Translations under genes and position numbers: made by a program | Assembly: GCA_021372475.1 (NCBI GenBank) | Contig: JAJFUJ010000117.1 | Location: 1 to 61,473, forward strand | Origin: Chloroflexota bacterium | GTDB lineage: Bacteria; Chloroflexota; Anaerolineae; UBA1429 | Reading direction: 5' to 3' | Length of the DNA stretch: 61,473 bases | Notes under the pieces: model-generated | Told to the model about the DNA's origin: nothing | Database searches by the model: none | The model's input: only the letters and a program-made list of their open reading frames with translations | In this document: positions 1 to 61,473 of the stretch, one piece after another | Layout: the number at the start of each line of letters is the position of its first letter | How positions within the stretch are numbered: the first letter of the stretch is position 1

Positions 1-1
1 G

Positions 2-379
2 GTAAAGATGGGATTCCTCTCCAGTGTAGAAGCAGCCGCAACGATTCAGGAGTATTGGTCATTGGCAGGCCGCGGTTCTGCTAACTGGGGAATGGTCGTT
101 TTGGTGCGCAAGCAGATCGATGACTGGTATCTATGTGCCTCTACCGCCAGTACCTGCTATACGTCGAGTATCGATTATGGTCAGGCGGTTGTATTTGTTG
201 ATATATACCTGCGTGATTATGTCTGGAAATCGCTGCTAAATGACTATCTGGCCGGTGGAATTACGCGGACCACGACAAACTACTATTATACGGCTATCCA
301 AAAGGCCGTATTCGAGCCGATGAGCGATCAGGTTCCTTCCACACCTTGTATTGGCTTTAGTTTTGAACGGGTTTACTAG
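2..379 (+). CDS. C-terminal end of an unrecognised protein (partial)
   Basis: The reading frame is open from the first bases of the window, so this is most likely the tail of a longer gene; the ATG at position 8 need not be the start. The visible ~125 residues are rich in aromatic and small polar residues (Y, W, T, S), with two Cys in a short stretch (WYLCASTASTCY) and no transmembrane segment. I do not recognise the family. It is transcribed toward, and convergent with, the radical SAM gene that follows, and no plus-strand terminator is obvious after it. No function is proposed. Confidence 0.5.
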   Translation, partial: VKMGFLSSVEAAATIQEYWSLAGRGSANWGMVVLVRKQIDDWYLCASTASTCYTSSIDYGQAVVFVDIYLRDYVWKSLLNDYLAGGITRTTTNYYYTAIQKAVFEPMSDQVPSTPCIGFSFERVY

Positions 380-590
380 ACCTGATGAAGCTCGATCTGA
401 CATTCGAACAGCAAAACCACATGCACAGGTAGACCGACGCCATGGTGATTATCTATCGAGCTGGCATTCTTGCCGGATACATGATCCCGCCTGAGAATAC
501 AAAACAGCCGGCCACCATACGAACGTCATTTGCCTCTTGCTGCGTATGCCGTCATAAAAGGGTTATATCCCGCAGGTCTTCGCACTAATC

Positions 591-625
591 AAAAGCCCCT
601 TTCGGATGTAAATCCGAAAGGGGCT
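591..625 (-). terminator. Rho-independent terminator of the B12 radical SAM gene
   Basis: A perfect 14-bp stem (594-607 with 612-625) closes a 4-nt loop. Read on the minus strand it is followed by a T run (AAAA at 591-594 on plus), a few bases after the stop codon of the minus-strand gene that ends at 634. Confidence 0.88.
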
Positions 626-633
626 CTCACTTC

Positions 634-2127
634 TTAGACAGCATAGTTGGGGCCGAGTATCCCCTCACAAATATGCCGGAAATGGAATCCATAGATAGCG
701 TATGTCACAGCCTCGGCAAATAGTTTGGGCCGATGAGTGATCGTCCAAAAGAGCAATTTCCAGTATTCGTGGCGTTCTTTACCGAAGCCGATATAGATAA
801 TCGAGCGGAAGAACGCCTTTATATCGCTCCCGGTAAGCGGCATAGCAATATTGACCGGCTTTTGGTACTCTTTCAGAAATGTACGCACACGCTGATAATA
901 TTGGCGCGGAGCATATATCGTCGCCAGGATTTTTTCGTACCCACTGTGCAAGGCTTGGAGATTCATTTTAGGCGTAAAATTCAACGAGTCATCTACGTTA
1001 TTGCCGGATGCCTCATTGAGCAATCTGCCCTCATCCTGTAGCCGTTTATAAAGCGCGGTGCCGTTGACTGCCTGCAGCAGACCGACCATCGCCGTGACGA
1101 TACCGCTGCGCTGGATAAAATCGATCTGGCGCTGGAAGATAGATTCGTCATCCGTGTCAAAGCCGACAATAAATCCGCCGTCTACCTCAAAACCATTATG
1201 CTGCAGCGTCTTGACGCTCTCGAGTAAGTCGCGCCCCATATTCTGAGCTTTTTGGCACTCGTTGAGACCGGCAGTATCGGGTGTCTCAATACCCACAAAA
1301 ATGGAATTGAACCCCGCCTGCGCCATCATCTCCATCAATTCCTGGTCATCCGCCAGGTTGATGCTTACTTCGGTCTTAAACTTGATGCCCTTTTTACCCT
1401 TACGCCATTCGATCAGGGCCGGCAAAATCTCACTCTTGAGTTGGCGCTTGTTGCCAATAAAATTATCATCCACAAAAAAAGCTAAACCGCGCCAGCCAAG
1501 CGCATATAAGGCATCGAGTTCGGCGATGATTTGCTTGGCCGTTTTCGTACGCGGCTTGTGACCCAGCATTGCGGTGATATTGCAGAAATCACAAGCGAAC
1601 GGGCATCCGCGCGAATACTGCAGGCACATATCGGAGTATAGATCCAGCTTGGCCAGGTGCCAGAGCGGTGTCGGGGATTTGGTAATATCCGCATATTCTG
1701 TTGTGCTGTAGATTCGCTGCGGATTTCCGGCTTCCAGGTCGCTGATGAAAGGCGGTAAGGTAAGTTCGCCCTCGTTAAGGACAAAATGGTCAACCTCAGG
1801 ATAGTCTTCATATTCACTCAGGAACAACGGCCCGCCGGCAACAACCTTTTTGCCAGCCTGCTTGCAACGGTGTATTGCTGCGCGCGCTGAGTCGCGTTGC
1901 ACAACCATGGCACTGATAAATACATAGTCCGCCCACTCGATATCCTGCTGGCTAAGCTGCTGTACGTTCATATCGACCAACCGCTTCTCCCAGCTCTCCG
2001 GCAGCAAAGCGGCTACGGTCAATAAACCTAAAGGTGGAAGGTTCGCCTTTTTACTGATAAACCGCAAAGCATAACGAAAGCTCCAAAAGGTATCAGGGTT
2101 TTCCGGGTACAGCAGCAGGATTCGCAT
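634..2127 (-). CDS. B12-binding-domain radical SAM protein (DUF4070-type)
   Basis: The N-terminal ~130 residues resemble a cobalamin-binding Rossmann domain (ILLLYPENPDTFW, PPLGLLTVAALLP). It is followed by a radical SAM core with CPFACDFC around residues 175-182, and a C-terminal region of the DUF4070 kind. The family includes hopanoid methylases and other B12-dependent radical SAM enzymes; the substrate cannot be told from sequence. A classical DxHxxG cobalamin motif is not evident (VDMNV instead). I chose the ATG at 2127 because GAGGAG lies about 7 nt upstream; an upstream TTG at 2145 would place that Shine-Dalgarno inside the gene. It lies downstream of the PPi-PFK gene on the same strand, past a possible weak terminator, and ends at a strong terminator. 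No hopanoid genes are nearby. Confidence 0.85.
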   Translation of the reverse strand: MRILLLYPENPDTFWSFRYALRFISKKANLPPLGLLTVAALLPESWEKRLVDMNVQQLSQQDIEWADYVFISAMVVQRDSARAAIHRCKQAGKKVVAGGPLFLSEYEDYPEVDHFVLNEGELTLPPFISDLEAGNPQRIYSTTEYADITKSPTPLWHLAKLDLYSDMCLQYSRGCPFACDFCNITAMLGHKPRTKTAKQIIAELDALYALGWRGLAFFVDDNFIGNKRQLKSEILPALIEWRKGKKGIKFKTEVSINLADDQELMEMMAQAGFNSIFVGIETPDTAGLNECQKAQNMGRDLLESVKTLQHNGFEVDGGFIVGFDTDDESIFQRQIDFIQRSGIVTAMVGLLQAVNGTALYKRLQDEGRLLNEASGNNVDDSLNFTPKMNLQALHSGYEKILATIYAPRQYYQRVRTFLKEYQKPVNIAMPLTGSDIKAFFRSIIYIGFGKERHEYWKLLFWTITHRPKLFAEAVTYAIYGFHFRHICEGILGPNYAV

Positions 2128-2185
2128 CACATCAACTCCTCGCAAGATAATGGCTATAGAAACAAACTATCTATAAGACACCAAC

Positions 2186-2213
2186 CCCCCTGGCCAGGTT
2201 ACGTTCCAGGGGG
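2186..2213 (-). terminator. Possible weak terminator after the phosphofructokinase gene
   Basis: CCCCCTGG at 2186-2193 pairs with CCAGGGGG at 2206-2213 across a 12-nt loop, between the stop of the PFK gene and the radical SAM gene. The minus-strand tail is only moderately T-rich, so termination may be partial. Confidence 0.4.
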
Positions 2214-2251
2214 TACAAGTGGAGTTAACGGCGAATATCTTGTTACAGACT

Positions 2252-3535
2252 TTAACGGTAACCCTGTGGGTGATATGAAGGCAAAACTGGAGCGACGTGA
2301 GTATCAGCAAGTCGAGCGAAGCGCATGCGCCCATTCAGCAAAGGGATAGTCGGCCAGTCGCTGCCAATCAGCGGCTGGGCGTAGCGTACAAAGTCGTCCG
2401 TTACATCCGCCGTCGCCGCATCAATCCATACGCTGGGGAATCCGCGTTCGGAATTTGCCATTAAAGGCAGAGGTACACCAGAATAACGTACCTGATAGAT
2501 AGGGCCTGGCTCACGCAAGAGCGTTGCCATCATCCCTGAGGCGCGCCGCTCGGCCAGAATCACAGCCTGTTGGCCAACTAAACGGGCTTCTGCCAGGTCA
2601 ACGGTCGAGGCATATACGATAGAATGCCTTTGCGCGGTGCCGGGGATATTGGCACGGGCCGCCCCGCGCGCTTTCAAACCGGATTGATTGAGGTAATTTA
2701 CCAGCAGTTGGGCAGCGGTGCTTGCACTGGATGAAAACTGTGTATGGCCAAAGGAGTCCTCAAGTTCCCCGATAGATCCCAGGTTCAAACCCTCGCTCAG
2801 GATAACGATTGCACGCCCGACTTCGCGCAACTTGTCGTTCACAAGGTCAGCGAGTTGCTCAAGGGTATAGCTGCTCTCAGGCAGGAACAGCAGCAGCGGC
2901 ATCTGCCGTTCGGGATCAGCCAGGCGCGCTGCGGCCGGGATAAATCCGATGCGCCGGCCCATTGCCTGCAGCACCAACACAGGGTCAGCCGGAAACGAAC
3001 CGCGGTTCTCCTGGTCAGCTTCCTGGACGGTAAGCGCCCAGTAGCGGGCGCAGCTACCGTAGCCCGGCGAGTGGTCCAACAGTTGAAATGCAGCATCGCC
3101 GAGATCGTTATCTATCGTTTTAGGCACACCGACCGCCACCAAATCGAGGCCGCGTTCGTGCGCCAACTCGGCAACCTTGCTGGCGGTATCCATCGAGTCA
3201 TTTCCACCGATATAGAACAGATAACCGATCTGGTGCGCCTTGAGCACATCAATTACACGCTCGTAATCCTCGCGGTTCGAACCCTTGAGTTTATAGCGGC
3301 AGGTGCCGATTACACCGGCCGCCGGGGTAACCGAAAGGAGAGCCACTTCATCATCCGGCTCATGGGAGAGGTCGATTAGTTCCTCGCGCAGCACTCCCTC
3401 GATGCCGTTGCAGGCAGCGTAGATATCTCCAAACGCCCTTGAAACTCGGCAGCCTTCGATGATACCCCGCAGGGAGCTGTTTATCACCGGCGAAGGTCCG
3501 CCTGACTGGGCTACCAGGACATTGCGATTCGCCAT
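2252..3535 (-). CDS. pfp: 6-phosphofructokinase, probably PPi-dependent
   Basis: Phosphofructokinase fold of 427 residues. It starts with LVAQSGGPSPVINSSL, has GGNDSMDT at residues 110-117 and PKTIDND at 138-144, and a MGRRIGFIPAAARLA substrate-binding stretch. ATP-dependent enzymes carry GGDGS. The Asp after GGN and the Lys in PKTIDND are features of the pyrophosphate-using clade, so reversible PPi:fructose-6-phosphate phosphotransfer is expected. The ATG lies 2 bp beyond the gnd stop with GAGGAG overlapping the end of gnd, so the two are translationally coupled. It is the last sugar-phosphate enzyme of the GRE operon and would feed hexose phosphates into lower glycolysis. Phosphate-donor preference is inferred from motif only. 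Confidence 0.9.
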   Translation of the reverse strand: MANRNVLVAQSGGPSPVINSSLRGIIEGCRVSRAFGDIYAACNGIEGVLREELIDLSHEPDDEVALLSVTPAAGVIGTCRYKLKGSNREDYERVIDVLKAHQIGYLFYIGGNDSMDTASKVAELAHERGLDLVAVGVPKTIDNDLGDAAFQLLDHSPGYGSCARYWALTVQEADQENRGSFPADPVLVLQAMGRRIGFIPAAARLADPERQMPLLLFLPESSYTLEQLADLVNDKLREVGRAIVILSEGLNLGSIGELEDSFGHTQFSSSASTAAQLLVNYLNQSGLKARGAARANIPGTAQRHSIVYASTVDLAEARLVGQQAVILAERRASGMMATLLREPGPIYQVRYSGVPLPLMANSERGFPSVWIDAATADVTDDFVRYAQPLIGSDWPTIPLLNGRMRFARLADTHVAPVLPSYHPQGYR

Positions 3536-3537
3536 TG

Positions 3538-4962
3538 CTACTCCTCGCGAGCGCGCTCGCTGCTAGTCCATTCAGTGTGGAAACTGCCTTCACGGTCGGT
3601 GCGTCGATAGGTGTGAGCGCCAAAATAATCGCGCTGCGCCTGGGTGAGGTTAGCCGGCAAGCGAGCGGAGCGATACGCATCGAAATATGCCAACGCTGAA
3701 CTAAAGGCCAGGCAAGGAATGCCCAAGCCTATGGCCGTTTGCACTATCCGGCGCAAGGCTGCCTGCCGTGCTAAAATGGCCTCTTTAAAATATGGATCAA
3801 GAAGCAGATTGGTCAGGTTCGGATTGCGTTCGAAAGCCGCGGTAATATCGTTCAGGAAAACAGCGCGGATGATGCATCCGCCGCGCCAGATCGCAGCAAT
3901 CTTGCCGTATTGCAGGTTATACTTGAATTCTTCAGAGGCTGCCTTGAGCAACGCCATACCCTGCGCATACGAGCAAATCTTGGCTGCGTAAAGGGCCGCA
4001 CGCACATCTTCGATTAACGCCTGTTTACTACCGCTAAAAGTGCCGGCAGGGCTGTTCAATTGCGCGCTAGCCGCGACACGCTCGGCCTTGTAGGCCGAGA
4101 TAATGCGCGATTCGACTGCCGCGTTGATGGTCGGGATAGGCGCTCCCAAGTCAAGCGCGCTCTGCGAGGTCCATTTGCCAGTGCCTTTTTGCTGAGCTTC
4201 GTCCAGAATGACATCAACCAACGGAGCGCCTGTCTCTGGGTCGTTGACGGTAAAGATATCGCGGGTGATCTCGATCAAGTACGACTTGAGCTCTCCTCGA
4301 TTCCACTCTGCGAAAATATCGTGCAGTTCCTGTGAGGAGAGGTCAAGAGCGCGATGCATGATATCATACGCCTCGGCGATCAGTTGCATATCGCCGTACT
4401 CGATGCCGTTATGTACCATTTTGACATAGTGCCCGGCGCCGCGCGGGCCGATGTATGTGACGCAAGGCTGCCCCTCTGCCTGAGCAGCGATAGCCCTGAA
4501 TACCGGCTCGACCAGCGCATACGCTTCCGGCTGACCACCAGGCATTATTGCCGGCCCCCACAAAGCGCCTTCCTCACCCCCTGAGACTCCTGTCCCGATG
4601 TAGCGCAGGCCGACTGCTTCCAGGCTTGCCGCCCTGCGCTCCGTATCTTTGAAAAAAGAATTACCGCCATCGATAATGATATCGCCGGGTTCCAGGAGCG
4701 GTTTGAGCTGCTCGATGACCTGGTCAACGGGATCGCCCGCTTTGACCATCAGCATAATTTTGCGAGGACGTTCCACAGCGGTCACCAAGTCAGCCACGGA
4801 ATAACAGGCTGTCAGCTTTTTACCCGGCTGACTGGATACAAACTCCTGGGTAACGCTGGATGTGCGGTTATAAACAGCTACAGAAAACCCGTTCCGCTCC
4901 ATATTCAGCACAAGGTTCTGGCCCATTACTGCCAGACCGATCAACCCTAACTGATTCACCAT
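3538..4962 (-). CDS. gnd: 6-phosphogluconate dehydrogenase (decarboxylating)
   Basis: Full-length (474 residues, normal for the long bacterial form). It has an N-terminal Rossmann domain with [13 protein letters not shown] followed by NRT, the [11 protein letters not shown] substrate loop, [13 protein letters not shown] with the catalytic Lys and the family signature, and IWRGGCIIR in the all-helical domain. It oxidises and decarboxylates 6-phosphogluconate to ribulose 5-phosphate; NRT after the second strand suggests NADP. It lies 23 bp after the LarA-like gene and 2 bp before the PFK gene in one minus-strand operon. Zwf and a gluconate kinase are absent from the window, so 6-phosphogluconate may come from the sugar-acid steps encoded upstream. 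Confidence 0.96.
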
Positions 4963-4985
4963 AATGTAATTCTCCTTGCTCTATA

Positions 4986-6233
4986 CTACACCTTGAGCTT
5001 GTACAAGAGCTCACCGGCGCGCGGCACCACCAGAATGCCTTCAGATTCTTTATCCATCCAATCCTGTGGATTAAAAGCTGCCGGGTTCATATATCCCAGG
5101 TTGATGCATTTGCAGCGCTCCTCGGGGATTCCTGTAGCCAGGACCACATTGACACGCGCCCTTTCGATACCGTTTATATATGTTCCGCTGCCTTTTAGAT
5201 GGCATGCATGCGCCAGAACCGCAGCCGGCTCTTGGCCCACTTTATCCCAGTTTCCAAGGAAATAATCGCGCACATGATAACCTACGCGATCCAGGATTGC
5301 GCCATGCACATAAGACACCTCGGTAATGTGCGGCGCATAGATTATGATTGTGCCGCCATCCTCAACAGCCGGCTCTACCTTGTACATCCCTTTGGAGCCG
5401 GTCCAGAGGTCATCATACAGCGTTGGCATGACGGAGATAACCTTCTTGAATGGCTTATCCACCCAGACCACGTTCCATATTGCAGAAAGGTTAGCCGCTA
5501 CAGCTTGTGACTCTTCCGGTGAACCAAAATAAACGCCTGCCAGGTCATGGTGTCCCTTAACCACCAGGCTGAAGCAAAGGCGTTGGACTGGGATGAAACC
5601 CGCCGCATGATCGAGTAGCTTACGCACGGGTGTATCCTCAGTACCGATGATTTCGTGGCTTGTAATCAAAGCGCTCAACCAGTGCGTGGCATCAATCATG
5701 TTGCCGCCACTGATACCGGGGAATAGGTATTTGTTGCCACCGGAAAAGCCGACTACTTCGTGCGGGAATACCGGACCGACTATGATGAGACAGTCATAAT
5801 TAACGATATTGGCATTAATCAGAATTTTTATATCTTGGGCCATCAAACCGTTGGAGGCTTCCATCACTTTAGCAGCAGATATAGTTCCGACATCCAGCAG
5901 GTTATGCTGCCAGTCATGGTTGTAGATGCCCACAGCCGCATATTTACCTTTACGCTCCTCGCTGCTGATGCCGAGGTGGCGTTGCAGGGCAGCTTCATCC
6001 ATACTCATATGCGTGCCGGTGGCCACCATGAAATCCACTCTGGCTGCTACGCCCAGCAGTTCGTCGGCGATGATGCGAAAGCATAGCGGCAACGGAGCAC
6101 TGCGAGTACCGTCAGGGATGATAAAGAGGCACCTTTTCCCCTCCAGATGGGCAGCAGCAAACGCCTCGATAAATATCTGACGCACCTCTGTGTCGGAAAG
6201 AAATCGGTCGGTATATCCTTTGCCTATGACCAT
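4986..6233 (-). CDS. LarA-like nickel-pincer racemase/epimerase family protein
   Basis: 415 residues, DUF2088/LarA family. Known for LarA: it racemises lactate with a nickel-pincer nucleotide cofactor. Conserved positions are visible here: DGTR near 41-44, the ATGTH histidine (H75), HEVVGFSGGNK with H158 and K168 spaced exactly as LarA H174/K184, and H184 sixteen residues after the Lys, as LarA H200. So the cofactor-tethering Lys and the metal and catalytic His residues are kept. Relatives act on various 2-hydroxy acids; with a mannonate-type SDR and Gnd next to it, C2 epimerisation of an aldonate is a reasonable guess. LarB, LarC and LarE are not in the window. The ATG at 6233 overlaps the upstream TGA region; an upstream TTG at 6239 is less likely. 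Confidence 0.85.
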   Translation of the reverse strand: MVIGKGYTDRFLSDTEVRQIFIEAFAAAHLEGKRCLFIIPDGTRSAPLPLCFRIIADELLGVAARVDFMVATGTHMSMDEAALQRHLGISSEERKGKYAAVGIYNHDWQHNLLDVGTISAAKVMEASNGLMAQDIKILINANIVNYDCLIIVGPVFPHEVVGFSGGNKYLFPGISGGNMIDATHWLSALITSHEIIGTEDTPVRKLLDHAAGFIPVQRLCFSLVVKGHHDLAGVYFGSPEESQAVAANLSAIWNVVWVDKPFKKVISVMPTLYDDLWTGSKGMYKVEPAVEDGGTIIIYAPHITEVSYVHGAILDRVGYHVRDYFLGNWDKVGQEPAAVLAHACHLKGSGTYINGIERARVNVVLATGIPEERCKCINLGYMNPAAFNPQDWMDKESEGILVVPRAGELLYKLKV

Positions 6234-6235
6234 TA

Positions 6236-7135
6236 TCAACCTGCCTTTACCCAGGGTGGTGTATCCGGAAGCAGTCGTTCGAACTCTGTAATGAGCCCTT
6301 GCTCATAACTGCCAGCAAAAGTGCCGCTCAAGAAGCACTGCATGCCCTCCTGGTAAAAACGCTGCCAACTCTTCTCTTCCTGACCAGGATTTATTGGGAA
6401 AAAGAGCGCATGATTATCGCGGGCAGCCTTCAGGTCGCCGGGAGCATCGCCGATCATCAACTTGTGCTCATCCGCATAGCGCCCTTCAGAGGCGAAGCGG
6501 ATATGTTCCGATTTAGTGCCTTGCTCCTGGCCAGCAATCACGCGCACCAGATTATCAATGTTGTGCTCCTGCCATTCGCGCACCAGCGCTTCAACCGGCG
6601 TTTGCGACACCACGATAATATCAGCCTGCCTGCGCAGCGCTTCTAGCGACTCGCGCACCATCGGGAACGGAGGCACGCCATGCACCATATCGGCAATAGA
6701 AGTGTTAACCGCCTTGCTCCAAACCAGGGCTTGGGCTAGTTCCGCGCTTTTGGTTTGGTCGATACGTTTCTGAAGCATGTCGTTGCTCAACGCACCGCCA
6801 TCGGCTATAAACGCACGCACGTCGGGCAGCTCGGGAATGTTTGTGTGCCTGGCAAGCACCTCAGGGCGCTCGCGCAGCAAATCAAGTGCCTTAATCAGCG
6901 CCGGCCAACGGTTAACACCTCGCCATTTGCTGTAAAGATTGACAAATTCGGCCGCCTCGCGGGCATATTTGGAGACGGCTTGAAGATTCCAATACTTGAT
7001 AATATTAGGGATAAAGCACTCCTTATGCTTTATCTCCATCGTATCAAAAACACAGCCATCTGAATCTATGCCGACAAAGAAAGGATGCTGCGCCTGGATA
7101 TCCTTGAGCGACTGCCCCGGCTGGATCTCTGGCAT
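6236..7135 (-). CDS. HAD-superfamily phosphatase-like hydrolase
   Basis: 299 residues with HAD motif I at residues 24-28 (DSDGC, in VGIDSDGCVFDTM), motif II Ser177 (VVSQTP) and motif IV GDAPGD at 229-234. A large helical cap lies between residues 35 and 165. The first Asp is the expected nucleophile and the second the general acid, so it should be an active phosphohydrolase; the substrate is unknown. It starts with a strong GGGGG Shine-Dalgarno 29 bp after the SDR gene and its stop overlaps the start region of the LarA-like gene, so it belongs to the same operon. In this context a phosphorylated sugar acid or hydroxy acid is plausible, but that is inference. Confidence 0.75.
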   Translation of the reverse strand: MPEIQPGQSLKDIQAQHPFFVGIDSDGCVFDTMEIKHKECFIPNIIKYWNLQAVSKYAREAAEFVNLYSKWRGVNRWPALIKALDLLRERPEVLARHTNIPELPDVRAFIADGGALSNDMLQKRIDQTKSAELAQALVWSKAVNTSIADMVHGVPPFPMVRESLEALRRQADIIVVSQTPVEALVREWQEHNIDNLVRVIAGQEQGTKSEHIRFASEGRYADEHKLMIGDAPGDLKAARDNHALFFPINPGQEEKSWQRFYQEGMQCFLSGTFAGSYEQGLITEFERLLPDTPPWVKAG

Positions 7136-7164
7136 CTATACCCCCTGGTTGTATGGATGTGGGA

Positions 7165-7998
7165 TTATACGCCGCTGAAAACCGCAAAACCACCGTCAAT
7201 CACCGTCGTCGTGCCATGCACAAAACTAGAACCGGGCGCCAGCAACCAGAAAATAGTAGAAAGCAGTTCCTCCGGCTCGCCAAAGCGATGCATTGGCGTC
7301 TGCTTTAGGACTGCATGACCGCGCGGGGTATACTCTCCGGTGCCCTCAACAGTCAAGAGGTACCGATTCTGCTCGGTAATATAAAAACCTGGCGCAATTG
7401 CATTCACCCGGATATAGGGCGAGTAGTTGTGCGATATATGGACGGCCAGCCATTCCGTAAAGTTTTTTACGGCCGATTTAGCTGCGGAATAAGCCGGTAT
7501 ATTGGTTAACGGTTTCAGGGCATTAATCGAAGCGATGTTAATGATCGAACCTTTATTTTGTTCCGCCATATACTTGCCAAAGACCTGGCAGCATACGAGG
7601 GCGGTCTTAAAGTTCAACTCAAAAACGCTCATAAAAGTGTCCGCCGGTAGGTCAAAGAATGAAAGGTCAGGTGAAGTAGTGGCATTCTTACGGTTACCGC
7701 CCGCCCCGTTGATGAGCGCGTCCACCTTTCCGTAATAATCAAGCGTTTGCTGCAACGCCCTCTCCACCTGGTCTTTGACCAGACAGTCGGCAGCCACAGC
7801 TAAAGCGCTGCCGCCTTCTGCCTTGATCTGTTCAGCGACTTTGACCGCCTGCTCCGGAACAAAATCGATCACGACGACTTTAGCTCCTGCCTTGGCCAGG
7901 GCGCGCGCCATCATACCGCACAAGATACCGCCACCGCCGGTAAGCGCTATGACCTGGTCTTTAACCGAAAACATCGATTCAACATATTCATTTCCCAT
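7165..7998 (-). CDS. SDR-family oxidoreductase, D-mannonate/fructuronate-type
   Basis: Classical short-chain dehydrogenase of 277 residues. It has TGGGGILCG at 20-28 for nucleotide binding, an NGAGG stretch near 98-102, catalytic Ser157 (NIASIN), Tyr170 and Lys174 (YSAAK), and a C-terminal DGGFAVFSGV. The NGAGGNRKNATT and GGFxxFSG features are those I associate with the SDR type of mannonate oxidoreductase (fructuronate reductase) and gluconate 5-dehydrogenase relatives. The acid end (VIDF) of the second strand suggests NAD rather than NADP. It lies 36 bp after the glycyl radical enzyme gene. No mannonate dehydratase or uronate isomerase is present in the window, so the exact hydroxy acid is uncertain. 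Confidence 0.8.
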   Translation of the reverse strand: MGNEYVESMFSVKDQVIALTGGGGILCGMMARALAKAGAKVVVIDFVPEQAVKVAEQIKAEGGSALAVAADCLVKDQVERALQQTLDYYGKVDALINGAGGNRKNATTSPDLSFFDLPADTFMSVFELNFKTALVCCQVFGKYMAEQNKGSIINIASINALKPLTNIPAYSAAKSAVKNFTEWLAVHISHNYSPYIRVNAIAPGFYITEQNRYLLTVEGTGEYTPRGHAVLKQTPMHRFGEPEELLSTIFWLLAPGSSFVHGTTTVIDGGFAVFSGV

Positions 7999-8034
7999 TC
8001 GGTTTCGCCTTTTCCTTTGAACTACAATAATGTA

Positions 8035-10215
8035 CTAGAGCGATTCATGCTCCGTACGCTGGATTATTTCTTCCTGCATGCGTTCAGAGAGCCCGACAAA
8101 ATAGTCGCTGTATCCGCCGATGCGTACAACCAAATCGCGATACTGCTCGGGATGTACTCTCGCTGCCAAAAGGGTATCCTTATCTACAACATTAACTTGT
8201 ACTTCTAACCCGCCGCGCCGGATAAAAGTATCCACCAAATCCCGTAAACTGGAAGCAAAGGTTTCCTTTTGGCCGGTTCGAGCGAATTTAAAGTTTACTG
8301 CGATACCTCCCAACATAGGCACATGGTTCCATTTGGTAGATGAGAGGACAGCAGCCGTCGGGCCTAGCCGTTCGCGTCCCTGGGCAGGTCCCGAGCCGTC
8401 ACCCAATGCCTGGTTAGCCCGCCTCCCATCGGCGGAGGCGGCGGTCACTGAGCCCAGACGCTCGTGCATAATCCAACAAAAAAAGCCGGGATGGTAATTA
8501 TCCCCCAAATAAGTGCGATACTGAGCGCATTCGCGGGTAATGAGCTCCGTTAGGCGCACTGCCAGGTTGTCAACACTGTCATCATCGTTGCCATATTTGG
8601 GCGCCTGGTTCAGGAACATCAGGCGCAAGTCCTCTCGGCCGGCGTAATCGCTCCTAAGCAAGGCCGTCATCTCATCCAGAGTAAGCTTGTGTTCCTCATA
8701 GACAAATTTGCGAATCACTGCCAGCGCATCGACAATATTAGCCAAACCCACGAATGAGGGCTCAATCCAGTTGTGGCGCGCCCCACCCTGGTCGATATCG
8801 ACACCGCGGGAAAGACAGTCATTGACAAAGCAGGAAAGAAGCGGCCAACCACCATGATAGTTACGCGTCATCTGGCTGGTGTTTTCGACAATGACCGCCG
8901 CGCGCAGCCATTCAGACAGATGCGCCGCATAAGCATCCATCAAACTTTCAAAAGCAGGATATCTATCCACGAGTTGCGCTGCACTCACCGCATCAACCGC
9001 CAGATTGTTATCACTAGCAGGTTCGGTGGAAAGCGGGGGAATATTGAGCAAGTCATGCAAAAGCTGCACCAGGTTCACATACGGGCTCGCTACATATACA
9101 TTGGATGAAGCGATAGGTGTCATCTCAACACAGGTACTGTGCTGGTACATGCACGCCTCTGAAGGGGACAAACCGGCCCGCAGCATCCCATTGGTAATCA
9201 CTTCGTCGTTAAAGATGGCGGGATGCGTCAGCCCCTCAGCCATCAACTCGCCCGCAAGCTGTTTGATATCATCGGGCGTATCGCTGTGCCAGCAAAGGCC
9301 GATCCCTGGGTATGCCAAGCGCGTGTGTCGAATCGATTCGAGGAACAGCCGTGTCAGGTCGTTGCTGACATCGCGTCCGCTGCCATCCCGACCGCCGACC
9401 ATGAAACCTACTGCCAGGCTGCGCGGAGTGTAGACATTGAGCATCAGGCACAGGCAGTCAATCAATTCCTGGGCCTGGTCAACGCTCAATCTGCCGGCTT
9501 GCGTATCGCGCTGATACAGCGGCCACAAGTAGCGGTCAGGTCGACCCAATTGAAAGAGCAGCATCATCTGTCCGGCGCAAAGCGCAAAAGTGACCAAGTG
9601 AATCGCCTGCATCGCTTCCCGGAATGTCCCCGCAGGATGCTCCGGCACCCGCCGGCAAATATCGGCAATCTCGTACAGCTCCTGTGCCCGCACCGAATCG
9701 GCTTGCGCCGCTTGGCGTTCCGCCAGCTCCGCGTAATGAACAGAAAATCCGCTCAGGCCATCCAACGCGACCAAGCAAGCCCGGTAAAAAGCATCTTTCT
9801 CCAGCTCGGCAGGCAGGCTTGTGTTGAGCCGGCCGCGATAAATGCCAATCTGCTCGCGAATGCCGTGCAGCCCTAAACGCAGCAGCGTCTCGTAATCGAT
9901 CGACATATGCGCACGCTGCCCCAGGACAGCGCTGGTTGCCCGGCTGTTTACTTTACGCCATTGTTCCAGTTCTGCTTCCTCAGCCGGAGAGAGAAGGCGC
10001 GAGGAGAATTTGCCCACCAGCAGTTCATCTGCTCCAATCTCTGGCGTCATTCCATTCAGTACTGCAGCAGTAGCCTTGGCGCGGCGGATAAGGTTCCACG
10101 GCTCGTGTGGCGTTGCCAGCCAGGAGCGCGCCCAGAGAAGCTCTGGCTCATGGCTGGAGACAGGGCCCTGTTCGAGAAACTGGGCGCGTAGGCGTTCGAT
10201 GCGCGGGCTTATCAT
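8035..10215 (-). CDS. Glycyl radical enzyme (PFL-like), substrate unknown
   Basis: 726 residues with both hallmarks of the family. The glycyl radical loop VRIGGYSDYF has the radical Gly at 701 near the C-terminus. The thiyl-radical loop is STCVEM, with Cys362 followed by Glu364. A Cys-x-Glu pair is typical of dehydratase/lyase-type glycyl radical enzymes (glycerol, propanediol, choline, hydroxyproline or isethionate lyases) rather than pyruvate formate-lyase (Cys-Cys). Most of those have Gly before the Cys; here it is Thr. The activase gene is 11 bp upstream with ACGGAG before this ATG. Co-transcription with SDR, HAD, LarA-like, Gnd and PFK genes suggests radical dehydration or cleavage of a polyol or sugar acid. 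No microcompartment shell genes are seen. Oxygen-sensitive by family. Confidence 0.93.
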   Translation of the reverse strand: MISPRIERLRAQFLEQGPVSSHEPELLWARSWLATPHEPWNLIRRAKATAAVLNGMTPEIGADELLVGKFSSRLLSPAEEAELEQWRKVNSRATSAVLGQRAHMSIDYETLLRLGLHGIREQIGIYRGRLNTSLPAELEKDAFYRACLVALDGLSGFSVHYAELAERQAAQADSVRAQELYEIADICRRVPEHPAGTFREAMQAIHLVTFALCAGQMMLLFQLGRPDRYLWPLYQRDTQAGRLSVDQAQELIDCLCLMLNVYTPRSLAVGFMVGGRDGSGRDVSNDLTRLFLESIRHTRLAYPGIGLCWHSDTPDDIKQLAGELMAEGLTHPAIFNDEVITNGMLRAGLSPSEACMYQHSTCVEMTPIASSNVYVASPYVNLVQLLHDLLNIPPLSTEPASDNNLAVDAVSAAQLVDRYPAFESLMDAYAAHLSEWLRAAVIVENTSQMTRNYHGGWPLLSCFVNDCLSRGVDIDQGGARHNWIEPSFVGLANIVDALAVIRKFVYEEHKLTLDEMTALLRSDYAGREDLRLMFLNQAPKYGNDDDSVDNLAVRLTELITRECAQYRTYLGDNYHPGFFCWIMHERLGSVTAASADGRRANQALGDGSGPAQGRERLGPTAAVLSSTKWNHVPMLGGIAVNFKFARTGQKETFASSLRDLVDTFIRRGGLEVQVNVVDKDTLLAARVHPEQYRDLVVRIGGYSDYFVGLSERMQEEIIQRTEHESL

Positions 10216-10226
10216 GCATTTCTCCG

Positions 10227-11126
10227 TTAGCTGTGCTTGACCTGGATTCCAGCAGCCTGGGCATAGGCCACTAATGTGTCCATCTTTTCCTTCGAGGGCC
10301 GCTCCATGTCGCGCGCGCGGTAATCTATCCCCAAGCTGTCGTATTTACCCGACGCCATTGGATGAAACGGCAAGAGCTCATAATAGAGCAAATTAGGCAA
10401 CTGCGCCGCCAAGTGCGCAATAGCCAACACCTCGTCAGGGGTATCATTCATGCCCGGAATAATCGGTGTGCGCACAATGAGCGGCCGCGAACATTTACCC
10501 AACTCGCGTATGTTCTCCAGGATACGTTCGTTCGAGACGCCAGTACACTCCTTGTGCTTGGCTGGATCCAGCAGCTTGATATCCAGCATCACCAGGTCAG
10601 TCACGGGCAGGATAGCCTCTACACGCTGCCAGGGGAAGTTAAGGGCCGTCTCGATAGCGGTATGCAAGCCTTCAGCTTTGCAGCGCTGCAGAATCTCATA
10701 GGAAAAGTCGAACTGCAGCAATGGTTCCCCGCCCGATAAAGTAACGCCGCCGTGTGAAGTCTCGTAAAACGGCTTATCGCGCAGCACCTCGGCAACCACC
10801 TGCTCCGCCGACTTGTCCTCGCCGGTAATTACCAGCGCCTCTGCATAGCAGGTCTCGGCGCAGTTACCGCAAGCCTTGCATAGTTCGCGATGAAATGCTC
10901 TGGCGCCATCGACACGCTCGTGGGCGCCGTTAACGCAGCGCGTGAAACAGGCTCCGCAGCCGATGCAACGGTTCGGGAAGAGTTGCAGTTGCGGTTGGGT
11001 AGAGAGTGTTTCGGGATTATGGCACCAAAAGCAACGCAGGTTGCAGCCTTTGAGGAAAACCGTCGTGCGGATCCCTGGCCCATCGTGAATTGAGAAACGC
11101 TGTATATTGGTAACGATTCCACTCAT
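10227..11126 (-). CDS. Glycyl radical enzyme activating enzyme (radical SAM)
   Basis: Installs the glycyl radical on the adjacent enzyme using S-adenosylmethionine. The protein begins SGIVTNIQRFSIHDGPGIRTTVFLKGC, the family start, with the radical SAM cluster motif CNLRCFWC at about residues 28-35. An inserted ferredoxin domain follows with two [4Fe-4S] motifs (CIGCGACFTRC about 54-64, CKACGNCAETC about 83-93), then the GGEPLLQ motif. The ATG at 11126 fits the family start and lies about 20 nt from the predicted transcription start; a GTG at 11138 is an alternative. It is the first gene of the operon. Two auxiliary clusters are usual for activases of the dehydratase type and absent from PflA. 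Confidence 0.94.
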   Translation of the reverse strand: MSGIVTNIQRFSIHDGPGIRTTVFLKGCNLRCFWCHNPETLSTQPQLQLFPNRCIGCGACFTRCVNGAHERVDGARAFHRELCKACGNCAETCYAEALVITGEDKSAEQVVAEVLRDKPFYETSHGGVTLSGGEPLLQFDFSYEILQRCKAEGLHTAIETALNFPWQRVEAILPVTDLVMLDIKLLDPAKHKECTGVSNERILENIRELGKCSRPLIVRTPIIPGMNDTPDEVLAIAHLAAQLPNLLYYELLPFHPMASGKYDSLGIDYRARDMERPSKEKMDTLVAYAQAAGIQVKHS

Positions 11127-11152
11127 ATTATATGCCACCCATCCCGAAGCGT

Positions 11153-11181
11153 ATCTTAGGCATAAGCGCCGTCTATGTCAA
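11153..11181 (-). promoter_or_regulatory. Promoter of the glycyl radical enzyme operon
   Basis: Read on the minus strand: -35 TTGACA (11176-11181), a 17-bp spacer and -10 TAAGAT (11153-11158). It lies between the tRNA-Glu terminator and the activase start, with a leader of about 20 nt. Confidence 0.75.
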
Positions 11182-11194
11182 TCTTTTCAGGGAT

Positions 11195-11221
11195 AAAAAA
11201 ACCAACTCTTTCCAGAGTTGG
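11195..11221 (-). terminator. Rho-independent terminator of tRNA-Glu
   Basis: An 8-bp stem (11202-11209 with 11214-11221) with a 4-nt loop. On the minus strand it is followed by seven T residues. It lies 9 nt beyond the tRNA 3' end. Confidence 0.88.
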
Positions 11222-11230
11222 CTAAAACGA

Positions 11231-11307
11231 TGGTACCGCATAAGGGATTCGAACCCTTGATCTCTTCCTTGAGAGGGAAGTGTCCTAGGCCTCTAGACGA
11301 ATGCGGC
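11231..11307 (-). tRNA. tRNA-Glu (anticodon CUC)
   Basis: Full cloverleaf on the minus strand. The acceptor stem GCCGCAT/ATGCGGT has one G-T pair. The D arm is GTCTAGAGGCCTAGGAC. The anticodon stem CTTCC/GGAAG closes the loop CTCTCAA, giving anticodon CTC. The T arm is AAGGG-TTCGAAT-CCCTT. The 3' CCA is encoded (11231-11233). CUC reads GAG codons. It has its own consensus promoter and terminator. Confidence 0.95.
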
Positions 11308-11320
11308 AATTTATTGCCTG

Positions 11321-11349
11321 ATTATGCTCAGAAGTACGGCGACTGTCAA
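11321..11349 (-). promoter_or_regulatory. Promoter of tRNA-Glu
   Basis: Minus strand: -35 TTGACA (11344-11349), a 17-bp spacer and -10 CATAAT (11321-11326), putting the start about 7 nt upstream of the tRNA. A mobile element's target duplication begins 5 bp upstream of the -35 box. Confidence 0.8.
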
Positions 11350-11362
11350 ATGATATTCGAGA

Positions 11363-11752
11363 GAGGGTGCTGAAAAAGTATCCAATAGGCGATACCGCAG
11401 TGTCTGAAGACAGGGTTGCGAACTCGCAGATCATTCCCGCGCAAGCAGGAACCCATCCGAGTCTTGCTTTTATTCTTGTTATGATATGATATATTACACT
11501 ATATATCAGATCAATACTGGAGGGGCTGTCCCAAAAGTAACAATTTTCCTTTTTAGACAACTGATTGTGGGGTATACTTGCCAAAATAACGCGTAAAATG
11601 ATAGTTGCGTGGAAGTTTACCTTCCAATAATAACGAAACTGAGTACATAAGTGGGAATAGGCTTTAGGGCTATCTGCTTTTTGGACAGCCCCTGACGCTT
11701 CCTGTTTCCCAGTGGGCAAGTATAAGGAAAGAACCTCTTTTTCCACACCCTC
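11363..11752. mobile_element. MITE-like element, copy A (contains a nested element)
   Basis: Bounded by imperfect terminal inverted repeats: GAGGGTGCTGAAAAAG at the left and the complement of GAGGGTGTGGAAAAAG at the right. It is flanked by an 8-bp target duplication (11355-11362 and 11753-11760, ATTCGAG plus one mismatched base). Its interior is clearly similar, in opposite orientation, to the element at 34268-34466. It is longer because it carries a 171-bp second element and a short extra hairpin (TTCCCGCGCAAGCAGGAA, about 11425-11442). It encodes no convincing protein; the 153-codon minus-strand frame across it just follows repeat sequence. It occupies most of the 508-bp gene-free stretch between tRNA-Glu and pckG. 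Confidence 0.8.
11522..11692. mobile_element. Nested small inverted-repeat element inside copy A
   Basis: Ends are GGGGCTGTCCCAAAAG (11522-11537) and the complement of GGGGCTGTCCAAAAAG (11677-11692), 15 of 16 bases matching. The 171-bp body has no coding capacity. The terminal sequence resembles ends common in transposons of the IS4/IS1182 kind. The second copy of the host element lacks it, so it arrived later. A target duplication is not clear. Confidence 0.65.
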
Positions 11753-11764
11753 ATTCGAGGGTAG

Positions 11765-11804
11765 CTATAAAATAACGGCCGGAAAGGTTACTTCCGGCCG
11801 TTAT
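11765..11804 (-). terminator. Rho-independent terminator of pckG
   Basis: A perfect 13-bp stem (11772-11784 with 11792-11804), GC-rich, with a 7-nt loop. On the minus strand it is followed by TTTAT, about 12 nt after the pckG stop. Confidence 0.88.
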
Positions 11805-11815
11805 CGGGTACTCTG

Positions 11816-13603
11816 TTAGGCCAAACGGTTAGCCATATCCTCTAGCTGCTTCTGTAGGCGCGCAGGCAGCCGATTGCCAAACTGAGCAAAGAACTTGTCG
11901 ATCCCGGGCACTTCAGCCCGCCAGGCCTCTACATCGACCCGCAACAATTCGTGCAGATACTCATTGGATATCTCAAGGCCGGTCAAGTCAAGCTCCTGCT
12001 CTTTGGGTAGAATGCCAATCGGAGTTGCCACTCCGGAAACTTTGCCTTCCAGACGGTCGCACATCCATTTAAGCACGCGCGAGTTCTCGCCAAATCCTGG
12101 CCACAGCCACTTACCCTCGGCTGTTTTACGGAACCAGTTCACATAAAAGATGCGCGGCGCATTCTTGCCAAGCTTGTCGCCCATCTCGAACCAGTGAGCA
12201 AAATAATCGCCCATATTGTAGCCACAGAAGGGGGTCATCGCGAACGGATCGCGGCGCAGATTCCCGACGGCGCCAATATTTGCGGCTGTAGTCTCGGACC
12301 CGGCGGTAGCGCCCATAAAGACACCATGATCCCAGTTGTATGCTTCGGTTACCAGCGGAACCACACCAGCTCGCCGTCCGCCAAAGATAAAGATATCGAT
12401 GGGCACGCCTTCCGGCTTTTCCCAATCAGGGCTGATAACCGGGCACTGCGCGGCGGGGACCGTAAAGCGGGCATTCGGGTGCGCAGCGGGCTCCTTGATT
12501 TCCGGTGACCAGTCGCGCCCCTTCCAGTCAATCATATGTTCTGGCGCCGGGTCGTCAATCATCTCCCACCAGATATCGCCGTCGTCGGTCAAGGCGCAGT
12601 TGGTAAAGATAGTGTTTTCGCGGATAGTATCCATCGCCATCGGATTCGACTTGTAGGACGTCCCAGGAGCGACGCCAAAGAAACCGGATTCCGGATTGGT
12701 TGCATACAGGCGTCCATCCGGCCCGATCTTCATCCAGGCGATATCATCACCGAGACACTCGGCCTTCCAGCCCTCAATGGTAGGCAAAATCATCGCCAGG
12801 TTGGTCTTGCCGCAGGCCGAGGGGAAGGCGGCAGCGATGTGATACTGCTTTCCCTCAGGGCTGATCAAACGCAGGATGAGCATATGCTCGGCCATCCATC
12901 CTTCACGACGCGCCATAGCTGAGGCGATACGCAGAGCTAAACACTTTTTCCCAAGTAAAGCGTTCCCGCCATAACCTGAGCCGTATGACCAGATCAGGTT
13001 CTCATCGGGAAAGTGGCTGATGTATTTTGACTCAATGGGCGCGCATGGCCAAGGCACATCTTTTTGGCCTGGAGCAAGCGGTGCGCCAACCGAATGCAAA
13101 CAAGGGATGAATTCGCCGTCTGTCCCAAGCGCTTCAATCACCTTGCTACCGACGCGAGTCATAATGTGCATATTGCAAACCACATACGGGCTGTCGGTAA
13201 TTTCGATGCCGATTTTAGCCATCGGTGAGGTAATCGCCGCCATAGAAAAGGGGATAACGTACATCGTACGCCCATGCATACAGCCGGTATACAGCGCTGA
13301 CATGGTCTTCTTGAGTTCATCGGGGGCTACCCAGTTATTGGTTGGCCCGGCATCTTCTTTATCAGGATAACTGATATAGGTGCGGTTCTCAACCCTGGCT
13401 ACGTCGCTCGGGTCAGAACGGAAGAGAAAGCTGTTAGGACGCTTTTTAAGCGGAGTTGTTGCACCGCTGGCAGCCATTTTGCTCATCAAACGATCGTACT
13501 CGGCCTTGCTGCCATCACACCAGTAGATGGAATCCGGTTGAGTGAGCTCTGCAACCTCGTTCACCCAAGCCTTCAATTTAGTATTCTTGACTTCACAAGA
13601 CAT
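11816..13603 (-). CDS. pckG: Phosphoenolpyruvate carboxykinase (GTP)
   Basis: 595 residues, the usual length of the GTP-dependent enzyme. Recognisable parts are the early SIYWCDGS and [21 protein letters not shown], the PEP/oxaloacetate-site region [16 protein letters not shown], the P-loop FPSACGKTN with the hyper-reactive Cys of the GTP class, the metal-binding GDDIAW, and [16 protein letters not shown]. It interconverts oxaloacetate and PEP; in fermenters it often runs toward oxaloacetate, which would tie it to the carboxyltransferase/Na+ pump genes at 18-23 kb. It has a strong ACGGAGG Shine-Dalgarno. The ~170-nt leader contains an intrinsic terminator-like hairpin, suggesting attenuation. 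It is monocistronic, with its own terminator. Confidence 0.97.
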
Positions 13604-13660
13604 GATTATTACCCTCCGTTGTTATGATGGAACACAAATACAAACAAATAACCTGCCGAT

Positions 13661-13713
13661 ATAAAAAAACGCCATTCATCGCTCGTCCAGGGCGGGTAAT
13701 GAACACCGGCGTT
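13661..13713 (-). promoter_or_regulatory. Terminator-like hairpin in the pckG leader (possible attenuator)
   Basis: On the minus strand AACGCC (13708-13713) pairs with GGCGTT (13668-13673). An inner helix (13699-13703 with 13675-13679) and a small apical stem follow, and the outer stem runs straight into seven T residues. It lies 60 nt upstream of the pckG ATG. The only gene upstream is divergent, so there is nothing else on this strand for it to terminate. I do not recognise a known riboswitch or a T-box sequence. Confidence 0.6.
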
Positions 13714-13832
13714 CTTCACTAGCTATACGGGAAACAACTTTAGCGCGCACCTGAACTAATCCACAATGTCCCCCATATTATTTTAGCGATTTTAGCATTT
13801 CGTACAAATTGGTGGAAAGGTATTGTCATTTT

Positions 13833-13861
13833 TTGGCATCGTCCTAATCCACGCATAGAAT
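13833..13861 (+). promoter_or_regulatory. Promoter of the radical SAM / HIT operon
   Basis: -35 TTGGCA (13833-13838), 17-bp spacer, -10 TAGAAT (13856-13861). The ATG follows 27 nt later, preceded by TAGGAG. Confidence 0.65.
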
Positions 13862-13887
13862 GTATTCAGTTGCTTTAGGAGCTTGGG

Positions 13888-15759
13888 ATGGTTATTAGTG
13901 AATCTAGTTTGCGGGAACTGCTCTCCCAGGTCCAGAAGCCCGGTCGATACGCTGGGGGGGAATGGGGCGCAACCCGCAAGGATTGGGATAACAGTGCTAT
14001 CAAATTCGTGTTGGCATACCCGGATCTATACGAAATCGGGATGTCAAACTTAGGCTTGTCCATTTTGTATGAAATTGTTAACAAACAACCGCATATGCTG
14101 GCTGAACGTGCCTATGCTCCCTGGCAGGATATGGCGTTAGCCCTGGAACAGGCAACCTTGCCGCTCTTTTCACTCGAATCACGCCATGCGCTGATAGATT
14201 TCGACGTAATCGGTTTCAGTTTGCAGCACGAGCTGAACTATACCAATCTTTTATCCATGCTGCAGCTCAGCCAAATTCCCCTGCTGGCATCTGAGCGCGA
14301 TGCACGACATCCGCTCGTTATCGCAGGAGGCAGCGGTTGCTATAACCCTGAGCCGATGGCGGACTTTATAGATGCCTTTGTCATCGGTGATGGCGAGGAA
14401 GTGCTCATCGAGCTACTCAATGCCACCGCCGAGGGACGACGCTGCGGATTGCGGGGCGCGCAACTGTTGGGTAAGCTGGTCGGGATTCCGGGAATATACA
14501 TCCCTGCACTGTATCAGCCCACCTACTTTTCCACTGGAGCATTATCTGAATTCGTACCAGTTTCTTCGAACGCTCCCTTGCCTATCCGCAAGCGCATCGT
14601 CCCCATGCTAGAGGCGGCACCTACACATCCTGTTGTCGCCACGATGGACATTGTCCACGACCGCGCCGCAGTTGAGATCATGCGCGGCTGCAGCCGCGGC
14701 TGCCGTTTTTGCCAGGCCGGCATTATTTACCGCCCAATTCGTGAGCGTCCGGTTGAGCAGGTGATTAAAGTCGTTGACCAGCTTCTGGAAAACACTGGCC
14801 ATCAGGAAGTCGCTCTTGTTTCGCTCTCCAGCAGCGACCACAGCGGTATCCAACCTATCATCGATGCCGTTTTGGTGCGCCATGCGGATGAGGGCGTATC
14901 GCTTTCACTGCCTTCGCTGCGCATTGACTCGTTCTCGATCGAACTGGCTGAGAAACTACATACTGGGCGCAAAACCGGCTTTACCTTTGCGCCGGAAGCA
15001 GGCAGCCAGCGACTGCGCGATGTGATCAACAAAGGTGTTACAGAGGATGATTTGCTGCGAGCTGCTGAGGCAGTCTTCCGTCACGGCTGGCAGCGGGTAA
15101 AACTCTATTTTATGATTGGGCTGCCGACAGAGACCGATGAGGATATCGTAGAGATAGCCCGGCTGGCAGCGAGTATCCTTGAGCTCGGGCGTAAAATCCG
15201 CGGGCGGATGGTCGAGGTCTCCGTTACGGTTTCGACTTTTGTGCCCAAACCGCACACCCCCTTCCAGTGGGCTCCCCTGCTCGATCAGGCTATCATCAAT
15301 CACCGCCAGGAGCTGCTGCGCAGTAGAATGCCTAAACGCGGCATCAAACTGAGTTGGTCGGATTGGGATGCTACCTGGCTGGAGGCGCTCATCAGCCGCG
15401 GAGACCGCCGGCTCGGACCAGTAATCCTGAGAGCATGGCAGCTTGGCACCCGTTTTGACGCCTGGCAGGAGTGTTTCAAGCCGGAATTGTGGCGGCAGGC
15501 CCTCAGCGACACAGGCATCAACGGCGATTGGTACACCACCCGTTCGCGCGACCAGGAGGAGATATTGCCATGGGCGCATATCGACGCCGGCGTTTCGGAA
15601 AAGTTCCTATGGCGCGAGTATGAACGTGCGCTGATAGGCGCGTTATCGCCCGATTGCCGCGAGGAGTGTCATAACTGCGGGATATTAAAGAACTACACTG
15701 AGGAACTCGACGTCGCTCGTGAGCTTGCTGGTTCAACTCGCCCTTGGGGATGTCCCTGA
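13888..15759 (+). CDS. TIGR03960-family B12-binding radical SAM protein
   Basis: 623 residues. The N-terminal part contains a cobalamin-binding-like domain with PDLYEIGMSNLGLSILYEIVN. The radical SAM cluster motif is RGCSRGCRFCQAG with Cys268, Cys272 and Cys275, and FAPEAGSQRLRDVINKG follows in the barrel. The C-terminus has a cysteine-rich tail (CREECHNCGI). It is followed immediately by its usual partner, a TIGR03936/DUF2344 protein; in other bacteria the two are adjacent or fused. The role of this pair is not established as far as I know; association with RNA modification has been supposed from gene neighbourhoods. It starts an operon with the DUF2344 and HIT genes. Confidence 0.9.
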   Translation: MVISESSLRELLSQVQKPGRYAGGEWGATRKDWDNSAIKFVLAYPDLYEIGMSNLGLSILYEIVNKQPHMLAERAYAPWQDMALALEQATLPLFSLESRHALIDFDVIGFSLQHELNYTNLLSMLQLSQIPLLASERDARHPLVIAGGSGCYNPEPMADFIDAFVIGDGEEVLIELLNATAEGRRCGLRGAQLLGKLVGIPGIYIPALYQPTYFSTGALSEFVPVSSNAPLPIRKRIVPMLEAAPTHPVVATMDIVHDRAAVEIMRGCSRGCRFCQAGIIYRPIRERPVEQVIKVVDQLLENTGHQEVALVSLSSSDHSGIQPIIDAVLVRHADEGVSLSLPSLRIDSFSIELAEKLHTGRKTGFTFAPEAGSQRLRDVINKGVTEDDLLRAAEAVFRHGWQRVKLYFMIGLPTETDEDIVEIARLAASILELGRKIRGRMVEVSVTVSTFVPKPHTPFQWAPLLDQAIINHRQELLRSRMPKRGIKLSWSDWDATWLEALISRGDRRLGPVILRAWQLGTRFDAWQECFKPELWRQALSDTGINGDWYTTRSRDQEEILPWAHIDAGVSEKFLWREYERALIGALSPDCREECHNCGILKNYTEELDVARELAGSTRPWGCP

Positions 15760-15760
15760 T

Positions 15761-16423
15761 ATGCAAATAACGGTAGCTCAACGCCTGCGTATTATTTATA
15801 GCATCAGCGGAGCCCTTAGCTATGCCTCAGTGCTTGATATCGGAAGGTTGTGGGAGCGCCTCTTTCATCGCGCTCACATACCGCTCGCTTATTCGCAGGG
15901 CTTTAATCCCCACCCGCGCATGCAGTTCGCTGCAGCCTTGGCGGTTGGCTACACATCGTGCTATGAAGTGCTGGATATCTGGGTTTCGCGCCCGCTCGAT
16001 GCCGATGCCATTATCCCCCAGTTGAGAGCACAATGCCCGGAAGGTTTGTCCATAAATGTGATAGAGAGCATACCGCTTGATGCGCCATCACCGCAGGCAA
16101 CGCTAAGGCGAATGGGTTACCGCCTAGAAATGGAGAGCCAGGCGCTTGACACGGAGCTTAAAAACGCCATCGCAAACCTGATGGATTCGAGTTCGGTTGT
16201 TTTTGAGCGCAGTCGTAAAGGCCAAGCCAAAGATTTCGACATGCGCCCGCTGATACTGGATTTACGCTATGTGCATTACCAGGATAACCGGCATATTATA
16301 GAGCTGACTCTGGCTTTCCATGCCCAGGGATCCATCCGCCCAGAGGAAGTAATCCAAGCCATGCACATCGCGTTCGATCGTCTCTATATACAGCGTGTAG
16401 CTTTGGTCTGGGAAAATGAATGA
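15761..16423 (+). CDS. TIGR03936-family radical SAM-associated protein (DUF2344)
   Basis: 220 residues from the ATG one base after the upstream stop. The start RLRIIYSISGALSYASVLDIGRLWERLFHRAHIPLAYSQGFNPHPRMQFAAAL is characteristic of the DUF2344 family, which accompanies TIGR03960 radical SAM proteins. It is soluble, with no metal-binding Cys cluster. An in-frame GTG further upstream (15719) would overlap the preceding gene by 41 bp and is less likely. Function unknown; probably a substrate-binding partner for the radical SAM enzyme. It is followed 15 bp later by the HIT gene. Confidence 0.88.
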   Translation: MQITVAQRLRIIYSISGALSYASVLDIGRLWERLFHRAHIPLAYSQGFNPHPRMQFAAALAVGYTSCYEVLDIWVSRPLDADAIIPQLRAQCPEGLSINVIESIPLDAPSPQATLRRMGYRLEMESQALDTELKNAIANLMDSSSVVFERSRKGQAKDFDMRPLILDLRYVHYQDNRHIIELTLAFHAQGSIRPEEVIQAMHIAFDRLYIQRVALVWENE

Positions 16424-16438
16424 GGAGGGAGTGAGCAC

Positions 16439-16933
16439 GTGAAACGCCTCTGGTCTCCCTGGCGGTATCGTTACATCACAGGAGTCAAACCCTCCGACTG
16501 CGCCTTCTGCCAACTGCCGCGTGAAAATAATGATAAGCTAAATCTTGTGCTGCATCGTGGGGAACGGTGCTATATCATGCTCAACCTCTACCCTTACATC
16601 AACGGTCACCTGATGGTCATTCCATATCAGCACCTGGATTCACCTCTATCTTTACCAAATGCGGCGCTGACAGAGATGATGCTCTTGAACAACCTGTGCA
16701 TTAGCGCCCTGACAGAGGCCATGCATCCGGACGGCTTTAATATCGGTATGAACCTGGGCAAGTCCGCAGGCGCTGGGATTAAGGAACATATCCATTTGCA
16801 CGTTGTTCCGCGCTGGACTGGGGACAATAACTTTATGTCGGTGCTCGGTGAAACCCGCGTCATCAGCCAATCACTGGATGATTGCTACAACATCCTGCTG
16901 CCGATTATTACCCGATTATCTCAAAAGAACTAA
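16439..16933 (+). CDS. HIT-family nucleotide hydrolase/phosphorylase
   Basis: 164 residues with the histidine triad HIHLHVVPRW (His117, His119, His121) and a preceding NIGMNLGKSAGAG loop. The N-terminal WSPWRYRYI and CAFC (Cys21/Cys24, probable zinc site) are seen in the Ap4A-phosphorylase-like branch of HIT proteins. The GTG start is chosen because GAGGAGGG lies about 10 nt upstream and the family begins MxRLWSPWR. It would act on dinucleoside polyphosphates or nucleotide conjugates. Last gene of the radical SAM operon. Confidence 0.9.
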   Translation: MKRLWSPWRYRYITGVKPSDCAFCQLPRENNDKLNLVLHRGERCYIMLNLYPYINGHLMVIPYQHLDSPLSLPNAALTEMMLLNNLCISALTEAMHPDGFNIGMNLGKSAGAGIKEHIHLHVVPRWTGDNNFMSVLGETRVISQSLDDCYNILLPIITRLSQKN

Positions 16934-17030
16934 ACAGAAAAGTAGCTTTTGTTTTGATTTTCATATATTATATTCCCTAATGCGTGAAAACCGGTCTACA
17001 GGTGAGGTACACAAGCTGCCTGGGAGCACT

Positions 17031-17654
17031 ATGAACGAGGTTATCTCCAAGCCTGTCTTGGATAAAGGTTGGGTACGTCTCGAGGAATATATGGGTGCGG
17101 ATAGTGCTGTAATCCGTGCCGCTCGCATCTGTTATCAATCCGAAAGTAAGTCTGACGACGCGGATATCCGCCTGGTCCGCAGGCTGCTCAAAAGCGATCC
17201 CAAGCACAACACCGTCTTTGAACACTCCGTGTTTCGTTTCAATGTCAAGTGCCCCATTTTCGTCGCCCGCCAATGGATGCGCCACCGAATCTGCAGCTAC
17301 AATGAAAAGTCGTTGCGTTATTGCACAGCCGACCGCGAATATTATGTCCCTGCCGATGAACTCCCCGACCGCGAAACTTATATTCAGCATATGGAAGCAT
17401 CTTTTGACCTCTATGAACACCTCGTCGAACAGGGGTGGAAAAAGGAAGTCGCCAGAGGCATCCTAGGAACTGCGGTTTACACCGAATTCATCTGGACGGT
17501 GAACGCCTGGTCGTTGATGAATTGGATGGAAAAGCGTTTGGATAAAAGCGCCCAATGGGAGCATGCCGAGTACGCTCGTGCCATTTTAGAGATTTTTCAT
17601 CAGGTAATGCCGGTTACTGCACAGGCCTTTGAGGAGTTTATCCTGGTAAAATGA
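17031..17654 (+). CDS. thyX: Flavin-dependent thymidylate synthase
   Basis: 207 residues from the ATG with GGGAG upstream; an in-frame ATG at 16980 would add 17 residues. The ThyX motif RHRx7S is present as [11 protein letters not shown] (Arg84 to Ser94), with EHSVFRF and [10 protein letters not shown] before it. It makes dTMP from dUMP with methylenetetrahydrofolate and FAD/NAD(P)H, replacing ThyA. Its ATGA overlap with the following dCMP deaminase gene links supply of dUMP to its use. Confidence 0.96.
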
Positions 17655-18115
17655 GACCATCCTGGGACGACTATTTTATGGATATCACGATGCGCGTCGC
17701 CACTCGTTCCACCTGTCTGCGGCGCTCAGTGGGCGCTATTATTGTGCGGGATAAGCGTATCCTCTCGACTGGATACAATGGTGCGCCGCGCGGCCTGGCG
17801 CACTGCGAAGAGGTAGGCTGCCTGCGTGTAAAACTGGGCATCCCTTCTGGTCAGCGGCCGGAGCTCTGTCGCGGACTGCATGCTGAGCAAAACGCCATCA
17901 TCCAAGCGGCGCTTTATGGTACCCCCATCGAAGGAAGCACCCTTTACTGCACCACGCAACCTTGTGTAATTTGTGCCAAAATGCTAATCAACGCTGGGAT
18001 TGTGCATATTGTTTACGCCAATCCGTATCCTGATGAGTTCGCATTGAGCCTGCTCAGCGAAGCCGGAACCAAGATATCTATTTGGGGAGCACCTGAGGAT
18101 AATCTTGGTGGATAG
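17651..18115 (+). CDS. Deoxycytidylate deaminase-family protein
   Basis: 154 residues. The zinc-dependent deaminase motif is LHAEQNA (His78, Glu80) plus PCVIC (Cys105, Cys108). GYNGAPRG at 41-48 and the [11 protein letters not shown] start are typical of dCMP deaminases. It converts dCMP to dUMP, the substrate of ThyX. It overlaps thyX by 4 bp (ATGA), so translation is coupled. The ComE-type late-competence deaminases share these motifs, but the thyX pairing favours a dCMP role. Confidence 0.9.
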
Positions 18116-18182
18116 CTCTGATGCGCATCAGGATGCTTTCGACAGGGTTAAAGTTATTAATACTGCAACATAAGGAGGCACT

Positions 18183-19730
18183 ATGGCTAATGACAATATT
18201 CAATACTTGAACCAACTTTTACATGAGTCGAAACAAGGCGGTGGCGAAACTGCCATTGAGCGGCAGCATGCCAAGGGCAAGCTGACTGCCCGTGAACGGC
18301 TGACCAAATTGCTGGATCCAAATAGCTTCCAAGAGCTAGATGCTTTAGTGACTCACCACGCAGTCGATTTCGGCTTGGCCGACAAGAGCACGCTGGGCGA
18401 CGGCGTTGTAACCGGTTGGGGCACTATCGAAGGGCGCCTGGTTTATGTCTTTGCTCAGGATTTCACGGTTATGGGTGGCTCATTGGGCGCCGCGCACGCT
18501 GCCAAAATCACCAAACTGCAGGATCTAGCGCTAAAAAACGGCGCTCCTGTTATCGGTATCAACGATTCCGGCGGAGCGCGCATCCAGGAAGGTATCCAGG
18601 CTCTTGGCGGGTACGCGGATATCTTTTTACGTAATACGCTGGCCTCCGGCGTTGTTCCACAGATTTCGGTTATCATGGGCCCTTGTGCCGGCGGCGCCGT
18701 GTATTCCCCTGCGCTAACGGATTTCACCTTCATGGTGCAGGGCACAAGCAACATGTTCATCACCGGACCTCAGGTGGTCAAGGCAGTTACCCAGGAAGAT
18801 GTGACCATGGACGAGTTGGGAGGAGCGGATGTGCACACCGGTATCAGCGGTGTGGCGCATTTCGCAGCTCCTGATGAAGATACCTGCCTCACGATGGTTC
18901 GCACGTTGATGAGCTACCTTCCTGCCAATAACTTGGAAGATCCACCGGCGGTCGCTTCCAAAGATGAGCCGATGCGCGCAGAACAGGCGCTCAACGACAT
19001 CATCCCAGCCAATGCCAACGAGCCTTATGACATGAAAGCCGTCATTGAACTTATCGTTGACAAAGGCAGCTTTTTTGAGGTGCAAGCGCCGCTAGCCATG
19101 AATATGATTGTGGGCTTTGCCCGCCTGGACGGCGCGGTTGTGGGGATCGTTGCGAACCAGCCGATGGCGCTAGCCGGCGCGTTGGATATCGACGCCTCCG
19201 TCAAGGCCGCGCGTTTTGTGCGCTTCTGCGACGCCTTCAACATCCCGCTGGTCACGTTCGTGGATGTGCCGGGCTTTATGCCCGGTGTTGCTCAGGAGCA
19301 CGGCGGTATCATCCGCCACGGCGCCAAGCTCATATACGCCTACTGTGAAGCAACTGTACCCAAACTCACCGTGATCACACGTAAAGCATACGGCGGAGCT
19401 TATATCGTGATGAGCTCCAAGCCAATCCGTGGCGACTTGAATCTGGCTTGGCCATCTGCCGAGATTGCTGTGATGGGCCCGGAAGGAGCCGTCAATATCA
19501 TCTACCGCAGCGAACTGGAAAAAGCTGCGGATGCGGATGCCATGCGTGCCCAAATGATTGCCGATTACCGTGAAAAGTTCGCCAGCCCGTATCAGGCTGC
19601 TTCGTATGGCGCAGTCGATGCCGTACTCGAACCGAGCCAAACTCGCGCTGCTCTCATCAACGGGCTGCGTATGTTGGCAAATAAGCGTGATACTAATCCG
19701 GCCAAAAAACACGGCACCATGCCGCTGTAA
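18183..19730 (+). CDS. mmdA: Acyl-CoA carboxyltransferase / methylmalonyl-CoA decarboxylase alpha (12S-type)
   Basis: 515 residues of the biotin-dependent carboxyltransferase family: [21 protein letters not shown] at the start, [23 protein letters not shown] and [16 protein letters not shown] in the N half, then [36 protein letters not shown] and [11 protein letters not shown] in the C half. This family moves CO2 between carboxybiotin and an acyl-CoA (methylmalonyl- or propionyl-CoA). It is preceded by TAAGGAGG and followed 18 bp later by an OadA/5S-type gene, then by gamma, biotin-carrier and beta subunits. No biotin carboxylase gene is nearby, which favours decarboxylation or transcarboxylation over ATP-dependent carboxylation. 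Confidence 0.92.
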
Positions 19731-19748
19731 TGGCAGAAAGGATCTAAA

Positions 19749-21239
19749 ATGAGCCGCAATCCGTTAGGGATAACCGACACGATTCTGCGCGACGCCCACC
19801 AATCGTTGCTGGCGACGCGTATGTCTACCGGCAGTATGCTGCCTATTGCCGCGAAACTGGAGCAGGTTGGCTACCATTCCCTCGAAATGTGGGGGGGAGC
19901 CACCTTTGATTCAGCTATGCGCTTTCTCCAGGAAGACCCATGGGAGCGCATCCGCGCATTGCGTTCAGTAGCACATACCACCCCCTTCCAAATGCTGCTG
20001 CGCGGGCAGAATATCGTGGGCTACAAGCACTACCCGGATGACATCGTAGACAAGTTCTGCGAACTTGCCGTGAAAGACGGTATCAACATCTTTCGTATTT
20101 TCGATGCCTTGAACGACACCCGTAATATGGCCTATGCAATGCAAGCCGTAAAAAAGTATGGGGGACACGTCCAAGGCACAATTTGCTACACCATCAGCCC
20201 TGTGCATTCGTTAGATGCCTTTGTCGCCTTAGGCAAAGAGCTCAAAGAGATGGGCTCGGACTCGATATGCGTCAAAGACATGGCGGCACTTTGCACACCC
20301 TATGCTGCCTACGAGCTGGTCAGTCGTCTCAAGGCTGATGTCGGCCTGCCGGTGCAGTTCCATACGCACGACACCAGCGGCTTTTCGGTAGCTACCCTTG
20401 TCAAAGCTGCAGAAGCCGGAGCTGATGTGGTGGATACAGCAATCTCCTCGATGGCCAGCGGCTCTGCTCAACCGCCTACCGAGTCCATTGTTGCCACTTT
20501 CCAGGGCACGGAACGTGATACCGGGCTAAGCCTCCCATTGTTGGCCGAAATCGCAGCGTACTTTACCAAGGTGCGGACCGAACACCTTGCGCAGTTTGAG
20601 ACGGGCCTTTCCGGCGCCGATGTGCGCGTCTTGATTTACCAAATACCTGGCGGGATGCTCTCAAACCTGGTATCGCAGTTGCGCCAGCAAGGTGCGGAGA
20701 ACCGCTACGAGGAAGTGCTGGCTGAAGTGCCGCGCGTGCGTGAGGATATGGGTTATCCGCCTCTCGTGACGCCCACCAGCCAGATAGTCGGCACGCAGGC
20801 GGTCGTCAACGTGTTGACGGGCGAGCGCTACAAGATTATCTCCAAAGAAGTCAAGGATTACTGCCTTGGCCTGTATGGCCGTGCGCCTGCGCCGTTGAAT
20901 CCGGATTTGGTCAAGAAAGCCATCGGCGACGAGAAGCCCATTGCTGGTCGTCCGGCGGATTTACTCGAACCGGGCTTTGAGAAGGCCAAAGCCGAAGTCG
21001 GCGACCTGGCACATAGCGAGGAAGATATTATTTCCTACGCGCTCTTTCCGCAGCAAGCCCTCGAGTTCTTTAGGCTGCGCCAGGAAGGCAAAGTCCCGCC
21101 CATCACGGAACCACGTGTCTTTAAGAAACCAGCTACGCCTGTGGTGGCGGCCGAGAAACCAAAAGCTGCGCCTGCCATTGTTAGGCCCAGACCTGCAGTG
21201 CCTCTTTGGCGAGTGGCAAACCGTTTGCGCAATGGCTAA
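19749..21239 (+). CDS. oadA: Oxaloacetate decarboxylase alpha / transcarboxylase 5S-type subunit
   Basis: 496 residues. The TIM-barrel starts with ITDTILRDAHQSLLATRM, with SLEMWGGATFD, a VQFHTHDTSGFS metal site and the conserved carboxyltransferase domain to about residue 440. The C-terminus is a short Ala/Pro/Lys-rich tail and has no biotin domain, which is supplied by a separate gene. The enzyme exchanges CO2 between oxaloacetate/pyruvate and biotin. Next to the 12S-like gene this gives the combination found in Propionibacterium transcarboxylase (12S + 5S + 1.3S); next to the beta and gamma genes it can also act as the alpha subunit of a Na+-pumping oxaloacetate decarboxylase. Confidence 0.93.
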   Translation: MSRNPLGITDTILRDAHQSLLATRMSTGSMLPIAAKLEQVGYHSLEMWGGATFDSAMRFLQEDPWERIRALRSVAHTTPFQMLLRGQNIVGYKHYPDDIVDKFCELAVKDGINIFRIFDALNDTRNMAYAMQAVKKYGGHVQGTICYTISPVHSLDAFVALGKELKEMGSDSICVKDMAALCTPYAAYELVSRLKADVGLPVQFHTHDTSGFSVATLVKAAEAGADVVDTAISSMASGSAQPPTESIVATFQGTERDTGLSLPLLAEIAAYFTKVRTEHLAQFETGLSGADVRVLIYQIPGGMLSNLVSQLRQQGAENRYEEVLAEVPRVREDMGYPPLVTPTSQIVGTQAVVNVLTGERYKIISKEVKDYCLGLYGRAPAPLNPDLVKKAIGDEKPIAGRPADLLEPGFEKAKAEVGDLAHSEEDIISYALFPQQALEFFRLRQEGKVPPITEPRVFKKPATPVVAAEKPKAAPAIVRPRPAVPLWRVANRLRNG

Positions 21240-21278
21240 CCGGTAGTTTAGAAAACTGCTCTAGTTAGGGAGGAAAGC

Positions 21279-21662
21279 GTGAATCAAGATTTCATTGCAA
21301 GTTTAGAGTTAGCCGGCCTGGGTATGGGAGCGGTTATTGTAGCTCTGCTCATCATCGCTCTGATCATCATGGCGCTCGGACATGTTGGCAGGTCAAGTAA
21401 TAAAACCAGCCAAATTGAACCCGAGCCGGCACCAGAGAAAGATGTTGCGCTTGAGCTTACACCTAGCACTGCCAACCAGAGTGACGAAGCTGCCGCTATT
21501 GCCATTGCGCTAGTCCTGCAGCGCCAGCGCAGCGCAAGCGGCCTGAAACGCCACATAGACTATTCAGATTCCGAGGTAATCGGTGAAGTAGTTAATGTGG
21601 TCGGCATCGATACGGGTACGGGCGCATGGGCCAGTGCAGGCCGGCTGCAATCAATCAGGTAG
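21279..21662 (+). CDS. oadG: Sodium pump decarboxylase gamma subunit (OadG-like)
   Basis: 127 residues. One transmembrane helix at about residues 12-35 (GMGAVIVALLIIALIIMALG), then a Pro/Glu-rich linker (EPEPAPEKD) and a short cytoplasmic region containing AAAIAIAL, the layout of OadG/MmdD assembly subunits. It joins the soluble carboxyltransferases to the membrane beta subunit. GAGGAAAG precedes the GTG start, and the next gene follows 6 bp later. Confidence 0.82.
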   Translation: MNQDFIASLELAGLGMGAVIVALLIIALIIMALGHVGRSSNKTSQIEPEPAPEKDVALELTPSTANQSDEAAAIAIALVLQRQRSASGLKRHIDYSDSEVIGEVVNVVGIDTGTGAWASAGRLQSIR

Positions 21663-21668
21663 GAGGCA

Positions 21669-22088
21669 ATGATGGCAAAATACGAAGTTATAGTGAACGG
21701 CATCGCCTATACAATCGAGATCGGGGATGTCTCCTCTTCACCGATCCAGGTTACTGTAAACGGCGAAGCTAAGACAGTGAGTTTTAGCGAAGTACAGGCA
21801 AAAACAGAGGCGCCAGCCCCAGTAGTCGAAAAGCCTGTAGCGAAACCGGTCAAGATCGCTCCGGCTGCTGTCGCCGGAACCAAAATATCCGCTCCAATGC
21901 CTGGCAAGATTCTCTCTATCAAAGTCAAGGTGGGAGACCAGGTTAAAGAGGGCGATACGGTGTGCACACTCGAGGCAATGAAGATGGAAATGCCGATCAG
22001 TTCCACGGCAACCGGAAGTGTGAAGGCAATCCATGTTGCTGTTGGCGATAATGTCGCTTATAATGACCCGCTCGTCTCTATAGAATAG
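21669..22088 (+). CDS. Biotin carboxyl carrier protein of the decarboxylase/transcarboxylase
   Basis: 139 residues. The C-terminal biotinyl domain has EAMKMEM with the biotin-accepting Lys105, preceded by APMPGKILSIKVKVGDQVKEGD. The N-terminal 40 residues form a small beta unit (YEVIVNGIAYTIEI) typical of MmdC/OadC-type carriers, and an Ala/Pro/Val-rich flexible linker (45-70) joins them. It shuttles CO2 from the carboxyltransferases to the beta subunit. Two consecutive ATG codons follow AGGAGG; the second may be used. It corresponds to the 1.3S subunit of transcarboxylase. Confidence 0.93.
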   Translation: MMAKYEVIVNGIAYTIEIGDVSSSPIQVTVNGEAKTVSFSEVQAKTEAPAPVVEKPVAKPVKIAPAAVAGTKISAPMPGKILSIKVKVGDQVKEGDTVCTLEAMKMEMPISSTATGSVKAIHVAVGDNVAYNDPLVSIE

Positions 22089-22101
22089 GGGGAGCGAGAT
22101 T

Positions 22102-23238
22102 ATGAATCTTTTCTCATTATCGAAACTACTAGAGGGATTTTCCAGCCTCACATGGCAGGCTGTGGTCATGATACTTGTCGGCGGCGTCTTGATTTGGCTC
22201 GCTATCTCCAAGGAATACGAACCGCTCTTACTGCTACCAATCGGTCTGGGTTGCATCCTAGCCAACTTACCTGCCACCGGGATGCTTGACCGCGATTCAA
22301 CCGGCAAGGCCATTGGCTTACTTTCGGTATTGTACGACTTTGGTATCGCCAATGAACTCTTCCCGAGTTTGATATTTATTGGCATTGGAGCAATGACCGA
22401 TTTCGGTCCTTTGCTAGAGAATCCACTTTATGCCTTGTTCGGAGCTGTAGCGCAGTTCGGCATCTTCGGGACTACCATCATCGCTACGTTATTTGGTTTC
22501 AATATTTACGAAGCCGCCTCGATTGGTATTATCGGCGCTGCCGACGGCCCCACTTCTATTTTCGTCGCCTCCGCATTGGCGCCAAGGCTGGTTGGCCCGA
22601 TTACCGTCGCAGCTTACTCCTACATGTCGCTCGTACCAATCATACAGCCTCCGGTGATGAAGCTGCTGACTACTCACGAGGAACGCGCTACCCGTATGCC
22701 ATATACTACTCGTCCCGCCTCCAAACTGACTCGTATCCTGTTTCCCATTATCGTAACTATGGTTTGCGCCCTCATTGCCCCTAAATCAACAGCTCTGATC
22801 GGTATGTTGATGTTCGGTAACCTGGCACGTGAGGCCGGCGTAGTGGAACGGATAAGCAAAACCGCTCAAAACGAGCTGACCAATATTGTCACCACATTTC
22901 TCGGCATCACTATTGGCTCTACGATGGTCGCGGCAGATTTCCTAACTCCCGCTACCCTGCTCATTATTGTGATGGGGCTGGTGGCTTTCATTCTTGATAC
23001 AGCCGCTGGCGTGCTGGTAGGCAAACTGGCCTACTTAGTTTCCGGTAAAAAGATAAATCCGCTATTAGGCGGCTGTGGCATCTCGGCTTTCCCAATGTCA
23101 GCCCGTGTGGTTCAAAGGCTTGGCCACGATGAAGACCACAACAACTTTTTGCTGATGCATGCGATGGCCTCCAATACTTCCGGACAAATCGCTTCCGTGA
23201 TGGCAGGCGGCGTTATCCTGGCTCTCTTGTCTCATTAA
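22102..23238 (+). CDS. oadB: Na+-translocating decarboxylase beta subunit
   Basis: 378 residues, strongly hydrophobic, with about nine membrane segments. The conserved GIIGAADGPTSIF (Asp148, equivalent of the Asp implicated in Na+ coupling) and the C-terminal GGCGISAFPMSARVVQ are present. It decarboxylates carboxybiotin and exports Na+, giving an anaerobe a sodium gradient from oxaloacetate or methylmalonyl-CoA decarboxylation. Last gene of the operon, followed by a strong terminator. Confidence 0.95.
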   Translation: MNLFSLSKLLEGFSSLTWQAVVMILVGGVLIWLAISKEYEPLLLLPIGLGCILANLPATGMLDRDSTGKAIGLLSVLYDFGIANELFPSLIFIGIGAMTDFGPLLENPLYALFGAVAQFGIFGTTIIATLFGFNIYEAASIGIIGAADGPTSIFVASALAPRLVGPITVAAYSYMSLVPIIQPPVMKLLTTHEERATRMPYTTRPASKLTRILFPIIVTMVCALIAPKSTALIGMLMFGNLAREAGVVERISKTAQNELTNIVTTFLGITIGSTMVAADFLTPATLLIIVMGLVAFILDTAAGVLVGKLAYLVSGKKINPLLGGCGISAFPMSARVVQRLGHDEDHNNFLLMHAMASNTSGQIASVMAGGVILALLSH

Positions 23239-23249
23239 GCTCTCTACTT

Positions 23250-23290
23250 AACCAGCCTGCTTTGGCCATTACCAAAGCAGGCTGGTTTGT
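23250..23290 (+). terminator. Terminator of the decarboxylase operon
   Basis: A perfect 16-bp stem (23250-23265 with 23272-23287), 6-nt loop, followed by TTGTGTTAT. Confidence 0.85.
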
Positions 23291-23305
23291 GTTATAAAGC
23301 TACGT

Positions 23306-24601
23306 ATGGACAATAAGCCAATCCGATATTTCGCACGTGTCACTGCTGGCACCGAAGCTATCAGTTGGCTGGAGATGGATACGCTGCTCAATGTGCAACG
23401 CATCGGACAAACCTCACGCACTCTCGAGTTCACTTGTGTTCAACCGCCGGCCAAACTGCTGCTCCTTCGCAGCGTCGATGACGTCTACCTGTACCTTGGT
23501 ACTATTTTCGGCCTGGATAGAACCGATCCAAGCCTAGTCGCACTAAACAAAGTCAACACGCTGGATTTTACATTCGCCCTTGATACTTGCCGTCAAGTGC
23601 GACGTATCCCTTCTGCTCCCAGCTATGCGATTACAGCCAGCCTGGAGACACCGTGCAACTACTCCCGGTTCGAGGCGACCGCTGCCTTACGCCAGGGACT
23701 CGATGGCATAGTGAGCTGGAGATACATAGATCACCACGATAACAAAGCAGTCGCGGACCTGGATATCCGTCTTCTTATCGAAGGCAACCGAGCTATGCTG
23801 GGCTTGCGTCTGGGAGCGCAGCCGCTGCATCGCCGCCCATATAAGCAAGCGAGCATCCCTGGATCCCTCAAGCCGCCGGTGGCTTTTGGCATGTTGATGC
23901 TGACCAATCCGCGTTTGAATGAGGCGCTGTTTGATCCATTGTGCGGCGCCGGCACAATCCTTTTAGAAGCAGATAGCAACTGGGCGCCCCGTATTATTGT
24001 AGGCAGCGATATCGATGGCTCAGCCATTACCCAGGCACAGGCCAACGCGCGACAAGCGCGAAGCGAGGCCCGCTTTATGCTCGCCGACGCGCTCAATATG
24101 CCATTCCCTGATGGCTCGGTTGACCGAGTCTGCAGCAACCTGCCATGGGGACGCCAGGTGGAATTGCCAGATCCAGATGCATTTCATAAGCGCTTGCTTG
24201 CTGAACTATACCGTGTGCTGCGACCTGTCGGCCGCGCTGTGGTACTGACGGACCAAGTAAATTCGTTTATGCGCGCTCTGGGTGCGCTGCCCAACCTGCA
24301 CCTCGTCTTGAGCCAGCAGATCAGCCTGTACGGCAGCCACCCCACAATCCTAACGCTTATCAAGCAGGCGCGTCGCCCGGATTATCTCCATCCGTTTATT
24401 CAATATCACGACGAAGATGAGCAGATGGCAGCGGTGGTGCAAACAGCCTTGTTAAGCACTCTCGGACATCCCGAGGCGGCACTTCGTCTGCTGGCAGCTA
24501 AAACCTGTCACCGTTCCAAGGATGCCACTCTAAGGCAAGCATTGTCCAGGCTTGTCGATGACCCATCTCCCCAGGTGCGCGACCTGGCCAGAAGCGCGTA
24601 G
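23306..24601 (+). CDS. Trm14/TrmN-type RNA guanine-N2 methyltransferase with C-terminal helical extension
   Basis: 431 residues. The N-terminal ~170 residues resemble a THUMP/ferredoxin-like RNA-binding part. The Rossmann methyltransferase domain has the SAM motif DPLCGAGT (210-217), the acidic GSDIDG (233-238) and the catalytic NLPWG (278-282), which fits N2-guanine methylation of tRNA (Trm14/TrmN group). After about residue 365 there is an extra ~65-residue helical tail (HPEAALRLLAAKT..., DDPSPQVRDLARSA) that resembles one or two HEAT-like repeats. The start follows the terminator hairpin by 16 bp. rRNA G methylation is an alternative target. Confidence 0.75.
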   Translation: MDNKPIRYFARVTAGTEAISWLEMDTLLNVQRIGQTSRTLEFTCVQPPAKLLLLRSVDDVYLYLGTIFGLDRTDPSLVALNKVNTLDFTFALDTCRQVRRIPSAPSYAITASLETPCNYSRFEATAALRQGLDGIVSWRYIDHHDNKAVADLDIRLLIEGNRAMLGLRLGAQPLHRRPYKQASIPGSLKPPVAFGMLMLTNPRLNEALFDPLCGAGTILLEADSNWAPRIIVGSDIDGSAITQAQANARQARSEARFMLADALNMPFPDGSVDRVCSNLPWGRQVELPDPDAFHKRLLAELYRVLRPVGRAVVLTDQVNSFMRALGALPNLHLVLSQQISLYGSHPTILTLIKQARRPDYLHPFIQYHDEDEQMAAVVQTALLSTLGHPEAALRLLAAKTCHRSKDATLRQALSRLVDDPSPQVRDLARSA

Positions 24602-24618
24602 AAAATGCTATCTCCTCC

Positions 24619-24657
24619 TTGACAATCTTGTTGGAGATGTCATACTTGTATTGTCAA
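24619..24657 (+). promoter_or_regulatory. prs: prs promoter region with inverted repeat
   Basis: -35 TTGACA (24619-24624), a 16-bp spacer and -10 CATACT (24641-24646). An inverted repeat, TTGACAAT (24619-24626) and ATTGTCAA (24650-24657), overlaps the -35 box and the start region, so it could be an operator. It is about 85 nt upstream of prs. Confidence 0.5.
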
Positions 24658-24740
24658 TAGAATTCGCCTCCCTCCGAATTAATTCACTCGTACGCCAAAT
24701 CAGCAGCGGTTTTTAATAAATTCATTGAGGAGTCCTGGCC

Positions 24741-25712
24741 ATGCAAACAAACAGCAGTATTTATGGCACATTGGCTGTATTGAGCGGCAGTGGAAATCCG
24801 GCGCTCGCACAAGTCATCGCCGCGGAACTAGGAATAGAGCTGCGGCCGGTAAATATTACCGTATTCTCCAACGAGAATATCTTTATGCAGTTGGAAGAAT
24901 CCGTGCGTTCACAAGATGTATTCATCATCCAGCCTACCTGCTCGCCAGTCAACTACAATATTATGGAACTCCTCATTATGATTGATACGGTAAAGAGGGC
25001 TTCTGCAGGAAGGATTACCGCAGTTGTGCCATTTTATTCGTATGCCCGCAGCGATAAAAAGGACCAACCGCGCGTGCCGATTACTGCACGGTTAATTGCT
25101 GACCTTATCTGCGCTGCCGGCGCCGACCGCTTTATGGTTGTCGATTTACATGCTGGGCAAATTCAAGGCTTCTTTAACATCCCCGGCGACGAAATAACCG
25201 CATTTCCACTCATTTGCCGTTATTTGCTGCTCAAGCAAATCCCCAACCTGGTTGTGGTAGCAGCCGACCTCGGTTTTGCAAAAAAGGCGCGCAATATCGC
25301 CGAGATACTGCATGCACCAGTAGCCTTTATTGAGAAAAGGCGCCGGGGCACGTCCACTGAGTGTCTTTCGGTTATTGGCGATGTTGCTGGAATGAATGCT
25401 GTGATTGTAGATGATGAGGTTGACCGCGGCGGCACGGTCGCCGGCGCCGCCCGTATTTTAAGAGAAGCTGGCGCTTTGGATGTGTATGCCGCATTTGTAC
25501 ATGCAACGTTCTCTGAAGGTGCGGTTCAGCGGCTGGTTGAAGCGAATTTCAAAGAGATCATTTGCACCGATACCGAGCCAATACCGCCAGTCAAAACACT
25601 GCCTAATATGACCGTTATTTCCGTCGGGCCGATGATTGCCCAAGTTATTCATGCAGTGCATACAGGCCTCTCGGTAGGCGAGACACTCACCCAATACGCT
25701 TCTACTTACTAG
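24741..25712 (+). CDS. prs: Ribose-phosphate pyrophosphokinase
   Basis: 323 residues, close to the usual length for class I PRPP synthase. Visible motifs: FSNENIFMQLEESVRSQDVFIIQPT, PFYSYARSDKKDQPRVPITARL, the metal-binding VVDLHAGQIQGFF and the PRPP-binding VIVDDEVDRGGT. It makes PRPP from ribose 5-phosphate and ATP for nucleotide, His and Trp synthesis. The upstream TTGAGGAG is a good ribosome site. It is single, between a promoter with an inverted repeat and a strong terminator. Confidence 0.97.
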   Translation: MQTNSSIYGTLAVLSGSGNPALAQVIAAELGIELRPVNITVFSNENIFMQLEESVRSQDVFIIQPTCSPVNYNIMELLIMIDTVKRASAGRITAVVPFYSYARSDKKDQPRVPITARLIADLICAAGADRFMVVDLHAGQIQGFFNIPGDEITAFPLICRYLLLKQIPNLVVVAADLGFAKKARNIAEILHAPVAFIEKRRRGTSTECLSVIGDVAGMNAVIVDDEVDRGGTVAGAARILREAGALDVYAAFVHATFSEGAVQRLVEANFKEIICTDTEPIPPVKTLPNMTVISVGPMIAQVIHAVHTGLSVGETLTQYASTY

Positions 25713-25725
25713 GTTTAGCCTTTAC

Positions 25726-25778
25726 AACACCCAACTCTGCAGAGCCAGAATGTAAATCCAGGGTTGGGTGTTCTTTGT
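25726..25778 (+). terminator. Terminator of prs
   Basis: A 14-bp stem, AACACCCAACTCTG (25726-25739) with CAGGGTTGGGTGTT (25759-25772) carrying one G-T pair, followed by CTTTGT. Its tail merges with the secA promoter. Confidence 0.82.
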
Positions 25779-25786
25779 GGTATAAT
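25778..25786 (+). promoter_or_regulatory. secA: Extended -10 promoter of secA
   Basis: TGG followed by a perfect TATAAT (25781-25786), an extended -10. No convincing -35 is present because that region is the prs terminator stem. The leader to the secA ATG would be about 60 nt. Confidence 0.55.
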
Positions 25787-25852
25787 CAGCATATTATCAT
25801 CAACTATGCGGGCTGCTCGCCCGCTGTACATATTATCCAGTTCGGAGTTGTG

Positions 25853-28780
25853 ATGCTAAAGAAATTATGGAAGTCATTAATCGGCGACGAGAGCGAGCGC
25901 GACATGAAGCGTCTGCAGCCGATTGTTGCCCACATCAATGCCTTGGAACCGGAAATGCAACAGCGTTCAAACGAGGAGCTCGTAGAGCTAACACACAGCT
26001 TTCAAAAACGCTTGGCGGATACCTCTGAGGAACATAAAACTGCCATCTCTGAGCTTCAGGATGAAATAGACCGCGAGCAGGATGATGATGACCGCCGTGC
26101 ATTAAGGCAGGAAATGGAACAGCGCCAGCAGGCGCGCGACCGCGATGAGCGTGCGCTGCTGGACGATATCCTTCCGCAGGCATTTGCCGCAGTTCGGGAG
26201 GCTGCTGTGCGCACCATCGGGCTACGCCACTTTGATGAACAGCTCATCGGCGGTATTGTGCTGCACCAGGGGAAAATCGCCGAGATGAAAACTGGCGAAG
26301 GGAAAACCCTGGTTGCGACCCTCCCCTTGTACCTAAACGCTCTCACCGGCCGTGGTGTGCACCTTGTAACGCCCAACGATTACCTCTCAAAAATCGGCGC
26401 CCAGTGGATGGGACCAGTTTACAATCTGCTTGGCGTGTCGGTTGGCGTAGTTCAATCAATGGGTCAGGATCCGCGTCTGAGCTCGTTTATCTTCGACCCG
26501 GACTATATTTCGGCCGACGATCGCTATCAGCATTTGAGGCCGGTTATCCGCTATGAGGCTTATCGTGCGGATATCACCTATGGCACCAATAACGAATTCG
26601 GTTTTGACTATCTGCGCGACAATATGGTGGTCGACCTGAGCCAGTGTGTGCAGCACGAACTCTACTATGCGATTGTCGACGAAGTAGACAACATCCTTAT
26701 CGACGAAGCCCGCACGCCCCTGATTATCTCAGGCGAGGCCGAGGAATCCACGAGTTCATATCAACGATTTGCCCACCTTGCCCGTTCTTTACAAGCCGAA
26801 CTCGATTATACGGTCGATGAAAAACTGCGCACGGTTACCATCACAGAGGACGGTATCAACAAGGTTGAACACGCCCTGGGGATCACCAACCTGTACGCTC
26901 CCGAACATTATGAGCTCACGCCCTATCTCGAGAACGCTCTCAAAGCGCGAGCGTTGTTTGAGCGCGACCGTGACTATATCGTCAAAGACGGCGAGGTAAT
27001 CATTGTTGATGAGTTCACCGGGCGCCTGATGTATGGCCGGCGCTATTCGGAGGGGCTGCACCAGGCAATTGAGGCTAAGGAAAACGTACGTGTGCAGCGT
27101 GAGAGCTTAACACTAGCCATGATTACCTTTCAAAACTTTTTCCGCATGTACCGACATCTGGCCGGTATGACCGGTACCGCGCTGACCGAAGCGGAGGAGT
27201 TTCAACAGATTTACAACCTAGATGTCGTGCCGATTCCCACACACCGACCAATGATCCGCGAGGATTTAGCGGATCTCATCTACAAGACTAGCGAAGCGAA
27301 AGTCAATGCATATCTGGCGGAGATTCAAGCTCGCCATGAGCATGGGCAGCCCATCCTCGTCGGCACTCTGGCGATCGAAACCTCCGAGATGATCTCGCAC
27401 CGCCTGCAGCGTATGGGAATCAAGCATGAAGTTCTGAATGCCAAGCAGCATGAGCGTGAGGCAGTGATTATCTCCCAGGCAGGCCATTCGGGCGCCGTCA
27501 CGATTGCTACGAATATGGCCGGCCGTGGTGTCGACATCCTGCTGGGCGGAAATCCGGAAGGGATGGCGCGCGAAGAGCTGCGCCACCAGGGCGTGGATCT
27601 GCAGGAAGTCGATCCTGCCATCTGGGAGGATGTGCTGGCTAAAGCCAAGGCCGCCTGCGAGGCCGATAAGCAAATCGTATTGGCTGCGGGAGGGCTGCAT
27701 GTTCTCGGTACAGAGCGGTATGAAGCTCGCCGTATCGACAACCAACTGCGCGGTCGCTCTGGCCGTCAGGGTGATCCCGGCAGTTCCCGCTTTTATGTGT
27801 CGTTGGAAGACGACCTTATGCGGCGTTTTGGCGGCAGTTCAGTAGCCGGCATTATGGATAAGCTGGGCGTCGATGAGAACGTCCCGATTGAACATTCGCT
27901 CATCACCAAATCCATCGAGAACGCCCAGGTGCGGGTTGAGGGACACAACTTTGATATCCGCAAGCATATCCTCGAATATGATGATGTGATGAACCAACAG
28001 CGCCAAGTTATATATGACCAGCGCCGCTTGGTGTTATCCGAAACGAATCTGCGGCCTGTCGTTCAGGATATTATCGAGAACGAACTGCGCGCTGTCATCT
28101 CAGCAAATACCAGCGCGCAGGACGAGGAGGAATGGGATATCCACGCCCTGAAGAACGCGGTAGGACGCATCCTTGGTATTGCGCCCGCCGAACTCCCGAT
28201 TACCTGGGCTGACCAAAGCCCTGAGCAAATCACCGAGCAAGCGTTGTCGCTAGCAAATGAAACTTACGACCGCCGTGAGGCCGAACTCGGTGAGGATATG
28301 CGCAAGGTTGAACGTCTGGTTATGCTAAAAGTGATTGATAATCAGTGGATTCACCACCTTACTGAACTCGATGAATTGCGAGAAGGGATTGGCTTGCGCG
28401 CCGTCGGTCAACGCAATCCGCTGATAGAATATAAGCGTGAGGCCTTTACTTCGTTCGAGACGCTACTCGAGGAAATCCAGAGCGATGTCGCTGCCATGGC
28501 TATGAACGTGCGCCTGGTTTCGGAACCCAAAGCAGCCCGCGCCACAAACTACAGCGGCGCTGCTGGGACATCTTCAAAAAGCAGTCCCGCTCCGGTGCGC
28601 AAGACCAAGATTGGGCGCAATGATCCCTGTCCCTGCGGCAGCGGCAGAAAATACAAGAATTGCTGTCTTGCCGAGGGGTTGACACCAGAGCAGGCGGCTG
28701 CCAAAGGCAGGCAAGTCAAGTCCAGCGCGGCAAAGGAAGCACCGCGCCAGACACAGCCTGCTCCAGCTAAAAGACACTAG
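25853..28780 (+). CDS. secA: Preprotein translocase motor SecA
   Basis: 975 residues from the ATG with CGGAG upstream; in-frame codons further upstream lie in the promoter. Walker A MKTGEGKT at 145-152, DEVDNILIDEARTPLIISG, TNMAGRGVDILLGG and LRGRSGRQGDPGSS of the DEAD motor, and the C-terminal zinc motif DPCPCGSGRKYKNCC for SecB/phospholipid contact are all present. Between the usual N-terminal helix and LLDDILPQAFA there is an extra ~40-residue highly charged insertion (about residues 58-100, rich in E, D, R, Q), probably coiled coil. The Ala/Pro/Lys tail after the zinc motif is low-complexity. ptb follows 16 bp later and may be co-transcribed. Confidence 0.98.
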   Translation: MLKKLWKSLIGDESERDMKRLQPIVAHINALEPEMQQRSNEELVELTHSFQKRLADTSEEHKTAISELQDEIDREQDDDDRRALRQEMEQRQQARDRDERALLDDILPQAFAAVREAAVRTIGLRHFDEQLIGGIVLHQGKIAEMKTGEGKTLVATLPLYLNALTGRGVHLVTPNDYLSKIGAQWMGPVYNLLGVSVGVVQSMGQDPRLSSFIFDPDYISADDRYQHLRPVIRYEAYRADITYGTNNEFGFDYLRDNMVVDLSQCVQHELYYAIVDEVDNILIDEARTPLIISGEAEESTSSYQRFAHLARSLQAELDYTVDEKLRTVTITEDGINKVEHALGITNLYAPEHYELTPYLENALKARALFERDRDYIVKDGEVIIVDEFTGRLMYGRRYSEGLHQAIEAKENVRVQRESLTLAMITFQNFFRMYRHLAGMTGTALTEAEEFQQIYNLDVVPIPTHRPMIREDLADLIYKTSEAKVNAYLAEIQARHEHGQPILVGTLAIETSEMISHRLQRMGIKHEVLNAKQHEREAVIISQAGHSGAVTIATNMAGRGVDILLGGNPEGMAREELRHQGVDLQEVDPAIWEDVLAKAKAACEADKQIVLAAGGLHVLGTERYEARRIDNQLRGRSGRQGDPGSSRFYVSLEDDLMRRFGGSSVAGIMDKLGVDENVPIEHSLITKSIENAQVRVEGHNFDIRKHILEYDDVMNQQRQVIYDQRRLVLSETNLRPVVQDIIENELRAVISANTSAQDEEEWDIHALKNAVGRILGIAPAELPITWADQSPEQITEQALSLANETYDRREAELGEDMRKVERLVMLKVIDNQWIHHLTELDELREGIGLRAVGQRNPLIEYKREAFTSFETLLEEIQSDVAAMAMNVRLVSEPKAARATNYSGAAGTSSKSSPAPVRKTKIGRNDPCPCGSGRKYKNCCLAEGLTPEQAAAKGRQVKSSAAKEAPRQTQPAPAKRH

Positions 28781-28796
28781 TACAGCGAGGTGTGCA

Positions 28797-29747
28797 GTGG
28801 CTATCCGGTCATTTGAGCAGCTCAAGTATGAGGCTGCGTGGTTAGGACCCAAACGCCTGGCAATTGCTGCTGCCGCAAACACAGAAACCCTGGCTGCGGC
28901 GGCTGAGGCTCAAGCTCTTGGGATCGCTTCGTGTATTCTGGTGGATCAGGAAGAGCAGCTGAAAAGACTCGCTGAGAGCAGCAGCATCGATCTCTCGCCT
29001 ATGCTCATTGTAAACCAGGCCGATCATGCGCTCGCTGCACGTACAGTCATGCAAATGGCACGCAGCGGCGAAGCCGAAGTTGTGATGAAAGGGTCCCTCG
29101 ATACGGCGCTCTTTATGCAGGCCGCTATCGATAAAGAGGCAGGGCTGCGGGCAGGCCGGCTATTAACCCATGTGGCGGTTTATGAAATCCCGCAGTTCAG
29201 CCGGCTGCTGTTAATATCCGACGGCGGAGTCGTTGTGGCTCCAGACTTGCTGCAAAAGATGGAGATCGTGCAAAACGCCATCGATGTCGCTATTAAACTG
29301 GGTATCGAGCAGCCGCGAGCCGCCGTCCTGGCCGCTGCAGAGCTGGTGAACCCCAAGATACCCTCCACCCTGGACGCGGCAAATCTGGCGAAAATGGCCG
29401 AACGCGGACAGATTCGCGGTGGAGTTGTTGACGGGCCGTTAGCTCTTGATAACGCGATATCGCTGCAATCCGCAGAAATCAAAGGCATCCACAGTTCGGT
29501 GGCAGGCCAGGCAGATATCTTGATTGTGCCAGATATCGAGGCAGGCAACCTGCTGGGCAAGGCCATCACTTACTTTGCCCACGGTGAAATGGCAGGGGTA
29601 GTGACCGGCGGTTACGCACCGATGGTCGTCACCTCTCGCGCAGACTCGCATACCTCCAAGCTGGTTTCTATTGCGCTGGCGGTATTGCTTGTGAGTGGGG
29701 GATACCAGACGGTACGGCTTAATTTGTCTTCGCAGGCAGACCAGTAA
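28797..29747 (+). CDS. ptb: Phosphate butyryltransferase (phosphotransacylase family)
   Basis: 316 residues of the phosphate acetyl/butyryltransferase family: PKRLAIAAAANTETLAAAAEAQALGIA at the start, EVVMKGSLDTALFMQA, RLLTHVAVYEIPQFSRLLLISDGGV, and the C-terminal GNLLGKAITYFAHGEMAGVVTGGYAPMVVTSRADS. It converts an acyl-CoA plus phosphate to an acyl phosphate. The GTG start is supported by GAGGT 6-7 nt upstream. Butyrate kinase lies 1 kb away on the opposite strand, so the pair can make ATP from butyryl-CoA or branched acyl-CoA. Which acyl group is used cannot be read from the sequence. Confidence 0.92.
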   Translation: MAIRSFEQLKYEAAWLGPKRLAIAAAANTETLAAAAEAQALGIASCILVDQEEQLKRLAESSSIDLSPMLIVNQADHALAARTVMQMARSGEAEVVMKGSLDTALFMQAAIDKEAGLRAGRLLTHVAVYEIPQFSRLLLISDGGVVVAPDLLQKMEIVQNAIDVAIKLGIEQPRAAVLAAAELVNPKIPSTLDAANLAKMAERGQIRGGVVDGPLALDNAISLQSAEIKGIHSSVAGQADILIVPDIEAGNLLGKAITYFAHGEMAGVVTGGYAPMVVTSRADSHTSKLVSIALAVLLVSGGYQTVRLNLSSQADQ

Positions 29748-29948
29748 GCCCAGCGGCCTGCAGCATCCCGGATTCATCCAAGCTAAAAGCTCTCGCTGCA
29801 CTCGACGATAAAAATGGATGCGGATGCGCTCACAGGCATTGCGGCTGCGCAGAGCCATCAAGTAATATCAGCCTGCAGCCGGGTCGCCAGCCCCTCAAGT
29901 CGGAGCGATTCAGCATATATATTTCACCCTACGGCAAATAGGTACGAG

Positions 29949-30800
29949 CTAAACCAGCACTTCGGTGCTCTCACCATATTCCAAATCGAACAGCAGCATA
30001 CGCCGCGCAGGCCCCTGGCTGCCTATAAGAAGTTGAACCACCTGGGCAATCTGCCAAGCTGCAACCAACATGGGCGTGGCTGCCGGGTTGCCCAGAACTT
30101 GCTCTACACCGTGAGCGGAACGAGGTGTGTCCCCATAAAGTGCGGGTAAACCGACATCGTCCGGCATAATGGTCATGACCTGGCCGGTATGACCGGCGAT
30201 TGCGCCATGCACCATCGGGATTCGCAGCGCTTGTGCCGCTCGCTGTAATAACAGCCGGCTGGGTAAACTATCCAGTGCGTCGGCTACAACCTGCGCGCCG
30301 GTAAGCAGCTCACGCGCATTAAGCTCCTCGAATGATACTATTAAGGCCAATGGTTCCACCGCGCTGTTAATGCGGCGAACGCGCTCTGCCAATACCGATG
30401 CCTTCGGCATTCCCAAGGTATCCTCAGTGCAGCCAAGCTGACGGTTCAGGTTACTTTCAGAGAATGTGTCGCCGTCAATGATGATGAGCTTGCCGATGCC
30501 CATGCGGGCAAGGCCTTCAATGATGTAACCGCCCAGGCCGCCGGCGCCGACGACTGCTACGCATGACTCCAGCAGGGCAATCTGCCCATGCAGCCCGAGC
30601 GTGCCATAGCTGCGCCGATATCGTTCAGGCAGCACGCCCATTTTCAGAGCTCGCAGCTCTACATCCCGAATGCTCAAGCCGAACCGTCTGGCCAGCTTAT
30701 GGACTTCTCCCAGGCTTATCCCCGATGGTGCGCTGGTATTCGCTTTCTGGCAGGGAATTGCTGCAAGTTGTATAGCGTCCTCAAGATCAACGTGCCCCAT
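29949..30800 (-). CDS. ThiF/MoeB-family E1-like adenylyltransferase
   Basis: 283 residues. The E1 fold is clear: VVGAGGLGG at 83-91 for ATP, IIIDGDTFSESNLNRQ with the adenylating Asp and the conserved Asn and Arg, then KASVLAERVRRINS. The ~75-residue N-terminal region (EVHKLARRFGLSIRDVELRALKMGVLPERYRR) is an extra helical part, and the C-terminal CxxC zinc pair of MoeB/ThiF is missing. Such proteins adenylate the C-terminal Gly of ThiS/MoaD-like proteins or modify small molecules. No ubiquitin-like partner is encoded nearby. It starts 3 bp after buk and is probably translated from the same transcript. Confidence 0.8.
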   Translation of the reverse strand: MGHVDLEDAIQLAAIPCQKANTSAPSGISLGEVHKLARRFGLSIRDVELRALKMGVLPERYRRSYGTLGLHGQIALLESCVAVVGAGGLGGYIIEGLARMGIGKLIIIDGDTFSESNLNRQLGCTEDTLGMPKASVLAERVRRINSAVEPLALIVSFEELNARELLTGAQVVADALDSLPSRLLLQRAAQALRIPMVHGAIAGHTGQVMTIMPDDVGLPALYGDTPRSAHGVEQVLGNPAATPMLVAAWQIAQVVQLLIGSQGPARRMLLFDLEYGESTEVLV

Positions 30801-30803
30801 TCT

Positions 30804-31865
30804 TTAATACTCCAAAGCCTGCTCCTGACCGCACAGCACCCGCAGTGCCCCCTTGGCCAAGCCTGCCATCTCGAACTGACCAGCGAATACCATCACGGGC
30901 GCGATCCACTCTACCCGCTCCTTAATCCAAGCTGTCATCATTTCTGAATGCGCCAGCCCGCCGGTTAGGGCGATTGCCTGAACATCCCCTTTCAAGACTG
31001 TAGCCATCAATCCGATTTCTTTAGAGATTTGATAGGCCATCGCCTCATATATCAGGAGGGCGTGCTCGTCGCCAGCGACAATACGCTGTTCAACCTCCTG
31101 GGCGTTATTGGTTCCGAGATGAGCGAGCATGCCGCCTTGCCTGGTAACCATGCGATATAGTTCATCATAGGTATATTTCCCCGAATATGCCATACGGATG
31201 GCATCACCAACCGGCAAACCGCCGGCGCGTTCCGGTGAAAAGGGGCCTGTGCCATCCAACCCCTGGTTGACGTCCACCATAGCACCCCGTCGATGAGCGC
31301 TCACGGAAATACCCCCGCCCAGGTGTACCACTACTAGATTTATCTCGGCATAGCTTCTGCCAAGTTGAGCCGCTGCCCTTCTGGCTACTTCTTTGATGTT
31401 CAGTGCGTGCGATTCGCTGCGCCGTTCGATCATAGGTAGCCCAGCCACCCGCGCCAATGGTTCAAACTCATCCACCGAAATGGGGTCAACGATAAACGCC
31501 GGGATATTCACACTGCTCGCAATATCATATGCCATGACCGGCCCCAAGTTCGCCGCATGCTGGCGGGGGGTGTCCCGAAGGTAATCCAGCATACGCTGGT
31601 TGATGCGGTACGTGCCGCTGCTGAGCGGCCTGAGGATTCCTCCACGGCCAACCACACAATCCAATCGCTGTCTGCTGATGCCAGCTTTATGTAAAGATTG
31701 TTCCACCGCTTCACGGCGCAGCTCGTGCTGGTCAAAGATATGCTTGAATTGCGCCAACTCTGCGGGAGAATGGGTAATGCTCTCCTGGAAGCTCACCTCC
31801 TCATCCTCAAACACCGCGATCTTGCTCGATGTAGAGCCGGGATTAATTACCAGCAGACGATACAC
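30804..31865 (-). CDS. buk: Butyrate kinase
   Basis: 353 residues, acetokinase/Hsp70-fold. Starts LLVINPGSTSSKIAVFEDE, with VVGRGGILRPLSSGTY, ESHALNIKEVARRAA, VVVHLGGGISVSAHRRGAMVD and ALTGGLAHSEMM, which distinguish butyrate from acetate kinases. The GTG start has AGGAGGTAG just upstream. It makes ATP and a carboxylate from an acyl phosphate supplied by Ptb. It lies one base after mutM and 3 bp before the E1-like gene. Branched-chain fatty acid kinases are sequence-similar and cannot be excluded. Confidence 0.94.
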   Translation of the reverse strand: MYRLLVINPGSTSSKIAVFEDEEVSFQESITHSPAELAQFKHIFDQHELRREAVEQSLHKAGISRQRLDCVVGRGGILRPLSSGTYRINQRMLDYLRDTPRQHAANLGPVMAYDIASSVNIPAFIVDPISVDEFEPLARVAGLPMIERRSESHALNIKEVARRAAAQLGRSYAEINLVVVHLGGGISVSAHRRGAMVDVNQGLDGTGPFSPERAGGLPVGDAIRMAYSGKYTYDELYRMVTRQGGMLAHLGTNNAQEVEQRIVAGDEHALLIYEAMAYQISKEIGLMATVLKGDVQAIALTGGLAHSEMMTAWIKERVEWIAPVMVFAGQFEMAGLAKGALRVLCGQEQALEY

Positions 31866-31866
31866 A

Positions 31867-32703
31867 CTACCTCCTCAGCACTTGGCAATGAGCGCAGATA
31901 TGCGAGCTGCGCTGGGCGATAATGATGCGCTCGATTGGCTTGCCGCAGCGGTTGCAGAACTGCCCCTCGCGACCGTACACTTGTAAACAAGACTCATTTG
32001 CTCCAGCCTGGCCGTCTGGATCGCGGTAATCGCGCAGCGTAGTGCCGTGGTTGCCAAGAGCGCACGTCAGAACCTCTATAATGGCACTATGCAGGGCTTG
32101 CACTTCATCCGGCGTAAGGGAATTGCTTGCGCGCAACGGATGAATGCGAGCCAGCCACAACGCCTCGTCCGTGTAAATGTTGCCCAGGCCGGCAATCAAC
32201 GTTTGGTCCAGCAATGCAGGCTTGAGCAAGCGATGCCGCTTTCCCAAGATCGCGCCCAGCAGCACCGGTGTGAATGCTGCGCCCAGAGGCTCGACGCCCA
32301 GTGCAAAGGTTACCTGGGCAGGATCATCGACCAGTGACAAGCGCCCGAACTTGCGCGTATCATGAAAATATAGAGTGTCGTGGGTAGTAAATGTACATAT
32401 GACGTGGGTATGTCTGTCAGTTGCCAAGAGCTGCGGCTGCTCCGCAGCGGGGACAAATATCAATCGCCCTGTCATGCGCAGGTGAACCAGAAGATACTTC
32501 TCTGGAGCGAGCGTAATAACGATATACTTGCCTCGCCGGCTTACCGCTGATACCGTTCGCCCAACAAGCTGCTCGGCGAATTCCTGCGCTGAAGGGCGGG
32601 CTATCGAGCGTTCCCAGTTAACTACGACTGCAGCCACCTGCAGGCCAATAATACGGGAGCTCAGTTTGCGAACGATCGTTTCAACTTCGGGCAGTTCCGG
32701 CAT
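31867..32703 (-). CDS. mutM: Formamidopyrimidine-DNA glycosylase
   Basis: 278 residues. The mature N-terminus PELPEVETI (catalytic Pro2 and Glu3) is followed by the helix-two-turn-helix region and the C-terminal zinc finger (CLQVYGREGQFCNRCG ... SSHICAHC). It removes 8-oxoguanine and ring-opened purines. Nei enzymes share the fold, but PELPEVETIVRKL is the MutM form. It sits in a minus-strand run of Trm112-like, peptidase, mutM, buk and E1-like genes; the gap to buk is 1 bp. Confidence 0.96.
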   Translation of the reverse strand: MPELPEVETIVRKLSSRIIGLQVAAVVVNWERSIARPSAQEFAEQLVGRTVSAVSRRGKYIVITLAPEKYLLVHLRMTGRLIFVPAAEQPQLLATDRHTHVICTFTTHDTLYFHDTRKFGRLSLVDDPAQVTFALGVEPLGAAFTPVLLGAILGKRHRLLKPALLDQTLIAGLGNIYTDEALWLARIHPLRASNSLTPDEVQALHSAIIEVLTCALGNHGTTLRDYRDPDGQAGANESCLQVYGREGQFCNRCGKPIERIIIAQRSSHICAHCQVLRR

Positions 32704-32731
32704 CTAGCATGCTCCGCCATCTGTCACCCAC

Positions 32732-34027
32732 CTAGCAAAACAAACCGTATAGGCTGAGCTTTGTGCCAGACCGTTGAAACCAAAATACTGTGGTTGTCGG
32801 CCAGACGCTGCAGCACAAGCCTGCGTATACTGGCACATTTGATTCAGGGGCAGCCAACGTTATGCCTGAATTCTTAGCCGGCTCGAGCGTAGGCGCTGGT
32901 TGGGCACCGATATTCTCCCGCCAGAGTCGGTCCAATTCGTCCAGGCCAAAACCATAGACCTGCTGCAAAGCTTCTTCTTGGCGAACACCCTGCGCCAACA
33001 CCTGCAGCAGTTGCTGGAACTTGTCTTCTCCCAGGTCGTTTATCATATAATCGACAATACTGAAAGCTTCACCGTAAAACAAATCCACCTGTGACGCCAA
33101 GCCACTGTAACTTGACATCGAACGGATGGTTAACAGGGTATTGGTGCGGATCCCTTCATCAAGGGCATCCTGGTTCTGGCTGCGTAACTCCCCCTCGGCA
33201 TACATCGCCAATCCCTCATCCAACCAACGCGGGAGGCTGGTAAAGGGGTTATCAGTAGCCAACCCCAGAACCACGTGGCTGAGCTCATGTGCCAGGGTAT
33301 AGCGCACATCGCGATGCGAGCCCAACAGAAGTAGAGTCGATTCACTCACAGTGACCCCTAGCGTGGTGACCGCCGAATCGTAGCCTTCGCTTCGCGAGGC
33401 AAGCGCTTTGGCCATGTCCGTAGTGCTGTTATAAACATAAACGCGCAAGTGATTAGTGAGGGTGATACCGTAGCGCTCTTCCAAAGCAAGCGCATCATCA
33501 TCGGCCTTCGCTGCAAGCTCCTTGGCCAGTTTGCCTTTGTTGCCATACCAGAGCAGGTCAACACGCTCCCCCTCAATTACCTGCCAGTCGTGGTTGGTGT
33601 CGGTATATTCAAAGGTGAGCGGTTCGGTTCGTATGGTCGAACCATCCTGAGTCTTAAGCTGCCAGTAATAGCGCAAGATAGTACCAGGTGCGAACTGTCC
33701 GGGGGTCACCTCCTCGGTATATTGCGCTGTGATCGTCTTGCCTGGCGTAAATAAGGGATAGATTCGTCTGACCAGAGGTTGGCCTTGTTGGCCGTAAAAC
33801 AAAATAACGGCAGAGATCGGGGAGCTGCTGGACGCCTTTAGCGTAAAATCCAGTTGCTGGGAAAACACATATTCAGCCTGATTGGTCTGAACCGAAATGC
33901 CGCTCTGAGCTCGGACATGGACAAACGGAACCAAGCTTAGGGACAGTACCAGGATAACTACCCTGAACCAGCTTGTCACCGTACGAGCTGGACTAGAGCT
34001 CCGGCAGCTCTGAAACCGGGGTTTCAC
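32732..34027 (-). CDS. Exported MA-family metallopeptidase
   Basis: 431 residues. An N-terminal signal peptide or anchor (about 20-40, VVILVLSLSLVPFVHVRA) precedes a beta-rich region (42-150), then a gluzincin-like catalytic domain with HELSH at 247-251 and the downstream WLDEGLAMYAEG glutamate (about 271). Expected to be a zinc protease outside the membrane. The last ~30 residues (VPVYAGLCCSVWPTTTVFWFQ...) are hydrophobic, hold two adjacent Cys and look unlike the rest; an indel near the end is possible. The GTG start overlaps the preceding gene by 35 bp and has GGGGG upstream; a later GTG near 33980 would shorten the signal sequence. Confidence 0.75.
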   Translation of the reverse strand: MKPRFQSCRSSSPARTVTSWFRVVILVLSLSLVPFVHVRAQSGISVQTNQAEYVFSQQLDFTLKASSSSPISAVILFYGQQGQPLVRRIYPLFTPGKTITAQYTEEVTPGQFAPGTILRYYWQLKTQDGSTIRTEPLTFEYTDTNHDWQVIEGERVDLLWYGNKGKLAKELAAKADDDALALEERYGITLTNHLRVYVYNSTTDMAKALASRSEGYDSAVTTLGVTVSESTLLLLGSHRDVRYTLAHELSHVVLGLATDNPFTSLPRWLDEGLAMYAEGELRSQNQDALDEGIRTNTLLTIRSMSSYSGLASQVDLFYGEAFSIVDYMINDLGEDKFQQLLQVLAQGVRQEEALQQVYGFGLDELDRLWRENIGAQPAPTLEPAKNSGITLAAPESNVPVYAGLCCSVWPTTTVFWFQRSGTKLSLYGLFC

Positions 34028-34190
34028 GATATTTATCCCCCTCTTCGATCAACATCACCGGAATATCATTCCGGATCGGATACTTGCGCGCGCACTCGGG
34101 ATTCTTGCACACGAGCCATTTGCCAACCAATTCGACCTTGGCTTTGCAGAATGGACAAGCTAAAATCGCCAGAAATTCCTCGCTAAGCAT
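33993..34190 (-). CDS. Trm112-like zinc-ribbon small protein
   Basis: 65 residues, Trm112/UPF0434 family: LAILACPFCKAKVEL and VCKNPECARKYPIRNDIPVMLIEE give two Cys pairs for zinc (CPFC; C and C in VCKNPEC). The ATG at 34190 is preferred over an upstream ATG at 34235 because GAGGGC sits just before it and family members begin here. Eukaryotic and archaeal relatives activate methyltransferases; a methyltransferase partner in this organism is plausible but not shown. First gene of the minus-strand run ending with the E1-like gene. Confidence 0.88.
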   Translation of the reverse strand: MLSEEFLAILACPFCKAKVELVGKWLVCKNPECARKYPIRNDIPVMLIEEGDKYRETPVSELPEL

Positions 34191-34225
34191 ACTTGCCCTC
34201 ATTTTGAGATTATTGCCTGCGGATG

Positions 34226-34254
34226 AGTATACCATAATGAACCGTCAGGCTCAA
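34226..34254 (-). promoter_or_regulatory. Promoter of the Trm112-like/peptidase/mutM/buk run
   Basis: Minus strand: -35 TTGAGC (34249-34254), a 17-bp spacer ending TGG, -10 TATACT (34226-34231). The target duplication of mobile-element copy B begins 5 bp upstream of the -35 box. Confidence 0.75.
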
Positions 34255-34267
34255 CAATCGTTATAGA

Positions 34268-34466
34268 GAGGGTGTCGAAAAAGAGGTTCTACCCTTATAC
34301 TTGCCCACAGGGAAACAGGAAGCGTCATTCTGGCGCAGATCAGAGTCAATTATCAATCTGATATATAGTGTAATATATCACATAATAACAAGAATAAAAG
34401 CAAGGCTCGGATAGGCCCTGTTTTTCAGACACTGCGGTTTCAATTGGATACTTTTCCCACACCCTC
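34268..34466. mobile_element. MITE-like element, copy B
   Basis: 199 bp between terminal inverted repeats GAGGGTGTCGAAAAAG and the complement of GAGGGTGTGGGAAAAG. A perfect 8-bp target duplication, GTTATAGA, flanks it (34260-34267 and 34467-34474). The interior matches copy A at 11363-11752 in reverse orientation, apart from the insertions in copy A, and includes an AT-rich near-palindrome (TGATATATAGTGTAATATATCA). It has no coding capacity, so it would depend on a transposase encoded elsewhere. It fills much of the 480-bp stretch between the Trm112-like gene and the next small gene. Confidence 0.85.
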
Positions 34467-34524
34467 GTTATAGATATATCCGGCACACATTACCAGCCCC
34501 CTCCCTCACTCGGATTTTCCACTC

Positions 34525-34544
34525 ACCTTATCGTATCATAAGGT
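34525..34544. repeat. Inverted repeat, possible operator
   Basis: ACCTTAT, 6 nt, ATAAGGT: a perfect 7-bp inverted repeat in the non-coding stretch upstream of the small plus-strand gene. No T run follows, so it is not an obvious terminator. I see nothing else in 34475-34670. Confidence 0.35.
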
Positions 34545-34670
34545 TCAGGTATCAACCTGCACTTTGGAATTATTATGTTAAAAATTACGTAAATCAGTTC
34601 TCAACTGACATAGCCCTCCATCAGCCAATGACCTACCGCTTGTGTCAAGTAATTATTGAGAGAAACTGCA

Positions 34671-34871
34671 ATGGACGAGTTAATCAAGCTTATCACCAAG
34701 AAGGTAGGGAGCCCCGAGGACAAGGCTAAAATAGCGGTTGAAACTGTACTGGGATTTCTAAAGGAAAAGCTTCCGGATGGGAGGATAGCCAGCCAAATCG
34801 ATGGGCTGCTACAAGGTAGCAGCGTCGAAAACCTTGTGGGCGGCCTAGGCAGTTTGTTGGGCAAAAAGTAG
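34671..34871 (+). CDS. Small conserved helical protein, function unknown
   Basis: 66 residues: MDELIKLITKKVGSPEDK, then AVETVLGFLKEKLPDGRIASQIDGLL and a Gly-rich tail GGLGSLLGKK. It looks like the short helical proteins of the MDELIKLVxxKTGIxxxxA kind found in several phyla, whose function I do not know. The ATG is chosen over an upstream TTG at 34656 because the conserved MDEL starts here and GAGAGA lies upstream. It is isolated, with the tRNA-Gln terminator region downstream. Composition and length match a real gene rather than chance. Confidence 0.7.
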   Translation: MDELIKLITKKVGSPEDKAKIAVETVLGFLKEKLPDGRIASQIDGLLQGSSVENLVGGLGSLLGKK

Positions 34872-34957
34872 ATCCTGGAATCTGCTAGCCACAATCGGCC
34901 GAACGTATGCGGGATTTGCGTCTGATATATCGCTACGGCAATCCTGATACCAAATAC

Positions 34958-34988
34958 AAAACCCGCCATAAGGTTTCACAGCGGGTTT
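34958..34988 (-). terminator. Terminator after tRNA-Gln
   Basis: AAACCCGC (34959-34966) pairs with GCGGGTTT (34981-34988). On the minus strand it ends GCGGGTTTTG, 6 nt beyond the tRNA. It may also stop plus-strand transcription from the small gene. Confidence 0.7.
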
Positions 34989-34994
34989 AGCTAG

Positions 34995-35065
34995 CTGAGG
35001 GACAGGGATTCGAACCCCGATCGCCTGATCCAGAGTCAGGTGTCCTACCATTGGACGATCCCTCA
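34995..35065 (-). tRNA. tRNA-Gln (anticodon CUG)
   Basis: Minus-strand cloverleaf: acceptor TGAGGGA/TCCCTCA, D arm GTCCAATGGTAGGAC, anticodon stem CCTGA/TCAGG around loop CTCTGGA (anticodon CTG), T arm CGGGG-TTCGAAT-CCCTG, discriminator G. The 3' CCA is not encoded (CTA follows). It lies 46 bp downstream of gltX on the same strand, with its own promoter candidate. Confidence 0.94.
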
Positions 35066-35077
35066 AAAGCAAAGGAT

Positions 35078-35106
35078 ATTCTAGCACAATCAAGCTGTGC
35101 GAGCAA
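35078..35106 (-). promoter_or_regulatory. Promoter of tRNA-Gln
   Basis: Minus strand: -35 TTGCTC (35101-35106), a 17-bp spacer, -10 TAGAAT (35078-35083), overlapping the gap after gltX. Read-through from gltX is also possible. Confidence 0.55.
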
Positions 35107-35111
35107 AACAC

Positions 35112-36587
35112 TCAGGAGGCTTCGAGCTTGCTGTGCGCCACCTGAATCCGCTTGAGAATGGTATCGCGCCCCATCACGCTCATCAAGCCCATCAGAGGGG
35201 GAGAGACCGTGCGTCCGGTGCAGGCTACGCGCAGGCAGCCGAAATACTGCCGCGCTTTCAACCCCAGCCGCTCCACCTCGGGGCGTAAAGTCTGTTCGAG
35301 CTCAGTCTCGTCAAAACCGGATGTCCGCAGCGCTACGGCAGCACTTTCCAGGATTGCCAGCGTCTGAAGCTTGTCGGTTTTGTCCTGAATCAAAAGCGCG
35401 GCCGGGTAATCTATCTCTTGAAAAACGAAATCCACCAGCGAAGTGATATCTTCCAGCGTTTCGAGGCGCTCGCGAACCAGCGGAACAAGTGCTAGCATCG
35501 TCGCAAAATCCGTCTTGACACCAGCCGCCAGCATCGTGCGCTGGAGCCGTCCTGCCAAGTCATTATAGCCAAGGCTGCGGATATAAGCTGCGTTCATATG
35601 ATCGAGCTTGTCATACGAAAACGCCGCTGCCGAGCGACTCACCTCTTCCAGGCTAAAGTGGCGGATAAAATCCTCACGTTCCATAAATTCGGTTTTGTCG
35701 TCGAGCGACCAGCCTACCATTGCAAGAAAGTTAAACATTGCCTCAGGCAGGTAACCTGCTTCGCGAAACTCGTGGACGTATGTCAGGTGTTCGCTGCCGT
35801 CTGCGGATTGTTTCTTGCGTTTGCTGAGCTTGCCGTGTCCCGATGGATCCAGGATGGTCGGCAGGTGGGCAGTGACCGGCATCTCCCAACCCAGCGCCTG
35901 GTACAGCAGCACATGCTTGGGCATTGAGGAAAGCCACTCTTCCCCGCGGGTAATATGAGTGATTTCCATCAAATGGTCATCGACGACTACCCCGAGGTGA
36001 TAGGTTGGAAAGCCGTCCGATTTCAGCAGAACGAGGTCGTCCAGTTGACGATTGTCGAACTCGATACGCCCGCGCAGCAGATCCTCCACGACCGTAATAC
36101 CCTCCAGCGGCACAGCCAGGCGAATCACCGGCTGGATACCTTGCGCTTCATAATCCTGAACCTGCTTCTGGGTCAAGCAGCGGCAATGACGATCATAGCC
36201 TGGTGAAAGCTTGGCTGCCCGCTGTTCGTCACGCAGCGCCGTTAAGCGTTCCGCGCTACAATAGCAGCGGTAAGCATGTCCCGAATCGACCAACTGCTGG
36301 GCGTATTGGCGATAGAAGTGCAAGCGGTCAGACTGGTAATAAGGGCCGTATTTACCACCGACTTCTGGTCCCTCATCCCAGAACAAACCCAGCCAGCGCA
36401 AGGCATCGAGCAGATCGGGGATTGCTGCAGGATTATACCGCGTACGGTCCGTATCCTCGATGCGTAGGATGAACTTGCCATTGTTATGCCGGGCGTATAA
36501 CCAGTCGAAGAGCGCTGTGCGAGCTCCACCCACATGAAAGTATCCCGTCGGGCTGGGCGCAAAGCGAACACGTACTTCCTTATTCAT
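35112..36587 (-). CDS. gltX: Glutamyl-tRNA synthetase
   Basis: 491 residues. Class I synthetase with RFAPSPTGYFHVGGARTALF (HIGH motif as HVGG), ILRIEDTDRTR, the second signature GKLSKRK, and an all-helical anticodon-binding C-terminal part. It charges tRNA-Glu and, if non-discriminating, also tRNA-Gln ahead of GatCAB amidation. The adjacent co-oriented tRNA-Gln makes this worth considering. It follows rodA by 21 bp in the cell-shape cluster. Confidence 0.96.
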   Translation of the reverse strand: MNKEVRVRFAPSPTGYFHVGGARTALFDWLYARHNNGKFILRIEDTDRTRYNPAAIPDLLDALRWLGLFWDEGPEVGGKYGPYYQSDRLHFYRQYAQQLVDSGHAYRCYCSAERLTALRDEQRAAKLSPGYDRHCRCLTQKQVQDYEAQGIQPVIRLAVPLEGITVVEDLLRGRIEFDNRQLDDLVLLKSDGFPTYHLGVVVDDHLMEITHITRGEEWLSSMPKHVLLYQALGWEMPVTAHLPTILDPSGHGKLSKRKKQSADGSEHLTYVHEFREAGYLPEAMFNFLAMVGWSLDDKTEFMEREDFIRHFSLEEVSRSAAAFSYDKLDHMNAAYIRSLGYNDLAGRLQRTMLAAGVKTDFATMLALVPLVRERLETLEDITSLVDFVFQEIDYPAALLIQDKTDKLQTLAILESAAVALRTSGFDETELEQTLRPEVERLGLKARQYFGCLRVACTGRTVSPPLMGLMSVMGRDTILKRIQVAHSKLEAS

Positions 36588-36608
36588 CAGCCGTTCCTTG
36601 ATGTAAAA

Positions 36609-37751
36609 CTAGAACAGATCAGCTTCCAGCGGCTTGGAATGCATTGCAACATTTTCCACTAATCCCAGGGCGAGCAGGGTTGCTACCAATGAGCTGCCGC
36701 CATAACTAATCAGAGGGAGAGGCAGCCCCGTTACCGGCAGCAGGTTGAGGTTCATTCCTATGTTTATAAACGTTTGAATAAAAATCATTGCCGCGATGCC
36801 GATTGCTATTAGACGCCCCTTGGCGTCGCGCGCTGTCATTGCGACACGGATAATGCGCCAAATCAAGAGCGCCAGCAAACCAATCAACACGATTGCACCG
36901 ATGAAGCCCATTTCTTCAGCCCATACCGAGAAGATAAAATCTGTATGGCGTACGCGTAAAAAGTACAATTGGCTTTGGGTGCCCTTTAAGAGGCCTTTTC
37001 CCCACCACCCTCCGGAGCCGATGCTAATCAATGCCTGGCGGATATTATAGCTGTCGCCGGCATCTGCCTGCGATGGATAGAGGAACGAGGTAACACGCTT
37101 GCGTTGATATGGGTTGAGCCGAAACCATAAAATTGGAGCACCAACTCCCGCAATCCCTGCGATGATAGCCAGATGCCGCCAGCGCACTCCCGCCAGGAAA
37201 ACCATCACGATCCAAGAGGCAAACAAAATCATCGCAGTTCCGAAATCGGGCTGCAGATAAATCAAGGCAACAGGGGGCAGCACGAGAATAGCTGAAAGCA
37301 GTAAAGGAGTAAGTTTTTCAAACTTGTCATCCTCGACACCCAATACATTGGCAGTGACTAAAATAACCAACACTTTGGCCAATTCACTAGGCTGTAAAGT
37401 CAGGTTCTGTATCCGCAGCCAACTTTGAGCCCCAAACGAGGTGTGGCCAAGGACAGAAGTCACAAGTAGTATCAGGATTACACCAATGTAAAGGATATAT
37501 GATAAGCTGAGTATATGCCTATAATCGATAATTGATACACCGAAAAACAATATAAATCCGATTATGGCGAATATAATCTGGCGGTTTACCAAGTTATCCC
37601 ACCAGGTGCGGCCTTCTTTAGGAATGGAATACTCGTATGCCGAGTATATCATCACAATCCCGAGACCAACCAAAATGACTACAAGGATCAGCAGGACAAA
37701 ATCATACCTGCGCCATATAGATACCTTATGGTATGTTCTGGTTGTACTCAT
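36609..37751 (-). CDS. rodA: Peptidoglycan glycosyltransferase RodA (SEDS)
   Basis: 380 residues, about ten membrane segments. SEDS signatures are QPSELAKVLVI, YLQPDFGTA, the extracellular-loop RHTDFIFS holding the essential Asp, and LPVTGLPLPLISYGGSS near the end. It polymerises lipid II for side-wall growth together with PBP2, encoded just upstream. FtsW is similar, but its setting with mrdA and mreBCD identifies RodA. Confidence 0.95.
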   Translation of the reverse strand: MSTTRTYHKVSIWRRYDFVLLILVVILVGLGIVMIYSAYEYSIPKEGRTWWDNLVNRQIIFAIIGFILFFGVSIIDYRHILSLSYILYIGVILILLVTSVLGHTSFGAQSWLRIQNLTLQPSELAKVLVILVTANVLGVEDDKFEKLTPLLLSAILVLPPVALIYLQPDFGTAMILFASWIVMVFLAGVRWRHLAIIAGIAGVGAPILWFRLNPYQRKRVTSFLYPSQADAGDSYNIRQALISIGSGGWWGKGLLKGTQSQLYFLRVRHTDFIFSVWAEEMGFIGAIVLIGLLALLIWRIIRVAMTARDAKGRLIAIGIAAMIFIQTFINIGMNLNLLPVTGLPLPLISYGGSSLVATLLALGLVENVAMHSKPLEADLF

Positions 37752-37832
37752 ATTGTCTCTACGAACTGAAACATGCTAGCATCCTTACTGCCAATCATTA
37801 TCCGGCGGATATGCTCCTTCCGAATAGCGATG

Positions 37833-39830
37833 TCAGTCAATGATTTGACGTGTAGGATCAGATAGGTCAACCGTAGGCAATCCAAAATAATAGCGCAAGA
37901 TATTCGCTACTACCGGGGCTGCCATCTCTGCGCCAGTTCCGCCGCCTTCGAGAAAGACTACCACCGCAACTTCAGGGTTCTCATATGGGGCAAAGGCGAT
38001 GAACCAGGCGTGCGTCGGCAAATGACCGAATTCATCACGGACAAGGTCCCCATTCGCATCCCATACCGCATATTCTGCTGAACCGGTCTTGCCGGCGACC
38101 TCAATGCCAGGAATCTGGGCATACCTGGCTGTCCCATTGGCCACAGTGTCTCTCATAGCCGCGCGCACATAAGCCAATATGTCTTTATCTATTGCCAGCT
38201 CTCTGATAACCTTCGGCTGGAAAGCCTGGATGACATGGCCATCTGCGTCAGTGATCTCTTCGACAACTTGAGGCTGGTACAGTGTCCCGCCGTTGGCGAT
38301 TGCTGCCGTCGCATTAACAAGCTGTAGAGGAGTTACGAGATCGAATCCCTGGCCGATCGAGGCATTATAGGTATCGCCTAACGCCCACGATTCACCATAG
38401 TTTTGAACTTTCCACTTGGGAGTTGGCACCAATCCCTTCGACTCGCCTGTTAACTCAATGCCGGTTGGAGAGCCAAAACCAAACATCTTCATGTATTCAT
38501 CAAGTCTATCGATACCAAGGCCTTCAAAGTCGTTTGTGCCGCCGCCAACTGTATAGAAGAAAATGTCGCAAGATCCCTGCAAGGCTTCAGTAACATTCAC
38601 ATTGCCATGCCCCCAGGTTTGCCAGCAGTAAAAGGTCTGTGCCAAGGTAGGGTCATCCGGGAAATACTTGTTAGGCACCTTTATTGTCCCCTGGCAATTC
38701 ACTGTGGTCCCGAGGGTGATAATTCCCTCCTGAAGCGCAGCAGCAGCAGGTATCACCTTGAACGTTGAGCCAGGCGGGTATTGCCCCGAAATCGCATGGT
38801 CGATCATCGGATGGTTCGGATCCGAGCTCAACTGGTAATACTCATCGTATGAGATTCCGCCGGAAAACTTGTTATTGTCAAAAGAAGGCAAGGATACGCT
38901 GGAAAGCAGTTTGCCGGTGTTCGGATCGAGCAAAACGGCAACGCCGACATCCGAGTTCGCGCGCTTCATTCCGTCGCGCAAGATATCCTCGACAGCACGC
39001 TGCAGCTCGACATCGATCGTTAAGCGCACGTTAGCTCCGGGAACCGGTTCATCCTCGGCCAAGACAGCTACTTCGTGCTCATACGCATCAACCTCAATAT
39101 GTTTCTGCCCGGCGGTGCCGCGCAGTACACTCTCCTGAGTCGCCTCGATCCCTGTCAAACCAACGAGGTCGTCAGGCTGGTACTTGAGCTCGGTTTGCGC
39201 CTGGTAAGCCTCCAGCTCATCCGCAGGTATACGGCCTTCATACCCCAAGATATGTGACATCAACTCGCCCTCAAGGTATTCGCGTATTGGCTCTGCCACC
39301 ACCGAGACACCAGGCATTTGCGTTTGAGTCTCTTCGATAATGAACGCTATATCACGCGGCACATTGCTGGCAATTCTAACCGCTGTCCACTCTCCGTTAT
39401 ACTGGGTATTCATAATATCATCGATCGTCTTTGTACGCTGAGAATTGATAGCCAGAGGTTCTGCGCCCTCAGATGAACTCGAGTAGATAATCGAATCGAG
39501 CGCAGTCTCATGCACTGGTATCCCTAGGTAATCGCCGAGTTTTTGTAATACCTGCTCACGCTGTTCGGTATCTTCGGGCAGTGCGCCTGGTGTCACCATC
39601 ACCGAAAAACTGGGCACATTACGCACCAATAGCCTTCCAGCACTGTCATATATTACCCCGCGAGGCGCGTCAATCTGAACCAGGCGGAATCTGTTCGCAT
39701 TGGCCTCGGTTTGATAGGATTGGGATGAAACTATTTGCAGGTCCCAAAGCTTGGCAGAGACAAGGACGACTGCCGCAATAACGATAATGCGAAACAACAC
39801 GTAGCGTCCACGGATATACCAATTTGTCAT
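37833..39830 (-). CDS. mrdA: Penicillin-binding protein 2 (transpeptidase)
   Basis: 665 residues. One N-terminal membrane anchor (about 9-28), the pedestal region starting RGVIYDSAGRLLVRNVPSF, then the transpeptidase with SxxK in PPGSTFKV, SCD in QGSCDIFFY and KTG in VAGKTGSAEY. It cross-links peptidoglycan made by RodA in the elongasome. It begins 4 bp after mreD. Confidence 0.96.
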   Translation of the reverse strand: MTNWYIRGRYVLFRIIVIAAVVLVSAKLWDLQIVSSQSYQTEANANRFRLVQIDAPRGVIYDSAGRLLVRNVPSFSVMVTPGALPEDTEQREQVLQKLGDYLGIPVHETALDSIIYSSSSEGAEPLAINSQRTKTIDDIMNTQYNGEWTAVRIASNVPRDIAFIIEETQTQMPGVSVVAEPIREYLEGELMSHILGYEGRIPADELEAYQAQTELKYQPDDLVGLTGIEATQESVLRGTAGQKHIEVDAYEHEVAVLAEDEPVPGANVRLTIDVELQRAVEDILRDGMKRANSDVGVAVLLDPNTGKLLSSVSLPSFDNNKFSGGISYDEYYQLSSDPNHPMIDHAISGQYPPGSTFKVIPAAAALQEGIITLGTTVNCQGTIKVPNKYFPDDPTLAQTFYCWQTWGHGNVNVTEALQGSCDIFFYTVGGGTNDFEGLGIDRLDEYMKMFGFGSPTGIELTGESKGLVPTPKWKVQNYGESWALGDTYNASIGQGFDLVTPLQLVNATAAIANGGTLYQPQVVEEITDADGHVIQAFQPKVIRELAIDKDILAYVRAAMRDTVANGTARYAQIPGIEVAGKTGSAEYAVWDANGDLVRDEFGHLPTHAWFIAFAPYENPEVAVVVFLEGGGTGAEMAAPVVANILRYYFGLPTVDLSDPTRQIID

Positions 39831-39834
39831 TTAT

Positions 39835-40350
39835 CTACTGCCAATCGACGGTCGGAGGACCAAACCTTTTGTCGATCCAAACACCCAGATGATAGGTAAT
39901 CACAACAAGCAGCAGATTTAGTAACACTGCAGGTATCACATTCTGTATGATGAGACCTGGAATGTATACGGTCTTCCCGGTCGTTTGCAGCCAGAATATC
40001 AAAAGCCCTTTATATATCAGCGTCACCGCAATTATCGATAAATAAGGTATGATACCGGCCATTTGGGGCAAATGCCGATGGGCATATCCGACCAGGATAC
40101 TGCACCCACAAAAGATGAGGACAATTAGCAGGCGCGGACCGCCTGAGAGGGCGGCAACTACAGCGCCCCCAACGACAGCAGCGAGTAATCCTTCCGGCTG
40201 ATCCCTGATCAAAACCCAGGTTGTTGCAGCCACGAGAACTAGATCCGGACTCACATCAAAGATACGGAGTTCCGAAAATAGTGTCGATTGCACCAATCCC
40301 AATAAAGCTACTAGCGGGATTGTCAGGTAAAAACGAATATTGTTATTCAT
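39835..40350 (-). CDS. mreD: Rod shape-determining protein MreD
   Basis: 171 residues with five to six membrane helices (for example FYLTIPLVALLGLVQSTLF and GLLAAVVGGAVVAALSGG). Sequence is poorly conserved, as usual for MreD, and the call rests on size, topology and position between mreC (9 bp) and mrdA (4 bp). It links MreC to the RodA-PBP2 complex. Confidence 0.88.
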   Translation of the reverse strand: MNNNIRFYLTIPLVALLGLVQSTLFSELRIFDVSPDLVLVAATTWVLIRDQPEGLLAAVVGGAVVAALSGGPRLLIVLIFCGCSILVGYAHRHLPQMAGIIPYLSIIAVTLIYKGLLIFWLQTTGKTVYIPGLIIQNVIPAVLLNLLLVVITYHLGVWIDKRFGPPTVDWQ

Positions 40351-40359
40351 TTATTCCGG

Positions 40360-41205
40360 TTATTCAGGCGTCGGTTCGGCCAACGGTTCCACCGACTGCT
40401 CTTGGAAGCTCAGCATCACCATTACGCTTTCCAAAGAGGTAAAATTAACCGCTGGGATGACCCTAGCATCTTTGAACATAGCAACATCTTGTTCTGTAAC
40501 CTCTGCCACCTGTCCAACCACGAGGCGCATAGGAAAGCCACCTCCCAAGCCGGAAGTAAGGACGATATCGCCAACCTCGACGCTGGCGGATTGTGGGATA
40601 TAGCGCATAATCAATCCTTGTCCGGGATACCCCTGAGTCATCCCAGTGGCGCGCGAACGCTGTACGAGCGTGCTTACCGAACTGGACGAGTCGGTAACGA
40701 GCATAACTTTGGACGATACAGGTCCTACCTCACTAATACGCCCAACCAAACCATCCGCGGTAATGACGGGCAATCCAACCCTTACGCCGTCATCTTTGCC
40801 TCTGTCTATGATTAGATATTTAAAGAACTCGCTGGGGTCTCTGCCGATGACCTCGGCAGACAGCAATTGGTAACTTGGTACGGAGCTCTTGAATGAAAGC
40901 TCCTTGCGCAAGATTTCGTTCTCGAGCTGCGCTTCCTGCAGCAAAATAATCTGGTTGCGAAGCTCCGAGTTCTCCTTGCGCAGCGTTTCGTTTTCCTCTC
41001 CAAGTTTATTGATGTTCTCGACCCCCTGAGCGAGCGCCCTAAAAGGCGTTCCGAGCCACCGCAGCGCATATTGTATAGGAGAAGCTACCTGGGAAACAGC
41101 ATTTTTGATTGGATTGGAGGGAGTCAAACTGTCGAGGATAAGCCAAGCCAGGACAAGGCAGAGTACAATAACCAAAACCAGAACATGAACACGACTTCCC
41201 TTCAC
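40360..41205 (-). CDS. mreC: Rod shape-determining protein MreC
   Basis: 281 residues: an N-terminal membrane helix (about 7-25), a coiled coil at about 62-100 (ENINKLGEENETLRKENSELRNQI), then the beta-rich extracellular MreC domain (VIGRDPSEFFKYLIIDRGKDDGV, GLVGRISEVG, GGGFPMRLVVG). The GTG start has AGGA upstream. It organises the elongasome outside the membrane; mreB is 34 bp upstream. Confidence 0.95.
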   Translation of the reverse strand: MKGSRVHVLVLVIVLCLVLAWLILDSLTPSNPIKNAVSQVASPIQYALRWLGTPFRALAQGVENINKLGEENETLRKENSELRNQIILLQEAQLENEILRKELSFKSSVPSYQLLSAEVIGRDPSEFFKYLIIDRGKDDGVRVGLPVITADGLVGRISEVGPVSSKVMLVTDSSSSVSTLVQRSRATGMTQGYPGQGLIMRYIPQSASVEVGDIVLTSGLGGGFPMRLVVGQVAEVTEQDVAMFKDARVIPAVNFTSLESVMVMLSFQEQSVEPLAEPTPE

Positions 41206-41239
41206 GTCATTATCCTGCCTCAGGCTTTAGGGTAAAAGC

Positions 41240-42310
41240 TTAGCGCGAACGCGGAAGGGCGCCACGTTGAGTCGACGACAGCACTTTATGGTAGCGATCA
41301 AGGTCAGCTACGATTAAACCTGCGCCGCGGACCACGCAAGTTACGGGATCATCAGCGCGGTATACGTGCATGCGTGTTTCCTCCGAGAGGCGCTCAGGTA
41401 AACCCTGCAACTGTGAAGCGCCGCCGGCCATCACAATCCCCTGTTCCATCAAATCAGAGACGAGTTCAGGCGGTGTCTCATCAATTGTAGCTTTGACTGC
41501 GTCCACTATTGTTTGCACCGGACCGGACAAGGCTTCGCGCAGTTCGACGCTGCTAACCTCGATAGCCTGCGGCAAACCGGTAATCAAATTGCGTCCGCGT
41601 ACAGTGATGGTCTGCTCTTCAGCAAGCGGATGCGCCGAACCGATTGCCACTTTGGAGCGTTCAGCCATGCGCTCGCCGATCAATAAGTTATATTTCTGAC
41701 GGCAGTATTGAATGATTTCTTCATCCATCTCGTCGCCCGCCACCCGAATCGAGCGGCTCACCACAATACCGCCCAAAGAGATAACAGCCACCTCGGTAGT
41801 GCCGCCGCCGATATCAATGATCATACTGCCAACCGATTCGCTCACCGGTTGGCCTGCTCCAATGGCCGCAGCCATAGGTTCTTCAACTAGATATGCTTCA
41901 CGCGCTCCCGCGCTGATAGTAGCTTCGTGCACGGCACGCTTTTCTACTTCGGTAACACCGCTGGGGATGCCCACTACAACCCGTGGGTTGGAGTTAAACA
42001 ATCCCTTTTTGGGGTGTACCTTGTTGATGAAATAGTGTAGCATGCGTTCAGTGATGTCGAAATCCGAGATAACGCCATCCCGTAGAGGCCGAACAGCAAT
42101 AATGCTGCCAGGGGTACGGCCAACCATTTCACGAGCCTCTGCGCCAATAGCCAGAGGGCGTCGTGTACGTTTATCAATAGCCACAACCGAAGGCTCGTGA
42201 ATTACGATCCCCTGACCACGAACGGTGACCAGCGTTGTGGCAGTGCCAAGATCAATGCCAATATCACGTGAAAACACCCCTGTTAATGCGCTGAAAGGAT
42301 TCCAAACCAT
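41240..42310 (-). CDS. mreB: Rod shape-determining protein MreB
   Basis: 356 residues, actin fold: DIGIDLGTATTLV phosphate-1, VVGIPSGVTEVEKRAV, EEPMAAAIGAG, IDIGGGTTEVAVISLGG phosphate-2, and IVMAGGASQLQGLP. The N-terminal VWNPFSALTGVF is a likely membrane-binding amphipathic helix. It directs side-wall synthesis. AAGGAAG precedes the ATG and an extended -10 promoter lies upstream. First gene of mreB-mreC-mreD-mrdA-rodA-gltX. Confidence 0.97.
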   Translation of the reverse strand: MVWNPFSALTGVFSRDIGIDLGTATTLVTVRGQGIVIHEPSVVAIDKRTRRPLAIGAEAREMVGRTPGSIIAVRPLRDGVISDFDITERMLHYFINKVHPKKGLFNSNPRVVVGIPSGVTEVEKRAVHEATISAGAREAYLVEEPMAAAIGAGQPVSESVGSMIIDIGGGTTEVAVISLGGIVVSRSIRVAGDEMDEEIIQYCRQKYNLLIGERMAERSKVAIGSAHPLAEEQTITVRGRNLITGLPQAIEVSSVELREALSGPVQTIVDAVKATIDETPPELVSDLMEQGIVMAGGASQLQGLPERLSEETRMHVYRADDPVTCVVRGAGLIVADLDRYHKVLSSTQRGALPRSR

Positions 42311-42347
42311 TGCGCTTCCTTTTTAGCGATAGTAATTCAGCGTTAAA

Positions 42348-42375
42348 ATTATACCACACAATAATATTTTTCCAA
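42348..42375 (-). promoter_or_regulatory. Promoter of the mreBCD-mrdA-rodA-gltX operon
   Basis: Minus strand: TGG plus perfect -10 TATAAT (42348-42353), with -35 TTGGAA at 42370-42375 (16-bp spacer). About 37 nt upstream of mreB. Confidence 0.65.
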
Positions 42376-42399
42376 AGGTATATCCGTAACCAGTTCGCC

Positions 42400-42428
42400 T
42401 TGATGCTGACCGACTGCTATGGTATAGT
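42400..42428 (+). promoter_or_regulatory. Promoter of the surface polysaccharide operon
   Basis: -35 TTGATG (42400-42405), 17-bp spacer, -10 TATAGT (42423-42428), divergent from the mreB promoter and 38 nt upstream of the first ATG. Confidence 0.65.
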
Positions 42429-42466
42429 TTTAAAACACCAGGATAAAAAGGCGGAATGCTGCCTGC

Positions 42467-45451
42467 ATGAAACGGTTTTTAACGATATTCCTGAGGATAA
42501 CCTGCAGCGCAGTATTGCTTTTGGTAATAATTGCGCTCGTACTCGTATGGTACCAGGCCTGGAATAGATACCAAGTCTCTGCCCGCGGTAAGGTTTCTAG
42601 TATCAATACCCCTCTGGCTTCGCTTCATACGCCTCGATACGGTACCAATGTCGCTCTGGAACAATATAAGGATGAGCAAGCACTCCGTCAGGCTCTGGAA
42701 AAAGCCAGAGATGCCGGTTTATCCGTAGTGCGCCAGGAATTGCCATGGGCGGAAATCGAGCCCAACCCTGGCCAGTTCGCTTGGGAGCGGTGGGATACTA
42801 TTATGCACGTCTGCAGTGAGTACCACCTGCAGGTTATTGTTGTGCTGGACACCTCGCCGGCGTGGGCGCGTTCGGAATGGGAATCGTCAAATAGATGGGC
42901 GCCTCCTGTAAATTATAACGATTATGCCAACTTTGCTGCTGCGGTTGCCGTCCGTTATGGTTCAGCTATTGAGGCCTATCAAATCTGGGACGAGCCTAAC
43001 ATATCCCCTCATTGGGGTAATGGTGAGGTCGATCCTCAGGGATATGTCGAGCTTTTAAAGTTGGCCAGTGGTGCTATACGCTCTGTCGATCCTCAAGCTC
43101 TGGTCATCGCTGGCGGGATGGCCCCCACGAACGAACAAAGTGGCAAAAACCTCTCCGATATCCAGTTTCTTCGGGAAATCAGTCGGCGCGGCGCCGGCGA
43201 GTACTATGATATATTGGGTATCAGAGCGTTGGGATTCTGGTCAGGTCCGGACGACCGACAGGTTTCACAAGACACGCTCAACTTTTCGCGCGCGATATTG
43301 CTGCGCGAGGAACTCGTCCGACGAGGTCAAGGCGTCAAGCCAATCTGGGCGCTTGATGCCGGTTGGTGCGCTCTGCCAACCGATTGGCAAGGGGCTTCAT
43401 CGCCATCGGGCAATGACACCGAGGCGCTGCAGGCCGAACGTCTGGCTCAGGCATTGAACAGAATCGAATACGAGTGGCCATGGTTGGGCCTAGTTTGCCT
43501 GCAGCAGCTTCAGCCAAATGCCGATTCCTTCGACCCCATCTGGGGATACAGCCTGTTAACGATGAATGGGCAGCCCAGGATTTTCTACGATACTATCAAA
43601 GCATACAATGACCAGCCTGCGGTGCTTAAATCCGGCATCACGACAAATCTAGCCCCCTTTACCACGTCGGAGGCCAAAGGAGTCACCACACTCTATTTCT
43701 ACGGCACCGATATCGCACTCGATTTGGGTGGGCTGCCTACTGGCAGCAGCCTAACCTTGCAGGTTGATAACGGAAAGGTTATTTCGCCCAGCATTAAGGA
43801 CGATACAGAAGCAGTTTGGCTGGCGATTGCATCTCATCTGGATCCGCAACAGCACACCCTGCGCATCACAAGCCCTCAACTGCAGCCTGACACTATTCGT
43901 GCAATACGCATCAGCCAGCGCGTCGATTCTTGGCCCATCATCTGGCAATCCGCTGCCGCCGCGATAGGGATCATTTATCTTCTCATCATCCTGGTAAAGA
44001 CAATGCGGCCTCTTGCGTTCAAGACTTGCTGGTTTAGTATCCTCAGACGCGCTCAAGCTATCCCTGCCTGGCTCTATACGGGCGTATTAGTCGGCATATT
44101 CATGCTGGCCGTCCTCGCTCCGCTGCAGATGGTACGCTGGTTGGCCTTAGCTGCCTACAGTATTTTATCCTTATTTGCTCCTCGAAAAGCGCTTTGGATT
44201 GCCATCTTTTGCGTGCCCCTGTCGCCCTTGCAAGTTCGCTTTGGCCCCGGTTCTTTTTCGATAGCTGAAATCAGCCTGCTCATCACATTGGCCGCGTATG
44301 TCTGGCAAGCTTTGTTCTCGGAGGTTCCACTCAGCAAACAGCGGATTGCAGCGTTTTTCCACAGCCTCAAACTGCTGGATGTCGCCATTGTAGTGCTTTT
44401 TATCGCTGCGTTGGTTAGCACCAGCCTGGCGGAATACCAACGCGTGGCCTGGCGCGAGTTCCGCGTAGTTATAGTGGATTCGATTCTGTTTTATATGCTC
44501 ATCCGCATGCAAACCTGGGATATCCGTGGGCTGAAACAAATCCAGTATATTCTAGCGCTCAGTGGATTATGCGTTGCCGTATATGCGTTGATTGCCTATG
44601 CTACTCCGGGCGGTGTGGTAGAAACCGAGGGCGTTCGCCGCGCCAGAGCATATTTTGGCTCGCCCAATAACCTGGCCTTGTACCTCGAGCGCGTGTTGCC
44701 CGCAGCCCTGGTAATGGGCTTTGCGGCGCGGAAACCACAGCGCTGGCTCATTTTGGCTGGCGCAGGTTTAATATTCATCGTTATATTATTGACGTACTCA
44801 AGAGGAGCATTGCTTTTAGGGCTGCCGGCGATTGCCCTAACGTTACTAGGTTTCTCCAAGAGCCGTTGGCGTAAGCTGGCGTCTATTCTCGTGATAGTTG
44901 CGCTGCTGATCCTGCTGCCCGTTGTCGGCACAGAGCGTTTCACGTCCCTGCTCGATCCGACTCGCGGGACAACCTTCATCCGGCTGGGACTGTGGCGCGC
45001 ATCCTGGCTCATGGTGCGCGATCATCCTCTATTCGGAGTAGGCCCCGATAATTTCCTCTACTACTACCAGGACTATATCCAGCCTGGCGCCGAAGTTGAA
45101 CGTTATCTGTCGCATCCCCATAATATCATGCTCGATTTTTGGCTCCGCTTGGGAATCGGCGGATTGGCCGCACTAGTGCTTTTAGCCTGGGGCACACTGC
45201 GTTGTGCCCGCCGTATTAAAGCGCGGCCGATAGAACCTGCTATACAAAAGCTTTTTGTGGGCTGCCTTGCGGGGTTGGCTGCTGCCGCTGTGCACGGCTT
45301 GATCGACAGCTCGTTCTTTGTCATGGAGCTTGCCTATTGGCTTATGATCACATTAGCCTGGCTGAGCGCGGCTTCAACTGGCAGAGCAAAGGCAACCTCT
45401 TTGACCGAAGAGGTCCCTCTCCCTATACTTGAGCATACAGAAAGGGATTAG
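42467..45451 (+). CDS. Fusion: glycosidase-like TIM barrel + O-antigen ligase/polymerase membrane domain
   Basis: 994 residues. N-terminal membrane helix (about 11-30). Residues ~50-390 form a clan-A glycoside-hydrolase-like barrel ([36 protein letters not shown] with Glu176 at the acid/base site). A beta-rich segment (~400-490) follows, then about twelve membrane helices of a Wzy/WaaL-type ligase with [12 protein letters not shown] and [17 protein letters not shown]. At the expected nucleophile position (usually TExGW) it has ALDAGW, Asp297 instead of Glu, so the barrel may bind rather than cut glycans. It heads an operon with an epimerase, a second ligase, GtrA-like and glycosyltransferase genes. 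The Shine-Dalgarno is weak. Confidence 0.82.
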
Positions 45452-45453
45452 AA

Positions 45454-46404
45454 ATGCGGATACTCATCACCGGCGGAGCCGGCTTTATCGGTTCACACCT
45501 GGCAGACTTACTGCTCGCGGATGGCCATGATGTTATTGCGCTGGATAATCTGGTTACCGGCAGCCTAAATAACATCGCTCATCTGGTTAGTAATCCGCAC
45601 TTTCAGTTTATTAATGCCGATGTGACGCGCCCTATACATATTAGCGATGACGTGAGCGCCGTTTTTCACCTGGCCTCGCTGCCCAGCCCGGTCGATTACC
45701 TGGAGATGCCAATCAAGACTATGAAGGTGGGCTCAATTGGCACTCTCAACGCGCTTGGCCTGGCCAAAGCAATGCATGCGCGCTTCCTGCTCGCTTCTAC
45801 CTCCGAGGTATACGGTGACCCGCTCGTACATCCTCAACCCGAGACGTATTGGGGGAATGTGAACCCAGTCGGTCCGCGCGGCGTCTATGACGAATCGAAG
45901 CGTTTTGGTGAGGCACTTACGATGGCCTATCACCGGGCACATGGCGTCCAGACGCGCATTGCGCGTATTTTTAACACGTATGGTCCGCGGATGCGCTTGA
46001 ACGACGGCCGAGTGGTGCCAAACTTTTGCAGGCAGGCGCTACGCGGTGAACCGCTGACTGTCTATGATGATGGATCGCGGACACGCAGTTTTTGTTATGT
46101 CAGCGACCTTATCGACGGGCTTTACCGCTTGCTGCTCTCGGATGAAGCACAGCCTGTAAACCTGGGAAACCCGGTCGAGATGACCGTGTTGCAATTCGCG
46201 CAGGCTGTTCAGGCTGCCACAGAAAGCAAATCAGAGATCGTATTTATCGCGCCGCAAGACGCACGTACTCAGGATGACCCGCATACCCGTCAACCCGATA
46301 TCACAAAAGCCCGTACCATACTTGGGTGGGAACCAAAGGTCAGCCTGGACGAAGGGCTGCGTTATACCATCGCCTGGTTTCGTCAGCAGTTGGCGCAAGG
46401 CTGA
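45454..46404 (+). CDS. NAD-dependent epimerase/dehydratase, UDP-glucuronate decarboxylase-like
   Basis: 316 residues, extended [13 protein letters not shown] at 7-16, [26 protein letters not shown], the active-site STSEVYGDP, and YDESKR with catalytic Tyr and Lys, then [37 protein letters not shown] and [13 protein letters not shown] are typical of UDP-xylose synthase (UDP-glucuronate decarboxylase). It would supply UDP-xylose or a related sugar to the polysaccharide made by the neighbouring genes. It starts 2 bp after the fusion gene. Confidence 0.88.
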
Positions 46405-46412
46405 ATAATTCT

Positions 46413-47885
46413 ATGATACATCCGCTAGCCGCAATCAGGAAGGTACGGTTAGGGCTGCAGACGCGAACGCTTAGCCTAAGTTGGGCTGGGCTGGCAGCAA
46501 TAGCCTTCATTATCGCTCGCGCGCCCCTCAAGCTATGCGCAGTAGGTTTAGTAGGCATTATTACCATCATTGCGTTAGTTATCCATCCCGTTACCGGCCT
46601 CTTTTTACTGGCGTTTACAATTCCGTTCGGCTCACTTTATCCAATCGCCATCGGCTCATTTACACTGGATATAAGCGATCTGGTCGTCGCACTGATCATG
46701 CTCTGTTGGTATCTGCGGTATACAGCAACGCGCCAGGACAGGCTGGAGGGGGGATGGTGGTTGCTGGCCCTGGGCATGTTGCTATTTACGCTGTTGCTTG
46801 GCTTGCTGCCGACCACAGCCCTTTCGGAGGCCATAAAAGAGCTCCTCAAGTGGCTCGAATTTGCAGTTATTTTGGTTTTTGTTGTGAATAATGTCCGTAT
46901 CGAAATGATAGATGGGATTATCACGGCATTGCTGATGGCCGGTAGCATCGAAGCTGTATATGGAATCTACCAGTTTATTACCGGCAGCGGTCCCGAGGCA
47001 TTCGCCTTTCTCGGCAGCTACACCAGGGCTTACGGCACTTTTGGGCAGCCAAACCCCTTCGCGGGCTACCTGGGGCTGCTGCTGCCGGTCGCATATTGCA
47101 TCGTCCTGATGCGCTGGCCTTATGCAGCCGCAAGCAAGAATATTAGCGCACCGCGTAACGCTATTCTGTGGTGGATTGCCTTGGCAGCGACCTGTGTGAT
47201 GTTTGCAGCTCTGCTAATGAGCGGTTCGCGCGGGGCACTGGCAGGTTTGGCAGCAGGGATTGTAATGGTCATTCTAGTAGCAGGCAAAAAAATCTGGCCT
47301 GTTTTGGCAATGCTGCTGGTTGTAACTTTACTCCTGGGTCCCGCGCTGCTGGCACGTCTGCCAGAGGCATATATTGCACGTGTAACCGATACGTTTACGC
47401 TGCCGCTTGCATCCAACCTCGAGGCTATCGAGATAACGGATGCTAACTTTTCACTGATTGAACGCGCCGCGCATTGGCAGGCTGCCTGGCATATGTTCGA
47501 AATGCATCCCTGGTTTGGTGTGGGCTTGGGGCAGTATACAGCAGTCTATCCGCTTGTTGCCATCCCGCGCTGGGCTAACCCGCTTGGCCATGCCCACAAT
47601 TACCTGCTCAATACGCTGGCTGAAGGAGGCATCGTCGGCCTGGTCACTTATCTAGTGTTTCAGGTTACCTTGCTTGTGGAGTCCGTGCGTACGGCAATTA
47701 ACAGACAAAAGCAGCTTTGCTGGCTTGGGCTCGCAGCCTCAGGTACATGGAGCGCTTTGTTCGTGCATAACCTCTTTGATAATCTCTATGTGCATTATCT
47801 GCATCTCATCTTAGCTATCCTTTTCGGTTTAGTGTTGCTGGCTCGCAAGCAGCATAAATCCACTCTAAATCAGGTTAAGCAATGA
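46413..47885 (+). CDS. O-antigen ligase/polymerase-family membrane protein
   Basis: 490 residues with about twelve membrane helices. The Wzy/WaaL core is visible: TRAYGTFGQPNPFAGYLGLLLP, LMSGSRGALAGLAAG and MFEMHPWFGVGLGQY, then HAHNYLLNTLAEGGIVGL. It joins or polymerises lipid-linked glycans at the outer face of the membrane. The ATG at 46413 is chosen because earlier in-frame codons overlap the epimerase gene. It is the second ligase-type protein of the operon, so one may polymerise and the other transfer. Confidence 0.85.
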   Translation: MIHPLAAIRKVRLGLQTRTLSLSWAGLAAIAFIIARAPLKLCAVGLVGIITIIALVIHPVTGLFLLAFTIPFGSLYPIAIGSFTLDISDLVVALIMLCWYLRYTATRQDRLEGGWWLLALGMLLFTLLLGLLPTTALSEAIKELLKWLEFAVILVFVVNNVRIEMIDGIITALLMAGSIEAVYGIYQFITGSGPEAFAFLGSYTRAYGTFGQPNPFAGYLGLLLPVAYCIVLMRWPYAAASKNISAPRNAILWWIALAATCVMFAALLMSGSRGALAGLAAGIVMVILVAGKKIWPVLAMLLVVTLLLGPALLARLPEAYIARVTDTFTLPLASNLEAIEITDANFSLIERAAHWQAAWHMFEMHPWFGVGLGQYTAVYPLVAIPRWANPLGHAHNYLLNTLAEGGIVGLVTYLVFQVTLLVESVRTAINRQKQLCWLGLAASGTWSALFVHNLFDNLYVHYLHLILAILFGLVLLARKQHKSTLNQVKQ

Positions 47886-48328
47886 CAATTGTTCGACGTA
47901 TACGTCTGTATTTTCATGAAAATCCTAAAGAGCTTAAACGGTTCGGCAAGTTCGCTGTTGTGGGCACTATCGGCGCGCTTGTCGACTTCAGTATTTTGAA
48001 TTTCGGCATACAGGTGCTGCTGCTTCCTAAATGGCTTGCCAATACCTTTTCATTTTTCGCTGCTGTTTTATCCAACTTTATATGGAACCGTTTCTGGACT
48101 TATCCTGAAACCAGGCAAATGCCTTTATTGCCGCAATTAGGCCAGTTCCTGCTGGTAAACCTGGCGGGGTATGGCATCAACCAGTTGGTATTTCTATCGC
48201 TTGACCACTATGTCTTCTCATCATGGGGTTCTTGGAGTTATAACATATCAAAGGCTCTAGCTATTGGAGTAGTCCTGTTCTGGAACTTTTTCATTAACCG
48301 CATCTGGACTTACGGAAAGGTAAAGTGA
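47882..48328 (+). CDS. GtrA-like membrane protein
   Basis: 148 residues with four membrane helices: RFGKFAVVGTIGALVDFSILNFGI, a second helix ending SNFIWNRFWTYPETR, and a C-terminal NFFINRIWTYG. These are GtrA/DPMS-flippase-like signatures. Members help move undecaprenyl-linked sugars across the membrane. The start overlaps the ligase stop by 4 bp (ATGA). Confidence 0.88.
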   Translation: MTIVRRIRLYFHENPKELKRFGKFAVVGTIGALVDFSILNFGIQVLLLPKWLANTFSFFAAVLSNFIWNRFWTYPETRQMPLLPQLGQFLLVNLAGYGINQLVFLSLDHYVFSSWGSWSYNISKALAIGVVLFWNFFINRIWTYGKVK

Positions 48329-49449
48329 TGCGGATCGCTATCGACTACACCTCAGCCATTCAGCAAAAGGCTGGCATCGGCCGGTACACTCGGAATCTCA
48401 TCTCTGCGTTGGCAAAGATTGATCACCAAACACCTTATGTGCTCTTCAGCGCCGGACGCGATGCGCAGTCCCCTGCATGGCCGGATAATTTCAGCCGGCG
48501 CGAGCTTAACCTCAGCGACCGGCAGATGGCGATAATCTGGCAGCGACTCAAGCTGCCATTGCCCATCGAGGCTTTTACGGGCAGAATCGACCTTTTCCAC
48601 TCGCCGGATTTTGTGTTGCCGCCCGTTGCCGCAGCCGTCAAGGTGCTGACGATTCACGACCTTTCTTTTATGCGCCACCCCGAGTGCTCGTCACCGGCGC
48701 TGCTCAAATATCTGGTGGCATCGGTGCCACCATCTATACGGCGGGCGGATTGGCTCCTGGCCGATTCGGTTAGTACCAAAGACGACTTGGTTGAGCTGTA
48801 TAAGATTGCGCCTGAACGTATCACGGTTGTCTATGCCGGCTATGACCCAAGGTTTGAGATGACACCGTCTGCCGATGATGCGGCGATTCGAGCGCAGTAC
48901 GGGATAGAAAATCCTTACATTTTAGGGTTAGGCACCCTGCAACCGCGGAAGAATTTTACCACGCTTATCCGAGCGTATGACCGGCTCATCCAGGAGAAGC
49001 ATATACCGCACCAACTCGTAATAGGCGGGAATAACGGCTGGCTGTATAAAGATATATTTGATGCAGTTCAACAGCTCAACCTCGCTGACCGGGTAAGCTT
49101 CCTGGGTTTTGTTGAGGACGCACATTTGCCGGCGCTGTATCGAGGAGCGGACTTGTTTGCCTTTCCGTCGCTTTACGAGGGATTCGGCATCCCCATTCTT
49201 GAATCGATGGGCTGCGGGACTCCAGTCGTCACCGCTGATAATTCGTCGCTGCCGGAAGTGGCCGGCGATGCCGCGTTGCTGGTAGATGCACGCGACGCGA
49301 GCGCTCTTGCAGACGCCATGTGGCGTGTGCTAGATGACGGCACGCTGCGTCAGACAATGCGCGAGCGCGGGATAGAACGCGTAAAGCTGTTTAGTTGGAA
49401 AACGGCCGCAGAAACGCTCCGATCTGTTTATCGCCGAGCTCTAGAATAA
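48328..49449 (+). CDS. Glycosyltransferase family 4 protein
   Basis: 373 residues, GT-B fold: N-terminal YTSAIQQKAGIGRYTRNLI, linker ILGLGTLQPRKNFTTLIRAY, and the donor-binding EGFGIPILESMGCGTPVV (E-x7-E). It resembles mannosyl/rhamnosyl-type GT4 enzymes of surface polysaccharide pathways. The ATG (TGATG with the GtrA-like stop) is preferred over the GTG at 48325; AAAGG lies upstream. The acceptor and sugar are unknown. Confidence 0.9.
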   Translation: MRIAIDYTSAIQQKAGIGRYTRNLISALAKIDHQTPYVLFSAGRDAQSPAWPDNFSRRELNLSDRQMAIIWQRLKLPLPIEAFTGRIDLFHSPDFVLPPVAAAVKVLTIHDLSFMRHPECSSPALLKYLVASVPPSIRRADWLLADSVSTKDDLVELYKIAPERITVVYAGYDPRFEMTPSADDAAIRAQYGIENPYILGLGTLQPRKNFTTLIRAYDRLIQEKHIPHQLVIGGNNGWLYKDIFDAVQQLNLADRVSFLGFVEDAHLPALYRGADLFAFPSLYEGFGIPILESMGCGTPVVTADNSSLPEVAGDAALLVDARDASALADAMWRVLDDGTLRQTMRERGIERVKLFSWKTAAETLRSVYRRALE

Positions 49450-49461
49450 AGGTGGTGCTGT

Positions 49462-50631
49462 ATGAAATACGCGGACCGCATGGCGCGATTGGGTTCCGAA
49501 TCAGCGTTTGAGGTACTGGCTAAAGCGCAGGCGTTGGAAGCACAGGGACGTAAAATCATCCATCTCGAGATAGGTGAGCCAGATTTCAATACCGCACCGC
49601 ACATTGTCGAGGCTGGGTGCGCGGCGCTGCGCAATGGGGCCACTCACTATACGCCGGCGCCCGGCATCCCTGAGCTGCGCGCTGCAATTGCCCACATAAC
49701 CAGCACAACCCGCGCTCATGATATTGTCCCCGAACAGGTGGTGATCACCCCGGGCGCCAAACCCATCATGTTCTACATTCTCCTGGCACTTGCTCAGGAA
49801 GGCGATGAGGTTATCTGCCCTGATCCTGGATTCCCGATATACCAGTCGGTGGTCAATTTCGTAGGGGCAAAAGCGATTCCTCTTACCCTGCGTGAGGAAC
49901 GTGATTTCCGTTTCGATGTTGACGAGTTTCGATCCAAGGTAAACGAGCATACTGCGCTCATCATCCTCAATTCGCCTCAGAATCCGACCGGCGGTATTCT
50001 GACACGCGATGATCTGGCGGTAATTGCCTCAGTTGCTGCAGAACGCAGAATACCCGTATTGTCTGACGAAATCTATGAGCATATGGTTTATGACGATCCG
50101 TTTGTCAGCATCAGCGAATTCCCAGGGATGTCAACCAAAGAATTGACAATTGTGCTGCACGGATTTTCTAAAACATACGCTATGACAGGTTGGAGACTCG
50201 GCTATGGTGTGATGCCCGTTGAACTTGCTGAACATGTTAGTAAGCTGATGGTAAACTCGAACTCTTGTACGGCAGCAGCTACCCAGTATGCCGGATTGGC
50301 AGCACTTGATGGCCCCCAAGAACCCATGCATGAGATGATGGCTGCTTTTCGCGCGCGCCGTGACCTCTTCGTTGAGGGATTGAACCGCATCCCAGGCATT
50401 AGCTGCCGGATGCCGCGCGGAGCATTTTACGCCTTTGCCAACATCCGCGAGACCGGCATGAATAGCCGCACCTGCGCCGCCTTTTTCCTGCAGCAAGCCG
50501 GCGTGGCCTGCTTATCTGGGGCCAGTTTCGGAGCCGCCGGCGAAGGATATATTCGATTCTCCTATGCTAATTCGCTGGAAAACCTGCAGGAGGCTCTTGA
50601 ACGACTCGCCATGGCGCTCCGCAGCCGTTAG
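49462..50631 (+). CDS. Class I pyridoxal-phosphate aminotransferase
   Basis: 389 residues, AspC/AlaT-like fold type I: LEIGEPDFNTAPHI, GAKPIMFYILLAL, LNSPQNPTGGILT, SDEIYEHMVYDDPF, and the PLP Lys in HGFSKTYAMTGWRLGY. C-terminal R in YIRFSYANS binds the substrate carboxylate. Aspartate or alanine aminotransferase is most likely; the exact amino donor is open. It lies 12 bp after the glycosyltransferase gene, perhaps co-transcribed by read-through rather than function. Confidence 0.9.
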   Translation: MKYADRMARLGSESAFEVLAKAQALEAQGRKIIHLEIGEPDFNTAPHIVEAGCAALRNGATHYTPAPGIPELRAAIAHITSTTRAHDIVPEQVVITPGAKPIMFYILLALAQEGDEVICPDPGFPIYQSVVNFVGAKAIPLTLREERDFRFDVDEFRSKVNEHTALIILNSPQNPTGGILTRDDLAVIASVAAERRIPVLSDEIYEHMVYDDPFVSISEFPGMSTKELTIVLHGFSKTYAMTGWRLGYGVMPVELAEHVSKLMVNSNSCTAAATQYAGLAALDGPQEPMHEMMAAFRARRDLFVEGLNRIPGISCRMPRGAFYAFANIRETGMNSRTCAAFFLQQAGVACLSGASFGAAGEGYIRFSYANSLENLQEALERLAMALRSR

Positions 50632-50662
50632 GAAAAGTGCAGCGTGCTGACCAAGGTGCTTT

Positions 50663-50691
50663 TTGGCGGGAGTATTTAATTATACTATAAT
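50663..50691 (+). promoter_or_regulatory. Promoter of rpsB-tsf-pyrH-frr-uppS-cdsA
   Basis: -35 TTGGCG (50663-50668), 17-bp spacer, perfect -10 TATAAT (50686-50691). It leaves a leader of about 115 nt before rpsB. Confidence 0.65.
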
Positions 50692-50736
50692 CATCAACTG
50701 GGTTAAGCCCAATTATTATACACGTCATTCGTTCAG

Positions 50737-50776
50737 CGGCGTCGTGCCTCAGCGATTCGATTCGCGAGGTTCGCCG
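50737..50776 (+). promoter_or_regulatory. rpsB: Structured rpsB leader hairpin
   Basis: An outer helix CGGCG/CGCCG (50737-50741, 50772-50776) encloses CCTC-A-GCGA / TCGC-GAGG (50747-50755, 50762-50769) with a TTCGAT loop. No T run follows, so it is not a terminator. Ribosomal protein S2 often controls its own rpsB-tsf message through the leader; a role here is inferred. Confidence 0.4.
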
Positions 50777-50814
50777 TTGGTTAGGATGGCGGAAGAAAAA
50801 CGAAGGAGCAGAGC

Positions 50815-51651
50815 GTGGCAGTTATCAGTATGAAGCAGTTGCTAGAGGCTGGTGTTCACTTTGGGCATCGCAGCCGTCGTTGGAACCCCAAGATGCGCCC
50901 GTATATCTTTACAGAGCGCAACGGCATCCACATCATTGACCTGCAGCAAACCATCCGCGGCCTGGAAAGAGCCTACGGCTTTGTGCGCGACACAGTCGCG
51001 GAAGGCGGCACTATACTGTTCGTAGGTACCAAGCGCCAGGCACAGGAGAACGTTCAATCCCAAGCAGAGCGCTGTGGTATGCCGTACATCACCGACCGCT
51101 GGTTGGGCGGCACTCTGACCAACTTTCGCACAATTCGTTCCCGCATCGAATACATGACTGATCTCGAGAACCTGAGCGCTACTGGCGGACTGGATGTGCT
51201 GCCCAAGAAAGAAGCCACCCTCAAGACTCGTGAGCTGGCCAAACTGCACCGCCGTTTGGGCGGCTTGCGCAATCTGAATCGGTTGCCTGATGCACTCTTT
51301 CTTTGCGATGTGATGACAGACGAAATCGCAGTCCACGAAGCGAACCGTTTAGGCATCCCGGTTATCGCTGTAGTTGATACCAATTGCGATCCTGACCCAA
51401 TCGATTATGTCATCCCTGCCAATGACGATGCTATCCGTGCTATTCTGCTCATTACCGGCAAGATTGCCGATGCAGCTAATGAAGGCCAGCAGATGCGCGG
51501 CGTTATTATGGAAGAACAGGGCATTACCGAGGAGCAGCCTATTGTTGGTTCTGCCGGATACGGGGCTGAGCTGGATAACACCGGTTACCTAACCGATGAT
51601 GAAGCAAGCGATGATATCATCATCGATGAGGACGAGAACGAAGCGGAATAG
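50815..51651 (+). CDS. rpsB: 30S ribosomal protein S2
   Basis: 278 residues. [61 protein letters not shown] and the [13 protein letters not shown] signature are all present. The C-terminus carries an extra acidic tail ([18 protein letters not shown]). The GTG start has AAGGAG 9 nt upstream. Binds the 30S platform and is needed to hold S1 where S1 exists. Confidence 0.98.
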
Positions 51652-51713
51652 CCTTGCTCGCAGCCGGTAGTTATTAAGGCGATAAACAATCAGTAAAAGA
51701 GGTAATCTGGCAG

Positions 51714-53071
<1,358 letters not shown>

Positions 53072-53096
53072 GGCGATTATTCGAGGGAGGTGTATA

Positions 53097-53654
53097 ATGA
53101 TTGATGACGTAATGCTGGAAGCCGAAGAGAAAATGGAAAAGGCTCAGGAAGCCTTGCGTCATGAATTGATGACCATCCGCACCGGGCGCGCATCGCCGGC
53201 ATTGGTCGAGAATCTTCGCGTAGAGTACTACGGCAGCGTGATGCCCCTTAACCAATTGGCCACCATTGCCGTACCAGAACCACGGTTGATTACCATTCGC
53301 CCCTGGGACGCCGGCTCTTTGAGCGCTATCGAGAAAGCCATTCAGAAATCTGAGCTTGGACTCACTCCGCAAAACGATGGCAAGATAGTTCGTTTACCGA
53401 TACCCTCTTTAACGGATGAACGCCGCCGGGATTTGGGGAAAATCGTCAGCCGCCGCGTTGAGGAAGCGCGCGTAGCGGTGCGCAATATCCGCCGAGACGC
53501 CCTCAAGGAAATCGCTGATTTAGAGAAAGACAAAGAGATCTCTGAGGATGAGCAATTCAAGGCAAAGGATGACCTGCAAAAACTGACTGACGATTACATC
53601 AAAAAGATTGATCACGTCGGCGAACTCAAGCAAGCGGAAATAACGGAAAGTTGA
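53097..53654 (+). CDS. frr: Ribosome recycling factor
   Basis: 185 residues, the standard length. [86 protein letters not shown] are conserved. GGGAGG precedes the ATG. It splits post-termination ribosomes with EF-G. The stop overlaps the uppS start. Confidence 0.98.
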
Positions 53655-54406
53655 TGTTAACATCGACTGAACAGGAAACTCTATCTACACTCGAACACAT
53701 GCCAGAGCATGTGGCTATCATCATGGATGGCAACGGCCGCTGGGCAAGAGCCAGAAACATGCCTCGCACGTATGGCCATCAGGCAGGACTAGAGAGCCTG
53801 CGAGCCACCTTGCGTGCAGCCTCTGATTTTGGCATCTCTATTCTCACAGTTTACGCATTTTCAACCGAAAACTGGGGCAGACCAAGTGCTGAGGTTACTG
53901 CCATCATGACCATCTTTGAGTATGCCTTGATAAGCGAGATCCCCGAACTGATGCGCAATGGTGTTCGAGTCCGACATTTGGGGCGTGAGGCTGGGCTTCA
54001 GCCGAGTTTAGTGCAAAAGCTGCACCGGATAGCTGCAGAAACCGCGAACAATGCGCGAATCACGCTGAATTTGGCTTTGAATTATGGGGGCCGTGTCGAA
54101 TTAATTGATGCCTTTCGTCAGATGTTGGCCGATGGCGTGGCTCCTGAGGCAGTGTCAGAGGAACTTGTCAACCGGTATCTTGGCACGGCCGGCCAGCCTG
54201 ATCCTGACCTGATTATCCGCACCGCTGGCGAGATGCGCCTGAGCAATTTTCTAGTTTGGCAGTCAGCGTACTCCGAATACTACAGTACGCCCGTTTTCTG
54301 GCCGGATTTTAACCGCGAAGAGTTACTAAAGGCTCTTGTTGCTTTCCAGCAGCGGAAACGGCGCTTCGGCAAACTCGATTCTTCGGTTGCAACGAGTGGA
54401 GCCTAG
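53654..54406 (+). CDS. uppS: Undecaprenyl (isoprenyl) diphosphate synthase
   Basis: 250 residues, cis-prenyltransferase: PEHVAIIMDGNGRWARARNMPRTYGHQAG with the catalytic Asp, TVYAFSTENWGRP, LNLALNYGGRVELIDAFR, and DLIIRTAGEMRLSNFLVWQSAYSEYY (usual SGExRLSNFLLWQ; Ser is Ala here). Makes the lipid carrier for wall and surface glycans. The ATG overlaps the frr TGA by one base. Confidence 0.96.
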   Translation: MLTSTEQETLSTLEHMPEHVAIIMDGNGRWARARNMPRTYGHQAGLESLRATLRAASDFGISILTVYAFSTENWGRPSAEVTAIMTIFEYALISEIPELMRNGVRVRHLGREAGLQPSLVQKLHRIAAETANNARITLNLALNYGGRVELIDAFRQMLADGVAPEAVSEELVNRYLGTAGQPDPDLIIRTAGEMRLSNFLVWQSAYSEYYSTPVFWPDFNREELLKALVAFQQRKRRFGKLDSSVATSGA

Positions 54407-54439
54407 TACCTTTCATATTGTACGCCATGGAGGTGAGAC

Positions 54440-55237
54440 TTGCTCGGCAAACGACTTTTAAGCGCCGTGGTGCTCATCCCAATCGTTGTAGCAGCGGTAT
54501 ATTTAGGCGGTTATCCGCTCTGGGTATTCGGCCTAGTTGTTGGCTTTCTGGCAGGTTACGAGTATGTTAAACTCCTTACCAATCACAAGCTCAATCCCTC
54601 CTGGCTGTTTACCCTATCGATAATTATCCTATTTGTTCTCGACAGCCCTCCTCTAGAATTGCATATGGTAAGCTGGGGTATGCCGCTCATCACCCTAGCC
54701 GCCCTTGCCGCCGAAATCAACCACCACAATCGTGAAGGCTCTCTGTACAGTTGGGCATTGGCTATTGCAGGTGGAATCTATATAGGTTTTCCGATAGGCA
54801 CCATACTGAAGTTGCGGATGTTCGATCAGGGATTATATTGGATATTAATAGCCCTGGCAGGCACCTGGATATGCGATTCAGCCGCTTATTTTGTAGGCTC
54901 GCGCTGGGGGAAACGCAGATTCTTTCCTGCAATCAGTCCTAAAAAGACGTGGGAGGGTGCCTGGGCCGGGATAATCGTCGGGAGCATGAGCATTATCCCC
55001 TTCGCTATACTTGTATTAAAACTTGCCTGGTGGTGGGCAGCTATTGCGGCTCTTGTGATTGTGGTGGCCTCCACCTTTGGCGACCTGGCAGAATCCGTTA
55101 TCAAACGGCAGATGAATGTAAAGGACTCGAGTAACTTGATCCCAGGCCATGGGGGAGTGCTCGATCGCATCGACAGCTTGCTATATGTTATGCCGCTGGT
55201 ATATCTTATTGCCAGCCTGGTTAAGTACTTGGCTTAA
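54440..55237 (+). CDS. cdsA: Phosphatidate cytidylyltransferase
   Basis: 265 residues, about seven membrane helices, with the CDP-diglyceride synthase signature SVIKRQMNVKDSSNLIPGHGGVLDRIDSL at the C-terminus and FPAISPKKTWEG. It starts with TTG: GGAGGTGA lies just upstream and the family begins MLxxRxLSA here. Makes CDP-diacylglycerol for phospholipids. End of the rpsB operon core. Confidence 0.95.
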   Translation: MLGKRLLSAVVLIPIVVAAVYLGGYPLWVFGLVVGFLAGYEYVKLLTNHKLNPSWLFTLSIIILFVLDSPPLELHMVSWGMPLITLAALAAEINHHNREGSLYSWALAIAGGIYIGFPIGTILKLRMFDQGLYWILIALAGTWICDSAAYFVGSRWGKRRFFPAISPKKTWEGAWAGIIVGSMSIIPFAILVLKLAWWWAAIAALVIVVASTFGDLAESVIKRQMNVKDSSNLIPGHGGVLDRIDSLLYVMPLVYLIASLVKYLA

Positions 55238-55255
55238 TTATTAAACCAGATCGGT

Positions 55256-57184
55256 ATGGAAACTCTAACTCTCGCAAAGATACTTAATTTTGGTAATCTA
55301 ATCCTCTCCTCAGCGAACGTCATTATTGGTTTTTCGCTGCTGATTTATATTGTCAGCCATAATTTGCGCAGCTCGGTCGCTCGTGCTTTTTGTGCGTTAA
55401 TTGCCTTTATCAGCGTCATCTATCTCGGAGATGTGTGTCTGGCCGAAGTACAGACGCTTGAATCTGCCAACTTTTGGCTGCGGTTCCAGTGGCTAGGCAT
55501 AGCATTTATCCCGGCCGCCTACATGCATTTTTCGATAGCTATGCTGCGCACGACCGGTGATACATCGCAATGGCGGCGTATTTTCATGTGGGGGGGATAC
55601 GCTGTTGGCCTGGTTACTGTTGGGCTGACTTTCTTTGGCACAAGCCTGGTCGGACCTGCTACGCAAAGCGGTACGCTTTACCACCTGACTGCAGGTAGAT
55701 TGTTCAAGTTATTTGCTTTATACTATTTGCTCGTTACCATCATCGGTTGGATTAACATTTTCCAAGCGCGCAATCGCTGCCTTACCTCGACATCGCGGCG
55801 TAGGATGTCTTATCTGCTGCTCTCGTTTGCAGTACCGAGTATCGGCGTATTTCCCTATCTGCTCATCTCGACAACTACCCGGTCACTTACATCCAATGTA
55901 ATCGAACTAGTCGCGTTGTTTGGTAACCTTGGTGTGGCTCTGGTCACCATCGTTATCGCCTATATTGTCGCTTATCAAGGCGCCATGCTGCCAGACCGGG
56001 TCATCAAGCATGATATGCTACACTACTTGCTACGCGGCCCTTTGGTAGCCATTCTAGTGATCGTCGTGATGCTCGTTGTGCCGCGCGTCGACAACATTCT
56101 AGGTTTGCCACGTGAAGTGGTATTAATCGTAGCCGTCGCCGCGGCGATAGTCATCCTGCAAATAGCCGTAAGCATAGCCAAGCCCGCCATAGACCGAATT
56201 ATATATCGCAAAGATCGGGATGAAATCGCTCTTATTCAGACGCTTGAGATGCGCCTCATTACAAGCACTGACCTCGAGCAGCTTTTAGAGAACTCCTTAA
56301 TCGCTTTGTGCGATTTGTTACGCGTTCCTTCTGGCTTTATCGTCACCATTCAGGATGCCAACTTACGGCTGCGCGTTTATAACGGACCGCGAGAAGTCGC
56401 GGAAGAGTTTGTTACTGCCGCTTCGATACAGCGGTTGTTGGAAGCTGTTCAAAACAGCCGTCCCGAGGAAATCATTGAAAACAGTGATTGGATAACTGCT
56501 GACGGACACTGGCTGCTGCCTCTGCGCAGCCCCGAAACACGCTCGAATCTTGGTATCCTGGGCATCAGCGTTATTGCCGAGCATCCCCAATTCGATCCTG
56601 AGCAACTCGATGCAGCATATGGCCTCGTCAAGAGGCTTGAACTCGCCCTGGAAGATAAAAAGTTGCAAGAGCAGGTTTTCAACGTTCTGCAGCAACTTGA
56701 GGTAGAACTCAACCGCGTTCAGGAATGGCGCTCTTATACAGCCTTTGCTACTCCTGAGCAGCAAGCTGCCACCAGTCCTGAGCATATGCCTGGTTTCGTG
56801 CAAAGTGTCAAGGATGCGCTTGTGCAGCTTTGGGGGGGGCCCAAGTTATCCCAGAGCCCATTGGCCAGCCTGAGTGTTGTACAAACTCGCCTGCCTCAGA
56901 ACGGAAATGTGCCCGCCAAAGCTATTCGTTCTATATTACAAGAAGTAATCGAAAGGCTGCGCCCTGATGGTGAACGCAGTATGACATCGAACGAATGGTT
57001 ATTATACAATATCCTTGACCTGCGTTTTATCCAAGGACAGCGCATTCGGGATGTTGCCCACCGCTTGGCTATGAGCGAATCGGATTTTTACCGTAAACAG
57101 CGTGTGGCTATCGATCAAGTCGCCGAGATGCTTATGAAGATGGAGCAGGCCAGCCTGGATCAGGATAATCAGGAGGAAAAATAA
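55256..57184 (+). CDS. 7TM-GAF membrane sensor with C-terminal helix-turn-helix-like region
   Basis: 642 residues. The N-terminal ~310 residues have about eight membrane helices in the arrangement of the 7TM sensor domain of histidine kinases (SANVIIGFSLLIYIVSHNLRSSVARAFCALI...). A GAF-like domain follows (~320-470: LEQLLENSLIALCDLLRVPSGFIVTI), then a helix (~475-500). There is no kinase or GGDEF domain. The C-terminal ~60 residues, FIQGQRIRDVAHRLAMSESDFYRKQRVAIDQVAEML, look like a helix-turn-helix of the sigma-region-4 kind. It may be a membrane-bound regulator; its ligand is unknown. It overlaps the next gene by one base (TAATG). Confidence 0.7.
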   Translation: METLTLAKILNFGNLILSSANVIIGFSLLIYIVSHNLRSSVARAFCALIAFISVIYLGDVCLAEVQTLESANFWLRFQWLGIAFIPAAYMHFSIAMLRTTGDTSQWRRIFMWGGYAVGLVTVGLTFFGTSLVGPATQSGTLYHLTAGRLFKLFALYYLLVTIIGWINIFQARNRCLTSTSRRRMSYLLLSFAVPSIGVFPYLLISTTTRSLTSNVIELVALFGNLGVALVTIVIAYIVAYQGAMLPDRVIKHDMLHYLLRGPLVAILVIVVMLVVPRVDNILGLPREVVLIVAVAAAIVILQIAVSIAKPAIDRIIYRKDRDEIALIQTLEMRLITSTDLEQLLENSLIALCDLLRVPSGFIVTIQDANLRLRVYNGPREVAEEFVTAASIQRLLEAVQNSRPEEIIENSDWITADGHWLLPLRSPETRSNLGILGISVIAEHPQFDPEQLDAAYGLVKRLELALEDKKLQEQVFNVLQQLEVELNRVQEWRSYTAFATPEQQAATSPEHMPGFVQSVKDALVQLWGGPKLSQSPLASLSVVQTRLPQNGNVPAKAIRSILQEVIERLRPDGERSMTSNEWLLYNILDLRFIQGQRIRDVAHRLAMSESDFYRKQRVAIDQVAEMLMKMEQASLDQDNQEEK

Positions 57185-58047
57185 TGAGCGATAACCATCC
57201 GGCAAATACAAACATGGAGAGCCAACTCATTGAACGTCTGCACAAGATGGTGCACCGCTGGCCAGAGGTGAGCGGCTGCTATCTACAGCCCGAGGCGCAT
57301 GTTGTGGATGGTATCATCCACGGATTAGCGCGAAGCCAGATGATGTTTGGACATTCATACTGCCCTTGACGAGACCTGACGGGCGATCCGGTCCGTGATC
57401 GCGATAATATCTGCCCGTGTGTGTGGCATAAGGACGAAATTCGGGATGATGGACACTGTAAATGTCATCTTTTTGTCGGCCCCAACTATAACCCGGCAAC
57501 CGCTTACATTCCTGATAGAGGTGATGCGCGGCTTGTTGAGGCCCAATCGATTCGCGAGCGCACCGTGACGGTTTATTCCAATAACTGGTGCCCGCACTCG
57601 CGCCGTTCGCGCAGCCTGCTGATGCAGCAGCATATCCCTTTTACGGATGTGAACTTTGAACAAGACCGCGCAGCAGCTCGCCAAGTTGAGATATGGAACA
57701 ACGGCTATCGCTCCTCACCTACCATCATCATCCATATGATTATGACTGAACCGACCGTATCAGAACTGGAGCGTGTGTTTGGCCATAGTGGCGCTCACAT
57801 GCTTGAACTCACGGTACATACAACCTCCTGGTGCCATGGAGGGAGGATAACAGAAGCGTGGTTAAAGCAAAACCATATCGCCTACAAAAGCATTGATATC
57901 GAGCGCGATGCGGAGGCGGCTCGGAAGGTACAGCAATGGAACCGAGGGAATCTATCTGTGCCTACACTTGATATAACCTTGAGGGTAACTGAACCCACGA
58001 GCGATGAGTTGCTCGCAGCCCTCGACCTGATGGAACAGGCATCCTAG
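57184..58047 (+). CDS. Predicted selenoprotein: ferredoxin-thioredoxin reductase beta-like domain fused to two glutaredoxin domains
   Basis: One frame of 287 residues read through an in-frame TGA at 57367-57369 (residue 62). Residues 1-105 form an FTR catalytic-chain-like domain: GHSYCP-U-R, then ICPC (Cys77, Cys79) and GHCKCHLF (Cys92, Cys94). The TGA stands where FTR has the second Cys of the first CPC motif, the active-site cysteine that attacks thioredoxin. Cys60, 77, 79 and 92 would hold the [4Fe-4S] cluster. Two glutaredoxin-like domains follow with WCPHS (Cys136) and WCHGG (Cys217), both single-Cys. AGGAGG precedes the ATG. A hairpin suitable as a bacterial SECIS follows the TGA. The alternative is an inactivating mutation or sequencing error. 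Confidence 0.75.
57367..57403 (+). promoter_or_regulatory. Putative bacterial SECIS element after the in-frame TGA
   Basis: GCGATC (57383-57388) pairs perfectly with GATCGC (57397-57402) around loop CGGTCCGT. The loop starts 20 nt after the TGA and has GG at its second and third positions, which meets the usual bacterial SECIS pattern (apical-loop G, about 16-37 nt from TGA). The loop core GGTC matches that of E. coli fdhF (AGGUCU). Outer pairing near the TGA is weak. Confidence 0.6.
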
Positions 58048-58113
58048 CACCTTAATTGGCCACTGCACCCAATACTAGGCTCACGTTCTCCTTCAGATAC
58101 CTTGAGGAAAAAG

Positions 58114-59388
58114 ATGGCTTTTCGTTTCCTTCATCTGGCCGATGTACATCTCGGATACTGCCAGTATGGCAGCGACATACGCTATGATGACTTTGCGCTC
58201 GCGCTCCAGCGAGCTGTTCAATATGCAGTTGCCCAGCAGGTGGATTTCGTTCTGCTCGCCGGCGATTTATTTCATAAACATAGCATCGACCCTAAGACGC
58301 TATATCAGGCCACAGCGCTGCTGGCTCCGCTCAGGGAGCGCAATATTCCGATTCTGGCGGTCATTGGCAACCATGACAAACCACGCATCGATGAGGATAT
58401 GAGCTGGCTGGATTACCTCAGCGCAACTGGGCAGATTGTGCTGCTCGACGCTCAAGTTGGGGAAAAGGCAATTAAGGTGGCCCCCTGGGATGAGTCAATC
58501 CGCAGAGGCACCTACATCGACCTGCCCTGCGGAGCTCGTATAGTGGGTATGCGCTATTATGGCGCCAGCACAGCACAGGTGCTGGAGAGTTATGCGCAGG
58601 CATTGCGCGCGCTGCCGCCTGCACCTTATACTATCCTTATGCTGCATGCCGGCTTGCAAGGTGTAATGGATTATGAGACGCCCTCAATCTCGCGCAGCCA
58701 GCTCAACCTCTTCACGAACTATGCTGACTATATTGCACTGGGACATTTTCATAAACCGTTTGACCAGGACGATTGGATATATAATCCTGGCTCGCTTGAA
58801 ACGGTCGGTGTGGATGAGTGCGCCTGGGAGGATCGCGGCTACCTTCTCGTTGAGGTCGACCCTACACGGCATCCCAAACATAAAGTCAGCCGCTTCATTA
58901 GCCCCAGGCGGCCTTTTGTGCGCGTGAGGCTAACGGCGGATACGATGCTATCTCCTGCTGAGCTCAGCCAGGCGCTGATGACCCTGCTGCAGCGTTCCGC
59001 ATTGCCCACATGCAAACAGGAACCTGTGCTAGAAATAACAATTGGCGGCAAGCTCCAGTTCGACCATTCCGAGCTCGACCCCGATGCGCTAACCGCACTT
59101 GTCCAAGAAGCCTTCCATCCGCTGCTTGTTCGTGTGCAAGATGCCACATCTATCGATGATGCGGATCTGGATCTGCCGGAAACGTTGACCAGAATCGAGC
59201 TCGAACGCCAGGTGCTGAGCGAGCTTATTCGACGTGACGCGCGTTTCAGGAATGCCGAGGCAGCCTGGGGCGGTTTTGTGACGCACATTAAGGAGGCCGC
59301 GCTGACCAATACACCTCCTGAAGATATCGCAAACGATCTAAAGACCTTTCTAGCTGAGCACCCCTGGGAACCCGCCAATGCAGATTGA
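58114..59388 (+). CDS. sbcD: DNA exonuclease SbcD/Mre11-type nuclease subunit
   Basis: 424 residues from the ATG with GAGGAAA upstream (a TTG at 58102 overlaps that site). Calcineurin-like metallophosphatase motifs in order: FLHLADVHLGY, LLAGDLFH, VIGNHDKP, LHAGLQG, ALGHFHKP, then NPGSLE. The capping C-terminal domain is present. With SbcC it opens hairpins and processes DNA ends. It overlaps sbcC by 11 bp. Confidence 0.94.
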   Translation: MAFRFLHLADVHLGYCQYGSDIRYDDFALALQRAVQYAVAQQVDFVLLAGDLFHKHSIDPKTLYQATALLAPLRERNIPILAVIGNHDKPRIDEDMSWLDYLSATGQIVLLDAQVGEKAIKVAPWDESIRRGTYIDLPCGARIVGMRYYGASTAQVLESYAQALRALPPAPYTILMLHAGLQGVMDYETPSISRSQLNLFTNYADYIALGHFHKPFDQDDWIYNPGSLETVGVDECAWEDRGYLLVEVDPTRHPKHKVSRFISPRRPFVRVRLTADTMLSPAELSQALMTLLQRSALPTCKQEPVLEITIGGKLQFDHSELDPDALTALVQEAFHPLLVRVQDATSIDDADLDLPETLTRIELERQVLSELIRRDARFRNAEAAWGGFVTHIKEAALTNTPPEDIANDLKTFLAEHPWEPANAD

Positions 59389-61473
59389 ATCTATCTCCTT
59401 AAGCAACTTTAAGAGTTACGCCCAGGCCGATATTGCCTTCCAGCCGGGCGTTAATGCGCTTATCGGGCCGAACGGCGCCGGCAAGAGTACGATACTAGAA
59501 GCAATCGGCTTTGCTCTCTTTAACTGTCGGGGAGCAGGACACGAACACAGGCTGCGCGAAGGGGCTGCACGCGGGCAGGTGACTATCCGGTTTAGGTCAT
59601 CGCTCGATGACCGCGTTTACCAGGTCGAGCGCACATTCAACCAAATAACAACCCTGCGTTATCGCATACTGGATCCCGAGATCAATCAGCTAGTCGCCGA
59701 AGGGAATGAGGATGTACAAACCTGGTTGGCCAGACATTTGCGGGTGGAACCAGGCGCCGACCTCGCGAGCCTGTTTGAAAATACAATCGGCGTTCCGCAG
59801 GGGACCTTTACCGCTCCCTTTTTGCTCACCGCGGCCTTACGTAAAGGGGTGTTCGATCCGCTGCTCCAGGTAGAAGAATATCAGCGCACCGCAGAAAAAC
59901 TGCTCGCCACCGGCCGCTTGCTGGCTAAACAGACGGCTGACCTGCAGGCAGCAGTGGCGCATTTAGAAGGGCTATTAGCAGAGCTTCCCAGCCAGCAGAG
60001 CGAATCCAAAGCGCTAACGCGCGACATTGACATCGCCCAGCAGCAGATAGCGGGTTCAGCGAGCATCATCAACGCATTCAAGCAGCGTATCGCCGAACTC
60101 GATTCGGCTGAGGCCACAGTCAGGCTGCGCGAAGGCAATTATAACACAGCCCGCTTGGAGTTGGCGACGGTTCAGCAGGAGTTGCACAGTGCCGAAAGGC
60201 AGCTTGCCGAATCCGTTGAGGCCCGGCGCTTGTGTGCGGAAGCACAAGCAGACCACGTCAAATATACCCAATATGACGCCGAATATCGGGCACAGACCGA
60301 CCAGCGCCGCGAACGCGATCAGTTGCGCGAAAAACTGAACATGAACACAGCCGAAAGCGCTGGATTGGTAACGCGCCAACAGCTTATGGGCAGAGAGTTG
60401 AATGAACTGCAGGCATCAAAAAATAAAATGCGCGCACTCGAGCCGGCAGTCGCGAGGCAGGCTAAACTGGAACAAAAGCTGCTGGAGCTGGAACAGGCTT
60501 GCAGAGAACTGCAGTATGCCCAGAAACAGGTGGACTCTGCCCGTTCTGAACTCGATAACTCCCTTATCCAGGTAAATAAGCTCAACCAACAGTTGACCGC
60601 AGCTAAGGAAATAGAGCGCGATATCGCCGAATCTCAAACAAGCTGCGAGACCAGCCAAGATATTATAACGGGGGCCAACGCTGAGTTGGTTCGCGTTCAG
60701 ACAGAGGCAGAGGGCTTGCAAATGCACACGCAAATGCTGAGCGATGAGACTATTGCACGCTGCCCCGTGTGCAAGTCAGAGTTGACTGTGGCACACCGCG
60801 TTGAGTTGATAAGCCAAAACCAACAGGAATTGTCTAACCTCTCGCAACAGCAAGCCTACCTGATGGGTAAAATAAAAACCGAGCGCATCAAGCTCCAAAA
60901 GCTGGAATCAGCGATTAAGCAGCACCAGCAGGAGCTGCGTAGGTTGCCGCCGGAATCTGCTCTGGAACAAGCGCATGCCCAAGTGGAAAAGCGGCGTGAG
61001 ACACTCGATACTGCCCAATCGCAGGTGGAGAACCTTACCTATGCTCCCCAGGCTCTCCGTGAGCACCAGGTACTGCTCGCCAGCTTGTCCGACCCCCGGC
61101 GCGAATACCAGCTCCTAGAAGAACGTGCTAAGCGGGAACCTTCTTTGCGAACAGAGGCGGCAGCGCTTCAGGCGCAGATCGCAGCAAGAGATACAGAAAC
61201 CGCGGAATTACGCCTTACGCTGGAGCGTTACCGCGATCTTGACGTCCTAATGCTCGCCAACCAACAGGCCAGAGATGCGCTGCAAGGGAACCACCTGCTT
61301 TACCTGACCAATTCGAGGAACGCCGAAGAATACGAGCCGCGCGAACGGCAAGCCGGTATATTGAGAGGCAAAACGGATTCCCTGCTGCGTAAGCTACAGG
61401 CGATGGAATCGGCGCTGGATGCCGCTCGGGGCAGCTATTCCGCAGAAGAACACGTCAGGATACGGCAGGAATA
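59378..61473 (+). CDS. sbcC: DNA exonuclease SbcC/Rad50-type ATPase (partial, runs off the window)
   Basis: Starts MQIESISLSNFKSYAQADIAF and has Walker A GPNGAGKST at about residues 30-38, TLRYRILD and the GVPQGTFTAPFLL stretch. A long coiled coil follows, broken by the zinc-hook CPVC at Cys462 and Cys465, with a returning coiled coil to the window edge. The signature and Walker B end lie beyond. No stop occurs in the 698 codons seen. The start overlaps sbcD by 11 bp, so the two subunits are translationally coupled. Confidence 0.94.
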   Translation, partial: MQIESISLSNFKSYAQADIAFQPGVNALIGPNGAGKSTILEAIGFALFNCRGAGHEHRLREGAARGQVTIRFRSSLDDRVYQVERTFNQITTLRYRILDPEINQLVAEGNEDVQTWLARHLRVEPGADLASLFENTIGVPQGTFTAPFLLTAALRKGVFDPLLQVEEYQRTAEKLLATGRLLAKQTADLQAAVAHLEGLLAELPSQQSESKALTRDIDIAQQQIAGSASIINAFKQRIAELDSAEATVRLREGNYNTARLELATVQQELHSAERQLAESVEARRLCAEAQADHVKYTQYDAEYRAQTDQRRERDQLREKLNMNTAESAGLVTRQQLMGRELNELQASKNKMRALEPAVARQAKLEQKLLELEQACRELQYAQKQVDSARSELDNSLIQVNKLNQQLTAAKEIERDIAESQTSCETSQDIITGANAELVRVQTEAEGLQMHTQMLSDETIARCPVCKSELTVAHRVELISQNQQELSNLSQQQAYLMGKIKTERIKLQKLESAIKQHQQELRRLPPESALEQAHAQVEKRRETLDTAQSQVENLTYAPQALREHQVLLASLSDPRREYQLLEERAKREPSLRTEAAALQAQIAARDTETAELRLTLERYRDLDVLMLANQQARDALQGNHLLYLTNSRNAEEYEPRERQAGILRGKTDSLLRKLQAMESALDAARGSYSAEEHVRIRQE

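Follow-up and report, generated by a model that had tools for sequence, protein, structure and literature searches.

A predicted selenocysteine-containing ferredoxin-thioredoxin reductase fused to monothiol glutaredoxins in Chloroflexota

The stretch of DNA analyzed here (the window; 61,473 nucleotides of contig JAJFUJ010000117.1 from a Chloroflexota bacterium, assembly GCA_021372475.1) contains a frame in which a ferredoxin-thioredoxin reductase (FTR) domain is followed by two glutaredoxin (Grx) domains and in which one TGA codon, predicted to encode selenocysteine (Sec, U), interrupts the FTR domain. The locus comprises the following features:

55256..57184, + strand: upstream overlapping gene for a HisKA_7TM membrane protein, the same neighbor that stands before the family's two Cys fusions
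57171..57176, + strand: Shine-Dalgarno sequence AGGAGG of the fusion gene, read from the sequence
57184..58047, + strand: predicted Sec-FTR-Grx-Grx fusion gene, 287 codons, Sec at codon 62
57229..57495, + strand: FTR catalytic (FeThRed_B) domain with predicted ligands C60, C77, C79 and C92 and predicted redox pair U62/C94, from alignment to FTR structures
57367..57369, + strand: in-frame TGA, predicted to encode selenocysteine at residue 62; it aligns with Cys57 in the Synechocystis FTR 1DJ7
57383..57402, + strand: candidate bacterial SECIS hairpin GCGATC[CGGTCCGT]GATCGC, sharing its register with the hairpins of the remaining five Sec copies
57562..57780, + strand: first glutaredoxin domain, monothiol active site C136-P-H-S, from Pfam, alignment and structure matches
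57805..58035, + strand: second glutaredoxin domain, mycoredoxin-like, active site C-H-G-G, from Pfam, family models and alignment

The fusion gene begins at ATG 57184, 7 nt downstream of the AGGAGG, and its start overlaps the stop of the upstream gene as TAATG. Its translation reads MSDNHP...HSYCP, the internal stop, RDLTGDPVRDRDNICPC...GHCKCHLF..., and then the two glutaredoxin domains and the terminal stop. As the original prediction had stated, the TGA at codon 62 is the only internal stop, and the frame runs on past it through the FTR cluster motifs and both glutaredoxin domains; ORF calling, also as anticipated, splits it into a 61-aa piece and a 208-aa piece with a GTG start at 57421. 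TGA terminates 7 of the 36 long ORFs in the window and is thus a genuine stop elsewhere, so that the code is not reassigned.

The upstream gene (55256-57184) encodes a seven-transmembrane protein whose C-terminus resembles a helix-turn-helix region, and it precedes the fusion in G225 and G245 too; within the window's family, the fusion gene comes after cdsA and this HisKA_7TM gene. At the same operon position in a sister genome (G235) lies a tandem glutaredoxin gene (L120) that has no FTR and whose second Grx lacks the active Cys. In another locus (L099:1692-2819, minus strand), two genes run divergently from the Sec-FTR-Grx gene and, judged by sequence inspection, encode a thioredoxin-like lipoprotein and a membrane protein resembling CcdA. 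Genomic context informs function little.

The read-through protein matched FeThRed_B (Pfam PF02943) over residues 16-104 with 67.5 bits against a cut-off of 22, and the DNA-level match in the genome (62.9 bits) contained one TGA. In an alignment to 1DJ7, residues C60, U62, C77, C79, C92 and C94 correspond to residues 55, 57, 74, 76, 85 and 87, so that the four cluster Cys and two redox positions of an FTR are present in the arrangement CPC/CPC/CxC. In FTRs, residues 55, 74, 76 and 85 are the ligands of the [4Fe-4S] cluster and residues 57 and 87 form the redox disulfide, with 57 as the attacking residue. Because the TGA aligns with Cys57, the second Cys of the first CPC, the sole TGA of the gene falls on the catalytic Cys, as had been predicted, which is the residue where Sec would be expected; codon 94 is TGT, making the second redox residue Cys94 and not Sec. 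A second FTR of the window genome (L001:1480-1875, minus strand, contig C59) is all-Cys and lies beside two individual genes, one encoding a glutaredoxin and the other a Rieske-like protein. Another FTR, from G200 (L060:876-1286, minus strand), has one in-frame TGA in place of the second Cys codon of its third motif (CHU, equivalent to Cys87); its host genome has tRNA-Sec and selA, so that the Sec of single-Sec FTRs apparently can occupy one or the other of the two redox positions.

Downstream of the FTR domain, Glutaredoxin (PF00462) matched two stretches of the read-through protein (55.1 bits, cut-off 22.9). Both domains are monothiol (CPHS and CHGG), the glutaredoxin CxxC being absent, and in the alignment all Grx domains of the FTR fusions have the N-terminal Cys but no second one, and all retain the WN and cis-Pro regions. 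The nearest families of the two domains are mycoredoxin (TIGR02200, Mrx1 2LQO) and the YruB-type glutaredoxins (TIGR02196); unlike the curated members of these families, the window domains score below the cut-offs (77.9 bits against 89.5 for TIGR02200; 74.7 bits, under the curated cut-off, for TIGR02196), and their active sites have one Cys each. In the AlphaFold model of the protein (pLDDT 83.6, pTM 0.78), residues 13-107 match FTRs (7PWE, Z 10.8; 4TPU, 10.6; 1DJ7, 9.6), and the remainder matches glutaredoxins.

A search for selA, selB, selC and selD, proposed as a check on the original prediction, found all four in the window genome (3.26 Mb, 98% complete, 1% contamination). Because the tRNA-Sec model (RF01852) gave a weak signal in all control genomes, only matches above the 47-bit cut-off were counted; the window genome's tRNA-Sec (selC) scored 70.2 bits with anticodon TCA, and selB (348.1 bits), selA (553.1) and selD (343.8) all exceeded their cut-offs. 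The selD gene (L116:1438-2520, minus strand) itself has an in-frame TGA, reading LAKAAG-stop-GSKK (AAG-U-GSKK), at the usual Sec position of SelD, and its product is probably a selenoprotein too. Among the eight genomes with G handles, seven have tRNA-Sec and selA, both Cys-fusion genomes included, and the eighth has selA only. G120, an 80% complete MAG, has selA without tRNA-Sec, and in G741, the recovered MAG with the Sec copy L100, neither selA nor tRNA-Sec was found; these MAGs are incomplete or unrated.

Relatives were sought with PF02943 in 396 genomes of the class, 56 of which have an FTR; in-frame TGAs occurred, besides the window, in G100, G120, G173 and G200. A scan of genome contigs found nothing with a single-protein query and seven loci with an alignment query; the viral contigs scanned gave none, and plasmids gave only partial, distant matches. 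In all, eight FTR-Grx fusion genes were identified, and the codon corresponding to 62 is only ever TGA or TGC: TGA in six (the window gene, L054/L101, L055/L102, L056, L075/L099 and L100) and TGC in two (L057/L097 and L058/L098). The ordinary FTRs that we read have Cys at this codon. The five other TGA copies belong to families different from the window's and include at least one further class, and that six MAGs independently show TGA argues against sequencing error. Nor is chance a reasonable explanation, because the domain has just two Cys codons with a redox-active role, the lone TGA hits one of them, and it does so in six genomes. Two Grx domains are found in L099 and in the fusions of the window's family, and a single one in the remaining fusions. 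In the tree, a group made up of the fusions and two long-branch Cys FTRs (L076 and L103) separates from the ordinary FTRs of Chloroflexota (support 96/94), and the window gene lies closest to the two Cys fusions found in its family. Sec and Cys may have been exchanged once or twice, the tree fixing neither the number of changes nor the order of gain and loss.

The sequences on both sides of the TGA are under purifying selection, as judged from pN/pS. Within the single-Grx Sec group, the ratio was 0.14-0.25 for residues 1-61, 0.10-0.30 for residues 63-79 (the stretch from the TGA to the internal GTG) and 0.27-0.35 for the first Grx. Against the window gene, residues 63-79 gave 0.12-0.14 and were the most conserved stretch of the protein in all comparisons; overall, the segments upstream of the TGA, between TGA and GTG, and downstream ranged from 0.10 to 0.56 among single-Grx Sec copies and from 0.12 to 0.69 in pairs with the window gene. 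Eight residues between the TGA and the GTG (D68, P69, D72, R73, I76, C77, P78 and C79) are invariant in all copies. This selection, residues 63-79 included, fits a single read-through protein and not a pseudogene or a split gene.

Downstream of the TGA, the other five Sec copies have in common CGATCC[CGTGnn]GGATCG, with the loop 20 nt past the UGA, and the window hairpin stands in the same register. An in-register hairpin of 5-7 bp with a G in the loop was found in all six Sec copies, with 90.5% of cells paired as compared to at most 48% in slid controls. Asp68 and Asp72, whose wobble bases form the central pairs of the hairpin, are both GAT in all six Sec copies and both GAT in neither Cys copy, and L099 and L100 otherwise favor GAC. 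The loop G and the position are consistent with the description of bacterial SECIS elements (PMC1088965). However, the folding check proposed with the original prediction was borne out only in part: a SECIS-type hairpin does lie 3' of the TGA, but in the window gene an overlapping alternative (57379-57396) is more stable in the lowest-energy fold, and the folding energy is not below that of synonymous recodings (fraction as low, 0.17-0.42). Because this comparison failed to single out the window gene, we do not claim a SECIS from energy. Even with E relaxed to 5, Rfam gave no SECIS match here, the hairpin showed zero covariation because its core never varies, and stem length after the CPC codon is unspecific, with stems of at least 6 bp in 7 of 46 Cys FTR controls. 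A SECIS hairpin in the window gene is plausible, with only moderate support. A 7-bp hairpin, GGTGATC[..]GATCGCC, also occurs at nearly the same place in L076 (G537), a Cys FTR that stands alone and carries the GDPxxDR motif; the hairpin may be left over from a Sec ancestor or reflect nothing but codon chance.

Several readings other than a selenoprotein must be considered. Because TGC and TGA differ by one base, all sequences come from draft MAGs and the two nearest family members have TGC, the TGA could be a nonsense mutation or sequencing error in a Cys FTR-Grx gene, which would make the locus a pseudogene or an artefact. However, the TGA shared at the identical codon by MAGs outside the window's family and in part outside its class, the purifying selection on both sides of it and the Sec machinery nearly exclude this reading, and we consider it very improbable. 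Alternatively, the locus could encode two proteins, a short FTR fragment ending at the TGA and a glutaredoxin starting at the internal GTG 57421. Such a GTG does exist, gene callers yield this split, and the tandem glutaredoxin of G235 stands alone at the same operon place; yet the stretch from TGA to GTG has invariant residues and a pN/pS of 0.1-0.3, and the 61-aa piece would lack three of the four cluster ligands although residues 1-61 are conserved. We reject this reading on account of that conservation and judge it improbable, if a shade less so than mutation or error. Lastly, since read-through is required, the UGA could be served by a suppressor tRNA or a recoded one that inserts Trp, Gly or Cys, and UGA recoding occurs in other bacteria. 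TGA is nevertheless in use as a stop in the window, the genome has every sel gene and a tRNA-Sec with anticodon TCA, and Cys is the only alternative residue at this codon among the fusions; on these grounds we rejected recoding, which seems to us the least credible of the three. The window gene is thus very probably a real selenoprotein gene, and the sel machinery, the TGA/TGC homologs and the six TGA MAGs support the prediction of a Sec-containing iron-sulfur disulfide reductase with built-in glutaredoxins.

From the frame, the site, the machinery, the conservation and the fold, we infer selenium incorporation, catalytic activity, an electron donor, an electron path and substrates as follows. 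UGA62 would be decoded as Sec by SelB and tRNA-Sec, aided by the hairpin directly downstream. The FTR domain is predicted to hold a [4Fe-4S] cluster (C60, C77, C79 and C92) next to a selenenylsulfide, U62-C94, which ferredoxin, the likely donor, would reduce by passing two electrons, one at a time, via the cluster. With its selenol exposed, U62 could then attack a mixed disulfide or oxidized thiol on the single active Cys of a Grx, and C94, as the resolving thiol, would free the reduced glutaredoxin. The result would be a ferredoxin-driven monothiol-glutaredoxin system needing neither NADPH nor a separate reductase. We assign a probability of about 0.85 to this explanation as a whole, i.e., one selenoprotein with Sec at UGA62 in which a ferredoxin-driven FTR reduces the attached Grx. 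The Grx as electron acceptor is its weakest link, to which the fusion alone points. More tentatively, the U62 selenol might take the place of glutathione or mycothiol in resolving Grx mixed disulfides, giving cells a means of thiol repair independent of NADPH and small thiols, and the enzyme is possibly co-expressed with the coupled upstream membrane-protein gene.

A different possibility is that the protein is a selenoprotein in which the Grx are docking or cluster-binding domains, and the Sec-FTR reduces free thioredoxins or low-molecular-weight disulfides. Monothiol CxxS/T sites form no internal disulfide for an FTR to reduce, the second Grx of the FTR-less G235 protein has lost its Cys, and the L099 copy adjoins CcdA-like and thioredoxin-like genes. 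Against this, no Grx of the FTR fusions has lost its N-terminal Cys, its WN region or its cis-Pro region, and we regard a docking role as possible but rather unlikely.

If the preferred reading, a Sec-FTR reducing its own Grx, is true, selenium is, in a defined set of Chloroflexota, the atom with which an iron-sulfur disulfide reductase attacks its substrate, and the natural Cys versions at the same operon position in sister species form a matched Sec/Cys pair with which one can ask what selenium contributes to FTR chemistry. Annotation pipelines lose such genes, as the FTR half would appear as a 61-residue fragment.

The original prediction knew of no Sec form of this fusion, a remark that needs partial correction because unfused Sec-FTR had been described, although for the Grx-fused, single-Sec form it seems to stand. 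Sec-FTR was described in 2008 from two GOS metagenome sequences, one of which has two Secs (PMC2398784), appears on later review lists (PMC9312934, PMC13188914) and is modeled by NCBIfam NF041072 ("FtrB family double-selenoprotein"), against which the window protein scored 81.9 bits (cut-off 160). A description of an FTR-Grx selenoprotein was not found in the literature and models searched, a weak negative because most subscription journals lay outside the search. Like NF041072 and the GOS Sec-FTR, the window protein is a catalytic subunit of the FTR type in which Sec takes the second position of the first CPC, but NF041072 is named for two Sec, whereas the window protein has one Sec and two Grx domains. 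Like 7PWE, the crystallized glutaredoxin/ferredoxin disulfide reductase fusion (PDB descriptor) of Desulfotalea psychrophila and the best structural match of the window FTR domain, it joins Grx and FTR in one chain; in 7PWE, however, the FTR part is C-terminal (residues 88-174 of 196) with Cys at the site, whereas in the window protein it is N-terminal, and the group has a Sec/Cys site and one or two C-terminal monothiol Grx. The FTR fold and the six Cys positions in CPC/CPC/CxC are shared with 4TPU (the Methanosarcina acetivorans ferredoxin-dependent disulfide reductase), 1DJ7 and 2PU9, but 4TPU has a rubredoxin part, plant-type FTR (1DJ7, 2PU9) has a separate variable subunit, and none has Sec. 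A single-Sec FTR with one or two monothiol Grx, scattered in Chloroflexota and interchanging with Cys, thus appears undescribed. What is new is the combination only; because Sec-FTR had been reported before, as had the joining of Grx to FTR, we consider the window protein a variant rather than a new class.
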